Shown: positions 1 through 64,000 of the stretch, piece after piece | Layout of the letters: every line of letters starts with the position of its first letter | Numbering within the stretch: the stretch's first letter is position 1 | Assembly: GCA_028284905.1 (NCBI GenBank) | Contig: JANQQU010000085.1 | Span: 186,001-250,000 of the forward strand | Direction: 5' to 3' | Source of the DNA: Calditrichia bacterium | GTDB taxonomy: Bacteria; Calditrichota; Calditrichia; RBG-13-44-9; J075 | Length of the DNA: 64,000 bases | Position numbers and translations under genes: made by a program | Notes under the pieces: model-generated | Database searches by the model: none | What the model was told of the DNA's origin: nothing | Seen by the model: the letters and a program-made list of their open reading frames with translations, nothing else

Positions 1-2
1 GA

Positions 3-590
3 TTGGATGCGCTCAAGAAACTGATTTTCTGGCCGCGCGGGCATTTCCAAACCAAGTTAACCGAATTAGGATCCAGCAAGGATGAAATCGGTACCAGCAA
101 TGCCGATATCCTGATGGTGCTGATGGAATCCCTGGTAAAACAGGAACAGCTCTATCAGGGACTGCCGGAGCCATTCGATGAGATTCTCCGAAATCCATTG
201 GAAACCGTTGAGGAAATGACACCGTTGCAACATCGGATTTCCGAGTGTTGCCAGCGCCCGTTAACAGTATGGGAATTGCTGATGACCCTGACGGATAGTA
301 ATGAAGACATTATGCTTGAGCTTAAGATAATGATGCAAATGGAGTTGATCGGTTACCGCTCGGAAGTCGAGAAACTGGTGCGCGATCATGAGGAACAGTC
401 CGGTATCGAAAAATTCTTCTCTTCCATTTCTTCCATGTTTAAAAAGAAAGATGCGGCAGAAGAAGGATACTATTTTTATGATGAGATGAATGGCGAATAT
501 CTCACCCCGAAATTAGAAGTCAATCCATTAAAATTGCATCGCCGCGAATTAGAGAAAATCACAAAAAAACTTGAAGAACTTGCGGAATGA
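3..590 (+). CDS. DUF4388/PATAN-type regulatory protein, C-terminal part (5' truncated by window edge)
   Basis: The reading frame is already open at the first base, and the first residues (FWPRGHF, about residues 9-15) look like the end of a DUF4388/PATAN domain, which usually closes with a W-x-x-G-x-F strand. I therefore treat this as the C-terminal part of a longer protein rather than a true TTG start. Residues 75-120 form a helical, winged-helix-like segment (PLTVWELL ... MELIGY). The tail from residue 160 on is charged and ends in a short coiled coil. The stop overlaps the next start by 4 nt (ATGA). DUF4388 proteins commonly sit beside small Ras-like GTPases of the MglA type, and the next gene fits that. 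The family call is moderate because the N-terminus is missing. Confidence 0.5.
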   Translation: MDALKKLIFWPRGHFQTKLTELGSSKDEIGTSNADILMVLMESLVKQEQLYQGLPEPFDEILRNPLETVEEMTPLQHRISECCQRPLTVWELLMTLTDSNEDIMLELKIMMQMELIGYRSEVEKLVRDHEEQSGIEKFFSSISSMFKKKDAAEEGYYFYDEMNGEYLTPKLEVNPLKLHRRELEKITKKLEELAE

Positions 591-1066
591 AAATCGTAGA
601 AACAGCAGTTTGGACGCATAATCAGAACCTTTTTGAAGAATTAAGCCAACGTTTGCCATTGGATAAAACTTCAGTTATGAATATAGATGTGCATCGTTTT
701 GAAATCGATGATGAGCTGGTGGTATTGATGTATGAATTCCGCAATGGCGTTAAATATCCTCCGGAATTACTTGACCATCTCGAACATCATTTGGCCGGTT
801 TGCTGATCGTAACGGAAAGTAAGAACGCGCTTGAGATTGCCGAAACGCCGGAAGATGTAGATAAGCTGGCAGAAAAGTTGGTTGACAAGCCGACGGTAAT
901 GGCGGTGAAACTTGCACCGGGAAAAATATCCGCAATGAATGGTGCGATTAGCGAAGATGGATTTTATCTTTCTCCGCGGGGACGTATAGCATTCTGGCAT
1001 CCGGAAGCCGGGGATTCCACCCTGAAAGTTTGGGAAATGATCTGGAAATCCTTGCAGGTATCCTGA
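587..1066 (+). CDS. Degenerate MglA-like small GTPase-fold protein lacking a P-loop
   Basis: This is a 159-residue soluble protein translationally coupled to the DUF4388-like gene. Residues 30-50 (IDVHRFEIDDELVVLMYEF) match the beta2-beta3 region of the MglA-like GTPases that accompany DUF4388 genes, where 'DFG.I..DD.LVLYLFGTPGQ' is usual. Residues 65-80 (HHLAGLLIVTES) match the following helix and the 'GAVVLVDSRR' strand. The glycine-rich P-loop (GxxxxGKS/T) is absent at the N-terminus and the DxxG switch II motif is replaced by EFRNG. It may therefore be a non-hydrolysing structural partner. The fold assignment rests on pattern similarity only; the alternative is an unrelated small alpha/beta protein. 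Confidence 0.4.
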   Translation: MKIVETAVWTHNQNLFEELSQRLPLDKTSVMNIDVHRFEIDDELVVLMYEFRNGVKYPPELLDHLEHHLAGLLIVTESKNALEIAETPEDVDKLAEKLVDKPTVMAVKLAPGKISAMNGAISEDGFYLSPRGRIAFWHPEAGDSTLKVWEMIWKSLQVS

Positions 1067-1074
1067 TTCGTCTT

Positions 1075-1093
1075 AGGGGAAAATAATTCCCTT
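1075..1093. terminator. Weak hairpin between convergent genes
   Basis: A 7-bp stem (AGGGGAA with TTCCCTT, one G-U pair) closes a 5-nt loop in the 40-nt gap between two converging genes. A short T run follows on the plus strand. It could end transcription from the plus-strand gene; its strength is doubtful. Confidence 0.35.
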
Positions 1094-1106
1094 TCACCCA
1101 CCGAAA

Positions 1107-2984
1107 TTATTCTTTCAATAATCCCTGGAAAATTTTATACCGTGGATCGCTGCTGTTTGCCGGTACGCGTTTCAGGGTTTCCCGTGCCAGCGTTTTCTTC
1201 CCGGTCTGTAAGTATACCCTGGTGAGGTCCAGGAGCATATTGGCATCTGCTGGCAGCTGATTGATGAGCCGTTCCAGCAACGTGCCGGCGTCCGGGAAAT
1301 TCTCCTGTTTTAGGTAGATGCGCGACAATAAAAACATCGCGGAAGTGTGCCAGGGGTGAATCGCCAAAGTATGCTGCCAGGCATCGATTGCTGCAAGTGT
1401 GTCCTGGTTGGCCAGATGAATTTTCCCCCGATAGAATGCCGGTGGATTTACTTCAGGATCAAGGTGATATAAAGATTCTTCGGTAGTCTTTAATAGATTA
1501 ATTGCTGCTGACGGGGATGCATCGCTGCTGCTGATCGCTGCTTTTATATTTGATTCCATCTCCCAATGATTAAATATATTTAACATAATAACACCGGAAA
1601 GCAGTATTCCTGTGCCGCACATAAGCCGAAAAATTTTTCGATTCAGCACTTTTGCCGGATGAAATATTCGGTAATAATTTACGCTGATAATCGCAAAGTT
1701 AAGCATGATAATCGTCATGTGAACCATGCGCTCTTTCGGGTAGGAAAATAAAGCAATAACCAGAAATATCGCTATTGATAGCAGTTGTAGTAGGGTTAAG
1801 AGTCTGGTCTTCTGATCTGTTTCATGGGATAACAGCCTGATGCAATAGTAAATAATCAATAGAAAAATAAGCAAATAACAGACGATGCCAGCAATGCCAC
1901 TTTCCGCCATTACCCAAAGGTAATCGTTATGGGGGCGAAGTGCATGACCAATATTGGCAGGATTGCTATCCCGGTAAAGCCCGTACGCCGGGGCAAAAAT
2001 TTCCCAGTTACCAGCACCCACACCACCAAGCGGATTGTCGGCGATCATTTCAGTGGTGCCTTCCCATAAATGAAAACGCGCATATATCGTGCTCCGGGTG
2101 ATGTATTTACCGGTAAGCATTTTTTCTACCTGAAAAGGCTCAAATTTTTCCTCGATCTTTGTGACGTAGTAATACATCCCAAATAATGTCATCGTCAGCA
2201 AACCGCCGGCGATCAATAGTAATACCGTTTTGTTGTAAAATTGCTCTTGGATCGATTCAGCGCCATTACGGCGTTTGAGGATTTGCAGAATAGTGATAAG
2301 GAGGATAAGAGAAAGAATAAGTGCAACCCAGGAAGAGCGGGCATGGCTCAGCCCAATAATCCCGCAAGAGAGCCCGAATGCACAGATATATAATGCTTGC
2401 CAGCCGGGCGCGTCTGTTCGATATCCCCAGAATAGAAGGGGAAGCAGCATTGCCAGGGCACCGGCCAGCAGATTACGATTCATCAGGGTTGCATCCATAT
2501 TGGTTGTGCCGGGAATGCTGAGGAAGGCCAGTTGAAAGAATTGGAAAAGTGCAATTAAGGATAATCCAATTGCAGCAATCGCAAAAGCGCGTATGAAGAA
2601 AGTTGGCAAGTTCTCATTTTGTTGGAAAAGGATAATCGCCGCGAGCATGAACATTAGCAGACTAAAATATTTACCGGCCTCAAAAATTGATAACGGCGGA
2701 TAAAAGGCATAAAGCGCTGAAATTAATAACACCAGTCCATAGGCAAGTAGAATGGGTAACAGGGGGAGCTGAAAGACGTTTTCAAGCTCCACGGATGACT
2801 GTTGGAATGAGCGATAGTTGTAATATGAAAAAACACTAATGGCCGCAATAAGCAAAACCAGCATTCGTGGTAATGTTACCGGGTCAATCAACTGGTTGGC
2901 AAAAACAAAGGGAGAAATAAGCGCGACCAGGGAAACAAAGAAAAAAGTCAACCAGTTTTCTTTCAACGATATAAGAGAGATCAT
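1107..2984 (-). CDS. O-antigen ligase/polymerase (Wzy_C) family membrane protein with C-terminal TPRs
   Basis: A 625-residue polytopic inner-membrane protein with about a dozen hydrophobic segments through residue 470. The signature region is the periplasmic loop at about residues 305-350, with R-x-x-L/I-W-E-G, NPLGGVGAGNW and RPHNDYL, which are the hallmark motifs of the Wzy_C/WaaL superfamily. The last 140 residues form TPR-like helices (DTLAAIDAWQHTLAIHP, then another pair). Family members join or polymerise undecaprenyl-linked glycans onto lipid A, proteins or each other; the exact acceptor cannot be read from sequence. Its start overlaps the stop of the paralogous upstream gene by 4 nt, so the two are co-translated. 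Confidence 0.85.
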   Translation of the reverse strand: MISLISLKENWLTFFFVSLVALISPFVFANQLIDPVTLPRMLVLLIAAISVFSYYNYRSFQQSSVELENVFQLPLLPILLAYGLVLLISALYAFYPPLSIFEAGKYFSLLMFMLAAIILFQQNENLPTFFIRAFAIAAIGLSLIALFQFFQLAFLSIPGTTNMDATLMNRNLLAGALAMLLPLLFWGYRTDAPGWQALYICAFGLSCGIIGLSHARSSWVALILSLILLITILQILKRRNGAESIQEQFYNKTVLLLIAGGLLTMTLFGMYYYVTKIEEKFEPFQVEKMLTGKYITRSTIYARFHLWEGTTEMIADNPLGGVGAGNWEIFAPAYGLYRDSNPANIGHALRPHNDYLWVMAESGIAGIVCYLLIFLLIIYYCIRLLSHETDQKTRLLTLLQLLSIAIFLVIALFSYPKERMVHMTIIMLNFAIISVNYYRIFHPAKVLNRKIFRLMCGTGILLSGVIMLNIFNHWEMESNIKAAISSSDASPSAAINLLKTTEESLYHLDPEVNPPAFYRGKIHLANQDTLAAIDAWQHTLAIHPWHTSAMFLLSRIYLKQENFPDAGTLLERLINQLPADANMLLDLTRVYLQTGKKTLARETLKRVPANSSDPRYKIFQGLLKE

Positions 2985-4930
2985 TCCGGCATTTCCCCGG
3001 AATGTATTTTTTCCCGAAGCAGTTCACGATATTGCCTGATCCGTGGATTACTGCTGTTTATATCTGTTTTTTGGATGATGTCATATGCTTTTTGCCATTG
3101 CCGCTGTCTTATAAACACACCGGTAAGATTGATCAGAGTGTGTTCCATGTGGGGAGAGAATTCTAAAATTCTATTGTACACAGAAATTGCCTGTTCAATA
3201 TTCCCGGAACGCTCATAAGTGGTGGCCAGGTTGTTAAGCAGAATGATGTGGTTTGGATGAACCTGCTCGCCAGCGATAAATTCTGCGCTGGCTTTCGCTA
3301 TTGCATCGCGATCTGTTTCTAATTGTTTTGTCCAGGCCAACCCACGTCGCAATGCCAGGGGCGTAGCCATGGCATCCATGTTGTAAATGGCTGTTTCTGC
3401 TTCATTTAATAGACTGATAGACCTTTTCCAATTCTGCTGTTTTTCGGATTTTATCGCCTCTTTCGTCAGAAAATCTGATTGTACGCGGGAAAATCCTGCC
3501 CAGGTTGAAAAAAGTAAACCGATGATCAGGCCAACGAAGAAAAGGCGTTCCCATAAACTGCTGACCGGTTTTTTGACCGGTGAAGTTTGATGATAGATTG
3601 CCATTAAAACACTGATGGATAATCCCAGAAAAGACATATGAACAATACGCTCTTTCGGAAAAGAGAATATTGCAATAACAATATAAGCTACAATACCAGT
3701 GGATATCAGGTATGCGGCAAGCCGGGAATTACTATCGGGGGAAGAGCGAGTCGCTTTATATCCATACATCAATGCTAAGGCAAAAATTAGCAAATATAGT
3801 AAGCCACCGGCAATACCAGTTTCAGCAAAGGTCCATAGAAAGTCATTATGCGGACGAATATAGTTGACTTTCCCGCCGCCGGATCGGAGGCCATCTGTGC
3901 CGTATTGGTTCAACGCTATTTTCCAATTGCCCGGGCCAACACCGGTAATGGGATGATTTAAGGTCATAGCTATACTTTTCTGCCACATAATCAGTCGTTC
4001 ACTAATAGATGATGTTTCTACCTGACCGCCGGTAATCGCCTGATTCAGGTGAATATTCTGAGCGGTGCGATAGTTGTGGATGAAAAGAGTTGCAACAACT
4101 GGTAAAATAGTAACTCCGACAATTAACATCGCTCTCCGGGAAATCGTCTTAGCAACTTCACCGGAAATTTGCATTTGCGGGAGAAAGCGGGGGAGAAGTG
4201 CAATACTAATAAAGATAACGGCCCCGGCCAGCCAGGAGGCGCGGGAATGAATAATGCCGATGATGAAAATTGAAAATATGTAACAAAAGATAGAAAATAA
4301 TCGCCATTGTCCGCTAAGCACAAATAAGCCATAGGCGATAAATGGTAGCATCAAAATAAGCGCGCTGGCCAGTAAGTTCTTATTCGCCATGGTCGCATAG
4401 ATGATGAAATTCCCGGGAATTTCCGTAAAGGCCACACCATAATACTGGCAGATACCAAGAAAGCAGAGTATGAATGATAGGACTGTTATTGTCGCCGAGA
4501 GCGTTTCAAGTAGCCTGCTATTCGCCAGGAACAACAGACTGCTGAAGAAAATTAATGCAATCAGTAAAACAATTTTTAATATATCAACAATACCCTCAGA
4601 GAAATTAACCGCAAAAAACAGGCTGATAATATTTACACCCAGAAATACAAATAAAATTAGAAAAATCGGTTGCTTCAAAAGTGTAGAGGCCGGTTGGCGC
4701 AAATTGCTTCTTTTCGGAGAAAAAATAAAAAACAGAAAGATAGTGAGGGAGAGAGACAATAGAAAAAAACGCGGCATTAGCACAGGTTCTACCGTCTGCG
4801 AGGAAAAGAGCAGCGGCAGTATGATAAAAATAGCTGAGACATAAAAAATTTCAGGAAATGTAAATTGCTGCTTATCCTCTCTGGACAGCTTCTTACGGGC
4901 TTTATCCGATTTCTTTTTGCGTTTTTTCAT
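2981..4930 (-). CDS. O-antigen ligase/polymerase (Wzy_C) family membrane protein with TPRs, paralogue of the neighbour
   Basis: This protein has the same architecture as its downstream neighbour: a very basic N-terminus (MKKRKKKSDKARKK), multiple transmembrane helices, the periplasmic motifs GVGPGNWK and RPHNDFLW, and a C-terminal TPR region with clear repeats (NLATTYERSGNIEQAISVYNRIL). I place the start at 4930, where AGGGATC lies 6-7 nt upstream of ATG; an in-frame ATG at 4975 has no comparable ribosome-binding site. The two copies share motif order but are clearly diverged, so this is an old duplication. Their 4-nt overlap suggests that both are needed together, for example a polymerase and a ligase or two ligases of different acceptor specificity. 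That split is inference. Confidence 0.85.
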   Translation of the reverse strand: MKKRKKKSDKARKKLSREDKQQFTFPEIFYVSAIFIILPLLFSSQTVEPVLMPRFFLLSLSLTIFLFFIFSPKRSNLRQPASTLLKQPIFLILFVFLGVNIISLFFAVNFSEGIVDILKIVLLIALIFFSSLLFLANSRLLETLSATITVLSFILCFLGICQYYGVAFTEIPGNFIIYATMANKNLLASALILMLPFIAYGLFVLSGQWRLFSIFCYIFSIFIIGIIHSRASWLAGAVIFISIALLPRFLPQMQISGEVAKTISRRAMLIVGVTILPVVATLFIHNYRTAQNIHLNQAITGGQVETSSISERLIMWQKSIAMTLNHPITGVGPGNWKIALNQYGTDGLRSGGGKVNYIRPHNDFLWTFAETGIAGGLLYLLIFALALMYGYKATRSSPDSNSRLAAYLISTGIVAYIVIAIFSFPKERIVHMSFLGLSISVLMAIYHQTSPVKKPVSSLWERLFFVGLIIGLLFSTWAGFSRVQSDFLTKEAIKSEKQQNWKRSISLLNEAETAIYNMDAMATPLALRRGLAWTKQLETDRDAIAKASAEFIAGEQVHPNHIILLNNLATTYERSGNIEQAISVYNRILEFSPHMEHTLINLTGVFIRQRQWQKAYDIIQKTDINSSNPRIRQYRELLREKIHSGEMPE

Positions 4931-5055
4931 ATAGATCCCTGGTACTTCGCTGGTGTTGATTTGAAGAATATACAATATTCGATTTCTTAAAAAAAATAAA
5001 CTTCAAAAACCCGGAAAAAACAGTAGATAAGCGGCAATCTTTTTAATTTTTATTC

Positions 5056-5084
5056 TTGCATTTAGAACGGGCACCCTTTAAATT
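5056..5084 (+). promoter_or_regulatory. Candidate promoter of tRNA-Val
   Basis: TTGCAT, then a 17-nt spacer, then TAAATT, about 20 nt before the mature tRNA 5' end. The spacing fits a housekeeping sigma-factor promoter and the match to consensus is partial. Confidence 0.4.
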
Positions 5085-5104
5085 TTTCGCTCACTACCGT
5101 GAAA

Positions 5105-5178
5105 GGGGCGGTAGCTCAGTTGGTTAGAGCGCTACGTTGACATCGTAGAGGTCGTCAGTTCGACTCTGGCTCGCCCCA
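5105..5178 (+). tRNA. tRNA-Val (anticodon GAC)
   Basis: A complete cloverleaf can be folded by hand. The acceptor stem is GGGGCGG/TCGCCCC (one G-U pair), the D stem GCTC/GAGC with loop AGTTGGTTA, the anticodon stem CTACG/CGTAG with loop TTGACAT, the variable loop 5 nt, and the T stem GTCAG/CTGGC with loop TTCGACT. Anticodon GAC at loop positions 3-5 reads GUC and GUU valine codons. The discriminator base is A and CCA is not encoded. A hairpin follows 6 nt downstream. Confidence 0.97.
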
Positions 5179-5184
5179 CTCTGC

Positions 5185-5214
5185 AAAGCCGCGAATTATT
5201 TTATTCGTGGCTTT
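5185..5214 (+). terminator. Strong hairpin after tRNA-Val
   Basis: A 12-bp stem, AAAGCCGCGAAT with ATTCGTGGCTTT (one G-U pair), encloses a 6-nt loop just after the tRNA. There is no T tract directly after it, so it may act as a processing boundary or a weak terminator. Confidence 0.5.
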
Positions 5215-5690
5215 GTTCGATAAAGCAGTAAGCTGCGCTACGGTTTTTTTGACTGTCAAGCCGTTCATCCGGAAAACTGATCGATTGTTAATACTGGCGG
5301 TGTTTAATCGCGGGAACATTTGGATTTGAAGATTCCGAAGCGTATCTTGCAGGGATGCCGGGGCTACTGGAAATAAAGGTGTTAAGCCATCCAGGCTTTA
5401 AAATAAGTTCCGGAAATTCGTGGGCTGGATTATGAAGTTGAAGTAAACCCCATTGTATTTTACTGACTCAGTAAAGCCGGCGGCGGTTACAAAGCTGTAA
5501 ATAAATAAGAACTGCCGGGCATTGACGGGAACGTTAGTAAGGCTTCCGTCGTATCTTATTCGCGAATCAAAAAATGTAGATTTATAATTTGCATGCAACT
5601 AGGGCGCAATGAGTATTTTACAATAGTTAAACAATTAACCGAGGATATAAACTTAAAGAAATAAGTTCATTCAGTTAACAGGAGAAACAC
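5215..5690. other. 476-bp non-coding stretch upstream of infC
   Basis: I find no convincing gene in either direction. The longest frame (5398-5598, minus) has no ribosome-binding site and no recognisable composition. The final 50 nt hold the infC ribosome-binding site (AGGAG at 5680-5684). The rest may hold the infC promoter and an mRNA leader, or the remains of a decayed gene. Confidence 0.5.
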
Positions 5691-6212
5691 ATCAACAAAA
5701 ATAGTAGATTTACAAGGATTAATGACCAAATTCGTGCATCAGAAGTGCGCGTAATCGCCGAAGATGGAGAACAGCTTGGAATATTACCGACATCAAAAGC
5801 ACTACAAAGAGCAATTGATGTAGAGTTGGATTTGGTCGAAGTGGCCCCAAATGCCACCCCACCAGTTTGCCGAATTATGGATTTCGGTAAATATCAATAC
5901 GAGAAGAGCAAGAAGGAAAAAGAGGGTAAAAAGAAGCAACACCAGGTAACTGTGAAAGAGATCCGTATGCGCCCGAAAACGGATACGCACGATCTGGAAA
6001 CGAAGCTGAAGCAAGCCCGAAAATTCCTGGAACATCGCAACAAGGTAAAATTCACTGTTATCTTTCGTGGTCGTGAACTTGCCTACAAAGATATGGGGCG
6101 GGATTTACTGGAAAGAGTAGTAGAAACCCTGGAAGAAATTAGCGAAATCGAAACGCCTATCAAAATGGAAGGCCGCCGGATGACAATGATGCTTGGGAGC
6201 AAAGTTACATAA
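5691..6212 (+). CDS. infC: Translation initiation factor IF-3, AUC start codon
   Basis: IF-3 binds the 30S subunit, blocks premature 50S joining and proofreads the start codon and initiator tRNA. The protein carries the family core (INDQIRASEVRVI, RIMDFGKYQYE, KEIRMRPKTDTHD, FTVIFRGRE) and ends at the normal C-terminus. The first ATG/GTG-type codon in frame is the GTG at 5745, inside the conserved N-domain, so it cannot be the real start. Upstream there is no other ATG, GTG or TTG before a stop at 5676, but AGGAG at 5680-5684 lies 6 nt before ATC at 5691, giving a normal 173-residue protein. AUU and AUC starts of infC are known in other bacteria, where IF-3 represses its own translation because it rejects non-AUG starts. 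Next come rpmI and rplT, the classical order. Confidence 0.93.
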   Translation: MNKNSRFTRINDQIRASEVRVIAEDGEQLGILPTSKALQRAIDVELDLVEVAPNATPPVCRIMDFGKYQYEKSKKEKEGKKKQHQVTVKEIRMRPKTDTHDLETKLKQARKFLEHRNKVKFTVIFRGRELAYKDMGRDLLERVVETLEEISEIETPIKMEGRRMTMMLGSKVT

Positions 6213-6343
6213 TCATCGGCTAATTCCTTATAAAAATTGAACTTCATTCTCCTTTATCCATCTGGTGCCGCTAAAAAAATACAATCTTTTTAAAAGATCG
6301 TTGATTTAAGGGCAAAAGCATGTTAAAATAGCAGCCTTTTGTA

Positions 6344-6407
6344 AATGTGCCTGAAATTTTCGGGTAATTTTCCCCGGTTGGATAAAGGGAAAGCTAAAAA
6401 GCACATT
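6344..6407 (+). promoter_or_regulatory. Structured leader before rpmI-rplT (candidate L20 autoregulatory leader)
   Basis: A perfect 7-bp closing stem, AATGTGC (6344-6350) with GCACATT (6401-6407), encloses two hairpins: CCTGAA/TTCGGG-type and TTTCCC/GGGAAA. It sits 37 nt before rpmI in the 231-nt infC-rpmI gap. In several bacteria ribosomal protein L20 binds an mRNA structure in this position and represses rpmI-rplT. The location and shape fit; I cannot confirm a match to a known leader family. Confidence 0.45.
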
Positions 6408-6443
6408 CGAATATTTGCCGTTTTAAATTGTGAGGATCTTTAA

Positions 6444-6641
6444 ATGTCGAAAATGAAATCGAATCGGGGTGCAAAAAAGCGGTTCAAACTGACCGCCTCG
6501 GGGAAAATCAAGCACCGCAGAAATTACAAGAGTCACATCCTGACCAAGAAATCTCCCAAGCGGAAACGTGATTTAAGAAAATATAAATATGTTCATGAAT
6601 CGGATGAATCACGTGTCAAAGCAATGTTGCTGGCTCACTAA
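6444..6641 (+). CDS. rpmI: 50S ribosomal protein L35
   Basis: A 65-residue, highly basic protein with the L35 signature ([20 protein letters not shown], then [12 protein letters not shown]) and normal length. GAGGAT lies upstream of the ATG with good spacing. It is a structural component of the large ribosomal subunit. It sits between infC and rplT, as in most bacteria, and is likely co-regulated with rplT through the structured leader just upstream. Confidence 0.98.
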
Positions 6642-6739
6642 AATTCGTATGGGACCCGACCATCCCATCTCGGTATTTTATGAATCGGTTCAGTCTTGAC
6701 TGCTTGTTAAATTGAAATAGAAATCTCCTGGAGGAAATA

Positions 6740-7087
6740 ATGCCAAGAGCAAAAAACAACGTTGCTGCCAAGCAACGACATAAAAAGATTTTGAAACTTG
6801 CTAAGGGATACAGACTTAGCAAAAGCCGTCTGTATCGGACTGCGAAAGACCAGGTAGAAAAGAGCCTGCGTTATGCTTATCGGGATCGTCGTCAAAAGAA
6901 ACGTCTGTTCCGTCGTCTCTGGATTGTTCGTATTTCTGCAGCCTGTGAAATGAATGGTATCAAGTATTCCCGTTTTATTCATGGGTTAAAACAAAATGAG
7001 ATCAATTTGGATCGAAAAGCATTGGCGCATCTGGCGATGCATGAACCCGATGCATTTAAGTCCCTGGTCGAGCAGGTTGCCGGCTAA
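6740..7087 (+). CDS. rplT: 50S ribosomal protein L20
   Basis: A 115-residue basic protein of standard length, beginning [19 protein letters not shown] and containing the conserved core [24 protein letters not shown]-type helix and the [15 protein letters not shown] end (here [21 protein letters not shown]). It is an early assembly protein of the 50S subunit and, in well-studied species, the autorepressor of its own operon. CTGGAGG precedes the ATG. A strong terminator follows at 7114-7151, closing the infC-rpmI-rplT unit. Confidence 0.98.
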
Positions 7088-7113
7088 GGGCTTTCATAAC
7101 TTGTTTTGACCTT

Positions 7114-7151
7114 AAATAGGAATTGGATAACTATTCAATTCCTATTTTTTT
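7114..7151 (+). terminator. Intrinsic terminator after rplT
   Basis: A perfect 12-bp stem, AAATAGGAATTG (7114-7125) with CAATTCCTATTT (7136-7147), with a 10-nt loop and a run of seven T. It ends the ribosomal protein operon; pheS starts 40 nt further on and so either uses readthrough or its own promoter. Confidence 0.85.
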
Positions 7152-7190
7152 ATAGAGTGGATTATACATTTTGTTAAACCTGGAATTAAG

Positions 7191-8171
7191 ATGAAAAACA
7201 AAATTGATGAAATTCGTGAATTGTTCGAAACGGACCTTGCAGCGGCTGGTGATGCTGAGCAGGTAGAAGCATTGCGGATTAAGTATCTTGGGCGCAATGG
7301 CCTGGTAACCGGTTTAACCCGGGGGATAAAAGATATCGACCCTGCGGATCGTCCGGCTTTCGGTAAAATGATTAATGTTCTGAATAAGACTGTAAAAACA
7401 GCGATTCAGGAAAAGCAGAACGGACAAGCCGGCGGTAAAAGTGTAGACAGCATCGATCTCACTTTGCCCGGTCGCAAGCCAAGAGTTGGCGGTCTGCATC
7501 CGCTCAGCCAAATCCGCGAAGAAATTAAGCAAATTTTTGGACGAATGGGATTTGCCATCGTTGACGGACCGGAAATTGAAACAGATTACCTGAACTTTGA
7601 AGCGCTGAATATTCCCAAACTGCATCCGGCGAGGGATATGCAGGACACTTTGTATATCTCTGAAGAACTGGTGTTGCGTACCCACACCTCACCGGTGCAG
7701 ATTCGCACGATGCAAAACCGGAAACCACCAATTCGGGTTATTGCGCCGGGAAGAGTATATCGGCGGGACACCCCGGATGCCAGCCATTCACCCTTCTTCC
7801 ATCAGATTGAAGGATTGTGTGTGGATGAAAACATTTCCCTCGGCGATCTGAAAGCGATTTTGGCCGCATTCACCCGGGAGATGTTTGGAGAAGGCACCCG
7901 GATTCGCTTTCGCCCCAGCTATTTCCCGTTCACGGAGCCCAGTGCGGAAATGGATATGTGGTGGGAATCCTCCAAGGGCGGCCGCTGGCTGGAGCTTTGC
8001 GGCTGCGGAATGGTTCACCCGAAAGTGCTGGAAAATGTCGGTATCGATCCGGATAAATATTCCGGATGGGCCTTTGGCGCCGGTATTGATCGGATCGCGA
8101 TGTTAAAGTTTGGTATTGATGACCTGAGATTATTCTTCGAGAATGACATAAGATTTTTGGAGCAGTTCTGA
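7191..8171 (+). CDS. pheS: Phenylalanine-tRNA ligase alpha subunit
   Basis: The catalytic subunit of the heterotetrameric class II synthetase that charges tRNA-Phe. An N-terminal coiled-coil region (residues 1-85) is followed by the class II core: LHPLSQIREEI near residue 103, motif 2 RVYRRDTPDASHSPFFHQIEGL near residue 190, and motif 3 GAGIDRIAMLKFGIDDLR near residue 296. The length of 326 residues is at the short end of normal. The stop codon overlaps the pheT start by 1 nt (TGATG), which couples translation of the two subunits. Confidence 0.97.
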   Translation: MKNKIDEIRELFETDLAAAGDAEQVEALRIKYLGRNGLVTGLTRGIKDIDPADRPAFGKMINVLNKTVKTAIQEKQNGQAGGKSVDSIDLTLPGRKPRVGGLHPLSQIREEIKQIFGRMGFAIVDGPEIETDYLNFEALNIPKLHPARDMQDTLYISEELVLRTHTSPVQIRTMQNRKPPIRVIAPGRVYRRDTPDASHSPFFHQIEGLCVDENISLGDLKAILAAFTREMFGEGTRIRFRPSYFPFTEPSAEMDMWWESSKGGRWLELCGCGMVHPKVLENVGIDPDKYSGWAFGAGIDRIAMLKFGIDDLRLFFENDIRFLEQF

Positions 8172-10549
8172 TGAAAGTATCTTATAACTGGTTAAAAGAA
8201 TTCGTTGACATTGAACTTAGCCCGGATGAGCTTGCCGATCGCTTAAGCATGGCTGGCTTCGAAGTAGAAGAAGTCGTCATGAAGGGCGTGGATTATCCCG
8301 GCGTTGTAACGGGTAAAGTGGTTGCGCATGGTAAACATCCCAATGCTGATCGCTTATCCGTCTGTACCGTTGATATTGGCGCGGAAGAAACTTTGAATAT
8401 TGTTTGTGGCGCACCGAATGTTGCCGCCGGCCAGATTGTGCCGGTCGCGACAGTCGGAACAGAGTTGCCGGGAGGATTTAAAATCCGGAAATCAAAGATA
8501 CGTGGCGAGTTATCCCAGGGGATGATTTGTTCCGAGGAAGAGCTCGGTTTGGCGGAAAAATCCGAAGGCATTTGGGTGCTGGGCGATGATCTGCCACTCG
8601 GTAAATCGCTGCCGGAAGTGCTGGATTTTGAAACGGATTATGTGATCGATATGTGGGTGCCGCCGGTTCGGCCGGATGCACTTTCGCATATTGGGATTGC
8701 CCGGGAAGTTGCTGCTTTCACCGGAAAATCATTAAAGGTGCCCACACCGGCTTATGCGGAAAATTCCTCAGATGTGAATGAACACGCTGCTGTTGAAATT
8801 GAGTGTCCGGATGGATGCCCCCGCTATACGGCAAAATTGATTCGTAATATCAAACTGGGGCCATCACCGGATTGGATGGCCCGCCGTCTGGAAGCAGTAG
8901 GTATGCGTTCGATTAACAATATTGTTGATATTACCAATTACGTCATGCTGGAAACCGGACAGCCGTTGCATGCGTTCGACTATGAATTGATTGCTGGTCA
9001 GAAAATCATTATCAGAGAATCCAAGGCTGGCGAAAAATTCACGACTCTGGACGACAAAACCCACGAACTGCAGGCGGGCACAGTATTAATCTGTGATGCC
9101 GAGAAACCCGTCGCACTGGGTGGTATTATGGGCGGATTAAATTCTGAAGTAAATGATAATACCCGCCATATTCTTCTGGAAAGCGCGAGTTTCTCCCCGG
9201 ACTATATCCGGCAAAGCTTACGCTACTTAAAGATGCACTCCGAAGCCTCTCAGCGTTTCGCTCGAGGATGCGATCCTAATGGCGTTTTACACGCCCAAAA
9301 TCTGGCCGTATCTCTAATGGCAGAATATGCCAGTGGTGAAATTGACAGCGGTGTTGTGGATACATATCCGACTCCGGTAGATGTTTCCCGGATACCTTTT
9401 CAACCGGAAGCTGTCAATCGTCTGCTGGGAACAACGCTTTCCGATAACGAAATGGTTGAATTGCTGGAAAGTATTGAGTTAACAGTGGAAGATGGTCAGG
9501 TCGTTGCTCCGACATTCCGGCCGGATATGCGCAGAACTGCCGATGTCGCCGAGGAAGTCGGGCGTCTCTATGGCTATAATAACATTCCTGCCAGCACAAT
9601 GTCGCCATTAGCTTACGATAATGTATTCAATGAATTTGATGATTTTGTTGATTATCTGCGGCATATCCTGGCTGGTGGAGGATTGCGCGAGGTTGTTACG
9701 AACAGTATGATTGTTGCGGAAACCTGGGAAAAAATTACCGGCGCGGCGATTTTCCCGATTATGAATCCGATCAATCAGGAAATGACCGGAATGCGTAGCA
9801 GCCTCCTCCCGTGTTTACTGGAAGTGGTTCGCTGGAACAAAAACCGCCAGGTTCGTGATTTGGCAATCTTCGAAATCGGACGTGTTTTTTATCATTCCGG
9901 AGATCTGAAAAAACGCCCGGATGAGGAAATTCGAGTTGCCCTCGCGATGTCCGGGAAAAGCGAGGAGGCGCTGTGGTACTCTTCGAAGAAAGATGTTGAT
10001 TTTTATGATCTTAAGGGCCTTGTTGAATATTTCGCGGATAAAATACCGCTTGACAAACTTCAATTTATTCCTTATGATAATTTTGCTGTAACCAGTCAAG
10101 CTGTTAAGGTTATGGCAGGTGATCAGGAAATCGGGTTTCTTGGAAAAATTCGCCCCGAACTCCAAAAACATTTTGATATAGATAATCCGGTATTTGTTGC
10201 GGATCTTAGTGTGCAGCGAATTCACGACCTGGCTAAACGGGAAAAGCGTTATGATGAAATTCCACGGTATCCCTGGGTCGAGCGTGATTTAGCCATTATG
10301 GTAAATAAGGACGAAGATGCCGCTGCTTTGGTAAAGGTGATTCGCAATGCTGGTGGTAAACATCTGCAGGATGTCTATGTCTTCGATGTATATAGCGGCA
10401 AACAGGTTGACGCCGATAAGAAAAGCGTTGCCTTTCGCCTGAAGTTTCAGTCTATGGAGAAAAGCCTCGTCGACGATGAAGTTAATGAGGCGGTAAAACG
10501 GATTTTAAAAGACCTTGGCAATAAGTTTCAAGCCAAGCTCAGGTCATAA
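8171..10549 (+). CDS. pheT: Phenylalanine-tRNA ligase beta subunit
   Basis: A 792-residue large subunit with the full domain order: OB-fold tRNA-binding domain (about 40-150, HPNADRLSVC), B3/B4 editing domain (about 215-375), B5 DNA-binding-like domain (about 405-475), inactive class II core (about 490-680) and the C-terminal FDX-ACB anticodon-binding domain (about 700-792, RYPWVERDLAIMV). It removes misacylated Tyr-tRNA-Phe and positions the anticodon. Nothing is missing or broken. The stop is 2 nt before the next start, so the run into the cell-division genes is an operon. Confidence 0.97.
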   Translation: MKVSYNWLKEFVDIELSPDELADRLSMAGFEVEEVVMKGVDYPGVVTGKVVAHGKHPNADRLSVCTVDIGAEETLNIVCGAPNVAAGQIVPVATVGTELPGGFKIRKSKIRGELSQGMICSEEELGLAEKSEGIWVLGDDLPLGKSLPEVLDFETDYVIDMWVPPVRPDALSHIGIAREVAAFTGKSLKVPTPAYAENSSDVNEHAAVEIECPDGCPRYTAKLIRNIKLGPSPDWMARRLEAVGMRSINNIVDITNYVMLETGQPLHAFDYELIAGQKIIIRESKAGEKFTTLDDKTHELQAGTVLICDAEKPVALGGIMGGLNSEVNDNTRHILLESASFSPDYIRQSLRYLKMHSEASQRFARGCDPNGVLHAQNLAVSLMAEYASGEIDSGVVDTYPTPVDVSRIPFQPEAVNRLLGTTLSDNEMVELLESIELTVEDGQVVAPTFRPDMRRTADVAEEVGRLYGYNNIPASTMSPLAYDNVFNEFDDFVDYLRHILAGGGLREVVTNSMIVAETWEKITGAAIFPIMNPINQEMTGMRSSLLPCLLEVVRWNKNRQVRDLAIFEIGRVFYHSGDLKKRPDEEIRVALAMSGKSEEALWYSSKKDVDFYDLKGLVEYFADKIPLDKLQFIPYDNFAVTSQAVKVMAGDQEIGFLGKIRPELQKHFDIDNPVFVADLSVQRIHDLAKREKRYDEIPRYPWVERDLAIMVNKDEDAAALVKVIRNAGGKHLQDVYVFDVYSGKQVDADKKSVAFRLKFQSMEKSLVDDEVNEAVKRILKDLGNKFQAKLRS

Positions 10550-10551
10550 AA

Positions 10552-10830
10552 ATGGCAGACGAGAAAAACGTACACTTAACAGCATTGGCAAAAAAGCTTG
10601 ATAAAATTTTTGCCGTGCTGGAGCGCCTGAAACAGGAAAACGATCGCCTGGCTCAGGCGTTAGTCGCTAAACATGGGTATAGCGATAGCGACATACCAAA
10701 ACGCATCATGGAATTGGAAGTGGAAGTACGGCAGTTGAAAAAGGAAAATAAAACCCTGAAGGAGAGAGAAAAGCTAATCAAAAACAAGACAGAACGTCTG
10801 GCAGTCAAGCTCGAAGAAATTGACTTATAG
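10552..10830 (+). CDS. ZapB-like coiled-coil protein
   Basis: A 92-residue acidic/basic heptad-rich protein, almost entirely coiled coil (residues 10-35 and 48-92), with no signal peptide or membrane segment. It starts 2 nt after pheT and lies 29 nt before zapA. Small coiled-coil proteins in exactly this slot (pheT-X-zapA) are common in Bacteroidota-like genomes and are annotated as ZapB-like or hypothetical. The name is based on position and coiled coil, not on residue-level identity to E. coli ZapB. A role with ZapA at the FtsZ ring is a reasonable inference. Confidence 0.6.
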   Translation: MADEKNVHLTALAKKLDKIFAVLERLKQENDRLAQALVAKHGYSDSDIPKRIMELEVEVRQLKKENKTLKEREKLIKNKTERLAVKLEEIDL

Positions 10831-10859
10831 AACCAATTTAATCGCTACCGGGTATTTGT

Positions 10860-11174
10860 ATGGATAAAAAATCAATTACAGTTCAAATCGGAGGTTTAGA
10901 GTATTCGTTGAAAACCGACGAAAACCCGGAAGAAGTGACGAAAGTGATCCGATTTGTCGATGAGAAAATTCGGAATTTAACGGAAAATACCAGCGTAACA
11001 TCACAAACAAAAATTGCCGTATTAACGGCATTAAATATTGCGAGTGAACTTTTTCTAATTAAGCAAGAATATCGTGAAGTACTGGAAAAACTCGAACAAT
11101 ATGAGGCAGAGAGCGCAAAGCTCGGTAATATCATTGACAAACAGTTAGATCGTTATTCAGAAGTGGATAAATAA
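10860..11174 (+). CDS. zapA: Cell division protein ZapA
   Basis: A 104-residue protein with the ZapA fold: an N-terminal beta segment (KSITVQIGGLEYSLKTDENPE) that also appears in E. coli ZapA as V.I.G..Y.l...., followed by a long helix for dimerisation (AALNIASELF-like TALNIASELFLIKQEY) and a coiled-coil tail. ZapA crosslinks FtsZ protofilaments at midcell. The ATG start is directly supported by the conserved first strand. The stop lies 3 nt before a 6S-like RNA, the same zapA-ssrS neighbourhood as in Proteobacteria. Confidence 0.92.
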   Translation: MDKKSITVQIGGLEYSLKTDENPEEVTKVIRFVDEKIRNLTENTSVTSQTKIAVLTALNIASELFLIKQEYREVLEKLEQYEAESAKLGNIIDKQLDRYSEVDK

Positions 11175-11177
11175 AAT

Positions 11178-11358
11178 AATCCCTGCTGACTGTTGGTGTT
11201 ATATTTTGAAAGAACCAACAATATTAATATGGGAGTTTGACTCTAGGCGACTAATGCATGCCTTCTATATTGAAGGAGCGTGACCCGTCTAGGCAGGCAC
11301 CCACCGTGTCTTAAGGCCGGTTCTTTCGAAAATCGCCAGGTTGTGCAGGGATTTTTTT
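11178..11358 (+). ncRNA. ssrS: 6S RNA (SsrS), candidate
   Basis: A roughly 180-nt non-coding block that folds into one long rod. Terminal stem: AATCCCTGC (11178-11186) with GCAGGGATT (11345-11353). Second stem: GAAAGAACC (11208-11216) with GGTTCTTTC (11319-11327), perfect over 9 bp. Apical stem: CTAGGCG (11243-11249) with CGTCTAG (11286-11292), capped by CCTTC/GAAGG (11261-11276). Between the second and apical stems, about 26 unpaired nt on each side leave a large central bubble, the feature by which 6S RNA mimics an open promoter and holds housekeeping RNA polymerase. The 3' stem runs into a T tract that can serve as terminator. Size, shape and position just after zapA all agree. Sequence conservation with known 6S RNAs could not be tested. 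Confidence 0.75.
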
Positions 11359-11523
11359 ATTGCTCGACTTCAAACCGGGTAATGATAGTATCGGATAAAT
11401 AACGAACCTAGATACCAACGCTAAAAAGCAAAACTGAACTATGGTAGACATTGCAAATGCCAAAAAATATGTCGATATGCGAGCACCCAAGATATCAGGC
11501 AGTAAATCACCGGAGGTGAAATT

Positions 11524-13077
11524 ATGGAATGGGTTATTGCTTTGCTGGCGGGCATTTTTGTTGGTGGCGGAATCATTTTCATATACCTTAAAACCACATC
11601 TAACAAGACGCTTTTAAATGCCCAGAAAACTGCACAGAGTATTATTGCAGATGCAGAGAATGAATTAGAAACTTTAAAAAAAGAAAAATTGATCGAAGCA
11701 GAAGAAGAAATTTTCGATCAAAAGCAACGGCTTGAGAGTGAATACGAAAAAAGAAACAGTCATCTGAAACGTATCGAAACCAGTCTTGATGAAAAAGAAG
11801 TGGATGTCGATCGTAAAGTTGCGATGGTTGAATCGAAAGAACAGGAAGTTCTTGAATTTGAGAAAACACTGAAGGATCGGGAAAGCCAGGTCGTCGGAAA
11901 AAAAGAAGAGCTGGATCGCTTAATTGCAGATGAACTCTTAAAGCTGGAAGAAATATCCGGATTGACCCGGGAAGAAGCTCGGGATACCCTTCTGAAAGAT
12001 ATGGAAGAAGAAGCCCGTCGGGAAGGTGCCAGACTTTCACAAGGCATCATCGATCAGGCGACCCTCGAGGCAAATCGGCGGGCAAGAGAAATTGTTGTAC
12101 AGGCAATCCAACAAACTGCTGCCGAACAATCTGTCGAGGCAACCGTATCTGTTATTACCTTACCGAATGATGATATGAAAGGGCGGATCATCGGCCGTGA
12201 AGGACGTAATATCCGTGCCTTTGAACTGATTACCGGTGTGGATGTTATTATTGATGATACTCCGGAAATTGTCGTTCTCTCCTCCTATAATTCCTACCGG
12301 CGGGAAATCGCTAAACTTGCACTGGAAAAGCTGATTACCGATGGCCGGATCCACCCGGCACGGATTGAAGAAGTGGTAGAAAAAACTGGTCAGGAGATGA
12401 AAGAATCCGTCATGGAAATAGGCGAGCAAACCTTGCTTGATATGGGTATTCATGGCGTTGCACCGGAAATTACCGAAATTCTTGGACGCTTAAAATATCG
12501 CACTTCCTATGGACAAAATGTGCTGAATCATTGTAAGGAAGTCGCCCACCTTTGTGGTGTCATGGCCGCTGAACTTGGGTTGGATGTTCGCCTGGCAAAG
12601 CGTGCAGGTATTTTGCATGATATCGGCAAAGGCCTCGATATCCACAATGAATCCGGCCATGCTGCGCAGGGAGCGGATCTTCTTAAGAAGCATAACGAAA
12701 ATCCGATTGTAATCAATGCTGCAATGGCACATCATGATGAAAAGGAAGCCAGCTCACCGATTACCCTGTTGGTAATGGCTGCGGATAAAATTTCCGGTAG
12801 CCGGCCAGGCGCCCGCCGCGAATCCCTGGAAACATTTATCAAGCGGATGCAGGAGCTGGAAACAATCGCACAGGATTGTGATGGCGTAGAAAAATCCTAT
12901 GCAATTCAGGCTGGCCGGGAAGTTCGAGTGATAGTGGAAACTGAAAAAGTAGATGATGTGAATGCCCGGGAACTCGCGAGAGATATAGCCAAAAAAATAC
13001 AGTTAAATATTGAATTTCCCGGGCAGATTAAAGTTAGTGTTATCAGGGAATACCGGGCATATAGCTACGCGACATAA
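11524..13077 (+). CDS. rny: Ribonuclease Y
   Basis: A membrane-bound endoribonuclease that starts mRNA decay. Residues 1-24 form the N-terminal anchor (MEWVIALLAGIFVGGGIIFI), 25-190 a long coiled coil, about 205-270 the KH domain (GRIIGREGRNIRAFE), and about 330-430 the HD domain with the catalytic ILHDIGKG (HD near residue 365). The last segment (VSVIREYRAYSYA) is the conserved RNase Y terminus. Length is 517, as usual. GGAGGTGA lies 5-6 nt before the ATG. A 165-nt gap separates it from the 6S-like RNA and probably holds its own promoter. Pairing with the YmdB-type phosphoesterase next door is conserved in many phyla. Confidence 0.97.
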   Translation: MEWVIALLAGIFVGGGIIFIYLKTTSNKTLLNAQKTAQSIIADAENELETLKKEKLIEAEEEIFDQKQRLESEYEKRNSHLKRIETSLDEKEVDVDRKVAMVESKEQEVLEFEKTLKDRESQVVGKKEELDRLIADELLKLEEISGLTREEARDTLLKDMEEEARREGARLSQGIIDQATLEANRRAREIVVQAIQQTAAEQSVEATVSVITLPNDDMKGRIIGREGRNIRAFELITGVDVIIDDTPEIVVLSSYNSYRREIAKLALEKLITDGRIHPARIEEVVEKTGQEMKESVMEIGEQTLLDMGIHGVAPEITEILGRLKYRTSYGQNVLNHCKEVAHLCGVMAAELGLDVRLAKRAGILHDIGKGLDIHNESGHAAQGADLLKKHNENPIVINAAMAHHDEKEASSPITLLVMAADKISGSRPGARRESLETFIKRMQELETIAQDCDGVEKSYAIQAGREVRVIVETEKVDDVNARELARDIAKKIQLNIEFPGQIKVSVIREYRAYSYAT

Positions 13078-13103
13078 AGCGTTGCTATGAATGGGGAATT
13101 GTT

Positions 13104-13913
13104 ATGCGTTTGCTTTTTATTGCAGATTTAGTCGGGGATGATGCAGTAAGTTTGGTAGTCGATATGCTGCCACGGCTTAAAAATTTTTACAAGATTGATT
13201 TTACCATTGTTAACGGAGAAAATGCCGATAAGGGAAAAGGGATTACCGTCAAACAGGTAAAGCGCTTGCAGGGGGCCGGGGTAGATTGTTTAACTTCTGG
13301 GAATCATATTTGGGATCCCCGAAAGCGCGATGTTTTAGTGACATTTTCCGGCTACCTGTTACGTCCGCTGAACTACCCGGAAGGGAATGTTGGGCTGGGA
13401 TCGTCAATTTTTAAACTCCCCGATGGCCGAAAAATCGGTGTCCTGAATTTGCAGGGACGCAGCTTTATGTATTCGATTGATTGTCCATTCCGCATTGGCG
13501 AAAAAGAACTCCGTAAATTACGCAGCGAAACAAATATTATCTTTATTGATGTTCATGCTGAGGCAACCGCCGAAAAATTAGCCCTGGGCTGGTATTTTGA
13601 CGGAAAGGCTTCAGCCGTTGTTGGCACTCACACCCATGTTCAAACCGCAGATGAACGTATTCTCCCCAAAGGCACAGCTTATTTAACTGACGCTGGAATG
13701 ACCGGTCCGCACAATTCCGTCATTGGAATGGAAACGGAAAAAGCGATTGCACGCTTTATGATGCAGTCTCATGTGTATTATTCCATGGCCAGAGGGGAAG
13801 TCCGTTTGAATGGCGTTGTTATCGATATCGATGACAATACCGGTAAGGCAAAAGAAATATTTCGAATTAATACCACTAAAGCGGAGTTTGGTAATGAAAG
13901 CGCAAATCATTGA
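13104..13913 (+). CDS. YmdB/TIGR00282-family metallophosphoesterase
   Basis: A 269-residue protein with the calcineurin-like metallophosphoesterase motifs of the TIGR00282 family: LFIADLVGDDA (first D), INGENADKGKGIT (NGEN), LTSGNHIWDPRKRD (GNHIWD), DVHAEATAEK (H) and VGTHTHVQTAD (GTHTH). In Bacillus subtilis the homologue YmdB is a 2',3'-cyclic-nucleotide phosphodiesterase encoded next to rny. Here the same adjacency holds, with a 26-nt gap. The likely role is in RNA turnover or cyclic nucleotide signalling in the cytoplasm; the substrate is not readable from sequence. The C-terminus overlaps folD by 20 nt. Confidence 0.92.
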   Translation: MRLLFIADLVGDDAVSLVVDMLPRLKNFYKIDFTIVNGENADKGKGITVKQVKRLQGAGVDCLTSGNHIWDPRKRDVLVTFSGYLLRPLNYPEGNVGLGSSIFKLPDGRKIGVLNLQGRSFMYSIDCPFRIGEKELRKLRSETNIIFIDVHAEATAEKLALGWYFDGKASAVVGTHTHVQTADERILPKGTAYLTDAGMTGPHNSVIGMETEKAIARFMMQSHVYYSMARGEVRLNGVVIDIDDNTGKAKEIFRINTTKAEFGNESANH

Positions 13914-14772
13914 CGGTAAGTCCGTTGCCGCTCAAATTCGGGAAGAGGTGCGAAACGATGTTGCTGCGTTAGCGGGAAATGGTAAACCTGGTTTGGCCGT
14001 TATTTTAGTCGGTAACGATCCTGCATCGGAAGTTTATGTGCGTAATAAGGGCCGCGCCTGCGAGAAAGCAGGCATTCATTCCGTTACCCGCAAATTGCCG
14101 GAAACTACCAGCGAAGCAGAATTGCTGGCAGAAATCGACGCTTTGAATAATGATAATAATTTTCATGGCATCCTGGTGCAGTTGCCATTACCTCCCCACA
14201 TCGACGCTCAGAAAGTGATAGAAGCTGTTTCTCCGGAGAAGGATGTCGACTGCTTCCATCCTTTTAATGTCGGGAAACTGGTTATCGGCATGCCCCTGTT
14301 TGCACCATGTACGCCGGCTGGTATCGTGGAATTATTAGCACGATACAATATCGACCCGTCCGGAAAGCATGTGGTTGTATTAGGGCGCAGTAATATCGTC
14401 GGAAAACCAATGGCGAATTTACTGGTTCAGAAGGCGAAAGGGGCAAACGCAATAGTAACCGTTGCGCATTCTGCAGCTCAGGATTTAAAGGCCTTAACTT
14501 TACAGGCAGACATTCTGGTCGCAGCGATTGGCCGTCCGGAATTTGTAACCGCTGATATGGTGAAGGAAGACGCGGTTATTATCGATGTTGGTATTAATCG
14601 GGTGGATGACCCTTCCCGGGAAAGAGGCTATCGACTTACCGGGGACGTTGATTTCGAAAGTATTGCAGAAAAGGCCAGCTATATTACTCCGGTGCCTGGG
14701 GGGGTAGGGCCAATGACAATAGCAATGTTGCTCAAAAATACGCTGACTGCTTATCAAAACTTGAATCGATGA
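13894..14772 (+). CDS. folD: Bifunctional methylenetetrahydrofolate dehydrogenase/cyclohydrolase
   Basis: FolD oxidises 5,10-methylene-THF to methenyl-THF with NADP and hydrolyses it to 10-formyl-THF. Motifs are intact: YVRNKGRACEKAGI (with the catalytic Lys in YVxxK), GILVQLPLPPHI, KDVDCFHP, PCTPAGIVELL, VVLGRSNIVGKPMANLL (Rossmann loop) and TPVPGGVGPMTIAML. The frame is open from 13810, but the family N-terminus (MKAQIIDGKSVAAQI) and GGAG at 7-8 nt upstream place the start at 13894, giving 292 residues. It overlaps the upstream gene by 20 nt and yraN by 4 nt, so it is in one transcription unit with them. Confidence 0.96.
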   Translation: MKAQIIDGKSVAAQIREEVRNDVAALAGNGKPGLAVILVGNDPASEVYVRNKGRACEKAGIHSVTRKLPETTSEAELLAEIDALNNDNNFHGILVQLPLPPHIDAQKVIEAVSPEKDVDCFHPFNVGKLVIGMPLFAPCTPAGIVELLARYNIDPSGKHVVVLGRSNIVGKPMANLLVQKAKGANAIVTVAHSAAQDLKALTLQADILVAAIGRPEFVTADMVKEDAVIIDVGINRVDDPSRERGYRLTGDVDFESIAEKASYITPVPGGVGPMTIAMLLKNTLTAYQNLNR

Positions 14773-15131
14773 CTGACCGTCGAAAAGACCTGGGGGACTG
14801 GGGAGAAGAGATTGCTGCACATTTCCTGATTGAAAAGGGAATGACTATCCTGACACGGAATTTTCGGGCAGACAGAGGTGAAATTGATATCATCGCGCAG
14901 GATGCAGATTGTATCGTGTTTGTAGAAGTAAAAACCGGCAGTCATTCGACCATCAACCCCGAAGAGAAAATTACCCCTGCGAAACAACGCCAGCTGTATA
15001 AAATTGCCAATCATTATATCCAGAAGAATTCACCGACAGATGTCGACTTCCGTTTTGATGCAGTGATTATTATTGGCTCACCGGCATCATATACCATACG
15101 CCATTATCCTAATGCGTTTTATATCCTATAA
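14769..15131 (+). CDS. YraN/UPF0102 family endonuclease-like protein
   Basis: A 120-residue protein with the restriction-endonuclease-like core of UPF0102: GEEIAAHFLIEKG, TRNFRADRGEIDIIAQD and VFVEVKTGS, giving the E...D-x(n)-E-V-K motif. Family members are small nuclease-fold proteins of unclear role in DNA processing or competence. The ATG overlaps the folD stop by 4 nt. This is the last gene of the housekeeping run; the next gene is on the opposite strand. Confidence 0.9.
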   Translation: MTDRRKDLGDWGEEIAAHFLIEKGMTILTRNFRADRGEIDIIAQDADCIVFVEVKTGSHSTINPEEKITPAKQRQLYKIANHYIQKNSPTDVDFRFDAVIIIGSPASYTIRHYPNAFYIL

Positions 15132-15189
15132 TATTTCTTGAGACTTGGAGGCACTGAATTGCAGCGCCAGCGGAGTGGTGGGAGACGTT

Positions 15190-16614
15190 CTATTCCGAGG
15201 GCTTGCTAGCTGGGGTTTGACCGCTATTGCGATCATCAAAACTGAGATACGCGGTCAGGTCGATCAAAACTTCAACATGGGAAGAACCGGAGAGCGCCTG
15301 ACGATCTGTGCTGTTTACACCAATCGCCTGCACACGCTTTCCCCGAAATAGTGGTAAGGATTGAATATAGCTGCGAATAGACTCTGCCCGTTGTGCAGCC
15401 AATGTTTGCTGAAATGCACTGTTCTCGATAGACAGTTGGATGTATCTGATAATAACCGGATGTCCCGGAAATTCATTCAGTGCTTTTGCAAGATTAAGTA
15501 ATCTGCCTTTATTTTCGGGAGAGAGTGTTGTTTCTTCCCCGCGCCAGTTCAGCGAATCCACATAAATAGTCAAGAAGCTGCCCTGCTTTTCCATTTTTCC
15601 ATTGTTCTGAAATGCGGAACGAGCGCGGATGATTTTTTGATGAAGGAATTTTTCCTGCGCTGCCAAACTTTTGTATTTCAATAAGGACTGTTCCAGGGCA
15701 ACTTTCTCATCGACCAGCTCGGAATTTTTTGTAGCGAGCATATGATTTTCCCGAGCGAGTGTTGTGATCGTTTTGTTCAGGTCCTGCAAAACCTTTTCGA
15801 GACCATCTTCAAACTGAGGACGATAGTCCAGCTGTTCAGCGATGGCGCCAATATTTGTTTCCAGGTTTCGAACATAGGATTCGGCGGCCTCCGGCACCCG
15901 GGCGAGGTAGTGCAGCGTTTTCGAGAGACTGAGCAGATAGTTTGCCTCATTTAAAAGCTTTTCGCTAAGAACCGGCAATTGCGTCGATTCGAATTGATTG
16001 TCCCGTATTAATTTTTCCACGGACTGTAGTAGGGATTTAACGTCTTTGTAGGTTCGTGGCGCCAGCGTTTTTGCCTGGTAATCATCTGCCTCGCTAAGTA
16101 TGATTCTCACCTGGCCGATCAAATTGTTACGAATGGCTTCTAATTCTGCCTGTTGGTAAAGCTTGCGCGCTTTCTGAGCCATTTGTGTCGCCTGGCTCAT
16201 TTGGCGGTCCCGGTGCAATTCTCCGGTTTGCAAAACAGTAAATTCTGCTTTTTCGAAAAACTCAGTGCCATAGGCTTCTGCGCCTAGCAGTATTGCCCGC
16301 TGACGGAGCGCAAGTAGTGTAATAAAATCCTTTGTAGCTTTTTCAGATGCTATTTTCAACGATTGGATATTTTCCAGGGCAGTTTCGAATTCTTCCTGGT
16401 AAACTGTCCAGTTATCGTTATCGGCAAGGCTTTCCAGAGAAGATCTTTTCTCTATAACTTCTTTGAAATCTTTACCAAAAAAGAGATCGGCGTGAAGGGA
16501 ACGAAGCGTAATAATCTCCTGATCAATATTCTGCAAATCGGTCGAGAATTGAGCAAACATCTGACCGCAAATCAGAAAGAAAAAAACCGATATGTTAATA
16601 AATAAACGCTTCAT
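15190..16614 (-). CDS. Periplasmic protein with C-terminal OmpA-like domain and coiled-coil/helical N-region
   Basis: A 474-residue secreted protein. I choose the ATG at 16614 because it gives a clean signal peptide (MKRLFINISVFFFLICGQMFAQ) and has AGGGA about 10 nt upstream; the frame extends 20 codons further without support. Residues 25-330 are helical, with repeats similar to DUF4398-type lipoproteins (MAQKARKLYQQAELEAIR), followed by a coiled coil. Residues 345-460 look like an OmpA domain that binds peptidoglycan (LSPENKGRLLNLAKALNEFPGHPVIIRYIQ ... QRAESIRSYI ... ). The canonical GHTD is changed to RYIQ and the NRRVE pattern is weak, so peptidoglycan binding may be altered. The role is probably envelope anchoring. 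Confidence 0.75.
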   Translation of the reverse strand: MKRLFINISVFFFLICGQMFAQFSTDLQNIDQEIITLRSLHADLFFGKDFKEVIEKRSSLESLADNDNWTVYQEEFETALENIQSLKIASEKATKDFITLLALRQRAILLGAEAYGTEFFEKAEFTVLQTGELHRDRQMSQATQMAQKARKLYQQAELEAIRNNLIGQVRIILSEADDYQAKTLAPRTYKDVKSLLQSVEKLIRDNQFESTQLPVLSEKLLNEANYLLSLSKTLHYLARVPEAAESYVRNLETNIGAIAEQLDYRPQFEDGLEKVLQDLNKTITTLARENHMLATKNSELVDEKVALEQSLLKYKSLAAQEKFLHQKIIRARSAFQNNGKMEKQGSFLTIYVDSLNWRGEETTLSPENKGRLLNLAKALNEFPGHPVIIRYIQLSIENSAFQQTLAAQRAESIRSYIQSLPLFRGKRVQAIGVNSTDRQALSGSSHVEVLIDLTAYLSFDDRNSGQTPASKPSE

Positions 16615-17015
16615 TGAATATTTTCCCTGAAAATAAGCGGTCTGTAATATAAAAATAATATTATATAAGTTCAATTATAAATATATTTCAAAACCACTAA
16701 AAGCAGGTTGTGCATTGGATGTTAATTTACCGATAATGAACCTTAAGGCAGAAATTTCGACCCGCCCTGCAAATTAATTACCTGGTAAATCTAAAATAGT
16801 TTGTTGTTTCAGTGATTATTTTCGCCAGCAAAAGATACTGACTCGTTATGAAAACTATGTTTTCACGCCCCTGTTCAGAAACATAGTTGAATGAAATTTT
16901 TGTTGCAGTGCTGCATGTCCAAAATTACTGGAAAGCAAATTAAAGATGATGCCAGGAAAATTGTAACTTGAAGTCTTTGTTGAATACAAATTGATGCCGT
17001 TGAGAGAAAAAAGAA
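16615..17015. other. 401-bp intergenic region with one hairpin
   Basis: An A/T-rich gap between two minus-strand genes. It holds a perfect 10-bp inverted repeat, AACTATGTTT (16853-16862) with AAACATAGTT (16879-16888), with a 16-nt loop. This could end the transcript of the cytochrome-like gene. I see no gene; the promoter of the OmpA-like gene should lie in the A/T-rich part near 16640-16700. Confidence 0.5.
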
Positions 17016-17483
17016 TTAGTTGGCGGTATTCGCACCTTCTTCGATCCAGGTAACAATTGCTTCAATCTCTGCATCGCTGATACAACTAATGCAATAGCTG
17101 TCCGGAGGCATGCGGGAGATCGTGCCGCCCCCGGTAACTACCGGCGTATAAAGCAAATCATCCAGGCGGCTTAAATCGGAACGGAAGGGAATCACCCAAA
17201 GCTCATTGTCCCCCTGAAAGTCCGGTGGGTTTGCTTCCAGATCCAGGCCACCATCACGGATAGCGGAGGAGTGGCATTGCCCTGGTGCAGCGCAGTCTTC
17301 CAGAAAAATTGGGCGAATATGAATGTTGTAGCTAAGGTCCTCTTCCGGAAATATATCCTGATCGGGTTCGGTGCCGCTGTCAGCTTCGCTGCAGGTAAGC
17401 GTAAAAAGGATAAATACGGCTAAAGCCGGGGCAAATATTTTTTTTAAAAATACTCTTTGTAGCATAATTTTAAATTTTTTCAT
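17016..17483 (-). CDS. Lipoprotein with cytochrome c-like domain (atypical haem motif)
   Basis: A 155-residue lipoprotein with an N-terminal hydrophobic segment and lipobox FTLTC near residue 31. After a short acidic linker, residues 50-150 resemble the planctomycete-type cytochrome c domains found in surface lipoproteins: 'I.PIF...C' , then CH, GGLDLE, and a C-terminal MPP-x(n)-I..WI.EGA. The haem-binding motif is spaced C-x5-C-H (DCAAPGQCHS) instead of C-x2-C-H; longer spacings occur in this family. The distal methionine could be the M in SRMPP. A role as a periplasmic electron carrier or as a non-haem relic is inference. Confidence 0.65.
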   Translation of the reverse strand: MKKFKIMLQRVFLKKIFAPALAVFILFTLTCSEADSGTEPDQDIFPEEDLSYNIHIRPIFLEDCAAPGQCHSSAIRDGGLDLEANPPDFQGDNELWVIPFRSDLSRLDDLLYTPVVTGGGTISRMPPDSYCISCISDAEIEAIVTWIEEGANTAN

Positions 17484-17578
17484 GGTTTATTTCTTTATTC
17501 ATCAAGTATTGAGCCGAAAAGTTTACTACATTTTACGGAATATATAAAGTATAATTTTAAAATAGGATAGATTTTCCA

Positions 17579-19102
17579 ATGACGGTAAATGGAAATCAGT
17601 TGCAGCGGCCGCCGAAGATTCTTGTCGTAGATGATGAAATGGCCGTACACCGCCTATTATCTGCCTATTTGCAGAAGAATGATTTTATTGTTGAGAATTG
17701 CCTGCATAGTCAGGATATCGTTTCTAGTGTGGAGTCTTTTCAGCCGGATCTGATTTTGCTTGATCTGATGATGCCGGAGCTGGATGGTATTTCCGCGACG
17801 AAACGGGTGCGTAATATGACCTTGAGTTCTTACCTGCCGATAATCATGCTAACAGCTAAAAAAGAAGTGCGCGATTTGGTTACCGCCATGGAAGCCGGTG
17901 CAGACGATTATATCACCAAACCTTTTGAGTTTGAAGAGTTAATGGCGCGTATCAAAAATATGCTTCGCCTGAAGTTGCTGCAGGATCAATTGGTGACGAA
18001 TTCCTTTGAATTGAACGAGGCAAATCAGCAGATTAGTCGCTTGAACCATGTGTTGGTGCAAACCAATAAACAGTTGCAAAACAAATTGTATGATTTCCAT
18101 AATCTTTTTGAAGTGTGTTATCGGGTAATGAGCCAAATGGAATTGCACAGCCTGATAAAACAAGCATTGATTAATATTCTCGGCATCTTTGCTACGAAAA
18201 GCACGATGATGATGCTGGTCAGCAAAGATGACAATAACAGTTTCGAGATTGTCGATGCAAAAGGATTTCAGAACAGCAATGTTTGGAATTTTAACCTTAC
18301 CCGGCACGACCGGCTGGTGCATTATCTGGAGCTGATCAAAAAAGCCTTTCGCATTTCTGATATCTCTCCGGAGTTTGATGACCTGGTGCCGCAGTTAAAG
18401 GAAATAGACGTTGAAGTGGTCTGCCCGTTGTTTCAGGACGATGATATTATTGGTATCCTTTGCCTGGGGCCCAACTATAAAGATGAAGAATATAAAGAAG
18501 ATAACCTGGAAGCATTGGAGCTGCTGGGAAATATGCTTTCCGTAGCGGTTAAAAATGCCGGTAGATACGAACGAATTAAGGCCTTGTCCTATACCGATGG
18601 TATGACCGGCCTGCATAACTATCGCTTCTTTCGTTTACGCCTTAAGGAAGAAATGTCCCGTACTCGCAGGGATGAATCTCTGATTTCTCTGTTGATAATA
18701 GATGTCGATCATTTTAAAAATTACAACGATACGCTTGGGCATCCTGCCGGGGATGAAGTTTTGCGGCAAGTAAGTTTGATCTTGCAAAAGTCCGTCCGTG
18801 ATAACGATATTGTAGCTCGTTATGGTGGCGAAGAGTTTGCCGTAATTTTGCCCGGGGCGGATAAAGAAGGTGCGCTGACGCTGGCGGAGCGTATCCGCGA
18901 AAAAGTTGCGACGTATGGTTTCGAGCAGGAAGAAATTCAACCAGAAGGGAATCTGACCGTCAGCATTGGTACTGCCACCAGTCCGGACGATGCAGTTACT
19001 GAAGAAGATTTGATCGTTCGGGCAGATAAAGCATTATATCATGCGAAAAATACCGGGCGCAACCGCGTAGTGGATGCACAAACTATTCTGGGGAATGAAT
19101 GA
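17579..19102 (+). CDS. Response regulator with REC, GAF and GGDEF (diguanylate cyclase) domains
   Basis: Residues 14-130 are a receiver domain: the acidic pair is in VVDDE, the phospho-acceptor D is in LLDLMMPELDG near residue 62, the T is in LTAKK, and the K is in TKPF. Residues 135-180 form a coiled coil, 185-325 a GAF-like domain, and 335-500 a GGDEF domain with active-site GGEEF. Five residues before GGEEF, RDND fits the RxxD inhibitory site, so product feedback is likely. It makes cyclic di-GMP from two GTP. No histidine kinase lies nearby. It overlaps bshA by 4 nt, an unexpected coupling of c-di-GMP signalling with bacillithiol synthesis. Confidence 0.93.
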   Translation: MTVNGNQLQRPPKILVVDDEMAVHRLLSAYLQKNDFIVENCLHSQDIVSSVESFQPDLILLDLMMPELDGISATKRVRNMTLSSYLPIIMLTAKKEVRDLVTAMEAGADDYITKPFEFEELMARIKNMLRLKLLQDQLVTNSFELNEANQQISRLNHVLVQTNKQLQNKLYDFHNLFEVCYRVMSQMELHSLIKQALINILGIFATKSTMMMLVSKDDNNSFEIVDAKGFQNSNVWNFNLTRHDRLVHYLELIKKAFRISDISPEFDDLVPQLKEIDVEVVCPLFQDDDIIGILCLGPNYKDEEYKEDNLEALELLGNMLSVAVKNAGRYERIKALSYTDGMTGLHNYRFFRLRLKEEMSRTRRDESLISLLIIDVDHFKNYNDTLGHPAGDEVLRQVSLILQKSVRDNDIVARYGGEEFAVILPGADKEGALTLAERIREKVATYGFEQEEIQPEGNLTVSIGTATSPDDAVTEEDLIVRADKALYHAKNTGRNRVVDAQTILGNE

Positions 19103-20223
19103 AAATCGGTATTTCCTGCTATCCAACCTATGGTGGTAGTGGTACGGTAGCGACGGAGTTAGGGAAAAATCTGGCGGAATTGGGTTATGAAATTCATTTT
19201 ATTTCATATGCCTTGCCGTATCGTTTAAGCGGATATTACAGCAACATATTTTTCCATGAAGTAAAAGTGCCGGAATATCCACTATTTGAATATCCCCCTT
19301 ACGCATTGGCCCTGGCGACAAAAATGGCAGACATTGCCATTAATGAAAAACTGGACCTCATCCATGTCCATTATGCCATTCCGCATGCACTTTCCGGGGT
19401 TATGGCCCGGGAAATGTTGCGTGGTAAATATCCTTTGAAAATTATTACAACTCTCCATGGCACCGATATTACGCTTGTCGGTGCAGATCCTTCCTTTATG
19501 GGGATAACCCAATACAGCATCAACGAGAGCGATGCGGTTACCACTGTCTCGCAGTTTTTGAAGAATGAAACCCTGCGAATTTTTCAACCGACGGTACCAA
19601 TTGATGTGATTTACAATTTTATCAAGGAGCCACCGGGGAATTTATCCGATTGCAAGATGCTGCGAAATCGCATTGCCCCTAATGGCGAACCGATTTTACT
19701 GCACTTGTCTAACTTCCGACCGGTAAAACGCATGCTGGATACAATAGATATCCTGGAGCGGGTATTGCGGGAAATGCCGGCAAAGTTGGTGTTAATCGGA
19801 GACGGACCCGATCGTAGCAATGCTGAGAAAAAAGCCCGGGATCTTGGTATTGAAAACCATGTGGTTTTTCTTGGCAAGCAAGAAGACGTGTATGCACTGC
19901 TAAACCTGGGCGATATTTTCCTGATGCCCAGCCAGACCGAAAGCTTCGGGTTGGCCGCTCTGGAAGCGATGTGTTGCGGCCTGCCTTGTATTACCAGTAA
20001 TACCGGCGGCTTGCCCGAATTGAATCTGCATGGGGAGACCGGATTCACCGCGCCAGTTGGCGATGTGGATAAGATGAGTGAATATGCACTGAGAATATTG
20101 AAAGATCCGATGCTGAAAAACAAACTCGCTGAAAATGCCCGGAAAATTGCCCTGACGAAATTTCAGGCAGCGTCAATTATCCCTCAATATGTGGGTTTAT
20201 ACGAAAAAGTACTCTCTCAATAG
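19099..20223 (+). CDS. bshA: N-acetyl-alpha-D-glucosaminyl L-malate synthase (bacillithiol biosynthesis)
   Basis: A GT4-family glycosyltransferase of 374 residues with the BshA-specific N-terminus (MKIGISCYPTYGGSGTVATELG), HVHYAIPHALSG, TLHGTDITLVG, the nucleotide-binding LHLSNFRPVKR, and the donor-site TESFGLAALEAMCCGLP. It joins N-acetylglucosamine from UDP-GlcNAc to L-malate, the first step to bacillithiol, the low-molecular-weight thiol of Firmicutes, Bacteroidota and relatives. bshB and bshC are not in this window. It is translationally coupled to the upstream diguanylate cyclase and followed 42 nt later by the formiminotransferase-like gene. Confidence 0.94.
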   Translation: MKIGISCYPTYGGSGTVATELGKNLAELGYEIHFISYALPYRLSGYYSNIFFHEVKVPEYPLFEYPPYALALATKMADIAINEKLDLIHVHYAIPHALSGVMAREMLRGKYPLKIITTLHGTDITLVGADPSFMGITQYSINESDAVTTVSQFLKNETLRIFQPTVPIDVIYNFIKEPPGNLSDCKMLRNRIAPNGEPILLHLSNFRPVKRMLDTIDILERVLREMPAKLVLIGDGPDRSNAEKKARDLGIENHVVFLGKQEDVYALLNLGDIFLMPSQTESFGLAALEAMCCGLPCITSNTGGLPELNLHGETGFTAPVGDVDKMSEYALRILKDPMLKNKLAENARKIALTKFQAASIIPQYVGLYEKVLSQ

Positions 20224-20265
20224 AAATTCAATTTAAATTGTAGTAATAATGATACGGTATTTCGA

Positions 20266-21294
20266 ATGAGTGCCATTCAAAACCAGCTAGATACTATTTT
20301 AGCTTCTGCGTATGTTGCCGGCGGCAGCGATCCCCAGAAAATAGATTCACTGGCCAGAATGCTTGGAGAAAGTGAAGGTATTACCCTGATCAGTGTGGAC
20401 CCGAACGGCCATTACGATCATACTAATTTGATCTATGGAGGATCATCTTCTGATGTGTTGGATGCGACCTTGAATCTGGCAAATAATGCCCGTGAAAATA
20501 TCCGCCTGGAAGATTATAAAGAAAACAAGTTCCTTTATGGGGTTTTAGATCAGATTTCCTTTTTGCCACTTCACTCAGATCTTTTACCGACCTGCGCAGC
20601 ATTGGCAAGGCGGCTGGGAAAGACCCTTGCAGAACGAATGGAAATTCCGGTATTCCTTTTCTCTGAGGCCAGTGAAAAAGATAAGGCGCTTTCTGTGCAG
20701 CATTTCCGCCAGCTAAGCCATCAGGATTTCCCGGCATCATTTGAAGACCCGCAGTGGCAGCCGGATTATCCGGTAACAACCTATCATCCGTCGCTGGGAA
20801 GCTGCATGATCGGGGCGAGATTATATCATATCAACGTCGCGATATACTTTGCCAACGTCGATATGGAAGGCTTGCTGGATTTGACCAATATGGAAAATTA
20901 TGTTGCTGATCTGGATGATTATATGCAGGAAATCAGCAAGAAGATTGTCGCCGTCGTAGAAGATTTGCCCGGGAATAAAGGGGCGAGAATTATTTGTAAT
21001 ATTCCCAATTATACCGAAGCACCCCTGGGAGATGTTTTGAATCTGTTCCGGCAGATTAGTCAGCAGCAGGGCATCCATTTGCATGGTTGTGAAATTCTCG
21101 GTTATTTACCAATTGAAGCCCTGGTAAAATCCGGCCAGAGTATCCCTTCAACAGTCTTTTTTGATGCGGTAGAAGAGGACCTGAAATACATTACTTTGGC
21201 GATTCAAACCCTGCAATTAAACAGCATTGTTCCCTTTGATTTAAACCGCCAGGTACTAGATTATCATTTTGAAATTGATTTGGATCATACTTAA
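20266..21294 (+). CDS. Divergent glutamate formiminotransferase-fold protein, probably without the usual catalytic residues
   Basis: A 342-residue protein whose whole length follows the two-part FTCD N-domain: EGITLISVDPNGHYDHTNLIYGG near residues 35-58 matches 'V.LLD.D.D.DHNRSVFTLVG'; ARENIRLEDYKENKFLYGVLDQISFLPL near 79-106 matches 'A...IDL..H.G.HPR.GA.D..PFIP'; SCMIGARLYHINVAIYF near 180 matches the C-subdomain strand; and CNIPNYTEAPLGDVLNLF near 247 matches 'MNLTN....PLH.VFE.V'. The histidine-rich HxGxHPR signature, including the catalytic His, is replaced by YKENKFLYG. Activity in histidine breakdown is therefore unlikely; a folate-binding, structural or new catalytic role is open. It probably shares an operon with bshA. 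Confidence 0.65.
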   Translation: MSAIQNQLDTILASAYVAGGSDPQKIDSLARMLGESEGITLISVDPNGHYDHTNLIYGGSSSDVLDATLNLANNARENIRLEDYKENKFLYGVLDQISFLPLHSDLLPTCAALARRLGKTLAERMEIPVFLFSEASEKDKALSVQHFRQLSHQDFPASFEDPQWQPDYPVTTYHPSLGSCMIGARLYHINVAIYFANVDMEGLLDLTNMENYVADLDDYMQEISKKIVAVVEDLPGNKGARIICNIPNYTEAPLGDVLNLFRQISQQQGIHLHGCEILGYLPIEALVKSGQSIPSTVFFDAVEEDLKYITLAIQTLQLNSIVPFDLNRQVLDYHFEIDLDHT

Positions 21295-21481
21295 TTTTCA
21301 AGTATGTTATTAATTGAGAATAACTTATATTTTAGGATGTAAGCCACAGTCAGTATGCGAGTAAAATGAACATTTTTGATGCTTCCGGATTACAATACAT
21401 ACTGAGTAGTATCTGATCGTAATAAGAGCATTATGTGGAATATCATTGATCTGGTATTCCGGGAAATTTTCAGAGGTTGAA

Positions 21482-22030
21482 ATGATCGAAGCAAAAATAA
21501 ATGGTATTTTTCTGACTCAATCGCAAACGAGTGGCGTTATTCTGAAAGAGCTCAATGGTGAGCGAACATTACCTATCTTAATCGGAGATTATGAAGCCCA
21601 ATCGATAGCACTTGGGTTAGAAAATATTGTCCCTCCACGTCCAATTACCCATGATTTATTACTGAACATGCTGGATACTCTGGAAGCGAGAATCGAGCGA
21701 ATCATCATTACAGATTTAAAGGATAATACTTACTACGCAATCATACAGGTGCGCAGTAATTCCAAGCTGCATGATGTTGATGCCCGACCGAGCGACGCCA
21801 TTGCCCTGGCTGTCCGGAAAAACATCCAGATCTTCATTGAAGAAGACGTGATGCAGAAGGGGGCTTATAATTCCGAAGAACTGCCGGATATGGAAAATCG
21901 TCAAATCGACACTCAGCAGGACCAGCTGGAGCGCTTGAAAAAGGAACTGCAGGAAGCTGTCGATAATGAAGAATACGAAAAAGCCGCGCAGATTCGAGAT
22001 AACATCAAGAAAATAGAATCCCGCCAGTAA
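21482..22030 (+). CDS. Bifunctional nuclease (DUF151) family protein with UVR motif
   Basis: A 182-residue protein: residues 1-130 are the DUF151/BFN domain (LPILIGDYEAQSIALGLENI, RPITHDLL, DARPSDAIALAVR) and residues 145-182 are a UvrB/UvrC-interaction (UVR) motif (LKKELQEAVDNEEYEKAAQIRDNIKKIE). I use the ATG at 21482 with GAGG 6 nt upstream; the frame extends 12 codons further without a signal. Some DUF151 proteins have been reported to cut DNA and RNA; the UVR motif suggests binding to a partner in DNA repair or a Clp-type complex. The fusion is common in this part of the tree. Confidence 0.88.
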   Translation: MIEAKINGIFLTQSQTSGVILKELNGERTLPILIGDYEAQSIALGLENIVPPRPITHDLLLNMLDTLEARIERIIITDLKDNTYYAIIQVRSNSKLHDVDARPSDAIALAVRKNIQIFIEEDVMQKGAYNSEELPDMENRQIDTQQDQLERLKKELQEAVDNEEYEKAAQIRDNIKKIESRQ

Positions 22031-22070
22031 TTTACAGGACAATAAAAGGATTAAATCAAAAGGAACAGGA

Positions 22071-22976
22071 ATGTCACAACCTAGCCTGCGTGTTAAAATA
22101 TACGGTTCGCGCGGGAGCTACTCTCCAACTAATGGAAATCCTACGTCTATTGGGGTTAATACTACGTGTTTTCGTGTAGATATTGGTAATAACATTCTGG
22201 TTATCGATGCCGGCTCGGGAATTATCAATTGCGGGCAGGATATTGTTAAGCAGATGTTTGCGGAACGCTCGGAGGAAAGCGTTTGGAAAACACATCTTTT
22301 CTTTACCCATATGCACATAGACCATTTGGTTGGTTTCCCTTATTACGCGATGCTCTACATGCCGAAATCGCATATCCATTTTGTAGCACCGACGATTTTG
22401 GATTATAAACTGGAAAACGTATTAAAGAATTTTATGCATCCTCCTTACTTCCCCGTATCGATGGATGACCTCCCTTTTAAAAGAGATTTTCACGATATAG
22501 CGGAAAATCTAGCAGTTTATTTTTTTGAAGACAGCTTTCAAATCAGGTCTACTCTGGAAAATCAACCGGATGGATGGATCGGCAAGATTACCACTATGCG
22601 CACTTATATGCATCCGAAAGGCGGCGCTTACTTTTATCGCATTGAAAACCGGGAAGGAAATGCCGTTGTTATCGCATCGGACACCGAAGGATTTGTCGGA
22701 GGCGATCAACGCTTGATAAAGTTTGCCGAGAACGCCGATGTGCTTATGCATGATGCCCAATATGCACCGGAAGATTATGGTAAATCCCAGGGGTTTGGCC
22801 ATAGCACTTATGAGATGGCTTGTGATATTGCCAAACGTGCAAACGTGCAGAAGCTGTTATTGATTCATCATGATCCAACATACAGCGACGAAAAGCTTCG
22901 TGATATTGAAAGACGCGCTCGGGAATTATTCCCGGAAACACAACTTGCACATGAGCTAATGGAGTTTGTTTTTTAA
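22071..22976 (+). CDS. MBL-fold metallo-hydrolase
   Basis: A 301-residue metallo-beta-lactamase-fold protein close to the RNase Z/PhnP/phosphodiesterase branch. Metal ligands are visible: THMHIDHL near residue 80 (HxHxDH), then the D of IASDTEGF near 203, the H of MHDAQY near 224, and IHHDPTY near 264. The N-terminus KIYGSRGSYSPTN and NTTCFRVDIGNNILVIDAGSG is typical of stand-alone hydrolases with phosphodiester substrates. No signal peptide is present, so it is cytoplasmic. AGGAA is 6 nt before the ATG. A terminator-like hairpin follows. The substrate cannot be told. Confidence 0.88.
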   Translation: MSQPSLRVKIYGSRGSYSPTNGNPTSIGVNTTCFRVDIGNNILVIDAGSGIINCGQDIVKQMFAERSEESVWKTHLFFTHMHIDHLVGFPYYAMLYMPKSHIHFVAPTILDYKLENVLKNFMHPPYFPVSMDDLPFKRDFHDIAENLAVYFFEDSFQIRSTLENQPDGWIGKITTMRTYMHPKGGAYFYRIENREGNAVVIASDTEGFVGGDQRLIKFAENADVLMHDAQYAPEDYGKSQGFGHSTYEMACDIAKRANVQKLLLIHHDPTYSDEKLRDIERRARELFPETQLAHELMEFVF

Positions 22977-23006
22977 TATAATTCACGTAACTTAATGCCG
23001 AATTCT

Positions 23007-23041
23007 GAGCCACGACAATTTTTTGCCGTGGCTATATTTTT
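23007..23041 (+). terminator. Intrinsic terminator after the MBL hydrolase gene
   Basis: Stem AGCCACG (23008-23014) with CGTGGCT (23027-23033), a 12-nt loop rich in T, then ATATTTTT. It lies between the MBL gene and pyk and supports the GTG start of pyk downstream of it at 23067. Confidence 0.7.
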
Positions 23042-23066
23042 AAGCCAGGATTGGAGGCATTTTAAA

Positions 23067-24491
23067 GTGAGTAAACGTTTCAAGCGAACCAAGATAGTCG
23101 CAACACTGGGACCTAAAACCAGTACACCGGAAATGATCGAGAAATTGATTCTCTCCGGGGTGAATGCATTCCGCCTTAACTTTTCCCATGGCACTCATGA
23201 CACTCATGCCCAATTAATCAGCTGGATTAAAGAGATTCGCCAACGATTAAAATTACCCGTCGCTATCCTGCAGGATCTTAGTGGCCCCAAAATTAGAGTT
23301 GGAGAGATCAAGGGCGCACTGGATTTACAGCGGGGAGATACGCTGATTCTCGATACCGCTATTTCCAAAAATAAAGGCAATGCCGTGCCAATGACCTATA
23401 AAGGGTTTGCGGAAGATGTGGAAATCGGACATCATCTTTGGTTGGCGGATGGCACTATGGAAGTGAAAATCACCGATGTGAAAGGGACCCAGGTGATTTG
23501 CCAGGTTATTACCGGAGGAAAGCTGACTTCTAAAAAGGGCGTAAACTATTCTGATGGTAGCTTTACCCTGCCATCGGTGACCGAGAAAGATAAAAAAGAT
23601 TTAGTGTTCGGCCTGGAAAATGATGTCGATTATGTCGCCCTCTCATTTATTACAAAGGCGGAAGATATTGAGGTGGCCCGCGATATTTGCCGGAAAATGG
23701 GCAAAGAGACTAAGCTGATCGCAAAAATTGAAAAGCATGAAGCGATCAATAACTTCTATGAGATTTTACAAAATGCCGATGGCATTATGGTTGCTCGTGG
23801 GGATCTCGGGGTGGAGATTCCCCTGGAAAAAGTGCCGCTCGTTCAAAAGAAAATTATTCGCCTGGCGAACCTGGCCGGAAAGCCGGTAATTACTGCTACC
23901 CAGATGTTACTCTCTATGGTCGACTCACCGCGTCCTACCCGTGCAGAAACAACTGATATTACCAATGCCATTCTCGACGGCACGGATGCAATTATGCTCT
24001 CTGATGAAACCGCGATGGGAAATTTCCCGGAGAAAGCCGTGGAAACCATGCGAAAGATATCGCTGGAGACGGAGAAGAACTATCCCTATTACAATCCGAT
24101 GATCCGGGAAAGCGACATTGCAGAATTGAACATCGCCAAGGCTATTTCCATAAGTGTTACCGCACTTTCCCGAAATCTGGAAGCAAAAACGATTCTTTGC
24201 CCGACAAGTAGTGGATTTACGGCCCGATTGATCAGCCGTTTTCGGCCGAAATCTTACATCCTTGCCTTTACTACTTCCTGGAAAGCATACTATGAAATGG
24301 CATTACTCTGGAATGTTTTTCCCCGTTTCATGAAAGAAGAAACCAATATGGAAATTTTACTTAAAAACGCTATAGAGTTTGCTAAAAAGGAAGACTTGCT
24401 GAATAAAAAAGACCGCTATGTAATAACTGCCAGTTTCCCTTTTGGCAAAAGTGGTTCTACGGATTTAATCAAAGCCGGAGAAGTTGAGTGA
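23067..24491 (+). CDS. pyk: Pyruvate kinase
   Basis: Converts phosphoenolpyruvate and ADP to pyruvate and ATP, the last step of glycolysis. The protein has KRTKIVATLGP at the start, FRLNFSHG, LQDLSGPKIRVG, the metal-site MVARGDLGVEIPLE and VITATQMLLSM, and a full C-terminal regulatory domain, 474 residues in all. The frame runs back to an ATG at 22995, but that lies inside the preceding terminator hairpin. GGAGG at 23053-23057 points to the GTG at 23067, which also gives the normal N-terminus. Confidence 0.96.
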   Translation: MSKRFKRTKIVATLGPKTSTPEMIEKLILSGVNAFRLNFSHGTHDTHAQLISWIKEIRQRLKLPVAILQDLSGPKIRVGEIKGALDLQRGDTLILDTAISKNKGNAVPMTYKGFAEDVEIGHHLWLADGTMEVKITDVKGTQVICQVITGGKLTSKKGVNYSDGSFTLPSVTEKDKKDLVFGLENDVDYVALSFITKAEDIEVARDICRKMGKETKLIAKIEKHEAINNFYEILQNADGIMVARGDLGVEIPLEKVPLVQKKIIRLANLAGKPVITATQMLLSMVDSPRPTRAETTDITNAILDGTDAIMLSDETAMGNFPEKAVETMRKISLETEKNYPYYNPMIRESDIAELNIAKAISISVTALSRNLEAKTILCPTSSGFTARLISRFRPKSYILAFTTSWKAYYEMALLWNVFPRFMKEETNMEILLKNAIEFAKKEDLLNKKDRYVITASFPFGKSGSTDLIKAGEVE

Positions 24492-24595
24492 TATAACACC
24501 GGCTAAGGAATAGAGACTAATTAGCAGAAATCGATCTTTGAAATCGGTATTAGGGCGACAGTTTTTGCAATCTTGTTAGATACATTGCATTCCAA

Positions 24596-24624
24596 TTGAC
24601 AATTTTATCGTTTCTTTATTTGAT
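24596..24624 (+). promoter_or_regulatory. Candidate promoter of the secreted-protein gene at 24662
   Basis: A perfect TTGACA at 24596-24601 is followed after 17 nt by TTTGAT. The -10 element is only partial. It sits 38 nt before the chosen ATG. Confidence 0.35.
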
Positions 24625-24661
24625 TGCAGCAAATTGTCTAAAGCTAAAGAAGGAAACTCGT

Positions 24662-25429
24662 ATGCGTAAATTGTGTCGATTATTTTTGTTCTTTTTTCTG
24701 CTAATACCGATGGCCCTTTTTTCCCAGCCTTTCTCTTTTGATAGCGATACCTTGACTTACAGTAACGCCCCGGGATATTTTTTTGCTATCCCTGTACCGA
24801 TTATCAACGATTCCCCGGACTCCTTGCATCTCCGGGTGAAAAGAGTTATGAACGATCTGCCCGGCGAAAATTGGGCGTCATCCATGTGTAATGGCATCGT
24901 CTGCTACGCGCCATTTGTAGATGAATTTACGGTGCCGGACACCAGTTTTCTGGACATTCCTCCATTAGCCCCCGGAGACTCGGTGGATTTTATTCTCGAT
25001 GTTATCTCCGATTTGAATGATCCCGGAACAGCTTCCGTTACGATTCGGGTCGAGCTCTGGGATGATCCTGCTGTTGCCCGGGAATTGACATTTGTTACCA
25101 CTACTGTTTCTACAGGGCTGGACGATCGGGATGAAGTAACGGCAAATGATTTTCAACTCCATGCAAATTATCCCAACCCTTTCAATCCCGAAACAAAAAT
25201 TCCCTTTTCAATCGGTGGTAATAAAACCGTCGATGTACAATTGAATGTCTATAATATGCTTGGCCAGCAGGTCGCTTCGTTATTAAATGACCGACTGGCA
25301 CCGGGGAATTATGAAGTAAACTGGAATGCCCAAAACAGCCTGGGTGCAGAAATGCCGTCCGGTATATATCTCTACGAATTACAGGCGGGCAATTATCAAT
25401 TACACCGTAAAATGATCCTTCTGCGTTAA
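24662..25429 (+). CDS. Secreted protein with C-terminal type IX-like sorting domain
   Basis: A 255-residue exported protein. The signal peptide is MRKLCRLFLFFFLLIPMALFSQ, followed by a beta-rich domain of about 130 residues that I do not recognise. The last 80 residues are the sorting tail: LHANYPNPFNPETKIPFSI, YNMLGQQVASL, and PSGIYLYELQAG...KMILLR. Such tails direct export through the type IX system or a similar one and are then removed. AAGGA lies 7 nt before the ATG at 24662; an upstream in-frame start at 24596 would add a non-signal extension. It probably leads the following lipoprotein-TlpA-barrel operon. Confidence 0.85.
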   Translation: MRKLCRLFLFFFLLIPMALFSQPFSFDSDTLTYSNAPGYFFAIPVPIINDSPDSLHLRVKRVMNDLPGENWASSMCNGIVCYAPFVDEFTVPDTSFLDIPPLAPGDSVDFILDVISDLNDPGTASVTIRVELWDDPAVARELTFVTTTVSTGLDDRDEVTANDFQLHANYPNPFNPETKIPFSIGGNKTVDVQLNVYNMLGQQVASLLNDRLAPGNYEVNWNAQNSLGAEMPSGIYLYELQAGNYQLHRKMILLR

Positions 25430-25461
25430 CCGGTAAAAGAGAAAGATAGTTGACGATAAAG

Positions 25462-26658
25462 ATGAAAAATCCGGTTACTATTCTTCTGTTCAGTCTTTTG
25501 GTAATACTGCTCTCCTGTAAGGTTCAGGAAGGGCGCCTGATTATTCCGGAAGCACAGTTCGGCCAGATTCGGGTTTCGGCGAATGTCGATAGCGCCAAAA
25601 TTTTGCTCAATGGCGCTGATACCGGAAAATTAACCCCGTCATTACTCGACAGCATTCCCATTGGTGTTCATGTGATCCAGTTGGTGCTGAATAACTATAC
25701 CAGCACACCCGGGTCGCTATTGGTTGAAGTGGATGCTAATCAGGAAGCATCAGCCGATTTTACGCTGGATATTATACTGGACGGCGTTTTTTATCAGATT
25801 AGTAGCGAACCGGACAGCGCCTTGTTAGTCATCGATGGAATTGCAAGAGGGCTAACCCCGCAAGCATTGATTCTTGATGATACTATGCATGAAATCGTGC
25901 TGAAAAAAAGCGGCTTTGCGCCGGCGTCTTATTTAATCCAGGGAAGTAAAGGAGATTCAATTTCCCTTGAGGAGCCGCTTACGCTGCAGCGAACGGTATT
26001 GATCGAACATTTTTCAAATACCGGTTGTTTTCCTTGTGTCGAAGCAGATACGACGATTGAAAATGTGCTGGCTGAAACCGGTGTGTTTAATACCGTAAGC
26101 CTGGGTTTCCGCCTGTCTTTTCCCTCCCCGGTAGATCCAATGTATTTAGCCCGAAAATCTGAAAATGACGCCCGCATTCAGTATTACAGTGTCAGCGGTG
26201 CACCAACGATTTATGTCGATGGGGTGCAGGCGATGGGCGCTTTTAATCTTACCACAAATCTTCGTGAGGCATATACCCTTAGAAAACCGTTGCCGCCCAC
26301 CGGAATCCTGGAAATTTTTGACTATGAAGTTTCGCCGGAAACCGTTCGTGGCCGGGTGCGGGTAGAAGCTGTTGAGGCTTTAGACAATGCAGCGCTTCAT
26401 ATCGCCTTAATCGAACGGGAGGTCAATTATGATGTGCCTCCCGGGGTAAACGGGCAGGTTTTTTTCTTTGATGTTTTTCGGGGATCTTTTCCGGATATTG
26501 ATGGCATCCCCTTAAGTTTGTCTTCCGGGGAAATACAGTTTGTCGCGTTTGAATTTTTAAATGATCCGGGTTGGATGGACCAGTATCTGGAAGTGGTTGC
26601 TTTTATCCAGTTGCCGAGTAAAGAAGTAGGACAAGCTGCCTGGACGTTATACCCCTGA
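25462..26658 (+). CDS. Lipoprotein with PEGA-like repeats and Omp28-type thioredoxin-like domain
   Basis: The chosen ATG at 25462 gives a lipoprotein signal ending LLVILLSC near residue 19. Residues 35-110 and 113-175 look like PEGA-type beta domains (SAKILLNGADTGKLTP, SALLVIDGIARGLTPQ). Residues 178-398 resemble Omp28-related outer-membrane proteins: LIEHFSNTGCFPCVEAD has the CxxC thioredoxin pair, and GAPTIYVDG the cis-Pro loop. It likely works at the outer membrane in periplasmic or surface thiol exchange. The next gene is a TlpA thioredoxin and the next a barrel, so a redox-linked secretion or metal-handling operon is plausible. Confidence 0.75.
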   Translation: MKNPVTILLFSLLVILLSCKVQEGRLIIPEAQFGQIRVSANVDSAKILLNGADTGKLTPSLLDSIPIGVHVIQLVLNNYTSTPGSLLVEVDANQEASADFTLDIILDGVFYQISSEPDSALLVIDGIARGLTPQALILDDTMHEIVLKKSGFAPASYLIQGSKGDSISLEEPLTLQRTVLIEHFSNTGCFPCVEADTTIENVLAETGVFNTVSLGFRLSFPSPVDPMYLARKSENDARIQYYSVSGAPTIYVDGVQAMGAFNLTTNLREAYTLRKPLPPTGILEIFDYEVSPETVRGRVRVEAVEALDNAALHIALIEREVNYDVPPGVNGQVFFFDVFRGSFPDIDGIPLSLSSGEIQFVAFEFLNDPGWMDQYLEVVAFIQLPSKEVGQAAWTLYP

Positions 26659-26674
26659 GAGAAGGAGTAATCTT

Positions 26675-27184
26675 ATGAAATCGGTCATATTACTGTTGCT
26701 GACCTTACTTTGTTTTGCGAGCGTTGCCCAGGAAAAAACCGCGGATGATTTTTCTCTGCCGGATCTGGAGGGAAATAATTTCCGGCTTTCCGAGAATATC
26801 GGTGAAGGTCCGGTATTGATTAATTTTTGGGCCACCTGGTGTATTCCCTGTAAAGCAGAAATGAAGAAGTTGAAACTGATCTATAAAAAATATAAAGATC
26901 AGGGATTGAAAATACTCTCCATTACCATTGACGATCCGAAAACAGTGAGCCGGGTGAGAGGATTTGTAAAGAAGAACCGCTATCCATTCACCATTTTGCT
27001 GGATACCAACAGTGAAGTCTTTCAGCTTTATCAAGGTACATACCCACCCTTATCCATTCTCATCGACAATAATGGCAAAATTGTCTATCGCCACGTGGGT
27101 TATCGAAAAGGGGATGAAAAGAAGCTGGAAAAATATATCCTTTCTTTATTGGAAAGTAAGCCGGATGTGGAAGAGCGCCGCTAG
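26675..27184 (+). CDS. TlpA-like thioredoxin-family protein
   Basis: A 169-residue exported thiol-disulfide protein with a signal peptide ending CFASVAQ. The thioredoxin fold has the active site WATWCIPCK (CxxC) near residue 57 and the cis-proline loop TYPPLSILIDNNGKIVYRHVG. The family usually acts as a periplasmic reductant for cytochrome maturation or for partner lipoproteins. GGAG precedes the ATG by 8 nt, and the spacing to the lipoprotein upstream (16 nt) and the barrel gene downstream (33 nt) points to one operon. Confidence 0.92.
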   Translation: MKSVILLLLTLLCFASVAQEKTADDFSLPDLEGNNFRLSENIGEGPVLINFWATWCIPCKAEMKKLKLIYKKYKDQGLKILSITIDDPKTVSRVRGFVKKNRYPFTILLDTNSEVFQLYQGTYPPLSILIDNNGKIVYRHVGYRKGDEKKLEKYILSLLESKPDVEERR

Positions 27185-27217
27185 CAGATAATTGACAGAA
27201 ACGGGAATAAGACAATC

Positions 27218-28723
27218 GTGAATATCCAACGGATAATAGGTCTGGCACAATCAATCATCGTTTTACTTCTCTGCACTACGGCATTGTATAGTCAAGGTCT
27301 GGTGATTGGCAATGGGGTAGAAGTTACCGGGAATAGCTCTCTGGAATTTGCCACTGCGGATACTTCCGAATCACGCTTTCTGGAAAGCTGGACAGATCTC
27401 TTCCTCAGTAAAAATGATTTTCGCCTGGGCGTTCGCCTGGGCGTTCATGAACCTCCTGCATTTTTTTCCAACCAGGATACTACCAGCGGCATTGAACATC
27501 TGTTTGGAGAATACCGAAAAGGGAGTTTTTACCTGCGCGCCGGTAATTTTTACAGCTTGCTGGGGCGGGGCCTGGTACTGCGGAGTTTTGAAAACCGCAC
27601 TTTACGCTGGGATAATAATCTGCGTGGCGCAAAAGCGGAAATAAATCATCGTTATGCCGACCTGGAAATTTTAGCCGGTGAGCCTCGTAAAGCACGGCTG
27701 GGACCGGATGAACAAGCCCGGAAAACCCCGGCGGAAGGAATTCGCCTGCCCTGGATGTATGGCGGCGAATTAAAACTGAAGCCCTCAAATAAGCTTAGCG
27801 CAGGGGGGATTTTTCTTCACACAGAATCTCAACCACAATCCGATAATGCCAGCAATCGTTCCGCCGCATTTCTCGAAGTAAATTTGCCGCAGGGGGGATT
27901 TTATGGGGAATATGCAACGACAGACCTTAACGATGGCAAAGGGTTATATCTGTCCGCCAATCTATTCCTCGGTGAATTGAGTCTGCTGGGGGAATACCGG
28001 AATTATGAGAATATTGGTTTCGAAGAAGGCTTGCTAAACAACCCGCCAACCGTTTTTCAGGAACATCTCTTTACGCTGCTGAATCGGCAGCAGCTGATTC
28101 AGAATCCTAACGATGAACGTGGCTTTTTAATTGAGGCCGGATATCCGCTTTCTGAATACAGCGTTTTAACATCCAGCTATAGCCGCACCGAAAATAAATC
28201 CGGGTTTCTGATCTACGAAGATATCTTTGCGCAATACGAGCATGATGATTTTCTGGGGGGCGAATGGGTGTGGGCAACTGGCCGGCAGGAAGATTTGCTC
28301 GGCCGTTATCTCAACTGGGTTACCAGTGCATCCTACGATTTTGGAAATTACAAATCTTTAAAACTCACCTATGAACATCAGCACGCCAAATTTCCGGAAA
28401 CCGCGACATTTTCCACCCGTCAGCATTATGATCAATTACTGACCATGGAAGTGGGATTGGCCTCCGGATTGGGAATTTCATTTCTTGGAGAACACAGCAC
28501 CGACCAATTTGCCGATTTAAAATCGCTGAACGACGATCTGACCAGTAAAAAAAAGCATCATTACTGGATTGGCGGGCAAATCGATGCTACCTTTGCCGGT
28601 GAACGGTTTCAGACGACTCTTTTTGCAGGTCAACGCCGAAAAGGGAAAGTCTGTATTGGCGGCGTTTGCGTCGTTAAGCCGGAACTGGAAGGTTTGGAAT
28701 TGATTTTTACTGCAAGGTTGTAA
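27218..28723 (+). CDS. Outer-membrane beta-barrel protein (DUF6029-like)
   Basis: A 501-residue protein from a GTG start, with signal peptide VLLLCTTALYSQ and then a long series of amphipathic beta strands with many aromatic residues, ending in a strand with C-terminal FTARL. RAGNFYSLLGRGLVLRSFENR near residues 105-125 and the general layout resemble DUF6029 barrels found beside Omp28/TlpA genes in Bacteroidota-like genomes. Cysteines near the C-terminus (VCIGGVCVV) could be substrates of the neighbouring thiol proteins. The alternative is another porin-like barrel. Confidence 0.7.
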   Translation: MNIQRIIGLAQSIIVLLLCTTALYSQGLVIGNGVEVTGNSSLEFATADTSESRFLESWTDLFLSKNDFRLGVRLGVHEPPAFFSNQDTTSGIEHLFGEYRKGSFYLRAGNFYSLLGRGLVLRSFENRTLRWDNNLRGAKAEINHRYADLEILAGEPRKARLGPDEQARKTPAEGIRLPWMYGGELKLKPSNKLSAGGIFLHTESQPQSDNASNRSAAFLEVNLPQGGFYGEYATTDLNDGKGLYLSANLFLGELSLLGEYRNYENIGFEEGLLNNPPTVFQEHLFTLLNRQQLIQNPNDERGFLIEAGYPLSEYSVLTSSYSRTENKSGFLIYEDIFAQYEHDDFLGGEWVWATGRQEDLLGRYLNWVTSASYDFGNYKSLKLTYEHQHAKFPETATFSTRQHYDQLLTMEVGLASGLGISFLGEHSTDQFADLKSLNDDLTSKKKHHYWIGGQIDATFAGERFQTTLFAGQRRKGKVCIGGVCVVKPELEGLELIFTARL

Positions 28724-28725
28724 AT

Positions 28726-30123
28726 ATGGCGAAAAAAGTGAAGCGCAAGCAGGAGCTGGAGCTGGAAATTGAAAAGGTGGCTTTCGGCGGGAAAGGTATT
28801 GCCCGTTTGGATGATTATGTCATCTTCGTGGATAATAGCCTGCCTGGCGATCGGGTAAATGCCCGCATCCGCAAAGCGAAACAGAAATACGCGGAAGCCT
28901 ATCCGCTTGAGCTGCTCAAATCCTCTGAACTGCGCCAGGAGGCGCCCTGTAAGCACTTTGGCTGGTGTGGGGGGTGCAAGTGGCAGAACGTTGATTATCC
29001 ACAGCAACTGGCGTTTAAAAAACAACATGTCGCGGAAGCGTTAGCCCATATTGGGGGTGTTACTACAGAAGCGCTGCACGATGTTTTACCTGCACCGGAA
29101 ATTTTTGGCTATCGAAATAAAATGGAGTTCTCATTTTCTGCCAATCGCTGGTTGTTGCCGGAAGAGTTGGGGAATCCGGAAATCAAAAAAGATTTTGCGC
29201 TCGGGCTGCACGTGCCCCGTTATTTTGATCGCATTGTCGATATCGAAAAATGCTGGATTCAACCGGAGATGATGAATGAGGTGCTGCGTTTCTCGAAAGC
29301 CTTTTTTAAGGATTCGGGGGTGCCGGTGTATCATCAACGGGAGCATCATGGCGTGTTGAGACATCTGGTGCTGCGGAAATCCTTTGCTGCCGGAAAATTG
29401 ATGGTCAATCTGGTAACAGCCCGCACGATCGATGATGTGATGACAGCATATGCAGAGCAGTTAACCGCTGAATTTCCATTTGTTTCCGGTATTTTTAACA
29501 CGATAAATTCCGGCGTGGCGCAGGTTGCCACCGGGGAAGAACAACATCTGATTTATGGCGAAGCGGTATTGGTAGAACAATTAGAGAAATTCAAGTTTGA
29601 AATTTCCCCGAATTCTTTTTTCCAAACCAATAGCATTCAGGGTGAAAACCTTTACAAGATCGTAAGAAACTTTGCTGATGTGGCGGATAAAAACATCTGG
29701 GATCTCTATTGCGGCACCGGCAGTATTGGTATTTTTGTCGCGGAAAACGCCCGAAAAATTACCGGGTTTGAAATTGTCGATAGTGCAATAAAAGACGCTT
29801 ATCGAAATGCCGAGTTGAATGGTATTGAAAATTGTGAGTTTGTTGCCGGGGATCTGCGCTTCAATTTGACAAAATATGCTGAAGATCCGCCGGATGTAAT
29901 TATCTGCGACCCGCCGCGGGCCGGAATGCATAAAGATGTCGTGAAAACTCTGATGGAAGTGGCGCCGCCGCAAATTGTCTATGTTTCCTGCAATCCAGCT
30001 ACTATGGCCCGGGATTTAGCAGAACTTACGCAAATTTATCATATTGCGGAAGTACAGCCGGTAGACATGTTTCCGCATACCTATCACATTGAAAGTGTCG
30101 CCCGTTTAGAAAAAATAACCTGA
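28726..30123 (+). CDS. rlmD: 23S rRNA (uracil-5-)-methyltransferase, RlmD/TrmA family
   Basis: A 465-residue enzyme with an N-terminal TRAM domain (residues 8-65), a 4Fe-4S cysteine set (CKHFGWCGGC near 75-85, with a further Cys in KCWIQ near 178), and a SAM-binding Rossmann core: FFQTNSIQGENLY, DLYCGTGSIGIF, DPPRAGMHKDVV and the catalytic YVSCNPATMARDL. It makes 5-methyluridine in RNA; within the family it could be RlmD, RlmC or a TrmA-like enzyme, and the iron-sulfur set and TRAM domain favour RlmD. It starts 2 nt after the barrel gene and ends 2 nt before a SpoU methyltransferase. Confidence 0.88.
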   Translation: MAKKVKRKQELELEIEKVAFGGKGIARLDDYVIFVDNSLPGDRVNARIRKAKQKYAEAYPLELLKSSELRQEAPCKHFGWCGGCKWQNVDYPQQLAFKKQHVAEALAHIGGVTTEALHDVLPAPEIFGYRNKMEFSFSANRWLLPEELGNPEIKKDFALGLHVPRYFDRIVDIEKCWIQPEMMNEVLRFSKAFFKDSGVPVYHQREHHGVLRHLVLRKSFAAGKLMVNLVTARTIDDVMTAYAEQLTAEFPFVSGIFNTINSGVAQVATGEEQHLIYGEAVLVEQLEKFKFEISPNSFFQTNSIQGENLYKIVRNFADVADKNIWDLYCGTGSIGIFVAENARKITGFEIVDSAIKDAYRNAELNGIENCEFVAGDLRFNLTKYAEDPPDVIICDPPRAGMHKDVVKTLMEVAPPQIVYVSCNPATMARDLAELTQIYHIAEVQPVDMFPHTYHIESVARLEKIT

Positions 30124-30125
30124 AG

Positions 30126-30668
30126 ATGAAAAAGCTGACGATTAATGAAATTGGGGAAATGCGTTTGCGGCCGCACGCGGCCCGGAGTGCGGATCGTTTT
30201 CCGATTTACGTACTGCTCGATAATATTCGCAGCCTTTATAACGTTGGTTCAATTTTCCGCACTGCCGATGCGATCCGCGCAGAAAAACTCTTGCTTTGTG
30301 GTATTACCGGTAAACCACCTCGCCGGGAGATCGATAAAACAGCGCTTGGCGCGACTGATACGGTGCCCTGGGAATATCACCCGGATGGCGTAGCGGCGGC
30401 GAAAGCCCTGAAAGCGCAGGGCATCCCGATTATCGCGTTAGAGCATACCAGCGAAAGCCAGCCCCACTGGCATATGTCATACCCTTTTCCCTGTTGCCTG
30501 GTGATAGGGAATGAGGTTTGGGGAATTCAGGACGAACTGTTGGCGCTGGCTGATGAAGCAGTGGAATTGCCAATGTATGGTGCAAAACATTCCCTCAATG
30601 TTAGTGTGGCCTTTGGTATTTTAGGGTATGATGTTTTGCAAAAGTATAAGGGAAAAGACAAAGGGTAA
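30126..30668 (+). CDS. SpoU (TrmH) family RNA 2'-O-methyltransferase
   Basis: A 180-residue SPOUT-class enzyme with the three trefoil-knot motifs: LLDNIRSLYNVGSIFRTAD near residue 30, CCLVIGNEVWGIQDELL near residue 120, and ELPMYGAKHSLNVSVAFGILGYDVL near residue 145. It methylates ribose 2'-OH in tRNA or rRNA; the target nucleoside is not decided by sequence. No extra RNA-binding domain is present, so it is the short form. It lies directly after the RlmD-like gene and is likely co-transcribed. Confidence 0.92.
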   Translation: MKKLTINEIGEMRLRPHAARSADRFPIYVLLDNIRSLYNVGSIFRTADAIRAEKLLLCGITGKPPRREIDKTALGATDTVPWEYHPDGVAAAKALKAQGIPIIALEHTSESQPHWHMSYPFPCCLVIGNEVWGIQDELLALADEAVELPMYGAKHSLNVSVAFGILGYDVLQKYKGKDKG

Positions 30669-30675
30669 TTTGGCA

Positions 30676-31194
30676 ATGCGGAAAGAAAATATCCTGGAGA
30701 CCGATCGGCTAACCGTTAGCGAGTTTACGCTTGCAGATGCTGCTTTTATTATGAAATTGGTCAATGAACCGGCCTTCCTGGCGCACATTGGTGATAAAGG
30801 CGTCCGCGATCATGATAGTGCCTGTGAATACCTGGAAAAAGGGCCGATGGATAGTTATCGCCAACACGGCTTCGGGTTGTTCCGGATAGCGTTAAAACAG
30901 GATGATACACCAATTGGCATGTGCGGCCTGATCAAACGCCCCTGGTTGGCAGATGTCGATGTCGGCTATGCCTTCCTGAAAAAATACCGGGGAAAAGGAT
31001 ATGCTTTTGAGTCCGCTTCAACAATATTGAAATACGGCTACGAAACGCTGGGGATAAAAAGGATCGTTGCAATAACTTCCCCGGAAAATGATGCCTCGAT
31101 AGGATTACTGGAAAAATTGGGATTACAGTATGAGAAGATGATTGAAAGCGGTGATGGTACTCCGCCGGCAAAACTGTTTGTCCCTTCTGAGTAA
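30676..31194 (+). CDS. GNAT-family N-acetyltransferase (RimJ/RimL-like)
   Basis: A 172-residue acetyltransferase of the Acetyltransf_3 type: LETDRLTVSEFTLADAAFIMKLVNEP at the N-terminus, GMCGLIKRPWLADVDVGYAFLKKYRGKGYAFESA with the acetyl-CoA loop R-x-x-G-K-G-Y, and NDASIGLLEKLGLQYEK. I use the ATG at 30676, 8 nt after the upstream stop, because the family N-terminus begins there. Substrates of this subgroup include ribosomal protein N-termini and small amines; here it is unknown. Confidence 0.9.
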   Translation: MRKENILETDRLTVSEFTLADAAFIMKLVNEPAFLAHIGDKGVRDHDSACEYLEKGPMDSYRQHGFGLFRIALKQDDTPIGMCGLIKRPWLADVDVGYAFLKKYRGKGYAFESASTILKYGYETLGIKRIVAITSPENDASIGLLEKLGLQYEKMIESGDGTPPAKLFVPSE

Positions 31195-31367
31195 TCCCTG
31201 AATTTTCAGTTTTCCTGCACTTTCCAATTTGAATTATTCTGATTAAATCCATATCTTATTTTTCTACACTATGTTGAGCAAACGGTAAAAATTATCGGGC
31301 TAATGCGACGCATATTACCAGTGCTTCCCGATACTTCAAAACTCGTAACTTTATCAGGATCAATATA

Positions 31368-32186
31368 ATGGAAGCTTTTCTGAATTTCTTCGAACAACTA
31401 TCGACTGCGGAAAAATTTATCTGGGTAATGGGATGTTTGACCTTTAGCTGGATTTTGGAAGGGAATATTCCCCTGGTTCAATTGAACTACCGGAAATGGC
31501 GACATGCCGGTATTAATTTCATCTTTCTCGGGTTTAGCCTGATAATCAATCTGCTCTTCGGAGTCGTAACGGTTGGTGTTTTTCTCTGGATTCAGCAGAA
31601 TCAGTTTGGGCTGCTTTATATGATCGACCTGCCGATTTGGGCGGAGTTGCTCATTGCCGTAATGTTGCTGGATTTTATGGCGCAATACGTCGTTCATTAT
31701 TTGCTCCACAAGGTTACATGGATGTGGAAATTCCATATGGTGCATCATAGCGATTCCAAGGTGGACGCCACAACCGGCACCCGCCATCATCCCGGTGATT
31801 ATTTACTGCGGGAAGTTTTTGCACTGGTCACTATACTCTTTACCGGGGCGCCGATTGCCTATTATCTCTTCTATCGAATTGTTACCATTTTCTTTGCTTA
31901 TTTTACGCATGCGAATATTGCCGTGCCGGAGTGGCTGGACCGGCCGTTAAGCTGGGTATTTATTACGCCGAATGTTCATAAGTTTCATCATCATTTTGAG
32001 CGCCCCTGGACGGATACCAATTTTGGAAATATCTTTTCTTTCTGGGATCGTATTTTCGGAACGCTCGTTTACGACGATCCGCGAAAAGTACAATATGGCC
32101 TTGACGTGCTGGACGATGAACGGGACGAAGACGTTATGTATCAACTGAAAATCCCTTTTAATAAAGATATCAAAACCGATTACTAA
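31368..32186 (+). CDS. Fatty acid hydroxylase/sterol desaturase family membrane protein
   Basis: A 272-residue di-iron membrane oxygenase with about four or five transmembrane helices. The histidine boxes are HYLLHK near residue 117, HMVHHSD near 130, and HKFHHHFE near 203, with further histidines in HHPGD. This family hydroxylates or desaturates lipids, sterols, hopanoids or carotenoids using O2. There is no neighbour that fixes the substrate. The preceding 170-nt gap should contain its promoter. Confidence 0.92.
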   Translation: MEAFLNFFEQLSTAEKFIWVMGCLTFSWILEGNIPLVQLNYRKWRHAGINFIFLGFSLIINLLFGVVTVGVFLWIQQNQFGLLYMIDLPIWAELLIAVMLLDFMAQYVVHYLLHKVTWMWKFHMVHHSDSKVDATTGTRHHPGDYLLREVFALVTILFTGAPIAYYLFYRIVTIFFAYFTHANIAVPEWLDRPLSWVFITPNVHKFHHHFERPWTDTNFGNIFSFWDRIFGTLVYDDPRKVQYGLDVLDDERDEDVMYQLKIPFNKDIKTDY

Positions 32187-32215
32187 TTCCCGGTTCATAA
32201 AACTATCAAGAAATA

Positions 32216-32668
32216 ATGGCTGATAAATCTGTACATATGTTTGACGTCGTGGCGGAGTTTAATTCGTTAAAAGATGCCCGTACTTTTATCGACGAATTCG
32301 AAAGTAAATTAGAATTTGCCACGATTTGCCGCTGCGTATTCCGGGAATACCCCAAGTTTGAAAAAGCCTACCGCATTAACTGGGTCATCCTTGTTGATGA
32401 TTGGCAAGAAGCCCGTAAATCACTGAAAAAATTATTCGGAGAGAACTGGGCGGATGCCGGGGGAGGGGATATCGTCTGGAATGCCAGAGACGGCAGCAGA
32501 ACACCTTTCTGGGCGATTATATTTGCCCCGAACATATTTTCTGAGAAAGAAGCGCGCAGTATGGAACGCGGCCCGGTTTTTGAAACTGCGCAGGGATTTA
32601 TTAGTGTCTCAACCAGTGGAGAAATCACCGGTATTTATCCTCCCACTAAAGACGAATCTGACCAATAA
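32216..32668 (+). CDS. Unrecognised 150-residue cytoplasmic protein
   Basis: I do not recognise this protein. It has no signal peptide or membrane helix. The first 75 residues alternate strands and helices (HMFDVVAEFNSLKDARTFIDEFESKL ... RINWVILVDDWQEARKSLKKLF), which reads like a ferredoxin-like alpha/beta fold. Residues 78-125 are glycine- and aromatic-rich (DAGGGDIVWNARDG, PFWAIIFAPNIF). Codon use matches the neighbours and the gap to the hydroxylase gene is 29 nt, so it is likely real and co-transcribed with it. Confidence 0.6.
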   Translation: MADKSVHMFDVVAEFNSLKDARTFIDEFESKLEFATICRCVFREYPKFEKAYRINWVILVDDWQEARKSLKKLFGENWADAGGGDIVWNARDGSRTPFWAIIFAPNIFSEKEARSMERGPVFETAQGFISVSTSGEITGIYPPTKDESDQ

Positions 32669-32813
32669 AATTCATTCCCCTAAAATTATTTTCAAAAAAA
32701 TCGATGGTGCCGCTAAGTCTTTATTGACTGCATGATTGATCAATCATTAATGAAACTACCGTTTTTGGCAACCCATATGATTCTGCCGATATTGCTTGCC
32801 CCAATATTTAAAA

Positions 32814-32848
32814 TTTGTATGAATTAATCGCTTTTCTCTTTAGTTTTG
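32814..32848 (+). promoter_or_regulatory. Candidate Bacteroidetes-type promoter before the secreted-protein gene at 32896
   Basis: TTTG at 32814-32817 and TAGTTTTG at 32841-32848 match the Bacteroidota-type elements TTTG and TAnnTTTG, with a spacer of 23 nt where 19-21 is usual. It lies 47 nt before the ATG. Confidence 0.3.
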
Positions 32849-32895
32849 GCCGCAATTGTTTTTTAACCCAATACTTATTAAAAACTGGAGTTACT

Positions 32896-33771
32896 ATGTT
32901 GAAATTCTACCGATTAACAATGCTTCTTTCCTTCCTATTAACTTTATCTTTAAGCGCCCAGGTTCCCAATGCGGGTTTTGAAGACTGGACTAACGGCAAC
33001 CCGGATAATTGGGTGACTAACAACGAATTTACTACGAGTACAATACCTATTACTCAATCTAACAACGCCCGCTCCGGTGCTTCCGCATTACGTGGGGATG
33101 TTATCGCTTTTCAGACACTTGGTTATGCTCCCCTAATGATTTCCGGTAGTTTGCCGAATCTGGGTTTTTCCGTTTCTGAGCGCCATGAGAATGTCGGGGG
33201 TTATTTTCTGCTGGACAGCCCTGGCGGCGATAATCTGGAAATTGTGGTGAGCATGGGTGTTATTAACGGTTCAGATACGACGTTTATTGGGGCCGGCGGT
33301 TTTCAGACTAATACCAGTCAATCGACATATACTCCCTTTGTTGCCCCAATCATTTATAACGATGCTGCAACCCCGGATATATGCATCATTCAAGTCTTCC
33401 TGGGCATTCCTTTCCAGGCGACGATTGGTGCTAACTTCCACCTGGATGATCTGGCGTTTGACGTATCGTTCACCACTAGCATTGATGATGAGCAAGACAT
33501 TCTCGCCGGTGAATTCGAACTTCTCCAAAACTATCCGAATCCCTTTAATCCTTCCACCAGCATTTCCTTTAATCTACCGAAAGCAAGCAATGTGGAATTG
33601 GTTATATATAATCAATTGGGTCAGGCTGTTTCCACGGTAGTAAATACTCGCTTAAATGCCGGTGCTCATTCATATGAGTGGAACGCTGGCGATTTGCCAA
33701 GCGGGGTATATTTCTATCGCCTCAATGCGGAAGGATTTAGTGCAACCAAGAAGATGGTTTTGATTCGCTAA
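32896..33771 (+). CDS. Secreted protein with type IX-like sorting domain and carbohydrate-binding-like domain
   Basis: A 291-residue exported protein. With the ATG at 32896 (CTGGAG 6 nt upstream) the signal peptide is MLKFYRLTMLLSFLLTLSLSAQ. Residues 22-190 start with VPNAGFEDWTNGNPDNWVTN, a pattern of jelly-roll carbohydrate-binding-like domains that begin 'N..FE.W....P..W'. The tail from residue 210 carries LLQNYPNPFNPSTSISFNLP, YNQLGQAVSTV and LPSGVYFYRLNAEGFSATKKMVLIR. It is likely secreted to the surface or medium; the ligand is unknown. Confidence 0.85.
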   Translation: MLKFYRLTMLLSFLLTLSLSAQVPNAGFEDWTNGNPDNWVTNNEFTTSTIPITQSNNARSGASALRGDVIAFQTLGYAPLMISGSLPNLGFSVSERHENVGGYFLLDSPGGDNLEIVVSMGVINGSDTTFIGAGGFQTNTSQSTYTPFVAPIIYNDAATPDICIIQVFLGIPFQATIGANFHLDDLAFDVSFTTSIDDEQDILAGEFELLQNYPNPFNPSTSISFNLPKASNVELVIYNQLGQAVSTVVNTRLNAGAHSYEWNAGDLPSGVYFYRLNAEGFSATKKMVLIR

Positions 33772-33835
33772 TTTGCTTTCAGACAATTTTTTTTAATGTC
33801 GGAGCATGCCATTGCGCATCTCTGGCATTTTCTAT

Positions 33836-35086
33836 TTAGGAGGGATTATTCAATGTTTCTTGCATTACAAATGCAACGGCAATACCGGAAAGGATTGTTA
33901 ACCCGGCAATTACTGCGATAGTTACAGAAAGGCCAACTGTATCCGCCAGTATGCCGGATAGGAGCGCGCCTACAGCGTAACCGCCATCCCGCCATAAACG
34001 ATATATCCCGACAGAAGAGGCCCGCCATTGGGGATGGGCAACGTCGCCAATAGCCGCGAGTAGCGTCGGATAAACAAGGGCGGTGCCCAATCCGAGAATA
34101 ACCGCGCCGGCAAGCCAGCCATAGAACTGGGCGCTAAATATGAAAAACAAAATTCCCAAACCCTGAATAAGCATACCGATAACAATCAACCACTTCCTTC
34201 CCCAGCGATCACTTAGCAAACCGGTAAAAAGTTGGGAGATGCCCCAAACCGCCGGGTAGCTGGCAGCTATAATACCTATTTTTTCCAGGGATAAATGATA
34301 ACCTGCCAGGTATAATGGAATCAATCCCCATACCATACCATCGTTTAAATTGTTTACTAAACCCGCCTGGCAAACTGAAAAGAGTGAACGGTTTTTCCAA
34401 CTGGTGAGGTAGAATATTTCCCGAAAGGAAGGAGTGGAAATATCCCCGGAAATTACCTCGGAAACCTCTTGCCGGACATGCCCACTGGTCTCCCGAACGA
34501 AGAGAGCTGAAAGGCCAAGACCAAGAATTGCAAAGGCGATTCCCGGATAGAAAGGGGTAGGGCGAAGGTCGTATTGGGCAGCCAGATAGCCGGTCAGAAA
34601 AGCAGCGAGGGAGACAGCCAGATAGCCGGCAAATTCATTTAAACCCATGGCAAAACCGCGCTGACGCGGTCCTGCGAGATCAATTTTCATAATGACGGTT
34701 GTGGACCAGCATAACCCCTGGTTTACACCCAGTAAAACGTTTGCAAATGCGATCCACTCCCAGCCCGGTGCATATATGATCAGGAAAGGAACCGGTAGGC
34801 CGATAAGCCATCCTAATATCAAAATAGGCTTTCTACCAAGACGGTCGGAAAAATGGCCGGCAAACAGGTTCGCCAGCGCCTTAACGATGCCAAAACTAAA
34901 TATGAAGGAGAGAATGACAGTTTTTGAAGCGATGCCGAAATCTTCTGCCGCAATTAATGGAACAACCGTTCGTTCCAGGCCGACCATTGCACCGACAAAG
35001 GCATTGATTAAAACCAGGAGCCAAAACTGCTGCCAGTTTGCGCGTAACCCAAGTGTAACATTTCCTGAATCCGGCATCGTTTTCAT
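33836..35086 (-). CDS. Major facilitator superfamily transporter
   Basis: A protein of about 416 residues with 12 hydrophobic segments. The loop 2-3 motif is GHFSDRLGRKPILILG near residue 70, and the matching loop 8-9 motif is GLLSDRWGRKWLIVIG near 285, both diagnostic of MFS carriers. The layout resembles drug- or metabolite-efflux members. I prefer the ATG at 35086, close to the first helix; an ATG at 35122 is in frame but has no ribosome-binding site. The gene is divergent from cutC, sharing a 140-nt intergenic region. Substrate unknown. Confidence 0.88.
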   Translation of the reverse strand: MKTMPDSGNVTLGLRANWQQFWLLVLINAFVGAMVGLERTVVPLIAAEDFGIASKTVILSFIFSFGIVKALANLFAGHFSDRLGRKPILILGWLIGLPVPFLIIYAPGWEWIAFANVLLGVNQGLCWSTTVIMKIDLAGPRQRGFAMGLNEFAGYLAVSLAAFLTGYLAAQYDLRPTPFYPGIAFAILGLGLSALFVRETSGHVRQEVSEVISGDISTPSFREIFYLTSWKNRSLFSVCQAGLVNNLNDGMVWGLIPLYLAGYHLSLEKIGIIAASYPAVWGISQLFTGLLSDRWGRKWLIVIGMLIQGLGILFFIFSAQFYGWLAGAVILGLGTALVYPTLLAAIGDVAHPQWRASSVGIYRLWRDGGYAVGALLSGILADTVGLSVTIAVIAGLTILSGIAVAFVMQETLNNPS

Positions 35087-35229
35087 AATTGCATCATCTC
35101 TATATAACTTCGCAGGAGGCATTAGTATAGCTTGTCATTATACAACTTAATAGATAGATTAAGCAGTCTCCTGGTGAGTTCCAAGGAAAAGTGCTTATGA
35201 TGAGTCATATTGGTCTGTTGAAAGGATGA

Positions 35230-35973
35230 ATGATGGTTGCAGTGGAAATTTGCATCGATTGCACTCAATTTGATCTGGTGAGCAAAGCTGTTGATGCGGC
35301 ATACCTCGGCGGTGCGGAGAGAATAGAGCTTTGTGCGGAAATGCAGCATGAAGGGTTAACGCCAATCAAGGAACATATCCGCGCTGCCCGGGAAGCCTTC
35401 CGGCGCCGTCGCGGGTTGCTGGTGATGGTTCGCCCGCGTAAAGGCAATTTTTGCTATACCGGGAAAGAACTGACAGATATGGAAACGCAGATTGCCATGG
35501 CCGCGGAAGCCGGGGCAGACGGTGTCGTGTTCGGTGCTTTAACATCGAATGGAAAAATCGACAGAGCAGCGCTTGCCAGGTTACAGATAATTGCCGATAA
35601 CTATGGATTAAGCACAACCTTTCATCGGGCATTTGATGTTATGAAAGATTATAAAAATGCGCTATCTACACTGATAGATGTCGGTGTCAATCGAGTGCTC
35701 ACCAGCGGCACGCCCTGGGGGGAAAATAAGGGGGCTATTGATGGCCTTGATCGACTATCGGAGATCATTACCGCTGCAAATGGCGACATTGAAGTTGTCG
35801 TTGGAGGAGGTGTATCGGCGGAAAATGTTGAAAATATTCTGGAGGCTCTTTGGCAGGAGAAAACTCCTATATCGATACATGCCTTTTCCGGCGCTCAAGT
35901 GAATAACCAAGTTACCTTTGCAGGCATTCACCGCCTGGTTCATGCGACAAGAAATGCTATTGTCAGTAGCTAG
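35230..35973 (+). CDS. cutC: CutC family protein
   Basis: A 247-residue TIM-barrel protein with the family start VEICIDCTQFDLVSKAVDAAYLGGAERIELCAEMQHEGLTP and the core MVRPRKGNFCYT, GADGVVFGALTSNGKID and TFHRAFDVMKDY. CutC was named for copper homeostasis, but its biochemical role is not settled. Two adjacent ATGs (35230 and 35233) are possible; AAAGG fits the second slightly better. The stop overlaps the stop of the convergent cryptochrome gene by 4 nt. Confidence 0.9.
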   Translation: MMVAVEICIDCTQFDLVSKAVDAAYLGGAERIELCAEMQHEGLTPIKEHIRAAREAFRRRRGLLVMVRPRKGNFCYTGKELTDMETQIAMAAEAGADGVVFGALTSNGKIDRAALARLQIIADNYGLSTTFHRAFDVMKDYKNALSTLIDVGVNRVLTSGTPWGENKGAIDGLDRLSEIITAANGDIEVVVGGGVSAENVENILEALWQEKTPISIHAFSGAQVNNQVTFAGIHRLVHATRNAIVSS

Positions 35974-37412
35974 TATTTAGATGACAAGTGCTTCCGCCAG
36001 GCCTTTGCTGTATAGATTGCTTGCGGATAATCTTTCCCGGGGCGGATTTTATATTTCTGCAGGGTTTGATTATCCAGCTGAAAGACGATGTGAATTTTTT
36101 TCACAGGCAAAGTCTGAAGTTCCGGCAGCCAGTGGCGTACATAGTCACCCTTTGGATCGTAGCGTTTAGCCTGTGAGATAACATTGAAGTATCGATCCTC
36201 CCGGGGATCATTCCCAATCCCGGCGACGTAATTCCAGTTTCCCCAGTTACTATAAACATCATAATCGATTAACATGCTTTCAAAGTATGCTGCCCCAAAG
36301 CGCCAATCCTGCCGAAGATCCTTTACGAGAAAACTGGCGACATTCTGCCGGCCCCGGTTGGACATAAATCCACTTTCATTCAATTCCCGCATATTCGCAT
36401 CGATAAAGGGAATACCAGTTTTTCCATCTTGCCAGGCCTGCATAAAAATCTCATTGTCCTGCCAATTGGGGCGGGCATCTCTGATGCCACCTGGGAAGAA
36501 AATTCGCCGACCATATTTCCAGGCGACATAGCGGAAAAAATCCCGCCAGACAAGTTCGAATATCAACCAGTAGGTCGATTGATTCTTTTCCACTTCCTGT
36601 TCATAGCGTCGGGCTGCCTGATGAATTTGCCGCGGGGAAAGACAACCGTTCGCCAGCCAGGGAGAAAATTTTGAAGAGTAATCTTCCCCCAGTAAACCAT
36701 TTCGCGTGAGCTTATAACTGCTCAGTGCCCGGGAATCCCATAAGTAGTGCTGAACTCTTTTTAAGGCATTTAACTCTCCACCGGTAAAATTTAAAACCCG
36801 GCGCCGGTCAGGTTCTTTCAGCGCAATGCCAAGTTTTTTCCCGTCGGGTAATTCGCCGGGACTAATGTTTTCCGGTAATGGCGGCAGCTTGTCCGGCACA
36901 GGTAGCGGAGATTGCACGTGGGATCTTTTCTCCAAAGTTTTTCGAAATTGGGTAAAAACATTTGGCGTCTCGTTGACCGGAAAGGGGAGATCGTCCGGGT
37001 GGTATAAGAAATTTCCATAAGTGGGATAGACCTGAAAAGAATCCTTTGCTAATGCAGCAACCAACGCTTTTTCCACCGCGATTTCTTCGCTGGCAAATTC
37101 CTTATGAAAATAAAGGGCTGAAGAATTATTTGCCCTGGCAATCTCCGGAATTTCTATTTCTGGTTTTCCATAGCGTATAATCAGATCACTCCCCAGTGAG
37201 CGAAGTTGGTCTCGTAATGCAGAAACGCTTTCCAATAAAAATGTTGTGCGGTAAGGCCCTGTTTTTGGAAAACCGTAGTGGGTAGTTTCAAAATGCCGGG
37301 GATCAAAACAATAAACGGGAATTAGCTGAGTGTTTTTGCTGGCAGCAAGTAAGGGGGCATTATCGTGTAAGCGAAGGTCGTTTCTAAACCAGATGATTCC
37401 GTTGCGAGACAA
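35970..37412 (-). CDS. DASH-family cryptochrome/photolyase
   Basis: A 480-residue flavoprotein with an N-terminal alpha/beta antenna domain (IIWFRNDLRLHDNAPLL) and a C-terminal FAD domain: LSSYKLTRNGLLGEDYSSKFSPWLANGCLSPR near residue 235-265, WRDFFRYVAWKYG, DANMRELNESGFMSNRGRQNVASFLVKDL and DYDVYSNWGNWNYVAGIGNDPRE. The last motifs are typical of DASH proteins, which repair cyclobutane dimers in single-stranded DNA or loops and may signal. The gene converges on cutC. A DUF2256 mini-gene, a known companion of DASH genes, starts about 150 nt away on the other strand. Confidence 0.94.
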   Translation of the reverse strand: MSRNGIIWFRNDLRLHDNAPLLAASKNTQLIPVYCFDPRHFETTHYGFPKTGPYRTTFLLESVSALRDQLRSLGSDLIIRYGKPEIEIPEIARANNSSALYFHKEFASEEIAVEKALVAALAKDSFQVYPTYGNFLYHPDDLPFPVNETPNVFTQFRKTLEKRSHVQSPLPVPDKLPPLPENISPGELPDGKKLGIALKEPDRRRVLNFTGGELNALKRVQHYLWDSRALSSYKLTRNGLLGEDYSSKFSPWLANGCLSPRQIHQAARRYEQEVEKNQSTYWLIFELVWRDFFRYVAWKYGRRIFFPGGIRDARPNWQDNEIFMQAWQDGKTGIPFIDANMRELNESGFMSNRGRQNVASFLVKDLRQDWRFGAAYFESMLIDYDVYSNWGNWNYVAGIGNDPREDRYFNVISQAKRYDPKGDYVRHWLPELQTLPVKKIHIVFQLDNQTLQKYKIRPGKDYPQAIYTAKAWRKHLSSKY

Positions 37413-37560
37413 TTTTTACTCCTTTTCTACAATAATACATAAAAGGTAAGCAGAAAGCAACAAAAACGCTCAAAACGCTCAATTGCTTGTTTTCTGATAA
37501 AATATCGCTTATGTTTCGTAATAGGTGGAATTAGGCTATATTAGAATAAGGAAATTTCAA

Positions 37561-37698
37561 TTGAAAAAAACACATCTGCCGGAAAAAATTTGTGCGAATT
37601 GTCAGCGTCCGTTCAAATGGCGAAAAAAATGGTGAAATTGCTGGGAAGCAGTGCGCTACTGTAGCGAAAGATGTCGGCGGAACAAGCACCGTAAATGA
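37561..37698 (+). pseudogene. DUF2256 zinc-ribbon mini-protein with in-frame UGA
   Basis: A 45-codon frame missed by ordinary gene calling because codon 25 is TGA (37633-37635). From a TTG start with AAGGA 8 nt upstream, the first 24 codons read with LPEKICANC and RPFKWRKKW. After the UGA, the same frame gives NCWEAVRYCSERCRR and then NKHRK. This is the full DUF2256 pattern (LPeKiC..C.rPf.WRKKW...W..V.YCS..CR), including both zinc-binding Cys pairs. The codon at the break normally encodes a variable residue such as Ala or Glu. A recent nonsense change or a sequencing error is most likely; recoding is an outside possibility. DUF2256 genes often neighbour DASH cryptochromes, as here. Confidence 0.75.
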
Positions 37699-37857
37699 TC
37701 TACCGGTCGTTTGTAAATTTTTAAAGTTCGGATTATATCTCAACTTACTGCTAAATCATTGATCTCCGGAAATACTTTTCCTATCTTCTCAGCGCGTAAC
37801 GGATGAACGGCATTGCCAATTTCATTTGTATCTTTCGATATAATCCGGGTTGATTTC

Positions 37858-38655
37858 ATGAAAATGATTGAAAAATTTTTCCAGCGGCTAGTCAAATACA
37901 TTCTCTCCTTTTTTATCATGCTCTTTTCATTTACTGTTGGTTTGCTGACGCCACGCGGGCAATACATTCATTCTTTAATTTGCGACTATTTTGGCTTCTC
38001 GTTTAACAAGACGCGCTTACCGCTCATATCCTGGAAAAAAGTTAGCGGGGATGAAAAAGTTACCCTGACGGATCTGGAAATTTCCGCCGGAAATATGCGG
38101 GTGGACGAGCTCGCACTAATTTGCGGGGTCATCCGAAAAGAGCAACCGAAAGGGATTTTAGAGATCGGTACCATGAATGGCCGCACGACTTTAAATATGG
38201 CGATCAATGCCCCGGATGATTGCCGGGTCTATACTTTGGATTTACCGGCGGAAGGGCTTGAGGCAGCAAAATTTGAAATCAGTGAACGCTACCAGAAATT
38301 GGTGAAAAAGGAACAATCCGGCGCAATATTCCTGGAAAAGGATGAAATTAATTTTCCGGAGAAAAGGAAAATTACCCAACTTTTTGGCGACTCTGCCCGC
38401 TTCGATTTTAGTCCTTACGAGAACCAAATAGATCTAATTTTCATCGATGGTTCTCATGATTATGAGTATGTTATAAACGATACAAATGTCGCTATGCAGT
38501 TGCTTCGCAATGGAAAAGGTGTAATCCTCTGGCATGATTACCGTAATGGGCTGGCAGTGGTGCCAGCGATTGAGGAAGTTCGCAAAAAATATCCGAATTT
38601 GGAAATTTATCATATTGAAGATACAACCCTGGCATATGCGAAAATTGGGGAATAA
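37858..38655 (+). CDS. Membrane-anchored class I SAM-dependent methyltransferase
   Basis: A protein of about 265 residues from the ATG at 37858. Residues 10-30 form a hydrophobic anchor (YILSFFIMLFSFTVGLL). The Rossmann core has GILEIGTMNGRTTLNMA near residue 102 (SAM loop), VYTLDLP (acidic residue of strand 2) and IDLIFIDGSHDYEYV near 200, which matches the Methyltransf_24 / cephalosporin-hydroxylase-like group often found in polysaccharide gene clusters. The frame extends to 37813 but without a ribosome-binding site. The neighbouring polytopic protein suggests glycan or lipid modification at the inner membrane. Confidence 0.82.
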   Translation: MKMIEKFFQRLVKYILSFFIMLFSFTVGLLTPRGQYIHSLICDYFGFSFNKTRLPLISWKKVSGDEKVTLTDLEISAGNMRVDELALICGVIRKEQPKGILEIGTMNGRTTLNMAINAPDDCRVYTLDLPAEGLEAAKFEISERYQKLVKKEQSGAIFLEKDEINFPEKRKITQLFGDSARFDFSPYENQIDLIFIDGSHDYEYVINDTNVAMQLLRNGKGVILWHDYRNGLAVVPAIEEVRKKYPNLEIYHIEDTTLAYAKIGE

Positions 38656-38716
38656 AGTTCAGAGTTTTTATCTAATAAATTATCTGTAAAATCTTGAGCT
38701 TATATCGGAATAAGAT

Positions 38717-40273
38717 TTGAATTTACGAGTTGATCATACAAAGCCGTTTTTTTCGTTCCACTGGTTAATTTGGACGCTAATCTTTGCAGTGGTATACGGC
38801 CTGGATCCGTTATTCAGTTCCAATCAGAACCAGTATTTGCTCTATGGATTGGCAAAAGCTGGGGAGGGATTTCTGGCAGGCGATTGGATGGCGAATACAA
38901 CCGATCCGGTGCCGCTTTTCACGGGTATAACCTACCTGACTGCCCGCTTCGCTCATTCATTCTTCTTTTATGGATATTTTGTTTTTCTGGCCGGTATCTA
39001 TTTTTACAGCGTGAGTGGTATTGCCCGCACTGTTTTTCCGGCAACGGTGTTTGGGACTTCCCAGCTGTTTTCTGCACTGTTCCTTTTGATGCATTCTTCA
39101 TGGATCGGTAATTGGCTCTTCCGCCTCACCGGGAAAGAAGTGCTTGATCTGTTTAGCAATGGTGTCGCCCGCCAGTATGCACTGGATGGTTATTTTCAGC
39201 CAAGTTTATTTGGCGTTTTGATGCTATTAGCGGTCTATCAATTCTTGAGAGATAAACCTTATCATGCTGCTGTGCTCTTGGCTGTTTCTGCCAGCTTCCA
39301 TTCGGGATCACTTTTCTCGGCCGGATCGTTAACGCTGGCGTTTATGGTGACGATTTATCTCCGCGAGAAAAACCTTACTGCTGCATTAAAACCCGGCATG
39401 GTTGCCTTGCTGCTAGTGCTGCCAATTCTTATTTACGTCATGATTAATTTCAACCCATTCGGTGGGGAGCCGCTGGCGGAAGCGAGGAGGATTCACACCG
39501 AATTCCGGACGCCCCATCATATGATCATCTCCCGGCTGGGGACAGAAACTTTCTATTTGCGATTGGCGATTGTTGCTACGGCACTCTTTCTGCTGCGCAA
39601 AACGGCCTTGTTTTCGATTTGGGCAATCATCACTACCATAGCCGTCGCTGCCTCAATTTTACAAGTGTTGAGCGGCAGTACTGGATTGGGGATGCTTTAT
39701 CCCTGGCGATTATCGGTGGTGTTGGTGCCGGTGTCTTCGGCAATCATTCTTGCCTGGGGAATCGAAACATTTGCCGCCTGGTTACCAGGTAAATTACAGC
39801 AACTAAATAAATTTTGGCAGTATGGCACTGCTGGGATCGTATTGATCCTGATTTTTGGGGGGCTTTTACACACTCGCGGTCATTTCGATTGGTATGAAAA
39901 ACGGGAGCATAGCGCGTTAACGCGCTTCGTCGAAACAAATCGTCAACCGGGTGATGTTTACCTGGTGCCGGGTTTGGATTTAAACGCATTCGATAACTTT
40001 CGTCTGGAAAGCGGTGTGCCAATTGTTGTGGATTTTAAATCGGTGCCTTACAAGGATATCGACACGATTGAATGGTACAAGCGCATTCAAAATATCAAGC
40101 AATTTTACAGTGCGCCTTTCATCGATTGTGAATTGCTAAGAACATTTCAAAACGAGTATAATGTCACTCATGTGGTTCTGCCGGCAGATACTGACGCTAG
40201 CAGTTGTTCGGCACTCAGTCGTATCTATGCCGATGAATACTATTCGATTTATTTCCTCGCAGAGAATTTGTAA
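38717..40273 (+). CDS. Polytopic membrane protein, glycosyltransferase-like
   Basis: A 518-residue protein from a TTG start with roughly ten to eleven transmembrane helices through residue 400, followed by a C-terminal soluble domain of about 120 residues (FVETNRQPGDVYLVPGLDLNAFDNFRLESGVPIVVDFKS). The general plan, with a large first loop, many helices and a periplasmic tail, is that of GT-C type glycosyltransferases and related DUF6798 proteins. I see no certain DD/DE catalytic pair in the first loop (NTTDPVPLF lies there). The role in transfer of lipid-linked sugars is therefore tentative. Confidence 0.6.
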   Translation: MNLRVDHTKPFFSFHWLIWTLIFAVVYGLDPLFSSNQNQYLLYGLAKAGEGFLAGDWMANTTDPVPLFTGITYLTARFAHSFFFYGYFVFLAGIYFYSVSGIARTVFPATVFGTSQLFSALFLLMHSSWIGNWLFRLTGKEVLDLFSNGVARQYALDGYFQPSLFGVLMLLAVYQFLRDKPYHAAVLLAVSASFHSGSLFSAGSLTLAFMVTIYLREKNLTAALKPGMVALLLVLPILIYVMINFNPFGGEPLAEARRIHTEFRTPHHMIISRLGTETFYLRLAIVATALFLLRKTALFSIWAIITTIAVAASILQVLSGSTGLGMLYPWRLSVVLVPVSSAIILAWGIETFAAWLPGKLQQLNKFWQYGTAGIVLILIFGGLLHTRGHFDWYEKREHSALTRFVETNRQPGDVYLVPGLDLNAFDNFRLESGVPIVVDFKSVPYKDIDTIEWYKRIQNIKQFYSAPFIDCELLRTFQNEYNVTHVVLPADTDASSCSALSRIYADEYYSIYFLAENL

Positions 40274-40328
40274 ATAAAATCATTTGAAAAGATGCTATCT
40301 GTTAGACTGTTTCAGAAGAGGTGAAGAT

Positions 40329-41690
40329 ATGAATCGCAACTGTCTGGTTTGGGCATTAATTAGCGTTACACTTTGCACAATAGGAATCGTTGCACAACCG
40401 GATGCTATTCAATTGGATTTCCCCCGGGAAGAATTTCTCAATCGCCGGGAAAAAGCAATGGCGGTATCGAATGATGGTATTATTTTAATTCGGGCGAAAA
40501 CAAATATTCGCACTTATGAACAGCACGGCTTTCTTCAAAATCCGTTATTCTACTACTTTACCGGTTTGCATAATCGCATCGGCGTTATTCTGGCCATGGA
40601 CAGCCAAAACAATGAGAGCTGGCTTTTTGTACCGGATGCTCTCAATACCTATCCGGCAGTGGCGGAGAAAGCATTGCTGACAATTTCTGTAGAAAATGCG
40701 GCAATTCTGGGCGTCGACCACATGGTTCACTGGAATGAGCTGCTGCCCTTCCTCGATCGCCGCCTTGCCGCTGATACTTCCCTGAAAATTTATGTCGAAT
40801 TTCAATCCGTTGCCGCCAATGGTCCGCCAGCATTAAATATAGTTGAAGATCCCTGGTTGGATGCATTGCAAAAGCGCTATCCGGATACGGAAATTCAAAG
40901 CGCAGATGCTGTGAATCGTTTGCGCCTGATCAAAAGCGAAGCAGAGATCGATGCCTTGCGCGGGGCGGGGGAGAATGCCTCCCGCGCATTAATCCGCGCA
41001 TTGCAGGTGGTTCGCCCGGGGATGCATTCCCGGGAAGTAGAAGCGGCGATCGTTTCCGAATGCAGCTGCCACGATGGTAATGGCGTATATTTTTGGCCGG
41101 TCGTCCATGCTGGTGTAAGTACCGTCTTCCCGGCCATCTTTGGCATTTTTGCTGATTATGAAAATATGGGCAGCCGGATTACAGCGGAAGATTTGCTGCG
41201 GATCGATATCGGCTGCGATTACAATCATTATAAAAGTGACGTCGGGCGAACAGTGCCGGCGTCCGGAAAATTTACTGCCGGGCAGGCGGAAGCCTATGAC
41301 CTATTGGTTACTGGGTATAAAGCCGGCCTGAAAACTATTCGCGACGGCGTAAACGTACAGGCTGTTTTCGATAGCGCAATTGCCGGCATCAAAACCATGA
41401 AATCCCAATTGAAAACTGATCTGGGACGTCGGGCTTTCCAGCATTTAACTTCTCCGGAAGGCGCTGCGCAATTTATTTTACATAAGCAGGGACTGGGAGG
41501 CGCAGAAGGCAGCTTTTCTGTCTTAAAAGCAGGGATGGTAATTGCCTGGGAACCGATGTTTGCCATCGATGGGCAGGGTTATTATCTGGAAGATATGTTG
41601 GTAGTTCGGAAAGACGGTTACGAAATGCTTACCCCAGGCGCACCGTATACCTCCAGCGAGATTGAAGCCGTTATGGCGGAGAGCCGTTGA
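40329..41690 (+). CDS. Exported aminopeptidase P-like M24 metallopeptidase
   Basis: About 453 residues from the ATG at 40329, with GAGGTGA 5 nt upstream. It starts with a signal peptide (WALISVTLCTIGIVAQ). The N-domain covers residues 25-195. The pita-bread catalytic domain carries the metal ligands D in LLRIDIGCDYNHYKSDVGRTV (two Asp), H in ILHKQGLGG, E in IAWEPMFAI, and E in YYLEDMLVV. Such enzymes cleave X-Pro at peptide N-termini. Export suggests use on extracellular or periplasmic peptides. The usual HxxGHxxG block is altered here (LHKQGLGGAEG), so activity should not be assumed. Confidence 0.82.
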   Translation: MNRNCLVWALISVTLCTIGIVAQPDAIQLDFPREEFLNRREKAMAVSNDGIILIRAKTNIRTYEQHGFLQNPLFYYFTGLHNRIGVILAMDSQNNESWLFVPDALNTYPAVAEKALLTISVENAAILGVDHMVHWNELLPFLDRRLAADTSLKIYVEFQSVAANGPPALNIVEDPWLDALQKRYPDTEIQSADAVNRLRLIKSEAEIDALRGAGENASRALIRALQVVRPGMHSREVEAAIVSECSCHDGNGVYFWPVVHAGVSTVFPAIFGIFADYENMGSRITAEDLLRIDIGCDYNHYKSDVGRTVPASGKFTAGQAEAYDLLVTGYKAGLKTIRDGVNVQAVFDSAIAGIKTMKSQLKTDLGRRAFQHLTSPEGAAQFILHKQGLGGAEGSFSVLKAGMVIAWEPMFAIDGQGYYLEDMLVVRKDGYEMLTPGAPYTSSEIEAVMAESR

Positions 41691-41795
41691 AATTATAAGT
41701 AATTATGCATTGAGAAATCTTGAAAAAAGTCTATTATTATTGGCGACTGAATAAACAGAAGTGGATCTACTTACGATAGTTGAAAGGAAGCACCA

Positions 41796-42806
41796 ATGAA
41801 GATGGCGCTGTTTAGTACAAAAGCGTATGACAAGCATTTCTTTGAAAATGAAAATAAATCATATAATCATGAACTGATTTTTTATGATGTTCATCTTAAT
41901 AAATTAACGGCGCCGCTGGCAAAAGGCGTTCCGGCTGTTTGTGCATTCGTGAACGATCAACTGGATAAAGAGACGCTGGAAATTTTGGCGGAAGGCGGCA
42001 CCCGGGTGATTGCGCTGCGTTGCGCCGGTTTTAATAACGTGGATCTCCATGCTGCCAAAGCAGCGGGAATGACCATTGTGCGGGTTCCGGCATACTCTCC
42101 GCATGCCGTTGCGGAACATGCCGTTGCCCTTATTCTCGCTTTAAACCGGCAGATTCACCGTGCCCACAATCGTGTACGGGAAGGTAATTTTGCCCTGGAT
42201 GGTTTATTGGGATTCGACCTTTATGGGAAAACCGTCGGGGTGATCGGTACCGGCCGTATCGGTGAAGTTTTTGCGCATATTATGCAGGGATTTGGCTGTC
42301 GGGTACTGGCCTATGATGTTTTCGAAAATCCCGACCTGGTATCTCGCGGGGTAAAGTACGCGAATATGGACACCGTTTTCGCTGAATCAGATATACTTAG
42401 CCTGCATTGCCCATTAACGCCGGAGACGCATCACCTCATCACCGATGAAACAATCAAGCGGATGAAGCATGGGGTAATGATCATCAACACCAGCCGGGGA
42501 GCGTTGGTCAATACCTATGCGTTGATTAAACATTTGAAATCCGGCAAGGTTGGCAGCGTCGCGCTGGATGTATATGAAGAAGAGGGTGATCTCTTTTTTG
42601 AGGATCTTTCCAATAAGGTTTTACAGGATGATATCTTCGCCCGCCTGATGACTTTCCCGAACGTCATCGTCACCGGGCATCAGGCATTTTTTACCCGCAA
42701 TGCCCTGGAAAAGATTGCTTCCACAACATTGAATAACGTCGCTGTTTTGGAGCGGGGCGAAAAATGCGAGAATGAGGTATTGCCGGAAGGACACTTACGC
42801 AAGTAA
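41796..42806 (+). CDS. D-2-hydroxyacid dehydrogenase (D-lactate dehydrogenase type)
   Basis: A 336-residue NAD-dependent enzyme with the LdhA-type pattern: [15 protein letters not shown] near the start, [12 protein letters not shown], the Rossmann loop [17 protein letters not shown] near residue 147, [15 protein letters not shown] with the catalytic Arg near 235, [13 protein letters not shown] with the Glu near 264, and TGHQAFFT with the catalytic His near 296. It interconverts pyruvate and D-lactate in fermentative metabolism. AAGGAAG precedes the ATG. A perfect hairpin follows the gene at 42822-42856. Confidence 0.93.
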
Positions 42807-43250
42807 ATAGTGATTGACGGCACCAGCAATTTTGCATCATTGCTAATTGCTGGTGCGCTGAGAATAGAACTACTTTTGAATCGAAAGAAGGCCGGGATAA
42901 GGATATTCAGATTCTTCGGAATATTCTCACATTTCTAATCGTAGTACGGAGAAGTAGAAGTTGCCTGAATATTGCCTGGCAGGTTTGTTATAGTGGAGAT
43001 GTCAGGTTAATAGTCTTTTTTAATCTTCTGAAATTTAGTAACTGATGTTACGCGACTGTGTGAAAAATGGCACTCTTTTCCCGCCATCCTCGTCCGTCAG
43101 GGATGAATCCACTGGCTCATTTTCTGAAGCCCGATAAATCGGGCATCTTGTTGCATCACTTGTGACGCCTGACTATTCGCCTGTTGATTTCTGATCAGGC
43201 GGATGGTTTTTATGGCCAGCGTGGAACATGACTTTGGAAATTACCTTGCA
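42807..43250. other. 444-bp convergent intergenic region with hairpins
   Basis: There is no convincing gene. Inverted repeats are visible: CACCAGCAATT (42822-42832) with AATTGCTGGTG (42846-42856), perfect over 11 bp; GCCCGAT/ATCGGGC near 43130-43146; and CGCCTG (43178-43183) with CAGGCG (43196-43201), followed by GATGGTTTTT. The first is likely the end of the dehydrogenase transcript, the last a possible plus-strand terminator. Confidence 0.5.
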
Positions 43251-45695
43251 CTACTTCACTTTTATCCGGATGTTGTCCGCTTTTAACCCGGCGCTGCGAA
43301 CTTTTACGCTGATTTGCCCCGTATCGAATCCGGATTTAATAATAAGCATTGCTTTCCCATAAAATAGCTTCACAGTATTTGCCTGAAATGGAGCAAAGGA
43401 TTGGGGATTCCCATTGCCGACGCCGGCAATTTCCCCGGGACCATCTACTTCAATATAAACATCATCCATTGCTAGTGGATGGGGAATACCATTTTTGTCG
43501 TAAGCTTCTATCAAAACATAGGCGAGGTCCTGCCCATCGGGTGAAATTGTTTCCAGATCTGTCGTCAGGCGAAGATTTGTTGCTTCTCCGGCAGTTCTGA
43601 TAATATTCTCGCCAATTTTTTTCCCTTCCCGGTAAGCAACTGCTTTTAATTCACCGGCTTGCCAGGGGACATTCCGCCAGATCAGGCGAAAGCGCTCTAC
43701 AGAGTTTTCCGAAGTGGGATTCTTGCTGCGTTTTCCCAGGGAGGCGCCATTAAGAAATAATTCCGCTTCATCGCCATTGGTATAGACGAAGACAGGCAGA
43801 GAGTCAATCCCGGTGTTTTCCCAGTTCCAGTGCGGAAGAATGTGAATGGTTGTTTCATCCGGCAGCCAATAACTTTTATAAAGATAAAAGCGGTCTTTCG
43901 GAATACCGACCAAATCGACAATGCCAAAATAGGAGCTACGGGAGGCATTCTCATCCTTCATCCCGTTTTCTTTTGTCCATTGATTATGATAGGGGGTCGG
44001 TTCTCCCAGGTAGTCGAAACCGGTCCAGACAAATTCTCCGGCAACATAAGGCTCATCCTGCTGCCACATGAAGTCGTCATCGGCAATTTCCGCCCAACTG
44101 GGGGCATGGAGATCGTATGAACTGATTTGCAGGGAGCGGGTGAAATCAGTCTTCTTCTTCGGTAAGGGCAATTCATAAAATCCCCGGGTGCTCAAGGTCG
44201 AGGCGGATTCGCTGATGATCACCGATTTGTTCGGTTCTAGCTGCCGGGCCAGGCGATAACGGCGGTCATAGTTCCAGGCATGAACGTCATAATAGTCGAA
44301 ATGACGCAGTTTTGCACTTTTTAAGTTGTCGCAAACTAAAGTCACCGGGCGGGTCGGGTCATATTTTCGCACATAGGATATCATTGTGTTTAAGCGTTGA
44401 AAACCATTGTCAATATTCCACTGAACATCGCCGATTTCATTACCGACGCTCCAGAGAAAAATGGATGGGTGATTGCGATCGCGCACTACGAAATTATGGA
44501 TGTTACGCCGGGCAAAATCTTCGAAATCTGTCTGCGGGGTGATGCCGGCCTTACCATCATATTTATCGAATATTTCGTTAAACATCAGTAATCCCATGCG
44601 GTCGCATAGTTCCAGCAGTTCGGGCGCGGCAGTATTATGACTATTGCGAATGGCGTTGCAACCCATGGCTTTCATGATTTCCAATTGCCGCTCCATCGCC
44701 CGCGGATAAAACGCTGCCCCGAGCGGGCCAAAGTCATGATGGAGGTTCACCCCTTTCAGCTGCACACGCCGGTCATTGAGGTAAAAACCATGGTCGGCGG
44801 TAAAGCGTATGGTGCGGATACCAAAATTTGTTTCGGCGCTGTCCCGAAGGGAATCTCCGTTGTAAATGCGGGTTTTCACCTGGTATAATGCCGGATCTTC
44901 AATATCCCAGCGGCGGGGATTGTTAAGCGAGAAATGGACGGCAATATCTTTTCTCCCACCAGCGGGAATCATTGCTGTGGCAGATTCCTCGGCAATCTTA
45001 CGCCCATCCGGATTGATAATCGTTTGCACAACCCGCACTGTTTCGATGTCCGCGTTGGTTTTGTTTTCGACGGTGGTCTGCACTTGCACCCGGGCATAAT
45101 GCGGTTTAACGATTGGCGTGGTGACGTAATTTCCCCAGATAGCGATATGTAAAGGATTCGTTTTTATTAGTTGCACTTTCCGATAGATACCGGCGCCGGG
45201 ATACCAGCGGCTGTCATGCTGCCGGGTATCTACATGGACGGCGAGCAGGTTGCTGCTGCCATAATTAAGGAAATCAGTGATATCAACATAGAATGAATTG
45301 TATCCATAATCCCATTCGCCGGCCAGCTTGCCATTAAGATACACTTTTGGAAAAGCCATAACACCGTCGAAGAGCAAGTAAAACCGTTTATCGCTGTCGC
45401 TATCGGCAATGTCAAATTGATAGCGATACCAGCCTTCGCCTTTCCAGGGAAGCTTCCCGGTATTGCCATCGCCATCAAGAATAAACGGTCCGGCAATCGC
45501 CCAGTCGTGCGGCAGCTGAATTGATTCCCAGGCAGTATCATCAAAATTATTCTCCTGGGCATTTTCCTGCGGCCCTTTCGCGAATTTCCAGCCGGTTTGT
45601 AAAATGCTCGTTTCTCCGGCAATGATTAGTCCGGAGAATAAAAAGATGCTCAACAGTGATAAAATGAAGAATGTGTTGGTGGGATTGATGTGCAT
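43251..45695 (-). CDS. Glycoside hydrolase family 2 protein (beta-galactosidase type), exported
   Basis: An 814-residue secreted glycosidase. A signal peptide (residues 1-27) is followed by the GH2 sugar-binding jelly roll (about 30-190, LPHDWAIAGPF, YYNG-type VYLNGKLAGEWDYGYNSF), an Ig-like domain (about 195-300), and the TIM barrel (about 305-600), with FYLNDRRVQLKGVNLHHDFGPLG, NAIRNSHNTAAPELLELCDRMGLLMFNEIFD, the acid/base Glu in LWSVGNEIGD and the nucleophile Glu in YVAGEFVWTGFDYLGEP. A DUF4982-like and a further beta domain complete the protein. It would release terminal beta-linked sugars from oligosaccharides or glycoconjugates. No polysaccharide-utilisation pair (SusC/SusD) is beside it. 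Confidence 0.94.
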   Translation of the reverse strand: MHINPTNTFFILSLLSIFLFSGLIIAGETSILQTGWKFAKGPQENAQENNFDDTAWESIQLPHDWAIAGPFILDGDGNTGKLPWKGEGWYRYQFDIADSDSDKRFYLLFDGVMAFPKVYLNGKLAGEWDYGYNSFYVDITDFLNYGSSNLLAVHVDTRQHDSRWYPGAGIYRKVQLIKTNPLHIAIWGNYVTTPIVKPHYARVQVQTTVENKTNADIETVRVVQTIINPDGRKIAEESATAMIPAGGRKDIAVHFSLNNPRRWDIEDPALYQVKTRIYNGDSLRDSAETNFGIRTIRFTADHGFYLNDRRVQLKGVNLHHDFGPLGAAFYPRAMERQLEIMKAMGCNAIRNSHNTAAPELLELCDRMGLLMFNEIFDKYDGKAGITPQTDFEDFARRNIHNFVVRDRNHPSIFLWSVGNEIGDVQWNIDNGFQRLNTMISYVRKYDPTRPVTLVCDNLKSAKLRHFDYYDVHAWNYDRRYRLARQLEPNKSVIISESASTLSTRGFYELPLPKKKTDFTRSLQISSYDLHAPSWAEIADDDFMWQQDEPYVAGEFVWTGFDYLGEPTPYHNQWTKENGMKDENASRSSYFGIVDLVGIPKDRFYLYKSYWLPDETTIHILPHWNWENTGIDSLPVFVYTNGDEAELFLNGASLGKRSKNPTSENSVERFRLIWRNVPWQAGELKAVAYREGKKIGENIIRTAGEATNLRLTTDLETISPDGQDLAYVLIEAYDKNGIPHPLAMDDVYIEVDGPGEIAGVGNGNPQSFAPFQANTVKLFYGKAMLIIKSGFDTGQISVKVRSAGLKADNIRIKVK

Positions 45696-46041
45696 CTGTG
45701 TTCCTTTGCCTTGTGTTGGTTTGCATATGAAACCGCTGAAAATAAGGAAACATGGTGAATTATCAAAATTGAGGAAATAGGGGGCGAAATTGCGGAAAGC
45801 AGAATTTGGATATTAGCCACTGATATATACGGATTTTCACTGATCTTTCCATCGTTCTGCTTTTATCCGTGCAAATCCGTGTTTATCTGCGGCTAAAAAT
45901 TAGGTTTTTAAGGTATTTTTGTAACATGTAAACTTGTGTATAAACCCTCGCCCAAAGGAGTGTACGGTTCGCAGTATTTCAGTTTACTATTCACTACCGA
46001 CTATAAACCCTTTGGGACCACTACCACTAAAAAAGATGGTG
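45696..46041. other. 346-bp intergenic region carrying a long inverted repeat
   Basis: No gene is supported. It contains the 84-bp imperfect palindrome described separately, and then an A/T-rich stretch and a short inverted pair CCCAAAGG/CCTTTGGG around 45953 and 46010. The GH2 promoter should lie near 45700-45790 on the minus strand. Confidence 0.5.
45813..45896. repeat. Imperfect palindromic intergenic repeat
   Basis: The left arm (45813-45846, beginning TTAGCCACTGATATATACGG) and the reverse complement of the right arm (45863-45896, beginning TTAGCCGCAGATAAACACGG) agree at most positions over about 33 nt, around a short centre. The 'ACGGATTTGCACGGAT' wording is that of a small palindromic element dispersed in many environmental genomes. 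It may be a MITE-like or REP-like unit, or a long hairpin between genes. Confidence 0.6.
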
Positions 46042-46917
46042 TCATTTCAACAAAAGTGCCTTACGAACAAGCGCTTGATTACCCAGCGTTAATTTGTAGA
46101 TATATACCCCGCTGGGAAGGTCGTTAGCGACCCAATTATAGCGGTGGCTACCCGCCGGCAGGTGCATCGCCAATAGACTCTGCACCGATTCACCCAATAT
46201 GTTGAATATTTCCAGGGTGACAAATCCGGCGTTCGGCAGTAGAAATTCAATCGTTGTTGAGGGATTAAACGGATTGGGATAATTTTGCCGTAATTGAAAT
46301 TCCTCGGGAGAATAGACCGCCGGTGCATCAATGATGGAAGTGATTTCCCGAACCCGTACAGTCAGAGTATCGCTGGTTGCTGCACCGGTTGGATCAGCGA
46401 CTGTCATACCCAGATAAGTATTCCCATAAAACCCGGCAGTTGCTGTAATTGTAAGGTAGCCGTTAGTGGGATTGAATACTGTTTGCAGTGAATCGCTGCC
46501 GCTGTTGAACTGAAAATCCAGTAAGGAATCGGGCGTTTCCGCATCTGCCACAAAATGCCAGACATTAAGGGATGTGCTGTCCCCACTATCAATGAAGACA
46601 GTATCGGGGAGATTTTGCCAAACTGGCGGTTGATTGACCAAAAACATCGGAGTGAGGAATCCGGCAGCTACATTCGCATTAACGCCACTTGCCAATCCGG
46701 GCGATGTTATCTGAGCCAAAGTGCTCGTCAGGTGATATTGGGCGGATTGACTATCGCCACCAGCACCGTTCAACGCTGCTTTTTGCAAAGCTGCTTGCGG
46801 GGTTTGCCCAAATGCAAAATTGATAAGCATAATCTGCAATAAAATTGCTATGAAAAAGCAAACGTTTGATAATGCGTTCCCTGGTTTTTGTCGTCTGTTC
46901 GTGAGTTGTCCGTCCAT
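46042..46917 (-). CDS. Secreted protein with type IX-like sorting domain
   Basis: A 291-residue exported protein with a signal peptide ending LINFAFGQ near residue 38. Residues 45-90 (AALNGAGGDSQSAQYHLTSTLAQITSPGLASG...NVAAGFL) form a small motif common in sorting-domain proteins of these phyla. Residues 100-200 resemble a cadherin/Ig-like domain (PVWQNLPDTVFIDSGDSTSLNVWHFVADAETPDSLL). The tail has RQNYPNPFNPSTTIEFLLP, IFNILGESV and LPSGVYIYKLTLG...KALLLK. Its start codon overlaps the stop of the large upstream surface protein by 1 nt (TAATG), so the two are made together. Confidence 0.85.
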   Translation of the reverse strand: MDGQLTNRRQKPGNALSNVCFFIAILLQIMLINFAFGQTPQAALQKAALNGAGGDSQSAQYHLTSTLAQITSPGLASGVNANVAAGFLTPMFLVNQPPVWQNLPDTVFIDSGDSTSLNVWHFVADAETPDSLLDFQFNSGSDSLQTVFNPTNGYLTITATAGFYGNTYLGMTVADPTGAATSDTLTVRVREITSIIDAPAVYSPEEFQLRQNYPNPFNPSTTIEFLLPNAGFVTLEIFNILGESVQSLLAMHLPAGSHRYNWVANDLPSGVYIYKLTLGNQALVRKALLLK

Positions 46918-49100
46918 TATTCACTCCTCGGCATGGCGGTCGGAGTTTGGTCGAAGGAGTGGCGGCTGGATTCTGTTTTTGTATATGCCGCCGGCTGCAC
47001 CGTTTTATCTGCGAGCAGTTTTTCCAGGACTTTTTCCAATCGAGTGATTTTATCTCCCATGGATTTATGCGTATTCTGCAATGTTTGGTAGCGCTGTTGC
47101 AAACGCTCTAGCTGTTGCTGTAAATCTGCCGTGCGTTTTTCCAGTGCCTGAATCGCGGTAAAATTAACGCCATGGAAATCGGCACAGGCGATAGTCGTAT
47201 CGGAACCGATTTTGCCGATGCCATCATGGCCGAAAGCAGCGAAGAAATCTTGCGCCATTGGTCCATAGTGTCGATAAAGCCGGGAATTCTGCCCAATATA
47301 ATTCCAGGTGCCCAGCCGAAATTTAGCGACCTTCGTTAAGATAGTTTCGCCATCCAATAGTTGAAAATTTTCCTTTTTGGCAGAATCAGAAATCGCTTCC
47401 CAGGAGCTGCCGTTTGAGGGCAGTTTTACGCCGGCTACTGGCTCCCCATTAGAACCAACACCGCTAACGAAACGGACGCCACCAGTGGCGCGGGCAGCGA
47501 ATTCGTTGGCCGCTTCCGAATTAAATGGGGTGGCGACAATGGTTGCCAAATTATCACCCCAGATAAATGTGCCGTTATGTGCTGCATCTACACTGGCCCC
47601 GGTGCCCCCGGCAAAGGAATATGGGCCGGCGGCAGTGGTACTCCAGCCTACCGACATGGCTGCGGCGCCGCTGGCAGTGCTGGCTTGCCCAAATGCCACC
47701 GCAGCTATTCCGGAGGCTGTATTACCAGAGCCAATGGCAGTCGCATGAAGTGATGTTGCGCTGCTATTTCCCCCGGAGGCTAGTGAGCCGGTGCCACTGG
47801 CAATGTTTTGGTCACCGAGAACTGTCGCATAATTGCCGGTGGCCTGATTGTGCTGGCCAAATGCCGTAGCCGCGGTGCCGCTGGCGATATTGTCCAGCCC
47901 ACCAGCAAAAGAATAGGTGCCTGAAGCCTGGGCATCTATTCCGAATGCTGCGGAATAATTTCCGATATTGTTATCATCCCAACGGTTGTTGTTTACCCGA
48001 CCGGCCCGGAAAGCTGATTTACCGGGATACCAAAGCAGGCGGGTGCCGAAACCGTTGACGGGAATTGGCCCCAGTCCATGAGTGCCCTGGAAAAGCACCC
48101 CTCTTTCATTAAATACATGTAAATCAGCCAAAGGTGTGGCAAGGTCACCAATTGCTACTTTCCCTTCTACTGTAAATATCTTATCCTGTCCGGAAAATTT
48201 GCCGGAGCCGGCGACATGGAAATCGGTATCGGGAAAAGTGGCAACGCCCAGTTTTCCGGAAACTTGCAGGCGATTGTTCTGCCCTAAAATGAGTGCATTG
48301 CCATTTACTTCCAACGCATTTGTGGGTAAAGGTTCATTGATACCAACCAATCCATTTAAAACAATTTCACCTCCGCCATCTACCAGGACATCACCATTAA
48401 CATGGAAATCAGCCTGTGGCGCCGGAACGCTAATCCCGATCGAGCTGGAAACGAGCAGCCCGTCATCTCCTTGTATATTAACCGGCCCGGCGTCGGCAAT
48501 AATTGTTCTTCCTCCTCCTGGCGCGTTTTGATCGTAGGCTTCATCGAGTGTATTGCCGCCAATGCCGCCATTATCGATGCCGTCCGCGAATCCTTCCGGG
48601 ACATCGGTAAGATTATCCCAGCTAAAATGATTGCTACCTTCGTTGGGAGGATTACCATCGGAGTTGCGAAAGTCTGCAGTATCCAACCCGCTCCACTGAT
48701 TGGCGGATTGACTCAGCATCGCATAAGCGCTACTGACAATCCGCCGCCTGGGGGTCATTTCCGGATCAGAAGCGACTTTAATACCGAGATATTTTTCCGG
48801 ACCGGATAAAACATCCGGCATTAAGGGATTATTGCTTCCTAAAAGAGTGCTGAATAATCCCTGCCGGGTTTCGACTGTTTGTGATTCGGACCAGACGGGG
48901 CTCCCGCCTGTTGGCAGATCATAAATAGCAAAAACGATCTGATAGTTGCCGTCGGCAATCAGATTGCCGGTAGCGGGATCGCTTAATAAACCCTGGTAAT
49001 TCATCAGCTGTGGCACCTGAGCGACTATTAAAAAAGGCCAGATAACGACAAAAAGAAGAAGCGTTCGGTAAAACGGGTAATTTTTTTGCGGAGTAAACAT
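46917..49100 (-). CDS. Surface protein with YadA-like head repeats and S74-type self-cleaving chaperone tail
   Basis: A 727-residue exported protein. A signal segment (about 10-28) is followed by a beta domain with LMNYQGLLSDPATGNLIADGNYQIVFAIYD (residues 32-62), typical of tail-fibre-like envelope proteins. After linkers, residues 395-510 are YadA head repeats (IASGTAATAFGQHNQATGNYATVLG and similar). The C-terminal 140 residues match the peptidase S74 intramolecular chaperone: SDSAKKENFQ carries Ser and Lys five residues apart, followed by FRLGTWNYIG, YGPMAQDFFAAFG and a coiled coil (ALEKRTADLQQQLERLQQ). S74 tails trimerise a fibre and then cut themselves off. It is coupled to the next gene by a 1-nt overlap. 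Confidence 0.85.
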   Translation of the reverse strand: MFTPQKNYPFYRTLLLFVVIWPFLIVAQVPQLMNYQGLLSDPATGNLIADGNYQIVFAIYDLPTGGSPVWSESQTVETRQGLFSTLLGSNNPLMPDVLSGPEKYLGIKVASDPEMTPRRRIVSSAYAMLSQSANQWSGLDTADFRNSDGNPPNEGSNHFSWDNLTDVPEGFADGIDNGGIGGNTLDEAYDQNAPGGGRTIIADAGPVNIQGDDGLLVSSSIGISVPAPQADFHVNGDVLVDGGGEIVLNGLVGINEPLPTNALEVNGNALILGQNNRLQVSGKLGVATFPDTDFHVAGSGKFSGQDKIFTVEGKVAIGDLATPLADLHVFNERGVLFQGTHGLGPIPVNGFGTRLLWYPGKSAFRAGRVNNNRWDDNNIGNYSAAFGIDAQASGTYSFAGGLDNIASGTAATAFGQHNQATGNYATVLGDQNIASGTGSLASGGNSSATSLHATAIGSGNTASGIAAVAFGQASTASGAAAMSVGWSTTAAGPYSFAGGTGASVDAAHNGTFIWGDNLATIVATPFNSEAANEFAARATGGVRFVSGVGSNGEPVAGVKLPSNGSSWEAISDSAKKENFQLLDGETILTKVAKFRLGTWNYIGQNSRLYRHYGPMAQDFFAAFGHDGIGKIGSDTTIACADFHGVNFTAIQALEKRTADLQQQLERLQQRYQTLQNTHKSMGDKITRLEKVLEKLLADKTVQPAAYTKTESSRHSFDQTPTAMPRSE

Positions 49101-49285
49101 TGTAAACCTCCTTATTCTATAACCTGAAGTCTTTAGTCTGGAGTTTCTATAATTGTTTCTAATTCCAATGTGGGAAAAACCCGGTTAAGGAATCAATCCC
49201 ATGAAGATGGGAGATGCGGGTGAGGGAATTTGTTTTTTAAGTGGTAATTATTTAATATTTATAAACTAATAACAGGAGATTTCTA

Positions 49286-51214
49286 ATGGTTAATACATTC
49301 AGAACCGGTGGTAAAAGTTTGTTGCTGATGATAGCGATACTGCTAATCTCATACACAGAAACTCTCACGGCGCAAATTGCCTGGACAGACACTTCCGTCT
49401 ATCCCTTGCCGGAAATTCTCGTCGAGGACGAGCCTATATTAGTGCCCACGCCGATTATTGTCCGGGAAGCGGAGATACGGGATTTTCAGGCATATAATGC
49501 CCATAATATATCGGAAGTCTTAAACCAGTCTCCGGGAATCAATGTGCAGTATGGCGCCTCTTCCAACGATGCCCGCGCCTGGGTGCGAGGCTTTCGCCAT
49601 CGCGATGTGTTGATTTTATTCGACGGTATTCCCCTCGCTTCTGCGTTTGAAGGCAGCATTGATCTGAATGAAATTTCCATCGAAAATATCTCCCGGGTTA
49701 AAACCATGAAGGGTGCACCATCGGTGATGTATGGGCCCAATGGCATGGGTGGTGTTATTGACATTATCCCGAAAAGCGGCAAAAATTTTGACGGTGCCCA
49801 TGCGCTGATAGAAGTCGGTGAGAACAGCAGCAATTTATTTCGGGGAAATTTAGGGGGAAGCCATAATAATCTAAATTATTTTGCTTCGGTGAACTTTGAA
49901 ACTTCCGATGGCTTCTCACTAGCAAATGGCTTCGAAAGCCAGTTGAATGAAGACGGCGAGCTGCGGGAAAACAGTGATTACCTACGGCGCAATTTATTCC
50001 TGCACTTAAATAGTGAATCGGCAAGTCTTGGCAGAACATCTTTTTTTGTAAATGCCACGAGTAATGAAAAAGGGTTGACGCCGCAGGCCGGCACCGACGA
50101 TGTCGATTTTGAGCGCCTGACCAAGTCTAACCGCCAGACGGTCGGTTTTTCCAACCAATTTTTGGCAATACCGCTGTCCCTGAAGATGTATTACAATGCT
50201 TCACAAACCCGTCTGACCGCGTTTACCGATGGCAGCTATAGCGAAGTGGACGAGGTTGAGGATGCTGAAGATTACTCACTGGGAGGCGCATTATATTCGA
50301 AAGTTTCGACATCGGAGAACAATCTTATTGTATTGAATGCCGCCTATCGCCGCGACGTTTTTGAGGCGGAAGAAGCGCTGGAAAATCTTGACCAGGTCAG
50401 CATCAACACCTATACACTTTCCGCGGAAGATGAGTTCTCGTTGAATAAACGTATCTCTCTGGCTGTCGGGGCAATGTTTAACGTCTTTGAACAACCGGAA
50501 GTGAATGAGAGTATCAATGCCCTCAATTTTCAGGCGGTCGCCGGTTATCAATTGCTGGAGAATGTTGCCCTGCATGCCTCGGCTGCCCAGCGGACTCGCT
50601 TCCCGAAATTGCGGGAGCTTTACCGGGAACGCTATGGAAATCCTGATTTGAAGGAACAAAGCACGGTGAATTATGAATTTGGATTTAAGCATAATCTCGC
50701 CGGGAAAGTGCAGACGGATGTAACCATTTTTCAAAGTGATCTGAAGGATCTGATTGAACGGCCGGATCGGCGCAGCCTTTATCAGAATATTGACGAAGCG
50801 ACTTTTAAAGGACTGGAACTTTCATCGGGCAGTTGGTTGACGGAGAAGCTTTTTGGCCGGGTTGGCTATCAGTACCTCGATGCGTCGGAAACGCTGGAGG
50901 ACGGCAGCAGTCAGCAGTTAAGAAGCCGCCCGAAGCATACCACTTATCTGGAAGCCCGCTATAAATTGCCTTTTAATATCATGACAGCGATTAATGGTAT
51001 TTATGTGAATGAGCTTTATGATTTGGATGATGATGACAATTTTGTAGAGCTCCCCAGTTATCTGGTATTACATTTGAAGGCATCGGTCACATTGCAGGAA
51101 AACATCTCCACATATATTGACATTTCAAATTTAACAGACAAGAACTACGGCCATCGCTTGGGATACCCCCGGGAAGGGCGTACATTTCGTGCTGGTCTGA
51201 GAGTTGATATGTAA
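49286..51214 (+). CDS. TonB-dependent outer-membrane receptor
   Basis: A 642-residue outer-membrane protein. The signal peptide is followed by a plug domain at about 45-165 (LPEILVEDEPI as a TonB-box-like stretch, EVLNQSPGINVQYG, RAWVRGFRHRDVLILFDGIPLASAF, VKTMKGAPSVMYGPNGMGGVIDII) and a 22-strand-type barrel to the C-terminus, which ends in an aromatic-rich strand FRAGLRVDM. Such receptors import metal chelates, B12, sugars or peptides with TonB energy. CAGGAG precedes the ATG. It is divergent from the S74 protein gene and starts the long plus-strand run, with only 63 nt to the decarboxylase. Ligand unknown. Confidence 0.93.
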   Translation: MVNTFRTGGKSLLLMIAILLISYTETLTAQIAWTDTSVYPLPEILVEDEPILVPTPIIVREAEIRDFQAYNAHNISEVLNQSPGINVQYGASSNDARAWVRGFRHRDVLILFDGIPLASAFEGSIDLNEISIENISRVKTMKGAPSVMYGPNGMGGVIDIIPKSGKNFDGAHALIEVGENSSNLFRGNLGGSHNNLNYFASVNFETSDGFSLANGFESQLNEDGELRENSDYLRRNLFLHLNSESASLGRTSFFVNATSNEKGLTPQAGTDDVDFERLTKSNRQTVGFSNQFLAIPLSLKMYYNASQTRLTAFTDGSYSEVDEVEDAEDYSLGGALYSKVSTSENNLIVLNAAYRRDVFEAEEALENLDQVSINTYTLSAEDEFSLNKRISLAVGAMFNVFEQPEVNESINALNFQAVAGYQLLENVALHASAAQRTRFPKLRELYRERYGNPDLKEQSTVNYEFGFKHNLAGKVQTDVTIFQSDLKDLIERPDRRSLYQNIDEATFKGLELSSGSWLTEKLFGRVGYQYLDASETLEDGSSQQLRSRPKHTTYLEARYKLPFNIMTAINGIYVNELYDLDDDDNFVELPSYLVLHLKASVTLQENISTYIDISNLTDKNYGHRLGYPREGRTFRAGLRVDM

Positions 51215-51277
51215 GGGAATTCCTGGGCATTTGATTGAACGATCAGATGCCCTGCCCCAGGGAAGGAATATTGGCGA

Positions 51278-52603
51278 ATGGATATCCGTCAATGGCGCTT
51301 AACTACCAATAAGCAGGGACACCTGATTTCCGAAGGTTGCGACCTGGTAATGCTGGCGAAGGAGTTTGGTTCTCCGCTGCACAGTGTCAGCGTTTCCCGG
51401 CTTCGTAAAAATTATCATCGCTTTCGGAAAGCTTTCCAAAATTTGCACCCGCAATCTTCCGTTTATTATTCCTATAAAACCAATTGTATTCCCGGCGTCA
51501 TCCGTATTCTTCATGAAGAAGGCTGTGGGGCAGAGGTCATTTCTCCCTACGAGTTTTGGCTAAGTGAGCAATTAGGCGTCGATGGATCCGCGGTTATCTA
51601 TAATGGCGTCAATAAATCTGTGGAAGATCTTACCCGCGCAGTGGAACGGGATGTTCGTCTGCTTAATGTTGAATCTCCTGCGGAAATTGAGCGCTTGATT
51701 ACCGTTGTCAATCGCCTCGCTAAACCGGTGAATGTCGGTATTCGGATCTATCCTGCCGCTGGATGGAAGGCACAGTTTGGTTTGGATCCGGCGGTTGATA
51801 ATTTATTCGCGGCAATTGCAGCATTAAAAGCTGTCGAAAATATTAATATTTGTGGCCTTCATGTACATATCGGATCCGGGTTGAAGCAGCCAGCGTATTA
51901 CCGGAAAACCTTGCGGCAAATCTGTGAATTGATGGCAGAAATCCGCCGCCAATTTAAAATAACCATAACCAATCTGGATATCGGCGGTGGCTATGGCGTG
52001 CCGACGGTAAAAACTTTGTCGATCAGCGAAGTCGCAGCCTACAAGCTATTTCAAAAATCTCCGAAACCGCCAGTAGCGGAAGATTGCGCATCAATTGAAA
52101 AATTTGCGGAAGCGATTGTTTCGACATTGCAGGAAGAATGTAAAAAGCATGATTTCCCTTTGCCGAATTTGATTCTTGAGCCGGGGCGTGCCTTGACCAG
52201 CGATGCTCAAATGTTGTTAGTAACTATTCAGGAAATCAAGGTGCGCCGGAAGGGACTCAAGTATGCGCTGGCGGATGGAGGGATGCAAAATATTGCCTTT
52301 CCGCTTTCGTATGAATATCACCACTGTTTTTTGGCAAATCGCCCACTGAGCGCAGCGACCGATAAATATAACATCATGGGAACGCTCTGTTCTCCGGAAG
52401 ATTTCCTCTACCGCGGCTGGCCGATGCCGGAGTTACAGCCGGGAGATGTGCTGGCAATTATGGATGCCGGTGCTTACTTCAATTCATTCGCGAATAATTT
52501 TGCTTATCCGCGCCCCGGAGTGGTTTTGCTGGAGAATGGTATAGCTAAACAGACTAGAAAGCCGGAAGAATATCAACAGATGATTGCTGCAGATATCTTC
52601 TGA
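51278..52603 (+). CDS. PLP-dependent decarboxylase, diaminopimelate/ornithine decarboxylase fold III
   Basis: A 441-residue enzyme with the fold III signatures: SVYYSYKTNCIPGVI (PLP Lys near residue 68), EVISPYEFWLSEQLG, ICGLHVHIGSG (near residue 190), LDIGGGYGVP (phosphate loop), ILEPGRALTSDA and, near the end, GTLCSPEDFL with the catalytic Cys. The C-terminal MDAGAYFNSFANNFAYPRP matches the substrate-side Tyr/Asn loop. It differs from ordinary LysA at several places, e.g. CSPEDFL where CE(S/T)GD is usual and a longer insert before EDCASIEKF. It resembles secondary-metabolism members (staphyloferrin SbnH, butirosin BtrK). Substrate unknown. Confidence 0.85.
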   Translation: MDIRQWRLTTNKQGHLISEGCDLVMLAKEFGSPLHSVSVSRLRKNYHRFRKAFQNLHPQSSVYYSYKTNCIPGVIRILHEEGCGAEVISPYEFWLSEQLGVDGSAVIYNGVNKSVEDLTRAVERDVRLLNVESPAEIERLITVVNRLAKPVNVGIRIYPAAGWKAQFGLDPAVDNLFAAIAALKAVENINICGLHVHIGSGLKQPAYYRKTLRQICELMAEIRRQFKITITNLDIGGGYGVPTVKTLSISEVAAYKLFQKSPKPPVAEDCASIEKFAEAIVSTLQEECKKHDFPLPNLILEPGRALTSDAQMLLVTIQEIKVRRKGLKYALADGGMQNIAFPLSYEYHHCFLANRPLSAATDKYNIMGTLCSPEDFLYRGWPMPELQPGDVLAIMDAGAYFNSFANNFAYPRPGVVLLENGIAKQTRKPEEYQQMIAADIF

Positions 52604-52635
52604 GCATCGACTTAACCAACAGGGAAGTAAAGGTA

Positions 52636-53427
52636 TTGGAAAACAACAACCTCGAATATTGGGATAACATCGCTGATGATTGGCAGCATTCACAGGAGCG
52701 CCGCTTGTGGCGGCAGCACAGTGATGCCATCCATACCCGATTATTTCTCCGCTGGTTGCCGGAGAAAAAGGTTGATGCCCTGTTAAAAACGGACCTCTTT
52801 GACGAATCGTTAACCGATGGCGTATACCCGCTGATGAAATCGCGGGCAAAGCGCGTTGTTGGGATGGATATTTCCCCGGCGATTCTGGCAGCGGTTCGCC
52901 GGCGACATCAGGATATCGAACTTGTTGAGGCGGACGTTCGCGATTTACCTTTCCCGGATAATACTTTCGACGTTATCATTTCCAATTCGACGCTGGATCA
53001 TTTTCACACGGCGGATGAAATTCTGCTGAGTCTGGCAGAATTGAAACGAGTATTAAAGACAGATGGGCTGCTGTTCGTCTCATTAGATAATATGGCGAAC
53101 CCGGCGATTGCCATTCGAAACTTTTTACCTTTTAAACTTCTGAATAAACTGGGTTTAGTGCCGTATTATGTTGGTGTTAGTTTCGGGCCTGCCCGATTAA
53201 AACGCGCATTGAAAGATCTCGGACTTGAGATTCAGGAAATAGATGCATTGTGGCACTTCCCAAGAGTGTTTGCAGTGTCCATCGCTAATTTGCTTGAGAA
53301 ATATGCCTCGAAAAGCTGGCAAAAAAAATACCTGGATTTTTTAATGTTTTTTGAAAAATTAGCCAATCTACCGACCCGTTTTTTGAGCGGTTATTTTGTT
53401 ATCGTGAAAGCGCGAAAGGTTGATTAA
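52636..53427 (+). CDS. Class I SAM-dependent methyltransferase (Methyltransf_11 type)
   Basis: A 263-residue protein from a TTG start. The SAM region is clear: LLKTDLFDES in place of the glycine loop near residue 48, VVGMDISPAILAAVRRR near 72, VEADVRDLPFPDNTFDVIISNSTLDHF near 97-120, and ELKRVLKTDGLLFVSLDN. The first loop lacks the usual GxGxG, which weakens confidence in activity. The C-terminal part carries a hydrophobic segment (YLDFLMFFEKLANLPTRFLSGYFVIV). It lies 32 nt after the decarboxylase and 150 nt before the first ATP-grasp gene, so it probably acts in the same pathway, methylating an O or N position. Confidence 0.83.
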   Translation: MENNNLEYWDNIADDWQHSQERRLWRQHSDAIHTRLFLRWLPEKKVDALLKTDLFDESLTDGVYPLMKSRAKRVVGMDISPAILAAVRRRHQDIELVEADVRDLPFPDNTFDVIISNSTLDHFHTADEILLSLAELKRVLKTDGLLFVSLDNMANPAIAIRNFLPFKLLNKLGLVPYYVGVSFGPARLKRALKDLGLEIQEIDALWHFPRVFAVSIANLLEKYASKSWQKKYLDFLMFFEKLANLPTRFLSGYFVIVKARKVD

Positions 53428-53601
53428 TTCAGAATTTGCTGCAAATGATGGTTCTGGTTTCACAGCAGTAACACCGTTAATAAACTTGTGACCTCCCGCA
53501 AGCCCTTTACCCGGAAATCTATTTCATTTCAAGATACCCCTCTAATCCGGGGCTTCAGCTGATCTAACCGAATTCTTCTCTACTTGCTAACAGGTGCTAA
53601 G

Positions 53602-54906
53602 ATGCGATTACTGGTGACAAATACCCGTGAGGCGCAGGCATATACAATTATTCGTTGTCTGCGACCTTATGCCGAAAAAGTAGTTACGACGATATATGGC
53701 GAGAACCGCCTGGCTGCATTTACTTCCCATGCCGCTCATTCCCGTTTAGTGGATAAATATTATCGGGTACCGATGCCGGAAGCGGATTGGCAATCCGGCC
53801 TGATCCAACGGGAAAATACCGAACAGGAAGCGACCTATCTTGCCGCAATGCTGGAGATTTGCGATAAAGAAAAGATCGACACCATTTTCCCTTCCCACGA
53901 TCCGCAGGTTTATATCCTCTCCAAGAATAAGGAGAAATTCACCGAGCGAGGGATAACGATCCCGGTGCCGGACTTTGACACTTTGCTGCTCTGTCTGGAT
54001 AAGCAGCGGACGATTGAGCTGGCAAGAGAAGCAAATTTTCCTCACCCAAAAACTTTTCAGCCGCAAACCCGCGAAGAAATTGAAGCGGTGGCGGAACAGA
54101 GCACGGCGCCCTGGGTGATTAAACCCCGCCTAACCGCTCGCTCGAAGGGAATGGAGATTGTCACCACCCGGGAAGAGCTGGTTAGCCAGACTTTACGCTT
54201 ACGGGAAATTTATAAAGACCCACTGGTGCAGGAATACATTCCCGGCGGACAAAAACAGAACTTCTATTTGATGGCCGGTCCGGACGGGAAGGTGCGCACG
54301 GCTTTTTGCCCGAAGATTATCCGCCATGCCCAGCGACTTTACCGCAATTCTTCCGCCGCCTGTTTATTCGATGACGATCATGACATTCTGCCCCAGGTAA
54401 AATCGTTTGTGGAATTACTTGGCTGGCGCGGTCCGCTGACATTACAAACAAAAGTGGACGCCCGGGACGGGAAACCGAAATTAATGGAGATCAATCCACG
54501 GGTCGGCTCCCATCTCTGGTATCGCACCGAGCTGGGCATCAACGAACCATTGATGGCGGTGAAAATTGCGAAGGGAGAAGAGCCGCCGGAATTTAAGAAC
54601 TACCCGGTAGGCACGCTGTTGTTGGAGCCAATCGAGGACAGCTACAACTTTATCCTCGCCTTTCTCGATATCTTCGCCTACAAATACCGGATCGGCTTTC
54701 TGCGCCGGAAACCGATGGATCCGCTAAATGCGCCGCCTTCTTTGCGAGGGCTGTTCAAAGATTACAAAGAAAACTATTTCGGAAAAGTTCAACGGAAGTA
54801 TAGCCCGCACTTTGCATATTTTTTTAGCGATGTTTTTTCAAATCTGCTTTGGAGCTACGCTTCGTTCCGTTATACGCTGAAGGGTCTAAAAAGAATAGGA
54901 CGTTAA
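53602..54906 (+). CDS. ATP-grasp ligase (CarB-like), first copy
   Basis: A 434-residue carboxylate-amine or carboxylate-thiol ligase. The N-terminal Rossmann part (RLLVTNTREAQAYTIIRCLRP) is followed by the ATP-grasp fold: DKQRTIELAREANFPHPKTF near residue 135, APWVIKPRLTARSKGMEIV near 170 (ATP Lys and glycine loop), LVQEYIPGGQKQNFYL near 210, and KLMEINPRVGSHLWYRTELGINEPL near 295 (Mg-binding E-x-N-P-R). It activates a carboxylate as acyl-phosphate and joins it to a nucleophile. I use the ATG at 53602; the frame begins 6 codons earlier. It is a clear paralogue of the gene at 56393. Confidence 0.9.
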   Translation: MRLLVTNTREAQAYTIIRCLRPYAEKVVTTIYGENRLAAFTSHAAHSRLVDKYYRVPMPEADWQSGLIQRENTEQEATYLAAMLEICDKEKIDTIFPSHDPQVYILSKNKEKFTERGITIPVPDFDTLLLCLDKQRTIELAREANFPHPKTFQPQTREEIEAVAEQSTAPWVIKPRLTARSKGMEIVTTREELVSQTLRLREIYKDPLVQEYIPGGQKQNFYLMAGPDGKVRTAFCPKIIRHAQRLYRNSSAACLFDDDHDILPQVKSFVELLGWRGPLTLQTKVDARDGKPKLMEINPRVGSHLWYRTELGINEPLMAVKIAKGEEPPEFKNYPVGTLLLEPIEDSYNFILAFLDIFAYKYRIGFLRRKPMDPLNAPPSLRGLFKDYKENYFGKVQRKYSPHFAYFFSDVFSNLLWSYASFRYTLKGLKRIGR

Positions 54907-54911
54907 AAGGC

Positions 54912-56396
54912 ATGTCCACTAATCGATCTATCACACTTTTCAAGCGGATGCTCTGGTGCATCATATTGCCGATTCAGCTGCTCTTACTGATGCCACTCCC
55001 CGCCGCGGATAATTGGCCCGGCTGGAGAGGGGATGGTAGTGGCGTTTCCCCGGATAGCAATACGGTGACAAAGTGGGATAGCACTACGAACATTCGCTGG
55101 CAGGTAAAAATTCCCGGCAAAGGACATTCTTCTCCGATCATCTGGGACGACTATATTTTCCTGACCGCCGCTGAAAAAGTTAAGAATGACAAGAATTACA
55201 AAAAATATCTCCACGCGGCAATTTTACTAATCACAATATTTTTGGCGATTACGGCATATCTGAACTTTCGCCGAAATGCAGCTATCAACGGTTCCGATTC
55301 GATATTTCAACGGCTAAAAAAAGAATGGCTTAAACTTGCGCTGATAGTGATACTACTGGCATCTCAAGTGCTGCTATATAAATTTCAGGTTTTTGATACC
55401 AGCGTAAGATTAAAAGTGCTCGCGCTTAATCGCCTTTCCGGCGAAACGCTTTGGGAACGCTTATGTATTGAGGATAAAACGATTGCCATTCACCCGGATA
55501 ATTCTCTGGCAACGCCGACACCGGTAACGGACGGACAGCATGTATATGCCAATTTTGGTTCTTTTGGTAATTACTGCTTTACCATGGCCGGAGAAACGGT
55601 ATGGCAAAGCAGAGAACAATTAGCGCCTTTACGTTGGGGATTTTCCAGCTCGCCTGTTCTCTCTAAGCGTCTATACATTACCGTATATGATACGGACACA
55701 ACATCTTATATTTTTGCTTTTGATAAATTTACCGGGGAGCAGCGCTGGCAACATAGTTACCTCAACAGTAATATGCAGCATGGCAGTTCTTATAGCAGCC
55801 CATTCGTATGGATTAATGATAGCGATCCGCAAATAATACATCACAGTTCTTATGAGATACGATCCTATTCCCCCGAAACAGGCGAGTTGATTTGGGAACA
55901 GGTATTCAAAGAAAGAAGATCGTATACATCTCCGATTATCGTCGGCAATGCATTAATCGTCAATCGGGGCGGCAATCAACCTCCGCATATAATGGAACGA
56001 TTTCTTCTCGAAAAAAATGGGGATTCCTGGAACATTTCCAGTGAGTGGCAGCAAAAGAAAATGATCGCCAGCATAAGTTCTCCGCTTGTTCATCAAAACA
56101 GAATTTATTCGGTAACAACGAATGGGATTGCAACCGCCCGTGCTTTGGCAGATGGGAAGTTGATCTGGAAGAAACGCCTCTCAAGGGGGAAGTATTATGC
56201 TTCGATAACAGCGGCAGGACATTGGCTCTATTTTGCCAATCTGGATGGAGCGGTTACCGTGATGAAAGCTGGCGATCAGGCAGAAATTGTTGCGGTAAAT
56301 TACCTGGACGAAGCGCTCTTTGCCTCTCCGGCAATCTCCCGGGGAGAAATATTTATTCGCGGTGATGAACATCTTTACTGCATTGGGGAAAAATGA
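54912..56396 (+). CDS. PQQ-like beta-propeller protein with a transmembrane hairpin inserted after the first blade
   Basis: A 494-residue protein from the ATG at 54912. A signal/anchor (ILPIQLLLLMPLPA) is followed by the start of a PQQ-type propeller: WPGWRGDGSGVSPDSN, WQVKIPGKGHSSPIIWDDYIFLTAA (residues 35-80). Two hydrophobic helices then interrupt the blade (AAILLITIFLAITAYLNF near 93-110 and LALIVILLASQVLLYKF near 134-150). The propeller resumes with LNRLSGETLWER, TPTPVTDGQHVYANFGSFG, FTGEQRWQHSYL, SPETGELIWEQVF and ADGKLIWKKRL. It has no haem or quinoprotein catalytic residues that I can see. It is coupled to the next ATP-grasp gene by a 4-nt overlap. Confidence 0.82.
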   Translation: MSTNRSITLFKRMLWCIILPIQLLLLMPLPAADNWPGWRGDGSGVSPDSNTVTKWDSTTNIRWQVKIPGKGHSSPIIWDDYIFLTAAEKVKNDKNYKKYLHAAILLITIFLAITAYLNFRRNAAINGSDSIFQRLKKEWLKLALIVILLASQVLLYKFQVFDTSVRLKVLALNRLSGETLWERLCIEDKTIAIHPDNSLATPTPVTDGQHVYANFGSFGNYCFTMAGETVWQSREQLAPLRWGFSSSPVLSKRLYITVYDTDTTSYIFAFDKFTGEQRWQHSYLNSNMQHGSSYSSPFVWINDSDPQIIHHSSYEIRSYSPETGELIWEQVFKERRSYTSPIIVGNALIVNRGGNQPPHIMERFLLEKNGDSWNISSEWQQKKMIASISSPLVHQNRIYSVTTNGIATARALADGKLIWKKRLSRGKYYASITAAGHWLYFANLDGAVTVMKAGDQAEIVAVNYLDEALFASPAISRGEIFIRGDEHLYCIGEK

Positions 56397-57697
56397 AAGT
56401 GCTTATCACCAATACTCAGTGTGCCCAGGCATATTCTATTATCCGCTCTCTGCGTCCCTTTGCAGAAAAGATCGTGGTTACGATGAGTGGAAAATACCGC
56501 TTTCAGGCGCGAACCGCCCATGCGGCAAATTCCCGCCTGGTGGATAAACGTTATTATGTGCCCCGCTCGGAAAAAGATTGGCAGGCCGGGATTATTCAAC
56601 GGGAGAACACCGAGCGGGAAGAGCGCTACTTGCAACGAATAGAAGAGATTTGCCGCCGGGAAAAAATCGACACCATTTTTCCCTCTTATGACCCGGAAGT
56701 ATATATCTTCTCCAAAAATAAAGAACGATTTGCCAAGCTGGGCGTCCATTTGGTTGTACAGGATTTTGATCTCCTCATGATTCCCCTGGACAAGTATAAA
56801 TCCTATCTCGCTGCGAAAAAGGCCGGATATCCAGTACCGGTAACCGTATTACCCCAGACGGACGCGGATCTGGAAGAAATTCTTGATACCCAGGAACCAC
56901 CCTGGGTGATTAAGCCCCGTTTAAGTGCCAACAGTAAAGGCACGAACATTGTCAGTGAAAAAAAGAACCTGATCAAGGTTTTTCGGGAAACCGAGAAAGA
57001 ATATCAGCAACCGATGGTGCAGGAATTAGTGCCCGGTAGAGAACGCCAAAATTTTTATGTGATTTGTGATGGTCAGTCAAACATCTGCAGCTTTGTTGCG
57101 CCGGAAGTGGTGCGTATTGGTCGACGCTTATTTCGTAATTCTTCTATGGCAGCGTTAATAACATCGACATCACGGTATCAATCGCAAATTCAGAAAATTT
57201 GTAAAGATCTCAAATGGTGGGGTGGATTGACGGTGCAGGCAAAAATAGACGCTCGCGATGGGCTACCGAAACTAATGGAGATCAATCCCCGCTTCGGGCG
57301 CCATCTCTGGTATCGCACCGAATCGGGCATCAATGAGCCATTGATGATTTTGAAGCTCTCCCGGGGAGAAGCAGTGCCGGAATTTACGAATTATCAAAAT
57401 GGCGCCATCACCCTGGAGCCGTTAGATGATTTACTCAATTTTGTGTTTGAGTTTGGGGATCTGGCACTTTTTAATATTCGCAAAACAATCTTCCGGAAAA
57501 AACCGGCCGATATTTACAATTTACCGCCATCCGTTTCGGAAATGTTTAAAGCTTATGCCCGGGATTATTTCAATCGCCGGAAAAAAATAATTACCCCTTA
57601 CACCCGTTATTTATTAAGTGATCCGCTGGTTTGCATTCTCTGGTATTATGCGATGCTCGGCGACTCTTTGCGGACGCTTAATCATCGGGCGAAATAA
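56393..57697 (+). CDS. ATP-grasp ligase (CarB-like), second copy
   Basis: A 434-residue paralogue of the ligase at 53602, alignable almost end to end: KVLITNTQCAQAYSIIRSLRP, IDTIFPSYDPEVYIFSKNKERF, PPWVIKPRLSANSKGTNIV, MVQELVPGRERQNFYV and KLMEINPRFGRHLWYRTESGINEPL. The ATP and Mg motifs are intact in both copies, so both are probably active and differ in substrate. The ATG overlaps the propeller gene stop by 4 nt. Two divergent ligases in one operon suggest two successive condensations, or one hetero-oligomer. Confidence 0.9.
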   Translation: MKVLITNTQCAQAYSIIRSLRPFAEKIVVTMSGKYRFQARTAHAANSRLVDKRYYVPRSEKDWQAGIIQRENTEREERYLQRIEEICRREKIDTIFPSYDPEVYIFSKNKERFAKLGVHLVVQDFDLLMIPLDKYKSYLAAKKAGYPVPVTVLPQTDADLEEILDTQEPPWVIKPRLSANSKGTNIVSEKKNLIKVFRETEKEYQQPMVQELVPGRERQNFYVICDGQSNICSFVAPEVVRIGRRLFRNSSMAALITSTSRYQSQIQKICKDLKWWGGLTVQAKIDARDGLPKLMEINPRFGRHLWYRTESGINEPLMILKLSRGEAVPEFTNYQNGAITLEPLDDLLNFVFEFGDLALFNIRKTIFRKKPADIYNLPPSVSEMFKAYARDYFNRRKKIITPYTRYLLSDPLVCILWYYAMLGDSLRTLNHRAK

Positions 57698-57732
57698 AAA
57701 TTAGTGTTGTGTTAATGAAATAATGCTGCAAG

Positions 57733-57846
57733 CTGTCATCGCGAGGAGTGCAACGACGTGGCGATCTCTCTGTGGATGCAACTTATGGGATTGCTTCTCC
57801 CGGCAGCCGGGATCGCTCCGAAGGAGTCCCTTTGGGGCAATGACAG
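57733..57846. repeat. Dispersed palindromic element of the 'TGTCATnGCGAG' type
   Basis: A 114-bp block begins CTGTCATCGCGAGGAGTGCA and ends GGGGCAATGACAG, so the ends are inverted copies. Inside are GGCGATCTC and GGGATTGCTTC motifs and CCCGGCTGCCGGGA-like pairing. This wording (TGTCATTGCGAG ... gcaatctc ... GCAATGACA) is known from small repeats found in many bacterial genomes. It fills most of the 229-bp gap between the second ATP-grasp gene and the bicupin gene, and may separate two operons. Confidence 0.65.
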
Positions 57847-57926
57847 ATCAAATAGAATTAGATATTTAATACTACCCAATTCAGTATCTTGGCCAATAAC
57901 AATCGTGGAGCTTTCAAGCAGCTGAT

Positions 57927-59081
57927 ATGACAATAAATCTGAAAATTCTTAGCGTGTGTATCATACTTTTTTTTGCTGGTATTTTTACTTTCTGGAAAAC
58001 GGCAGTAAAGCCGTTACTATATGAAACCTTCCAACTGGTAACCGGCGTGGAGAAATTAGGGCCAAATACATTTCGCATGGTTCCTGATAACACACCTTAC
58101 AACCATTGGGTCGAGCGACATCGAGAGAATATGCCGGTATTCGAAGGCATATTAATTCAGGATGTGAACAGCGTGGAATTGCATCCCTGGCCGGCCCTTG
58201 GCGAAAATATTTCCGGACTATATTTGCGCTTTTCCGACTATCAGCTAAGTGATGGCCGTATTCTTGAACTGCCAACTTCTGGCAAAACCACCGCGCAGCG
58301 TCATCTTTTCGAAATGGATATCTATTGCCTCAGCGGCCGTGGCTATACGATGATTCAGCAGGAAGGAAAAACGCCGGAAAGAATCGACTGGCGGAAACGA
58401 ACACTCTTCTCCATTCCACTCAACGTTCGCTACACGCATTTTAATGAAAGTGATTCTGCCGCTCGCATTTTAGCCGTCAGCAGCTTTCCCTTAATGATGA
58501 ATGTTTTTGATAATGAGCGGATTATATTCGAAAATAATCATCAGTTGACGGAAAGATATAATGCCGAAAGTGATTATTTTCAACGGATGGAGCGAACCAG
58601 CCCCAATACAACCACAACAAATTATGTGGCAGATGCCCTCGCTTATGAAACGGCGCAGCAGCTTTATCGCCGGGAAGGAGCAACCGCTATGCGTTGGCAT
58701 ATCGCCGGCAACCGGGCGCTTTCCACCCATGTCGCGGAAATGATTCCGAAAATTTACAAAAAAGCCCATCGCCACAGCAGCGACGCGTTTATCCTGATTC
58801 TTTCCGGGGAAGGATACTCGGTGATCTGGTCGGAAGGGCGCTATGCGGAGCGCCAACGCATCGATTGGCAGGAGGGGACTTTGTTTGTGCCGCCAATCTA
58901 TTGGTTCCATCAGCATTTTAATCCCGGCAATAAGCCGGCTCGTTATCTGGCCATCAACACCCCGGAGTTTGTGGAGAATATTGGCCTGCGATTTTTCGAA
59001 CAGTTAAAATACGATATGCCCGGCATCGAAACGGAATGGGAAAAAGAGTTAAAAAAGATTCGCCCGGCAGGGAGTCATTGA
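57927..59081 (+). CDS. Membrane-anchored bicupin
   Basis: A 384-residue protein with one N-terminal transmembrane anchor (ILSVCIILFFAGIFTFW) and no other membrane segment. Two cupin domains follow. The first is at about 85-180 (AQRHLFEMDIYCLSGRGYTMIQ ... RYTHFN), the second at about 265-360 (HRHSSDAFILILSGEGYSVIWSEG ... WFHQHFNPG). The second keeps a plausible metal site (HRH and HQH), while the first is reduced. The layout is like gentisate-dioxygenase/ethanolamine-type bicupins, but those are cytoplasmic and not anchored. It precedes a tricarboxylate-type transporter operon, so it may bind or sense its substrate at the membrane. Confidence 0.75.
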   Translation: MTINLKILSVCIILFFAGIFTFWKTAVKPLLYETFQLVTGVEKLGPNTFRMVPDNTPYNHWVERHRENMPVFEGILIQDVNSVELHPWPALGENISGLYLRFSDYQLSDGRILELPTSGKTTAQRHLFEMDIYCLSGRGYTMIQQEGKTPERIDWRKRTLFSIPLNVRYTHFNESDSAARILAVSSFPLMMNVFDNERIIFENNHQLTERYNAESDYFQRMERTSPNTTTTNYVADALAYETAQQLYRREGATAMRWHIAGNRALSTHVAEMIPKIYKKAHRHSSDAFILILSGEGYSVIWSEGRYAERQRIDWQEGTLFVPPIYWFHQHFNPGNKPARYLAINTPEFVENIGLRFFEQLKYDMPGIETEWEKELKKIRPAGSH

Positions 59082-59183
59082 CATTATTCCGGGTATCTTT
59101 TATGTTAAAGGTATGGGTGTTTTCTTAATTGGGCTTTCTGAATAAGCGAACAGTGAAATCTGAATATTCCGGCGAAAACTGAT

Positions 59184-60272
59184 ATGAAAAAAATGCAAAC
59201 GCGAAGAGACTTTCTTCGCTCCCTGGCGCTGCTTTCCGGCAGTGCGATATTCCCCGCTCATTTATTTGGCAAAGATAATTCCAGTTGTATTGGGGGAAAT
59301 GATATAATGGAATGGGTGGTGCCAAACGCAGCGGGTGGCGGTTACGATCGCTATAGCCGTTTAATCGCCCCGTTTCTGGCAACGGCGCTGAATCGGGATA
59401 TTGTTATCAAAAACTTTCCCGGTGCCGGTGGGATCATCGGCGCTCGCCGCATACAGAATGCCAGTCCGGCAGGAAATACGTTTGGCATCATCAACGCGCC
59501 GGGCTTGCTGGCTTCTCATCTTTCCGGCGAAGCGAAGGTGCCCAATCCATTAACAGACTTTGCTCTTTTGGCGCAAATTTCCAGTAGTCGCCAAGTGTGG
59601 ATAACCGGCAGCCAATCCGGCATCGACAGCATGGAACAACTGATTCAAATCGGGCAAAAGCGACCGTTAATCTGTGGCACTCGCGGCGTCAGCAGTTTGG
59701 GATTTATCAATGTCGCCTTGACGGCACATTTGCTTGGCATAAAGGTCGAAATTGTGCCCGGATATATGGGCAGCAATGCCGGTGTGCTGGCGGCCATGCG
59801 CGGAGAGGTGGATTTTGTCGCCTATAATTTTTATTCTATTCGGCGCCATCTCGACAGCGGCGATATGCGCCCATTGCTCCAGGTGGCATCTGCGCCAATC
59901 AGTGAAGCAGCAATTCTGAATGAAATACCACTATTGGGTGGGCCAACAGGCATTGCTGTTACACAGGCAGAAGAAAGCGGGAAGAATGCCGCTCAAGCGC
60001 GGGATGATGCAACAGCTATCGAAAATTTACTCGGGGCCGGACGCATTCTGGTTGCACCCTCAAACTTGCCGGATGATCTAAGACTTTGTCTGTCAAAAAC
60101 TATTTTGGATGTGCTGAATAATCCGGATTTAAAAGCCGAGGCCGAAAAAAATAGCTTACAGTTAAATGTACTTGATGCTAATGCGCTGCAGAAAAAACTA
60201 AACAACATCGCAGAACGGGCCGGGCGCTTTATTCCCGTCATACAAGCTGCAATTAAGAAGGTGCGGCAATAG
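59184..60272 (+). CDS. Tripartite tricarboxylate transporter substrate-binding protein (TctC/Bug family)
   Basis: A 362-residue exported solute-binding protein. The N-terminal RRDFLRSLALLSGSAIF (twin-arginine-like, RRDFL) directs export. The mature part has the Bug fold: MEWVVPNAAGGGYDRYSRLIAPFLATAL near residue 42, VIKNFPGAGGIIGARRIQNA near 74, and GSNAGVLAAMRGEVDFVAY near 197. It captures carboxylates in the periplasm for the TctA/TctB carrier. The start is supported by the twin-arginine motif near the N-terminus. The gap to the next gene is 0 nt, so it is an operon. Confidence 0.93.
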   Translation: MKKMQTRRDFLRSLALLSGSAIFPAHLFGKDNSSCIGGNDIMEWVVPNAAGGGYDRYSRLIAPFLATALNRDIVIKNFPGAGGIIGARRIQNASPAGNTFGIINAPGLLASHLSGEAKVPNPLTDFALLAQISSSRQVWITGSQSGIDSMEQLIQIGQKRPLICGTRGVSSLGFINVALTAHLLGIKVEIVPGYMGSNAGVLAAMRGEVDFVAYNFYSIRRHLDSGDMRPLLQVASAPISEAAILNEIPLLGGPTGIAVTQAEESGKNAAQARDDATAIENLLGAGRILVAPSNLPDDLRLCLSKTILDVLNNPDLKAEAEKNSLQLNVLDANALQKKLNNIAERAGRFIPVIQAAIKKVRQ

Positions 60273-61808
60273 ATGCTTGATCCCATATTTCAGGCGGCCT
60301 GGGAAGGGTTTCTGCTGGTTTTTTCCTGGCCAAACATCCTCTACCCAATTGCCGGGACGCTGCTGGCAATGTATTTTGCGCTGCTCCCGGGATTGAATGG
60401 CACCACCCTGATGGCCCTGGCGATTCCCCTGACCTTTACCTGGGAACCTCTGCAGGTGATTTTGATATTCGGGGCATTTGTCGGCGGGGCGACATTTACC
60501 GGTTCTGTGACGGCGATTCTCTTCAATATTCCCGGGCTGGCTTCCAATGCCGCCACCCTGCTCGATGGACATCCTCTCGCGCAAAAGGGGGAAGCGAAGA
60601 CCGCCATTGCCTGCTCGGCAACGGCATCTGCGCTTGGATCCACGGTGGGAGTCGTTGTCCTGATTCTTCTGCTGCCATTGCTGCGGGAAGTAATCCTCTT
60701 TTTCGGCCCACCGGAATTTCTCATGCTCACCATCTGGGGATTGACCACGATTGCGATTTTATCCCGGGGATCAATGCTAAAAGGGTTGATCGCCGCCGGC
60801 ATTGGCCTGATGCTATCGATGATTGGGATGGATCTGCGCACTGCTGAATTACGCTTTACTTTCGGCTGGGATTATCTGCAGGATGGCCTCAGTCTGGTTG
60901 CGGTCTTTATCGGCATCTTTGCCCTGACGGAAATTCTCGGCATGGTCCTTTCCGGACGGGAAACGATTTCCGGGAAAACCGATAGCAGTGCTCTCACCGG
61001 CAATGTCTGGCAGGGAATCGCCTCTGTTTTTCAGAACTTTGGTCTTTTCATCCGCAGCGCTGTTCTCGGAACGGTCATCGGTATTATTCCCGGTATCGGG
61101 GCAACGGTCTCAAGTTTTATTGCTTACGGGCATGCAGCGCAAAGTGCTGGAAAAAATAACGGTAATTTTGGGAAGGGAGATATTCGCGGTGTCATCGCCC
61201 CGGAAGCGGCGAATGATGCTAAAGATGGAGGTGCCCTGGTACCGACCCTCGCTTTCGGTATCCCGGGCGGCAGCGGCACCACTATGTTGTTGATAGTATT
61301 AACCGTTCATGGACTCAGCCCGGGGAAGGAATTGCTTACCAGCCAACTGAGCCTGGTCTTTGTCCTGATCTGGTCTCTCTTTCTTTCCAACTGGCTGACA
61401 TCCCTGCTTGGCATCAGCATGATAAATCCCTTGTCCCGATTGACTACGATCCGCATGCAGGTAATTATTCCACCGATCATTTTGCTGGCCAGTATTGGCG
61501 CGTTTATGCATCGGGGAAAAATTGAAGATGTTTGTATTGCCTTTCTATTTGCGGGCATTGGTTACCTGATGAAGAAAAATCGCTGGCCGCGCATACCGAT
61601 GGTGATAGCGCTGGTGCTCGGACCATTATTCGAAAATAATTATCACATCACCGCGCGCCTGCAGGATTTGGGCAGAATCGATTTCTTCGCTCGCCCGGTC
61701 GTTATCGTTTTGATTCTTCTCGCTGGTTTTAGCCTGCTCTTACCGGCTTTTCAGCATTTTCGTTCCACCAAAAAGGTGAGCAAGGAGGATAGTTTTGAAG
61801 TCAATTAA
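60273..61808 (+). CDS. Tripartite tricarboxylate transporter large membrane subunit (TctA)
   Basis: A 511-residue polytopic protein with about 11 to 12 helices and the TctA motifs: ALLPGLNGTTLMALAIPLTF near residue 35, FTGSVTAILFNIPGLASNAATLLDGHPLAQKGEA near 75, GIIPGIGATVSSFIAYGHA near 272, and APEAANDAKDGGALVPTLAFGIPGGSGTTMLL near 310. This is the carrier of the system, driven by an ion gradient. It begins directly after tctC and overlaps tctB by 14 nt. The carboxylate carried cannot be read from sequence. Confidence 0.95.
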   Translation: MLDPIFQAAWEGFLLVFSWPNILYPIAGTLLAMYFALLPGLNGTTLMALAIPLTFTWEPLQVILIFGAFVGGATFTGSVTAILFNIPGLASNAATLLDGHPLAQKGEAKTAIACSATASALGSTVGVVVLILLLPLLREVILFFGPPEFLMLTIWGLTTIAILSRGSMLKGLIAAGIGLMLSMIGMDLRTAELRFTFGWDYLQDGLSLVAVFIGIFALTEILGMVLSGRETISGKTDSSALTGNVWQGIASVFQNFGLFIRSAVLGTVIGIIPGIGATVSSFIAYGHAAQSAGKNNGNFGKGDIRGVIAPEAANDAKDGGALVPTLAFGIPGGSGTTMLLIVLTVHGLSPGKELLTSQLSLVFVLIWSLFLSNWLTSLLGISMINPLSRLTTIRMQVIIPPIILLASIGAFMHRGKIEDVCIAFLFAGIGYLMKKNRWPRIPMVIALVLGPLFENNYHITARLQDLGRIDFFARPVVIVLILLAGFSLLLPAFQHFRSTKKVSKEDSFEVN

Positions 61809-62319
61809 ATTCCCGTCTATCCTTACGCTCGTTTTGATGTTGATGCTGTTTATTCTGCTTTATGAAACGCTGCAGCTTGGGCGGTTGGCCGCGGTGGTAC
61901 CGCTGAGCATCCTCTATGTCGTTATTCCACTAATGATGCTTCAAGTAGGGATAGAATTTTTCCCTTCCCTGGAATCTTTCAGCGAAAAAATATTCCGGCT
62001 AGAATTGGGAAACAAATATTCCGATCAAAAGAAAGTTGCCGAAAAAAGCAGTAAAGTTGAGAAGAAACCAGAGCAAGCGACAGTTAGATATGGCGCAGTC
62101 GCTGGTATTCTTAGCGTTCCTTTCGGGATCATATTCTTTGGTTTTTTACCGGCAATCGTTGTCTTTTATACATTTTATCTGCGTAAAGTGAATGGTAGCA
62201 CCTGGGTAAGTTCCTTGCTAATTACCAGCGTATTTGCCGGCTTAGTCTACTTTTTCTTTTGGCGGGTGCTGCAGGTGCCGCTTTACCCGGGAATCCTAAT
62301 ACCATGGATGGGGTTTTAG
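61795..62319 (+). CDS. Tripartite tricarboxylate transporter small membrane subunit (TctB-like)
   Basis: A 174-residue protein with four to five transmembrane helices (about 8-25, 31-50, 101-125, 145-165) and a charged cytoplasmic loop (SDQKKVAEKSSKVEKKPEQ). This is the TctB layout. The TTG start has AAGGAGG 6 nt upstream (61782-61788) and lies inside the end of tctA, a 14-nt overlap. TctB proteins vary greatly in sequence, so the call rests on topology and position. It ends 4 nt before the flippase gene. Confidence 0.85.
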   Translation: MKSIKFPSILTLVLMLMLFILLYETLQLGRLAAVVPLSILYVVIPLMMLQVGIEFFPSLESFSEKIFRLELGNKYSDQKKVAEKSSKVEKKPEQATVRYGAVAGILSVPFGIIFFGFLPAIVVFYTFYLRKVNGSTWVSSLLITSVFAGLVYFFFWRVLQVPLYPGILIPWMGF

Positions 62320-62323
62320 TATC

Positions 62324-63820
62324 ATGAAGCTTTTTCAGCAGGGGAAAGATTTGCGCGGAAAAGTGGTTAATGCTGCTTTCTGGTCCTTTCTCCTTCACAT
62401 TGCCGGCCGCGCCTTAAATGTGCTGCGGACAATTGTTGTCGCCCGTATTCTGGCGCCGGATGATATCGGTTTATTTGCCCTGGCGACGCTTGTCCTACTT
62501 TCGGTAGAATTATTCACCCGTACCGGTTTCCAGTCTGCCTTGATCCACCGGGAAGGCGATATTACCAATTATCTCAATGTTGCCTGGGCAACACATATCA
62601 TGCGGGGATTTCTCCGGGCAGGGATGATGGCAATCGCAGCGCCACTGGCCGCGATCTTCTTTAATGAAGCGGCCCTGCAAACATTGATTTTAATGGCTGC
62701 TTTATCCGTCGTGTTGAGTGGCTTAAATAATACCGGGGTTATCTATTTTCGGAAAGAGCTGCACTTCCAAAAACACTTTTTCTACATGCTAAGCCGCCCG
62801 ACGGGGGATCTGATTGTCTCCATTATTGCTGCGACGATCCTGCAGAATGCCTGGGGATTGGTGTATGGATTGGTCGCCGGTTTTGCTTGCCAGCTCATCG
62901 TCTCTTTTCTGGCCCATCCGTTTCGGCCTCGATTTCATTTTACCATGGCAGCCTTTAAGAAATTATTCCAATACGGCAAATGGATGAATTTAACCGGGAT
63001 GATGATTTTTCTCGGGGATCAACTCGCCGGGCTGGTTGTTGGGAAAATGATTAATGCTTATGCCCTCGGTCTCTATCACCTCGCCTTCTGGCTGGCGCAA
63101 ACCGCCCTGGTGGAAGTGGCGGAGACGATCGACCGGGTCGCTTTTCCGGCCTATGCCAAGTTGCAGGATGATCTGGAGAAATTTCGGGCCGCTTTCCGGC
63201 AAATTACCGGTTTCATGGTCACCTTGATAATTCCGGTGGTCTTATTGATCCTGTTAACGGCAGATAGCTTTGTGCCGCTAATCCTGGGAACGCAGTGGCT
63301 GGAAATGATTCCGGTGCTGAGAATACTCATCGCTGCCGGATTCCTGCTCACAATAGGGTTAGCCGCTCGTCCGGTATTCCTGGGTATCGGGATGCCGGAA
63401 AATGTATTTCGCATGCAGGCGATTCGCGGACTAACGCTGGTGCTTTGTCTGTATCCCCTGGTTGCCAATTCAGGCATTACTGGTGCCGGTTGGGCTATTA
63501 TGATTAGCAACACGGCGTTACTGGGATTTGTCATTCTAAAACTGCGGGCAGTACTGATGGTCAAATGGGAGGATGCGCGGCAAATTTTTCTCCCGGGCTT
63601 TTTCGCCGGCAGTTTAATGGTTCTCGTTTATTTTTTGACTGAATTCTTCCTGAGCGAATTTGCCGGCATCGATCTGCCTGCCAGTAATATTTTCTGGTTT
63701 GCAGTGCAGATACTCCCGGGAGTATCTGTGTTTATTCTCTCCTTAATTCTCACCCAAAAGTTTTTTCCGGATAATCAACCACTCGTTGCAATCCAGCAGT
63801 TTTTTAGTCGTAAAAAGTAA
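62324..63820 (+). CDS. Polysaccharide flippase (Wzx/oligosaccharide flippase family, MOP superfamily)
   Basis: A 498-residue polytopic protein with about 12 to 14 helices. The family N-terminus is clear: VVNAAFWSFLLHIAGRALNVLRTIVVARILAPDDIGLFALATLVLLSVELFTRTGFQSALIHR, the WzxC/TuaB-type start. Such proteins move undecaprenyl-linked glycans or repeat units across the inner membrane. It follows the transporter operon by 4 nt, so it is probably transcribed with it, linking the neighbouring genes to an exported glycan or conjugate. No ABC exporter is near. Confidence 0.93.
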   Translation: MKLFQQGKDLRGKVVNAAFWSFLLHIAGRALNVLRTIVVARILAPDDIGLFALATLVLLSVELFTRTGFQSALIHREGDITNYLNVAWATHIMRGFLRAGMMAIAAPLAAIFFNEAALQTLILMAALSVVLSGLNNTGVIYFRKELHFQKHFFYMLSRPTGDLIVSIIAATILQNAWGLVYGLVAGFACQLIVSFLAHPFRPRFHFTMAAFKKLFQYGKWMNLTGMMIFLGDQLAGLVVGKMINAYALGLYHLAFWLAQTALVEVAETIDRVAFPAYAKLQDDLEKFRAAFRQITGFMVTLIIPVVLLILLTADSFVPLILGTQWLEMIPVLRILIAAGFLLTIGLAARPVFLGIGMPENVFRMQAIRGLTLVLCLYPLVANSGITGAGWAIMISNTALLGFVILKLRAVLMVKWEDARQIFLPGFFAGSLMVLVYFLTEFFLSEFAGIDLPASNIFWFAVQILPGVSVFILSLILTQKFFPDNQPLVAIQQFFSRKK

Positions 63821-64000
63821 TGACCAGACTTTCGGAAAAAGGTGTATGAAAGCGGCTTTTAAATCCGTACATTTTTTTAGCTGATGGCAATATTGAGACG
63901 ATTTTTTATCAGCGACATACATCAAAAACGCATATAATGCCAGGCATATAGAAATGCCTTCGCCTTATAGATACGGTTTGTCGGAAATTCAACTTCTTAC
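63821..64000. other. Non-coding end of the window
   Basis: A final 180 bp with no supported gene. No terminator with a stable stem is evident after the flippase gene, though a T run occurs at about 63877-63884. Confidence 0.4.

Follow-up and report, generated by a model that had tools for sequence, protein, structure and literature searches.

An intact gene cassette of a Calditrichia bacterium coding for a PLP decarboxylase, a methyltransferase, two ATP-grasp ligases and a membrane propeller

Gene content and organization

The window, that is the whole stretch of 64,000 nucleotides that was analysed (G000:C13:186001-250000), belongs to a genome of 8.55 Mb. It carries a cassette of five intact ORFs, all on the + strand:

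51278..52603, + strand, decarboxylase, a PLP enzyme of the alanine-racemase fold (Pfam, NCBIfam, alignment, tree)
52636..53427, + strand, class I SAM methyltransferase-like protein, TTG start (Pfam)
53602..54906, + strand, ATP-grasp ligase 1, PRK12767-like with a PylC-like N domain (Pfam, NCBIfam, alignment)
54912..56396, + strand, PQQ-like (BamB-type) propeller, secreted or membrane protein (Pfam; helices read from the sequence)
56393..57697, + strand, ATP-grasp ligase 2 (Pfam, alignment to ligase 1)

The positions and intactness of these genes in the first-pass annotation were borne out, as all five ORFs were found and each has a Pfam match (Orn_Arg_deC_N, 3e-39; Methyltransf_11, 2e-19; PylC-like_N and ATP-grasp domains; PQQ_2, 1e-20). 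Homology of this length, spanning several domains, does not arise by chance. The preferred start of ATP-grasp ligase 1 is the ATG at 53602, while its longest ORF opens at a TTG at 53584; for the propeller, the ATG at 54912 is preferred. The intergenic gaps are, in gene order, 32, 174, 5 and -4 bp, so that the tight coupling previously described for the last two genes is correct, the propeller and ATP-grasp ligase 2 genes overlapping by 4 bp. The cassette also lacks a carrier protein or precursor peptide, as first noticed: its two larger gaps hold short chance ORFs and nothing that would fit a carrier protein or a precursor peptide. A RiPP or NRPS reading was rejected on this ground. Promoter and terminator scans were equal to those of shuffled sequences or only slightly better.

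The locus may extend past the segment 51278-57697 to which it was originally assigned. The following features flank the five genes:

49286..51214, + strand, TonB-dependent receptor, BtuB/siderophore-like, at the head of the co-directional run (Pfam, NCBIfam)
51225..51252, + strand, hairpin in the gap between receptor and decarboxylase, with a 12-bp stem, no T-run, z = -2.1
57730..57850, no strand assigned, intergenic dispersed repeat between ATP-grasp ligase 2 and bicupin, 44 matches in the genome
57927..59081, + strand, membrane-anchored bicupin, possible part of the cassette (Pfam)
59184..62319, + strand, TctC-TctA-TctB tripartite carboxylate transporter, possible part (TctC and TctB by Pfam, TctA by sequence and position)
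62324..63820, + strand, Wzx/MOP-type flippase, 4 bp after TctB, possible part of the cassette (Pfam, NCBIfam)

The receptor gene, overlooked in the first-pass annotation together with the bicupin, TctCAB and flippase genes and with the envelope and glycan context of the closest relatives, ends 63 bp upstream of the decarboxylase gene, and this gap is the basis on which it could be counted as part of the cassette. The hairpin found there is not among the terminators listed by the scan. Neither a cobalamin riboswitch upstream of the receptor nor a Fur box near or upstream of it was detected. On the other side, the dispersed repeat intervenes and therefore bicupin, TctCAB and flippase may form a separate unit. 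Nickel-insertion (hyp) genes come after the flippase. Elsewhere, the window has a match to 6S RNA above the gathering score (11177-11355) and a tRNA (5105-5178).

Relationship of the decarboxylase to LysA

The decarboxylase has both Pfam domains and the hallmarks of an alanine-racemase-fold PLP decarboxylase. Aligned with Methanocaldococcus jannaschii LysA, it keeps the PLP lysine, the GGG and EPGR motifs, the catalytic Cys and DAGAY. The DAP-binding Arg of RPxxY is replaced by F341 (FPLSY), the CESxD loop of LysA reads CSPED and the HPxISTG loop is absent from the window protein. The DAP-specific roles of these positions are in part general background. How these positions set specificity has been described, together with the common ancestry of DAP decarboxylase and the non-polyamine decarboxylases FigC, SbnH, AcsE, MccE and BtrK (PMC7857480).

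The genome codes for a second protein, on contig C40, that scores 384 bits with the LysA model TIGR01048, above the cut-off of 297.9, and has CESSD, the Arg of RPxLY and the loop in the variant HHxITTG. Next to this genuine LysA is a gene whose sequence resembles that of a D-alanyl-D-alanine carboxypeptidase. The window decarboxylase reaches 265.7 bits. In a tree of 13 sequences, whose references include partial ones copied from printed alignments, the LysA proteins form one clade (99/97) and the window decarboxylase lies outside it. Judged by its sub-cut-off score, the lost DAP motifs, its position in the tree and the presence of LysA on C40, the window enzyme is not the LysA of the genome. 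The possibility, set out beforehand, that it is the sole LysA thus fails. LysA is the nearest curated family by score, being both the best NCBIfam model and the best PDB match, and the decarboxylase could on this account be the genome's LysA with incidental neighbours; against the shortfall in bits, the loss of three LysA features and the separate clade, this is extremely improbable and the reading was rejected.

A stretch resembling the dispersed repeat is translated at the amino terminus of the C40 LysA ORF, which suggests that the annotated start of that ORF is wrong.

In ODC, ADC and DAPDC, an acidic residue beside the catalytic Cys contacts the side-chain amine of the substrate (PMC7857480). 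The window decarboxylase has no such residue, which makes a conjugated or otherwise unusual substrate likely.

Relatives of the decarboxylase and their ATP-grasp partners

The best match by far in plasmid records is a decarboxylase of Nitratidesulfovibrio vulgaris pDVUL01, with 37% identity over its full length. The two proteins are sisters in the 13-sequence tree (99/98), share an insert after the GGG motif and both miss the DAP motifs. This N. vulgaris gene overlaps with that of an ATP-grasp protein and is followed by one of FemAB type, the pair (DVUL_RS15540/RS15535) being found within an exosortase/exopolysaccharide locus with glycosyltransferase, acyltransferase and FemAB-type genes. It differs from the window cassette in its single ATP-grasp protein (~25% identical to the window ligases), in the exosortase, glycosyltransferases and FemAB around it and in the absence of propeller and TonB receptor. 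The plasmid record (L042:14902-16545) names the protein 'diaminopimelate decarboxylase'; this annotation is probably wrong, since CESxD is replaced by CTRSD and the score of 187 bits does not reach the LysA cut-off.

Contig C39 of the window's own genome (L017:6287-11328) codes in a row for an ATP-grasp protein, a decarboxylase and a methyltransferase, between NeuB and a PIG-L deacetylase and inside a nonulosonic-acid cluster (NeuB, CMP-transferase-like, PseG-like). The C39 decarboxylase groups with FigC in the tree, and FigC N-citrylornithine decarboxylase is its closest relative among solved structures. Three other genomes of the phylum (L038:4952-9495, L039, L040) likewise have an ATP-grasp gene adjoining a FigC-like decarboxylase gene, followed by a urea-transporter gene wherever the next gene is readable. 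In L038 the product of this next gene is a urea transporter fused with an M23 peptidase domain, and a similar gene follows the L040 pair.

An ATP-grasp gene thus lies within one gene of all six non-LysA decarboxylases examined (window, N. vulgaris, C39 and the three same-phylum genomes, a small sample in which the latter three are closely related) and of neither of two LysA genes, in line with the pairing that had been proposed for decarboxylases of this kind.

The ATP-grasp ligases

The two ligases are 48% identical over 429 amino acids and both ORFs are intact, which agrees with the initial description of two intact, diverged ligases around a propeller. In the alignment both keep the ATP-grasp metal ligands Q/E/N and the ATP lysines (Q282, E296, N298 and K174 in ligase 1), whose roles are known from carbamoyl-phosphate synthase. 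As these metal and nucleotide residues are kept, amide formation through an acyl phosphate would be expected.

Fold, metal and ATP residues relate the ligases to carbamoyl-phosphate-synthase-like ATP-grasp proteins of the PRK12767 type (2pn1, PylC). They differ from these in scoring below every NCBIfam cut-off, in a carboxyl-terminal extension of ~100 amino acids and in the motifs HLWYRTE and GINEPLM, which the pattern scan found in no homologue elsewhere. An AlphaFold model of ATP-grasp ligase 2 computed from two sequences had a pLDDT of 39 and was discarded.

The PylC-like N-terminal domain matches of both ligases could mean that they modify a protein or cofactor by amino-acid addition, in the manner of PylC, MfnD or RimK, next to an unrelated decarboxylase gene. 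This is quite unlikely, given the ATP-grasp gene found beside each non-LysA decarboxylase examined.

Two diverged ligases also suggest two successive amide bonds. The decarboxylase could act first, on a free amino acid, to give an amine, and the ligases would form both amide bonds of a soluble natural product, a pseudodipeptide, unrelated to the envelope. In E-64-type pathways decarboxylases supply polyamine building blocks. An NRPS-free logic of two amides is known from E-64 and dapdiamide (PMC12568646). The missing acidic neighbour of the catalytic Cys and the envelope loci in which the nearest decarboxylase relatives reside speak against this order of events, which we consider unlikely.

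Of the five other ATP-grasp relatives in the genome, four are located in glycan clusters, and Wzx-type flippases accompany three of these four. On contig C11 (L049:7163-10068), another ATP-grasp gene is divergent to a PQQ-like propeller gene, a neighbourhood like that of ligase and propeller in the window.

Methyltransferase and propeller

Motif I of the methyltransferase is altered, with KTDLFDE in place of the Gly-rich loop. Two relatives of this protein, identified by tblastn and aligned, have a near-normal motif I. The propeller has two hydrophobic helices inserted near its amino terminus, as read from the sequence, and its propeller part has ~30% paralogues within the genome.

Distribution of the cassette

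None of the 39 other genomes examined from this phylum contains exactly this set of genes. In these genomes the ATP-grasp pair has zero matches at E<=1e-30, the receptor has zero relatives at E<=1e-60, and decarboxylase (~30% paralogues aside), methyltransferase and bicupin have no close match. Conservation of the whole cassette can therefore not be shown, and as a singleton in the phylum the set draws no support from it. A pattern scan of 84,980 species gave no relative of the ATP-grasp pair, and scans of viral contigs gave neither this pair nor the decarboxylase pair; since such scans require exact short motifs and have limited sensitivity, they are weak evidence of rarity from which absence of the family does not follow. 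Searches of plasmid records with methyltransferase, bicupin and receptor returned distant matches only, and literature searches did not find the gene set described.

Putative function of the cassette

An NRPS-free pathway of amide-bond formation, here combined with decarboxylation, had been put forward as the best reading of the locus. It continues to be so, because the decarboxylase is a non-LysA enzyme of a type that pairs with ATP-grasp genes. We propose that the cassette codes for such a pathway in the cytoplasm and that its product is destined for an envelope glycan or lipid, a proposal to which we give somewhat less than even chances. A carboxylate would be converted into its acyl phosphate by one or both ATP-grasp ligases and coupled to an amino acid. 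The decarboxylase would then strip the alpha-carboxyl from the joined (or free) amino acid to yield an amine, which the methyltransferase may cap. The product would be moved outward, most likely as a decoration or a component of a glycan or lipid of the envelope. It is probably a small molecule or a decoration that carries an amine and is meant for the cell envelope; the form we favour is an envelope glycan or lipid decorated with an amine-bearing amide. The sequences establish the enzyme families, the intact active-site motifs of ligases and decarboxylase, the non-LysA character of the latter and its repeated pairing with ATP-grasp genes, whereas the order of steps, the substrates, methyl capping and the envelope destination, as well as any role of propeller, receptor, TctCAB and flippase, are inferred.

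The envelope destination is drawn from context, namely the exopolysaccharide locus of N. vulgaris, the nonulosonic acids of C39 and the glycan clusters in which most of the other ATP-grasp relatives of the genome lie. Several features argue against it. The cassette has no glycosyltransferase and the flippase gene is 4.6 kb away, past the dispersed repeat; the N. vulgaris ATP-grasp protein is a distant relative of the window ligases; motif I of the methyltransferase is unusual; and exosortase EpsH/Xrt (PF09721) is absent from the genome. The adjoining TonB receptor suggests uptake rather than surface display.

Pairs of an ATP-grasp protein and an alanine-racemase-fold decarboxylase occur repeatedly in this phylum and also in a sulfate-reducing bacterium. 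Should they be a marker of surface glycans decorated with amine-bearing amides, they would offer a way to trace in genomes a modification that annotation conceals under the name 'diaminopimelate decarboxylase', the N. vulgaris record being an example.

Relation to known biosynthetic systems

The cassette is real, intact and unusual: to the known theme of an ATP-grasp protein with an alanine-racemase-fold decarboxylase it adds duplicated ligases and a membrane propeller. Its novelty is the arrangement, the enzyme types being already known. To our knowledge, only a few characterised pairs of this kind exist, in antibiotic and siderophore pathways. Among the proteins of butirosin biosynthesis, BtrJ is an ATP-grasp ligase. 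Its partner BtrK is, as in the window, a decarboxylase of the alanine-racemase fold (PMC7857480). The butirosin enzymes differ in acting on a carrier-protein thioester, while the window cassette has neither a carrier ORF nor room for one. FigC/FslC of rhizoferrin and SbnH of staphyloferrin B share with the window decarboxylase the fold, the wider clade and the logic of joining and then decarboxylating (PMC7857480). Their amide is made by NIS synthetases, of which the window's genome has none, the basic residue three positions after the catalytic Cys (H357/K347) corresponds to E374 in the window decarboxylase, and the latter falls outside the FigC clade in the 13-sequence tree. The parallels that the first-pass annotation had drawn to butirosin and staphyloferrin therefore stand for the logic and fall for membership, the cassette having no carrier, the genome no NIS synthetase and residue 374 being acidic.

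These siderophore systems raise the alternative that the locus makes a small metallophore. A carboxylate, for instance citrate, would enter through TctCAB and be joined to amino acids by the ligases. The decarboxylase would trim this conjugate, as happens in the rhizoferrin and staphyloferrin B pathways, the product would leave through the flippase, and the TonB receptor would retrieve the metal complex. Receptor, TctCAB and flippase genes are all co-directional with the cassette, the hyp genes for nickel come next in the run, and FigC, SbnH and AcsE of the same wider decarboxylase clade act on citryl-amino acids (PMC7857480). In a vibrioferrin-type cluster, pvsA (ATP-grasp) and pvsE (PLP decarboxylase) occur with a TonB receptor gene (PMC12838400); this cluster also has IucA/IucC-family (NIS) synthetases. 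The last are missing from the window's genome, so that the ATP-grasp proteins would have to do the NIS job; a NIS siderophore as such was rejected. The acidic E374 at the position of the citrate-contacting H357/K347, the repeat element between cassette and TctCAB, the absence from the run of a siderophore ABC importer or reductase and the lack of a Fur-box match or riboswitch near the receptor all weigh against a metallophore made by ATP-grasp enzymes, which is an unlikely product.

A broader and still less likely proposal is a make-export-retrieve system free of both NRPS and NIS enzymes. Its product, a metallophore or envelope conjugate, would come from the duplicated ATP-grasp pair, as an undescribed subfamily, and a conjugate-specialised decarboxylase, served by a TonB receptor of its own, a periplasmic propeller, the carboxylate importer and the flippase.
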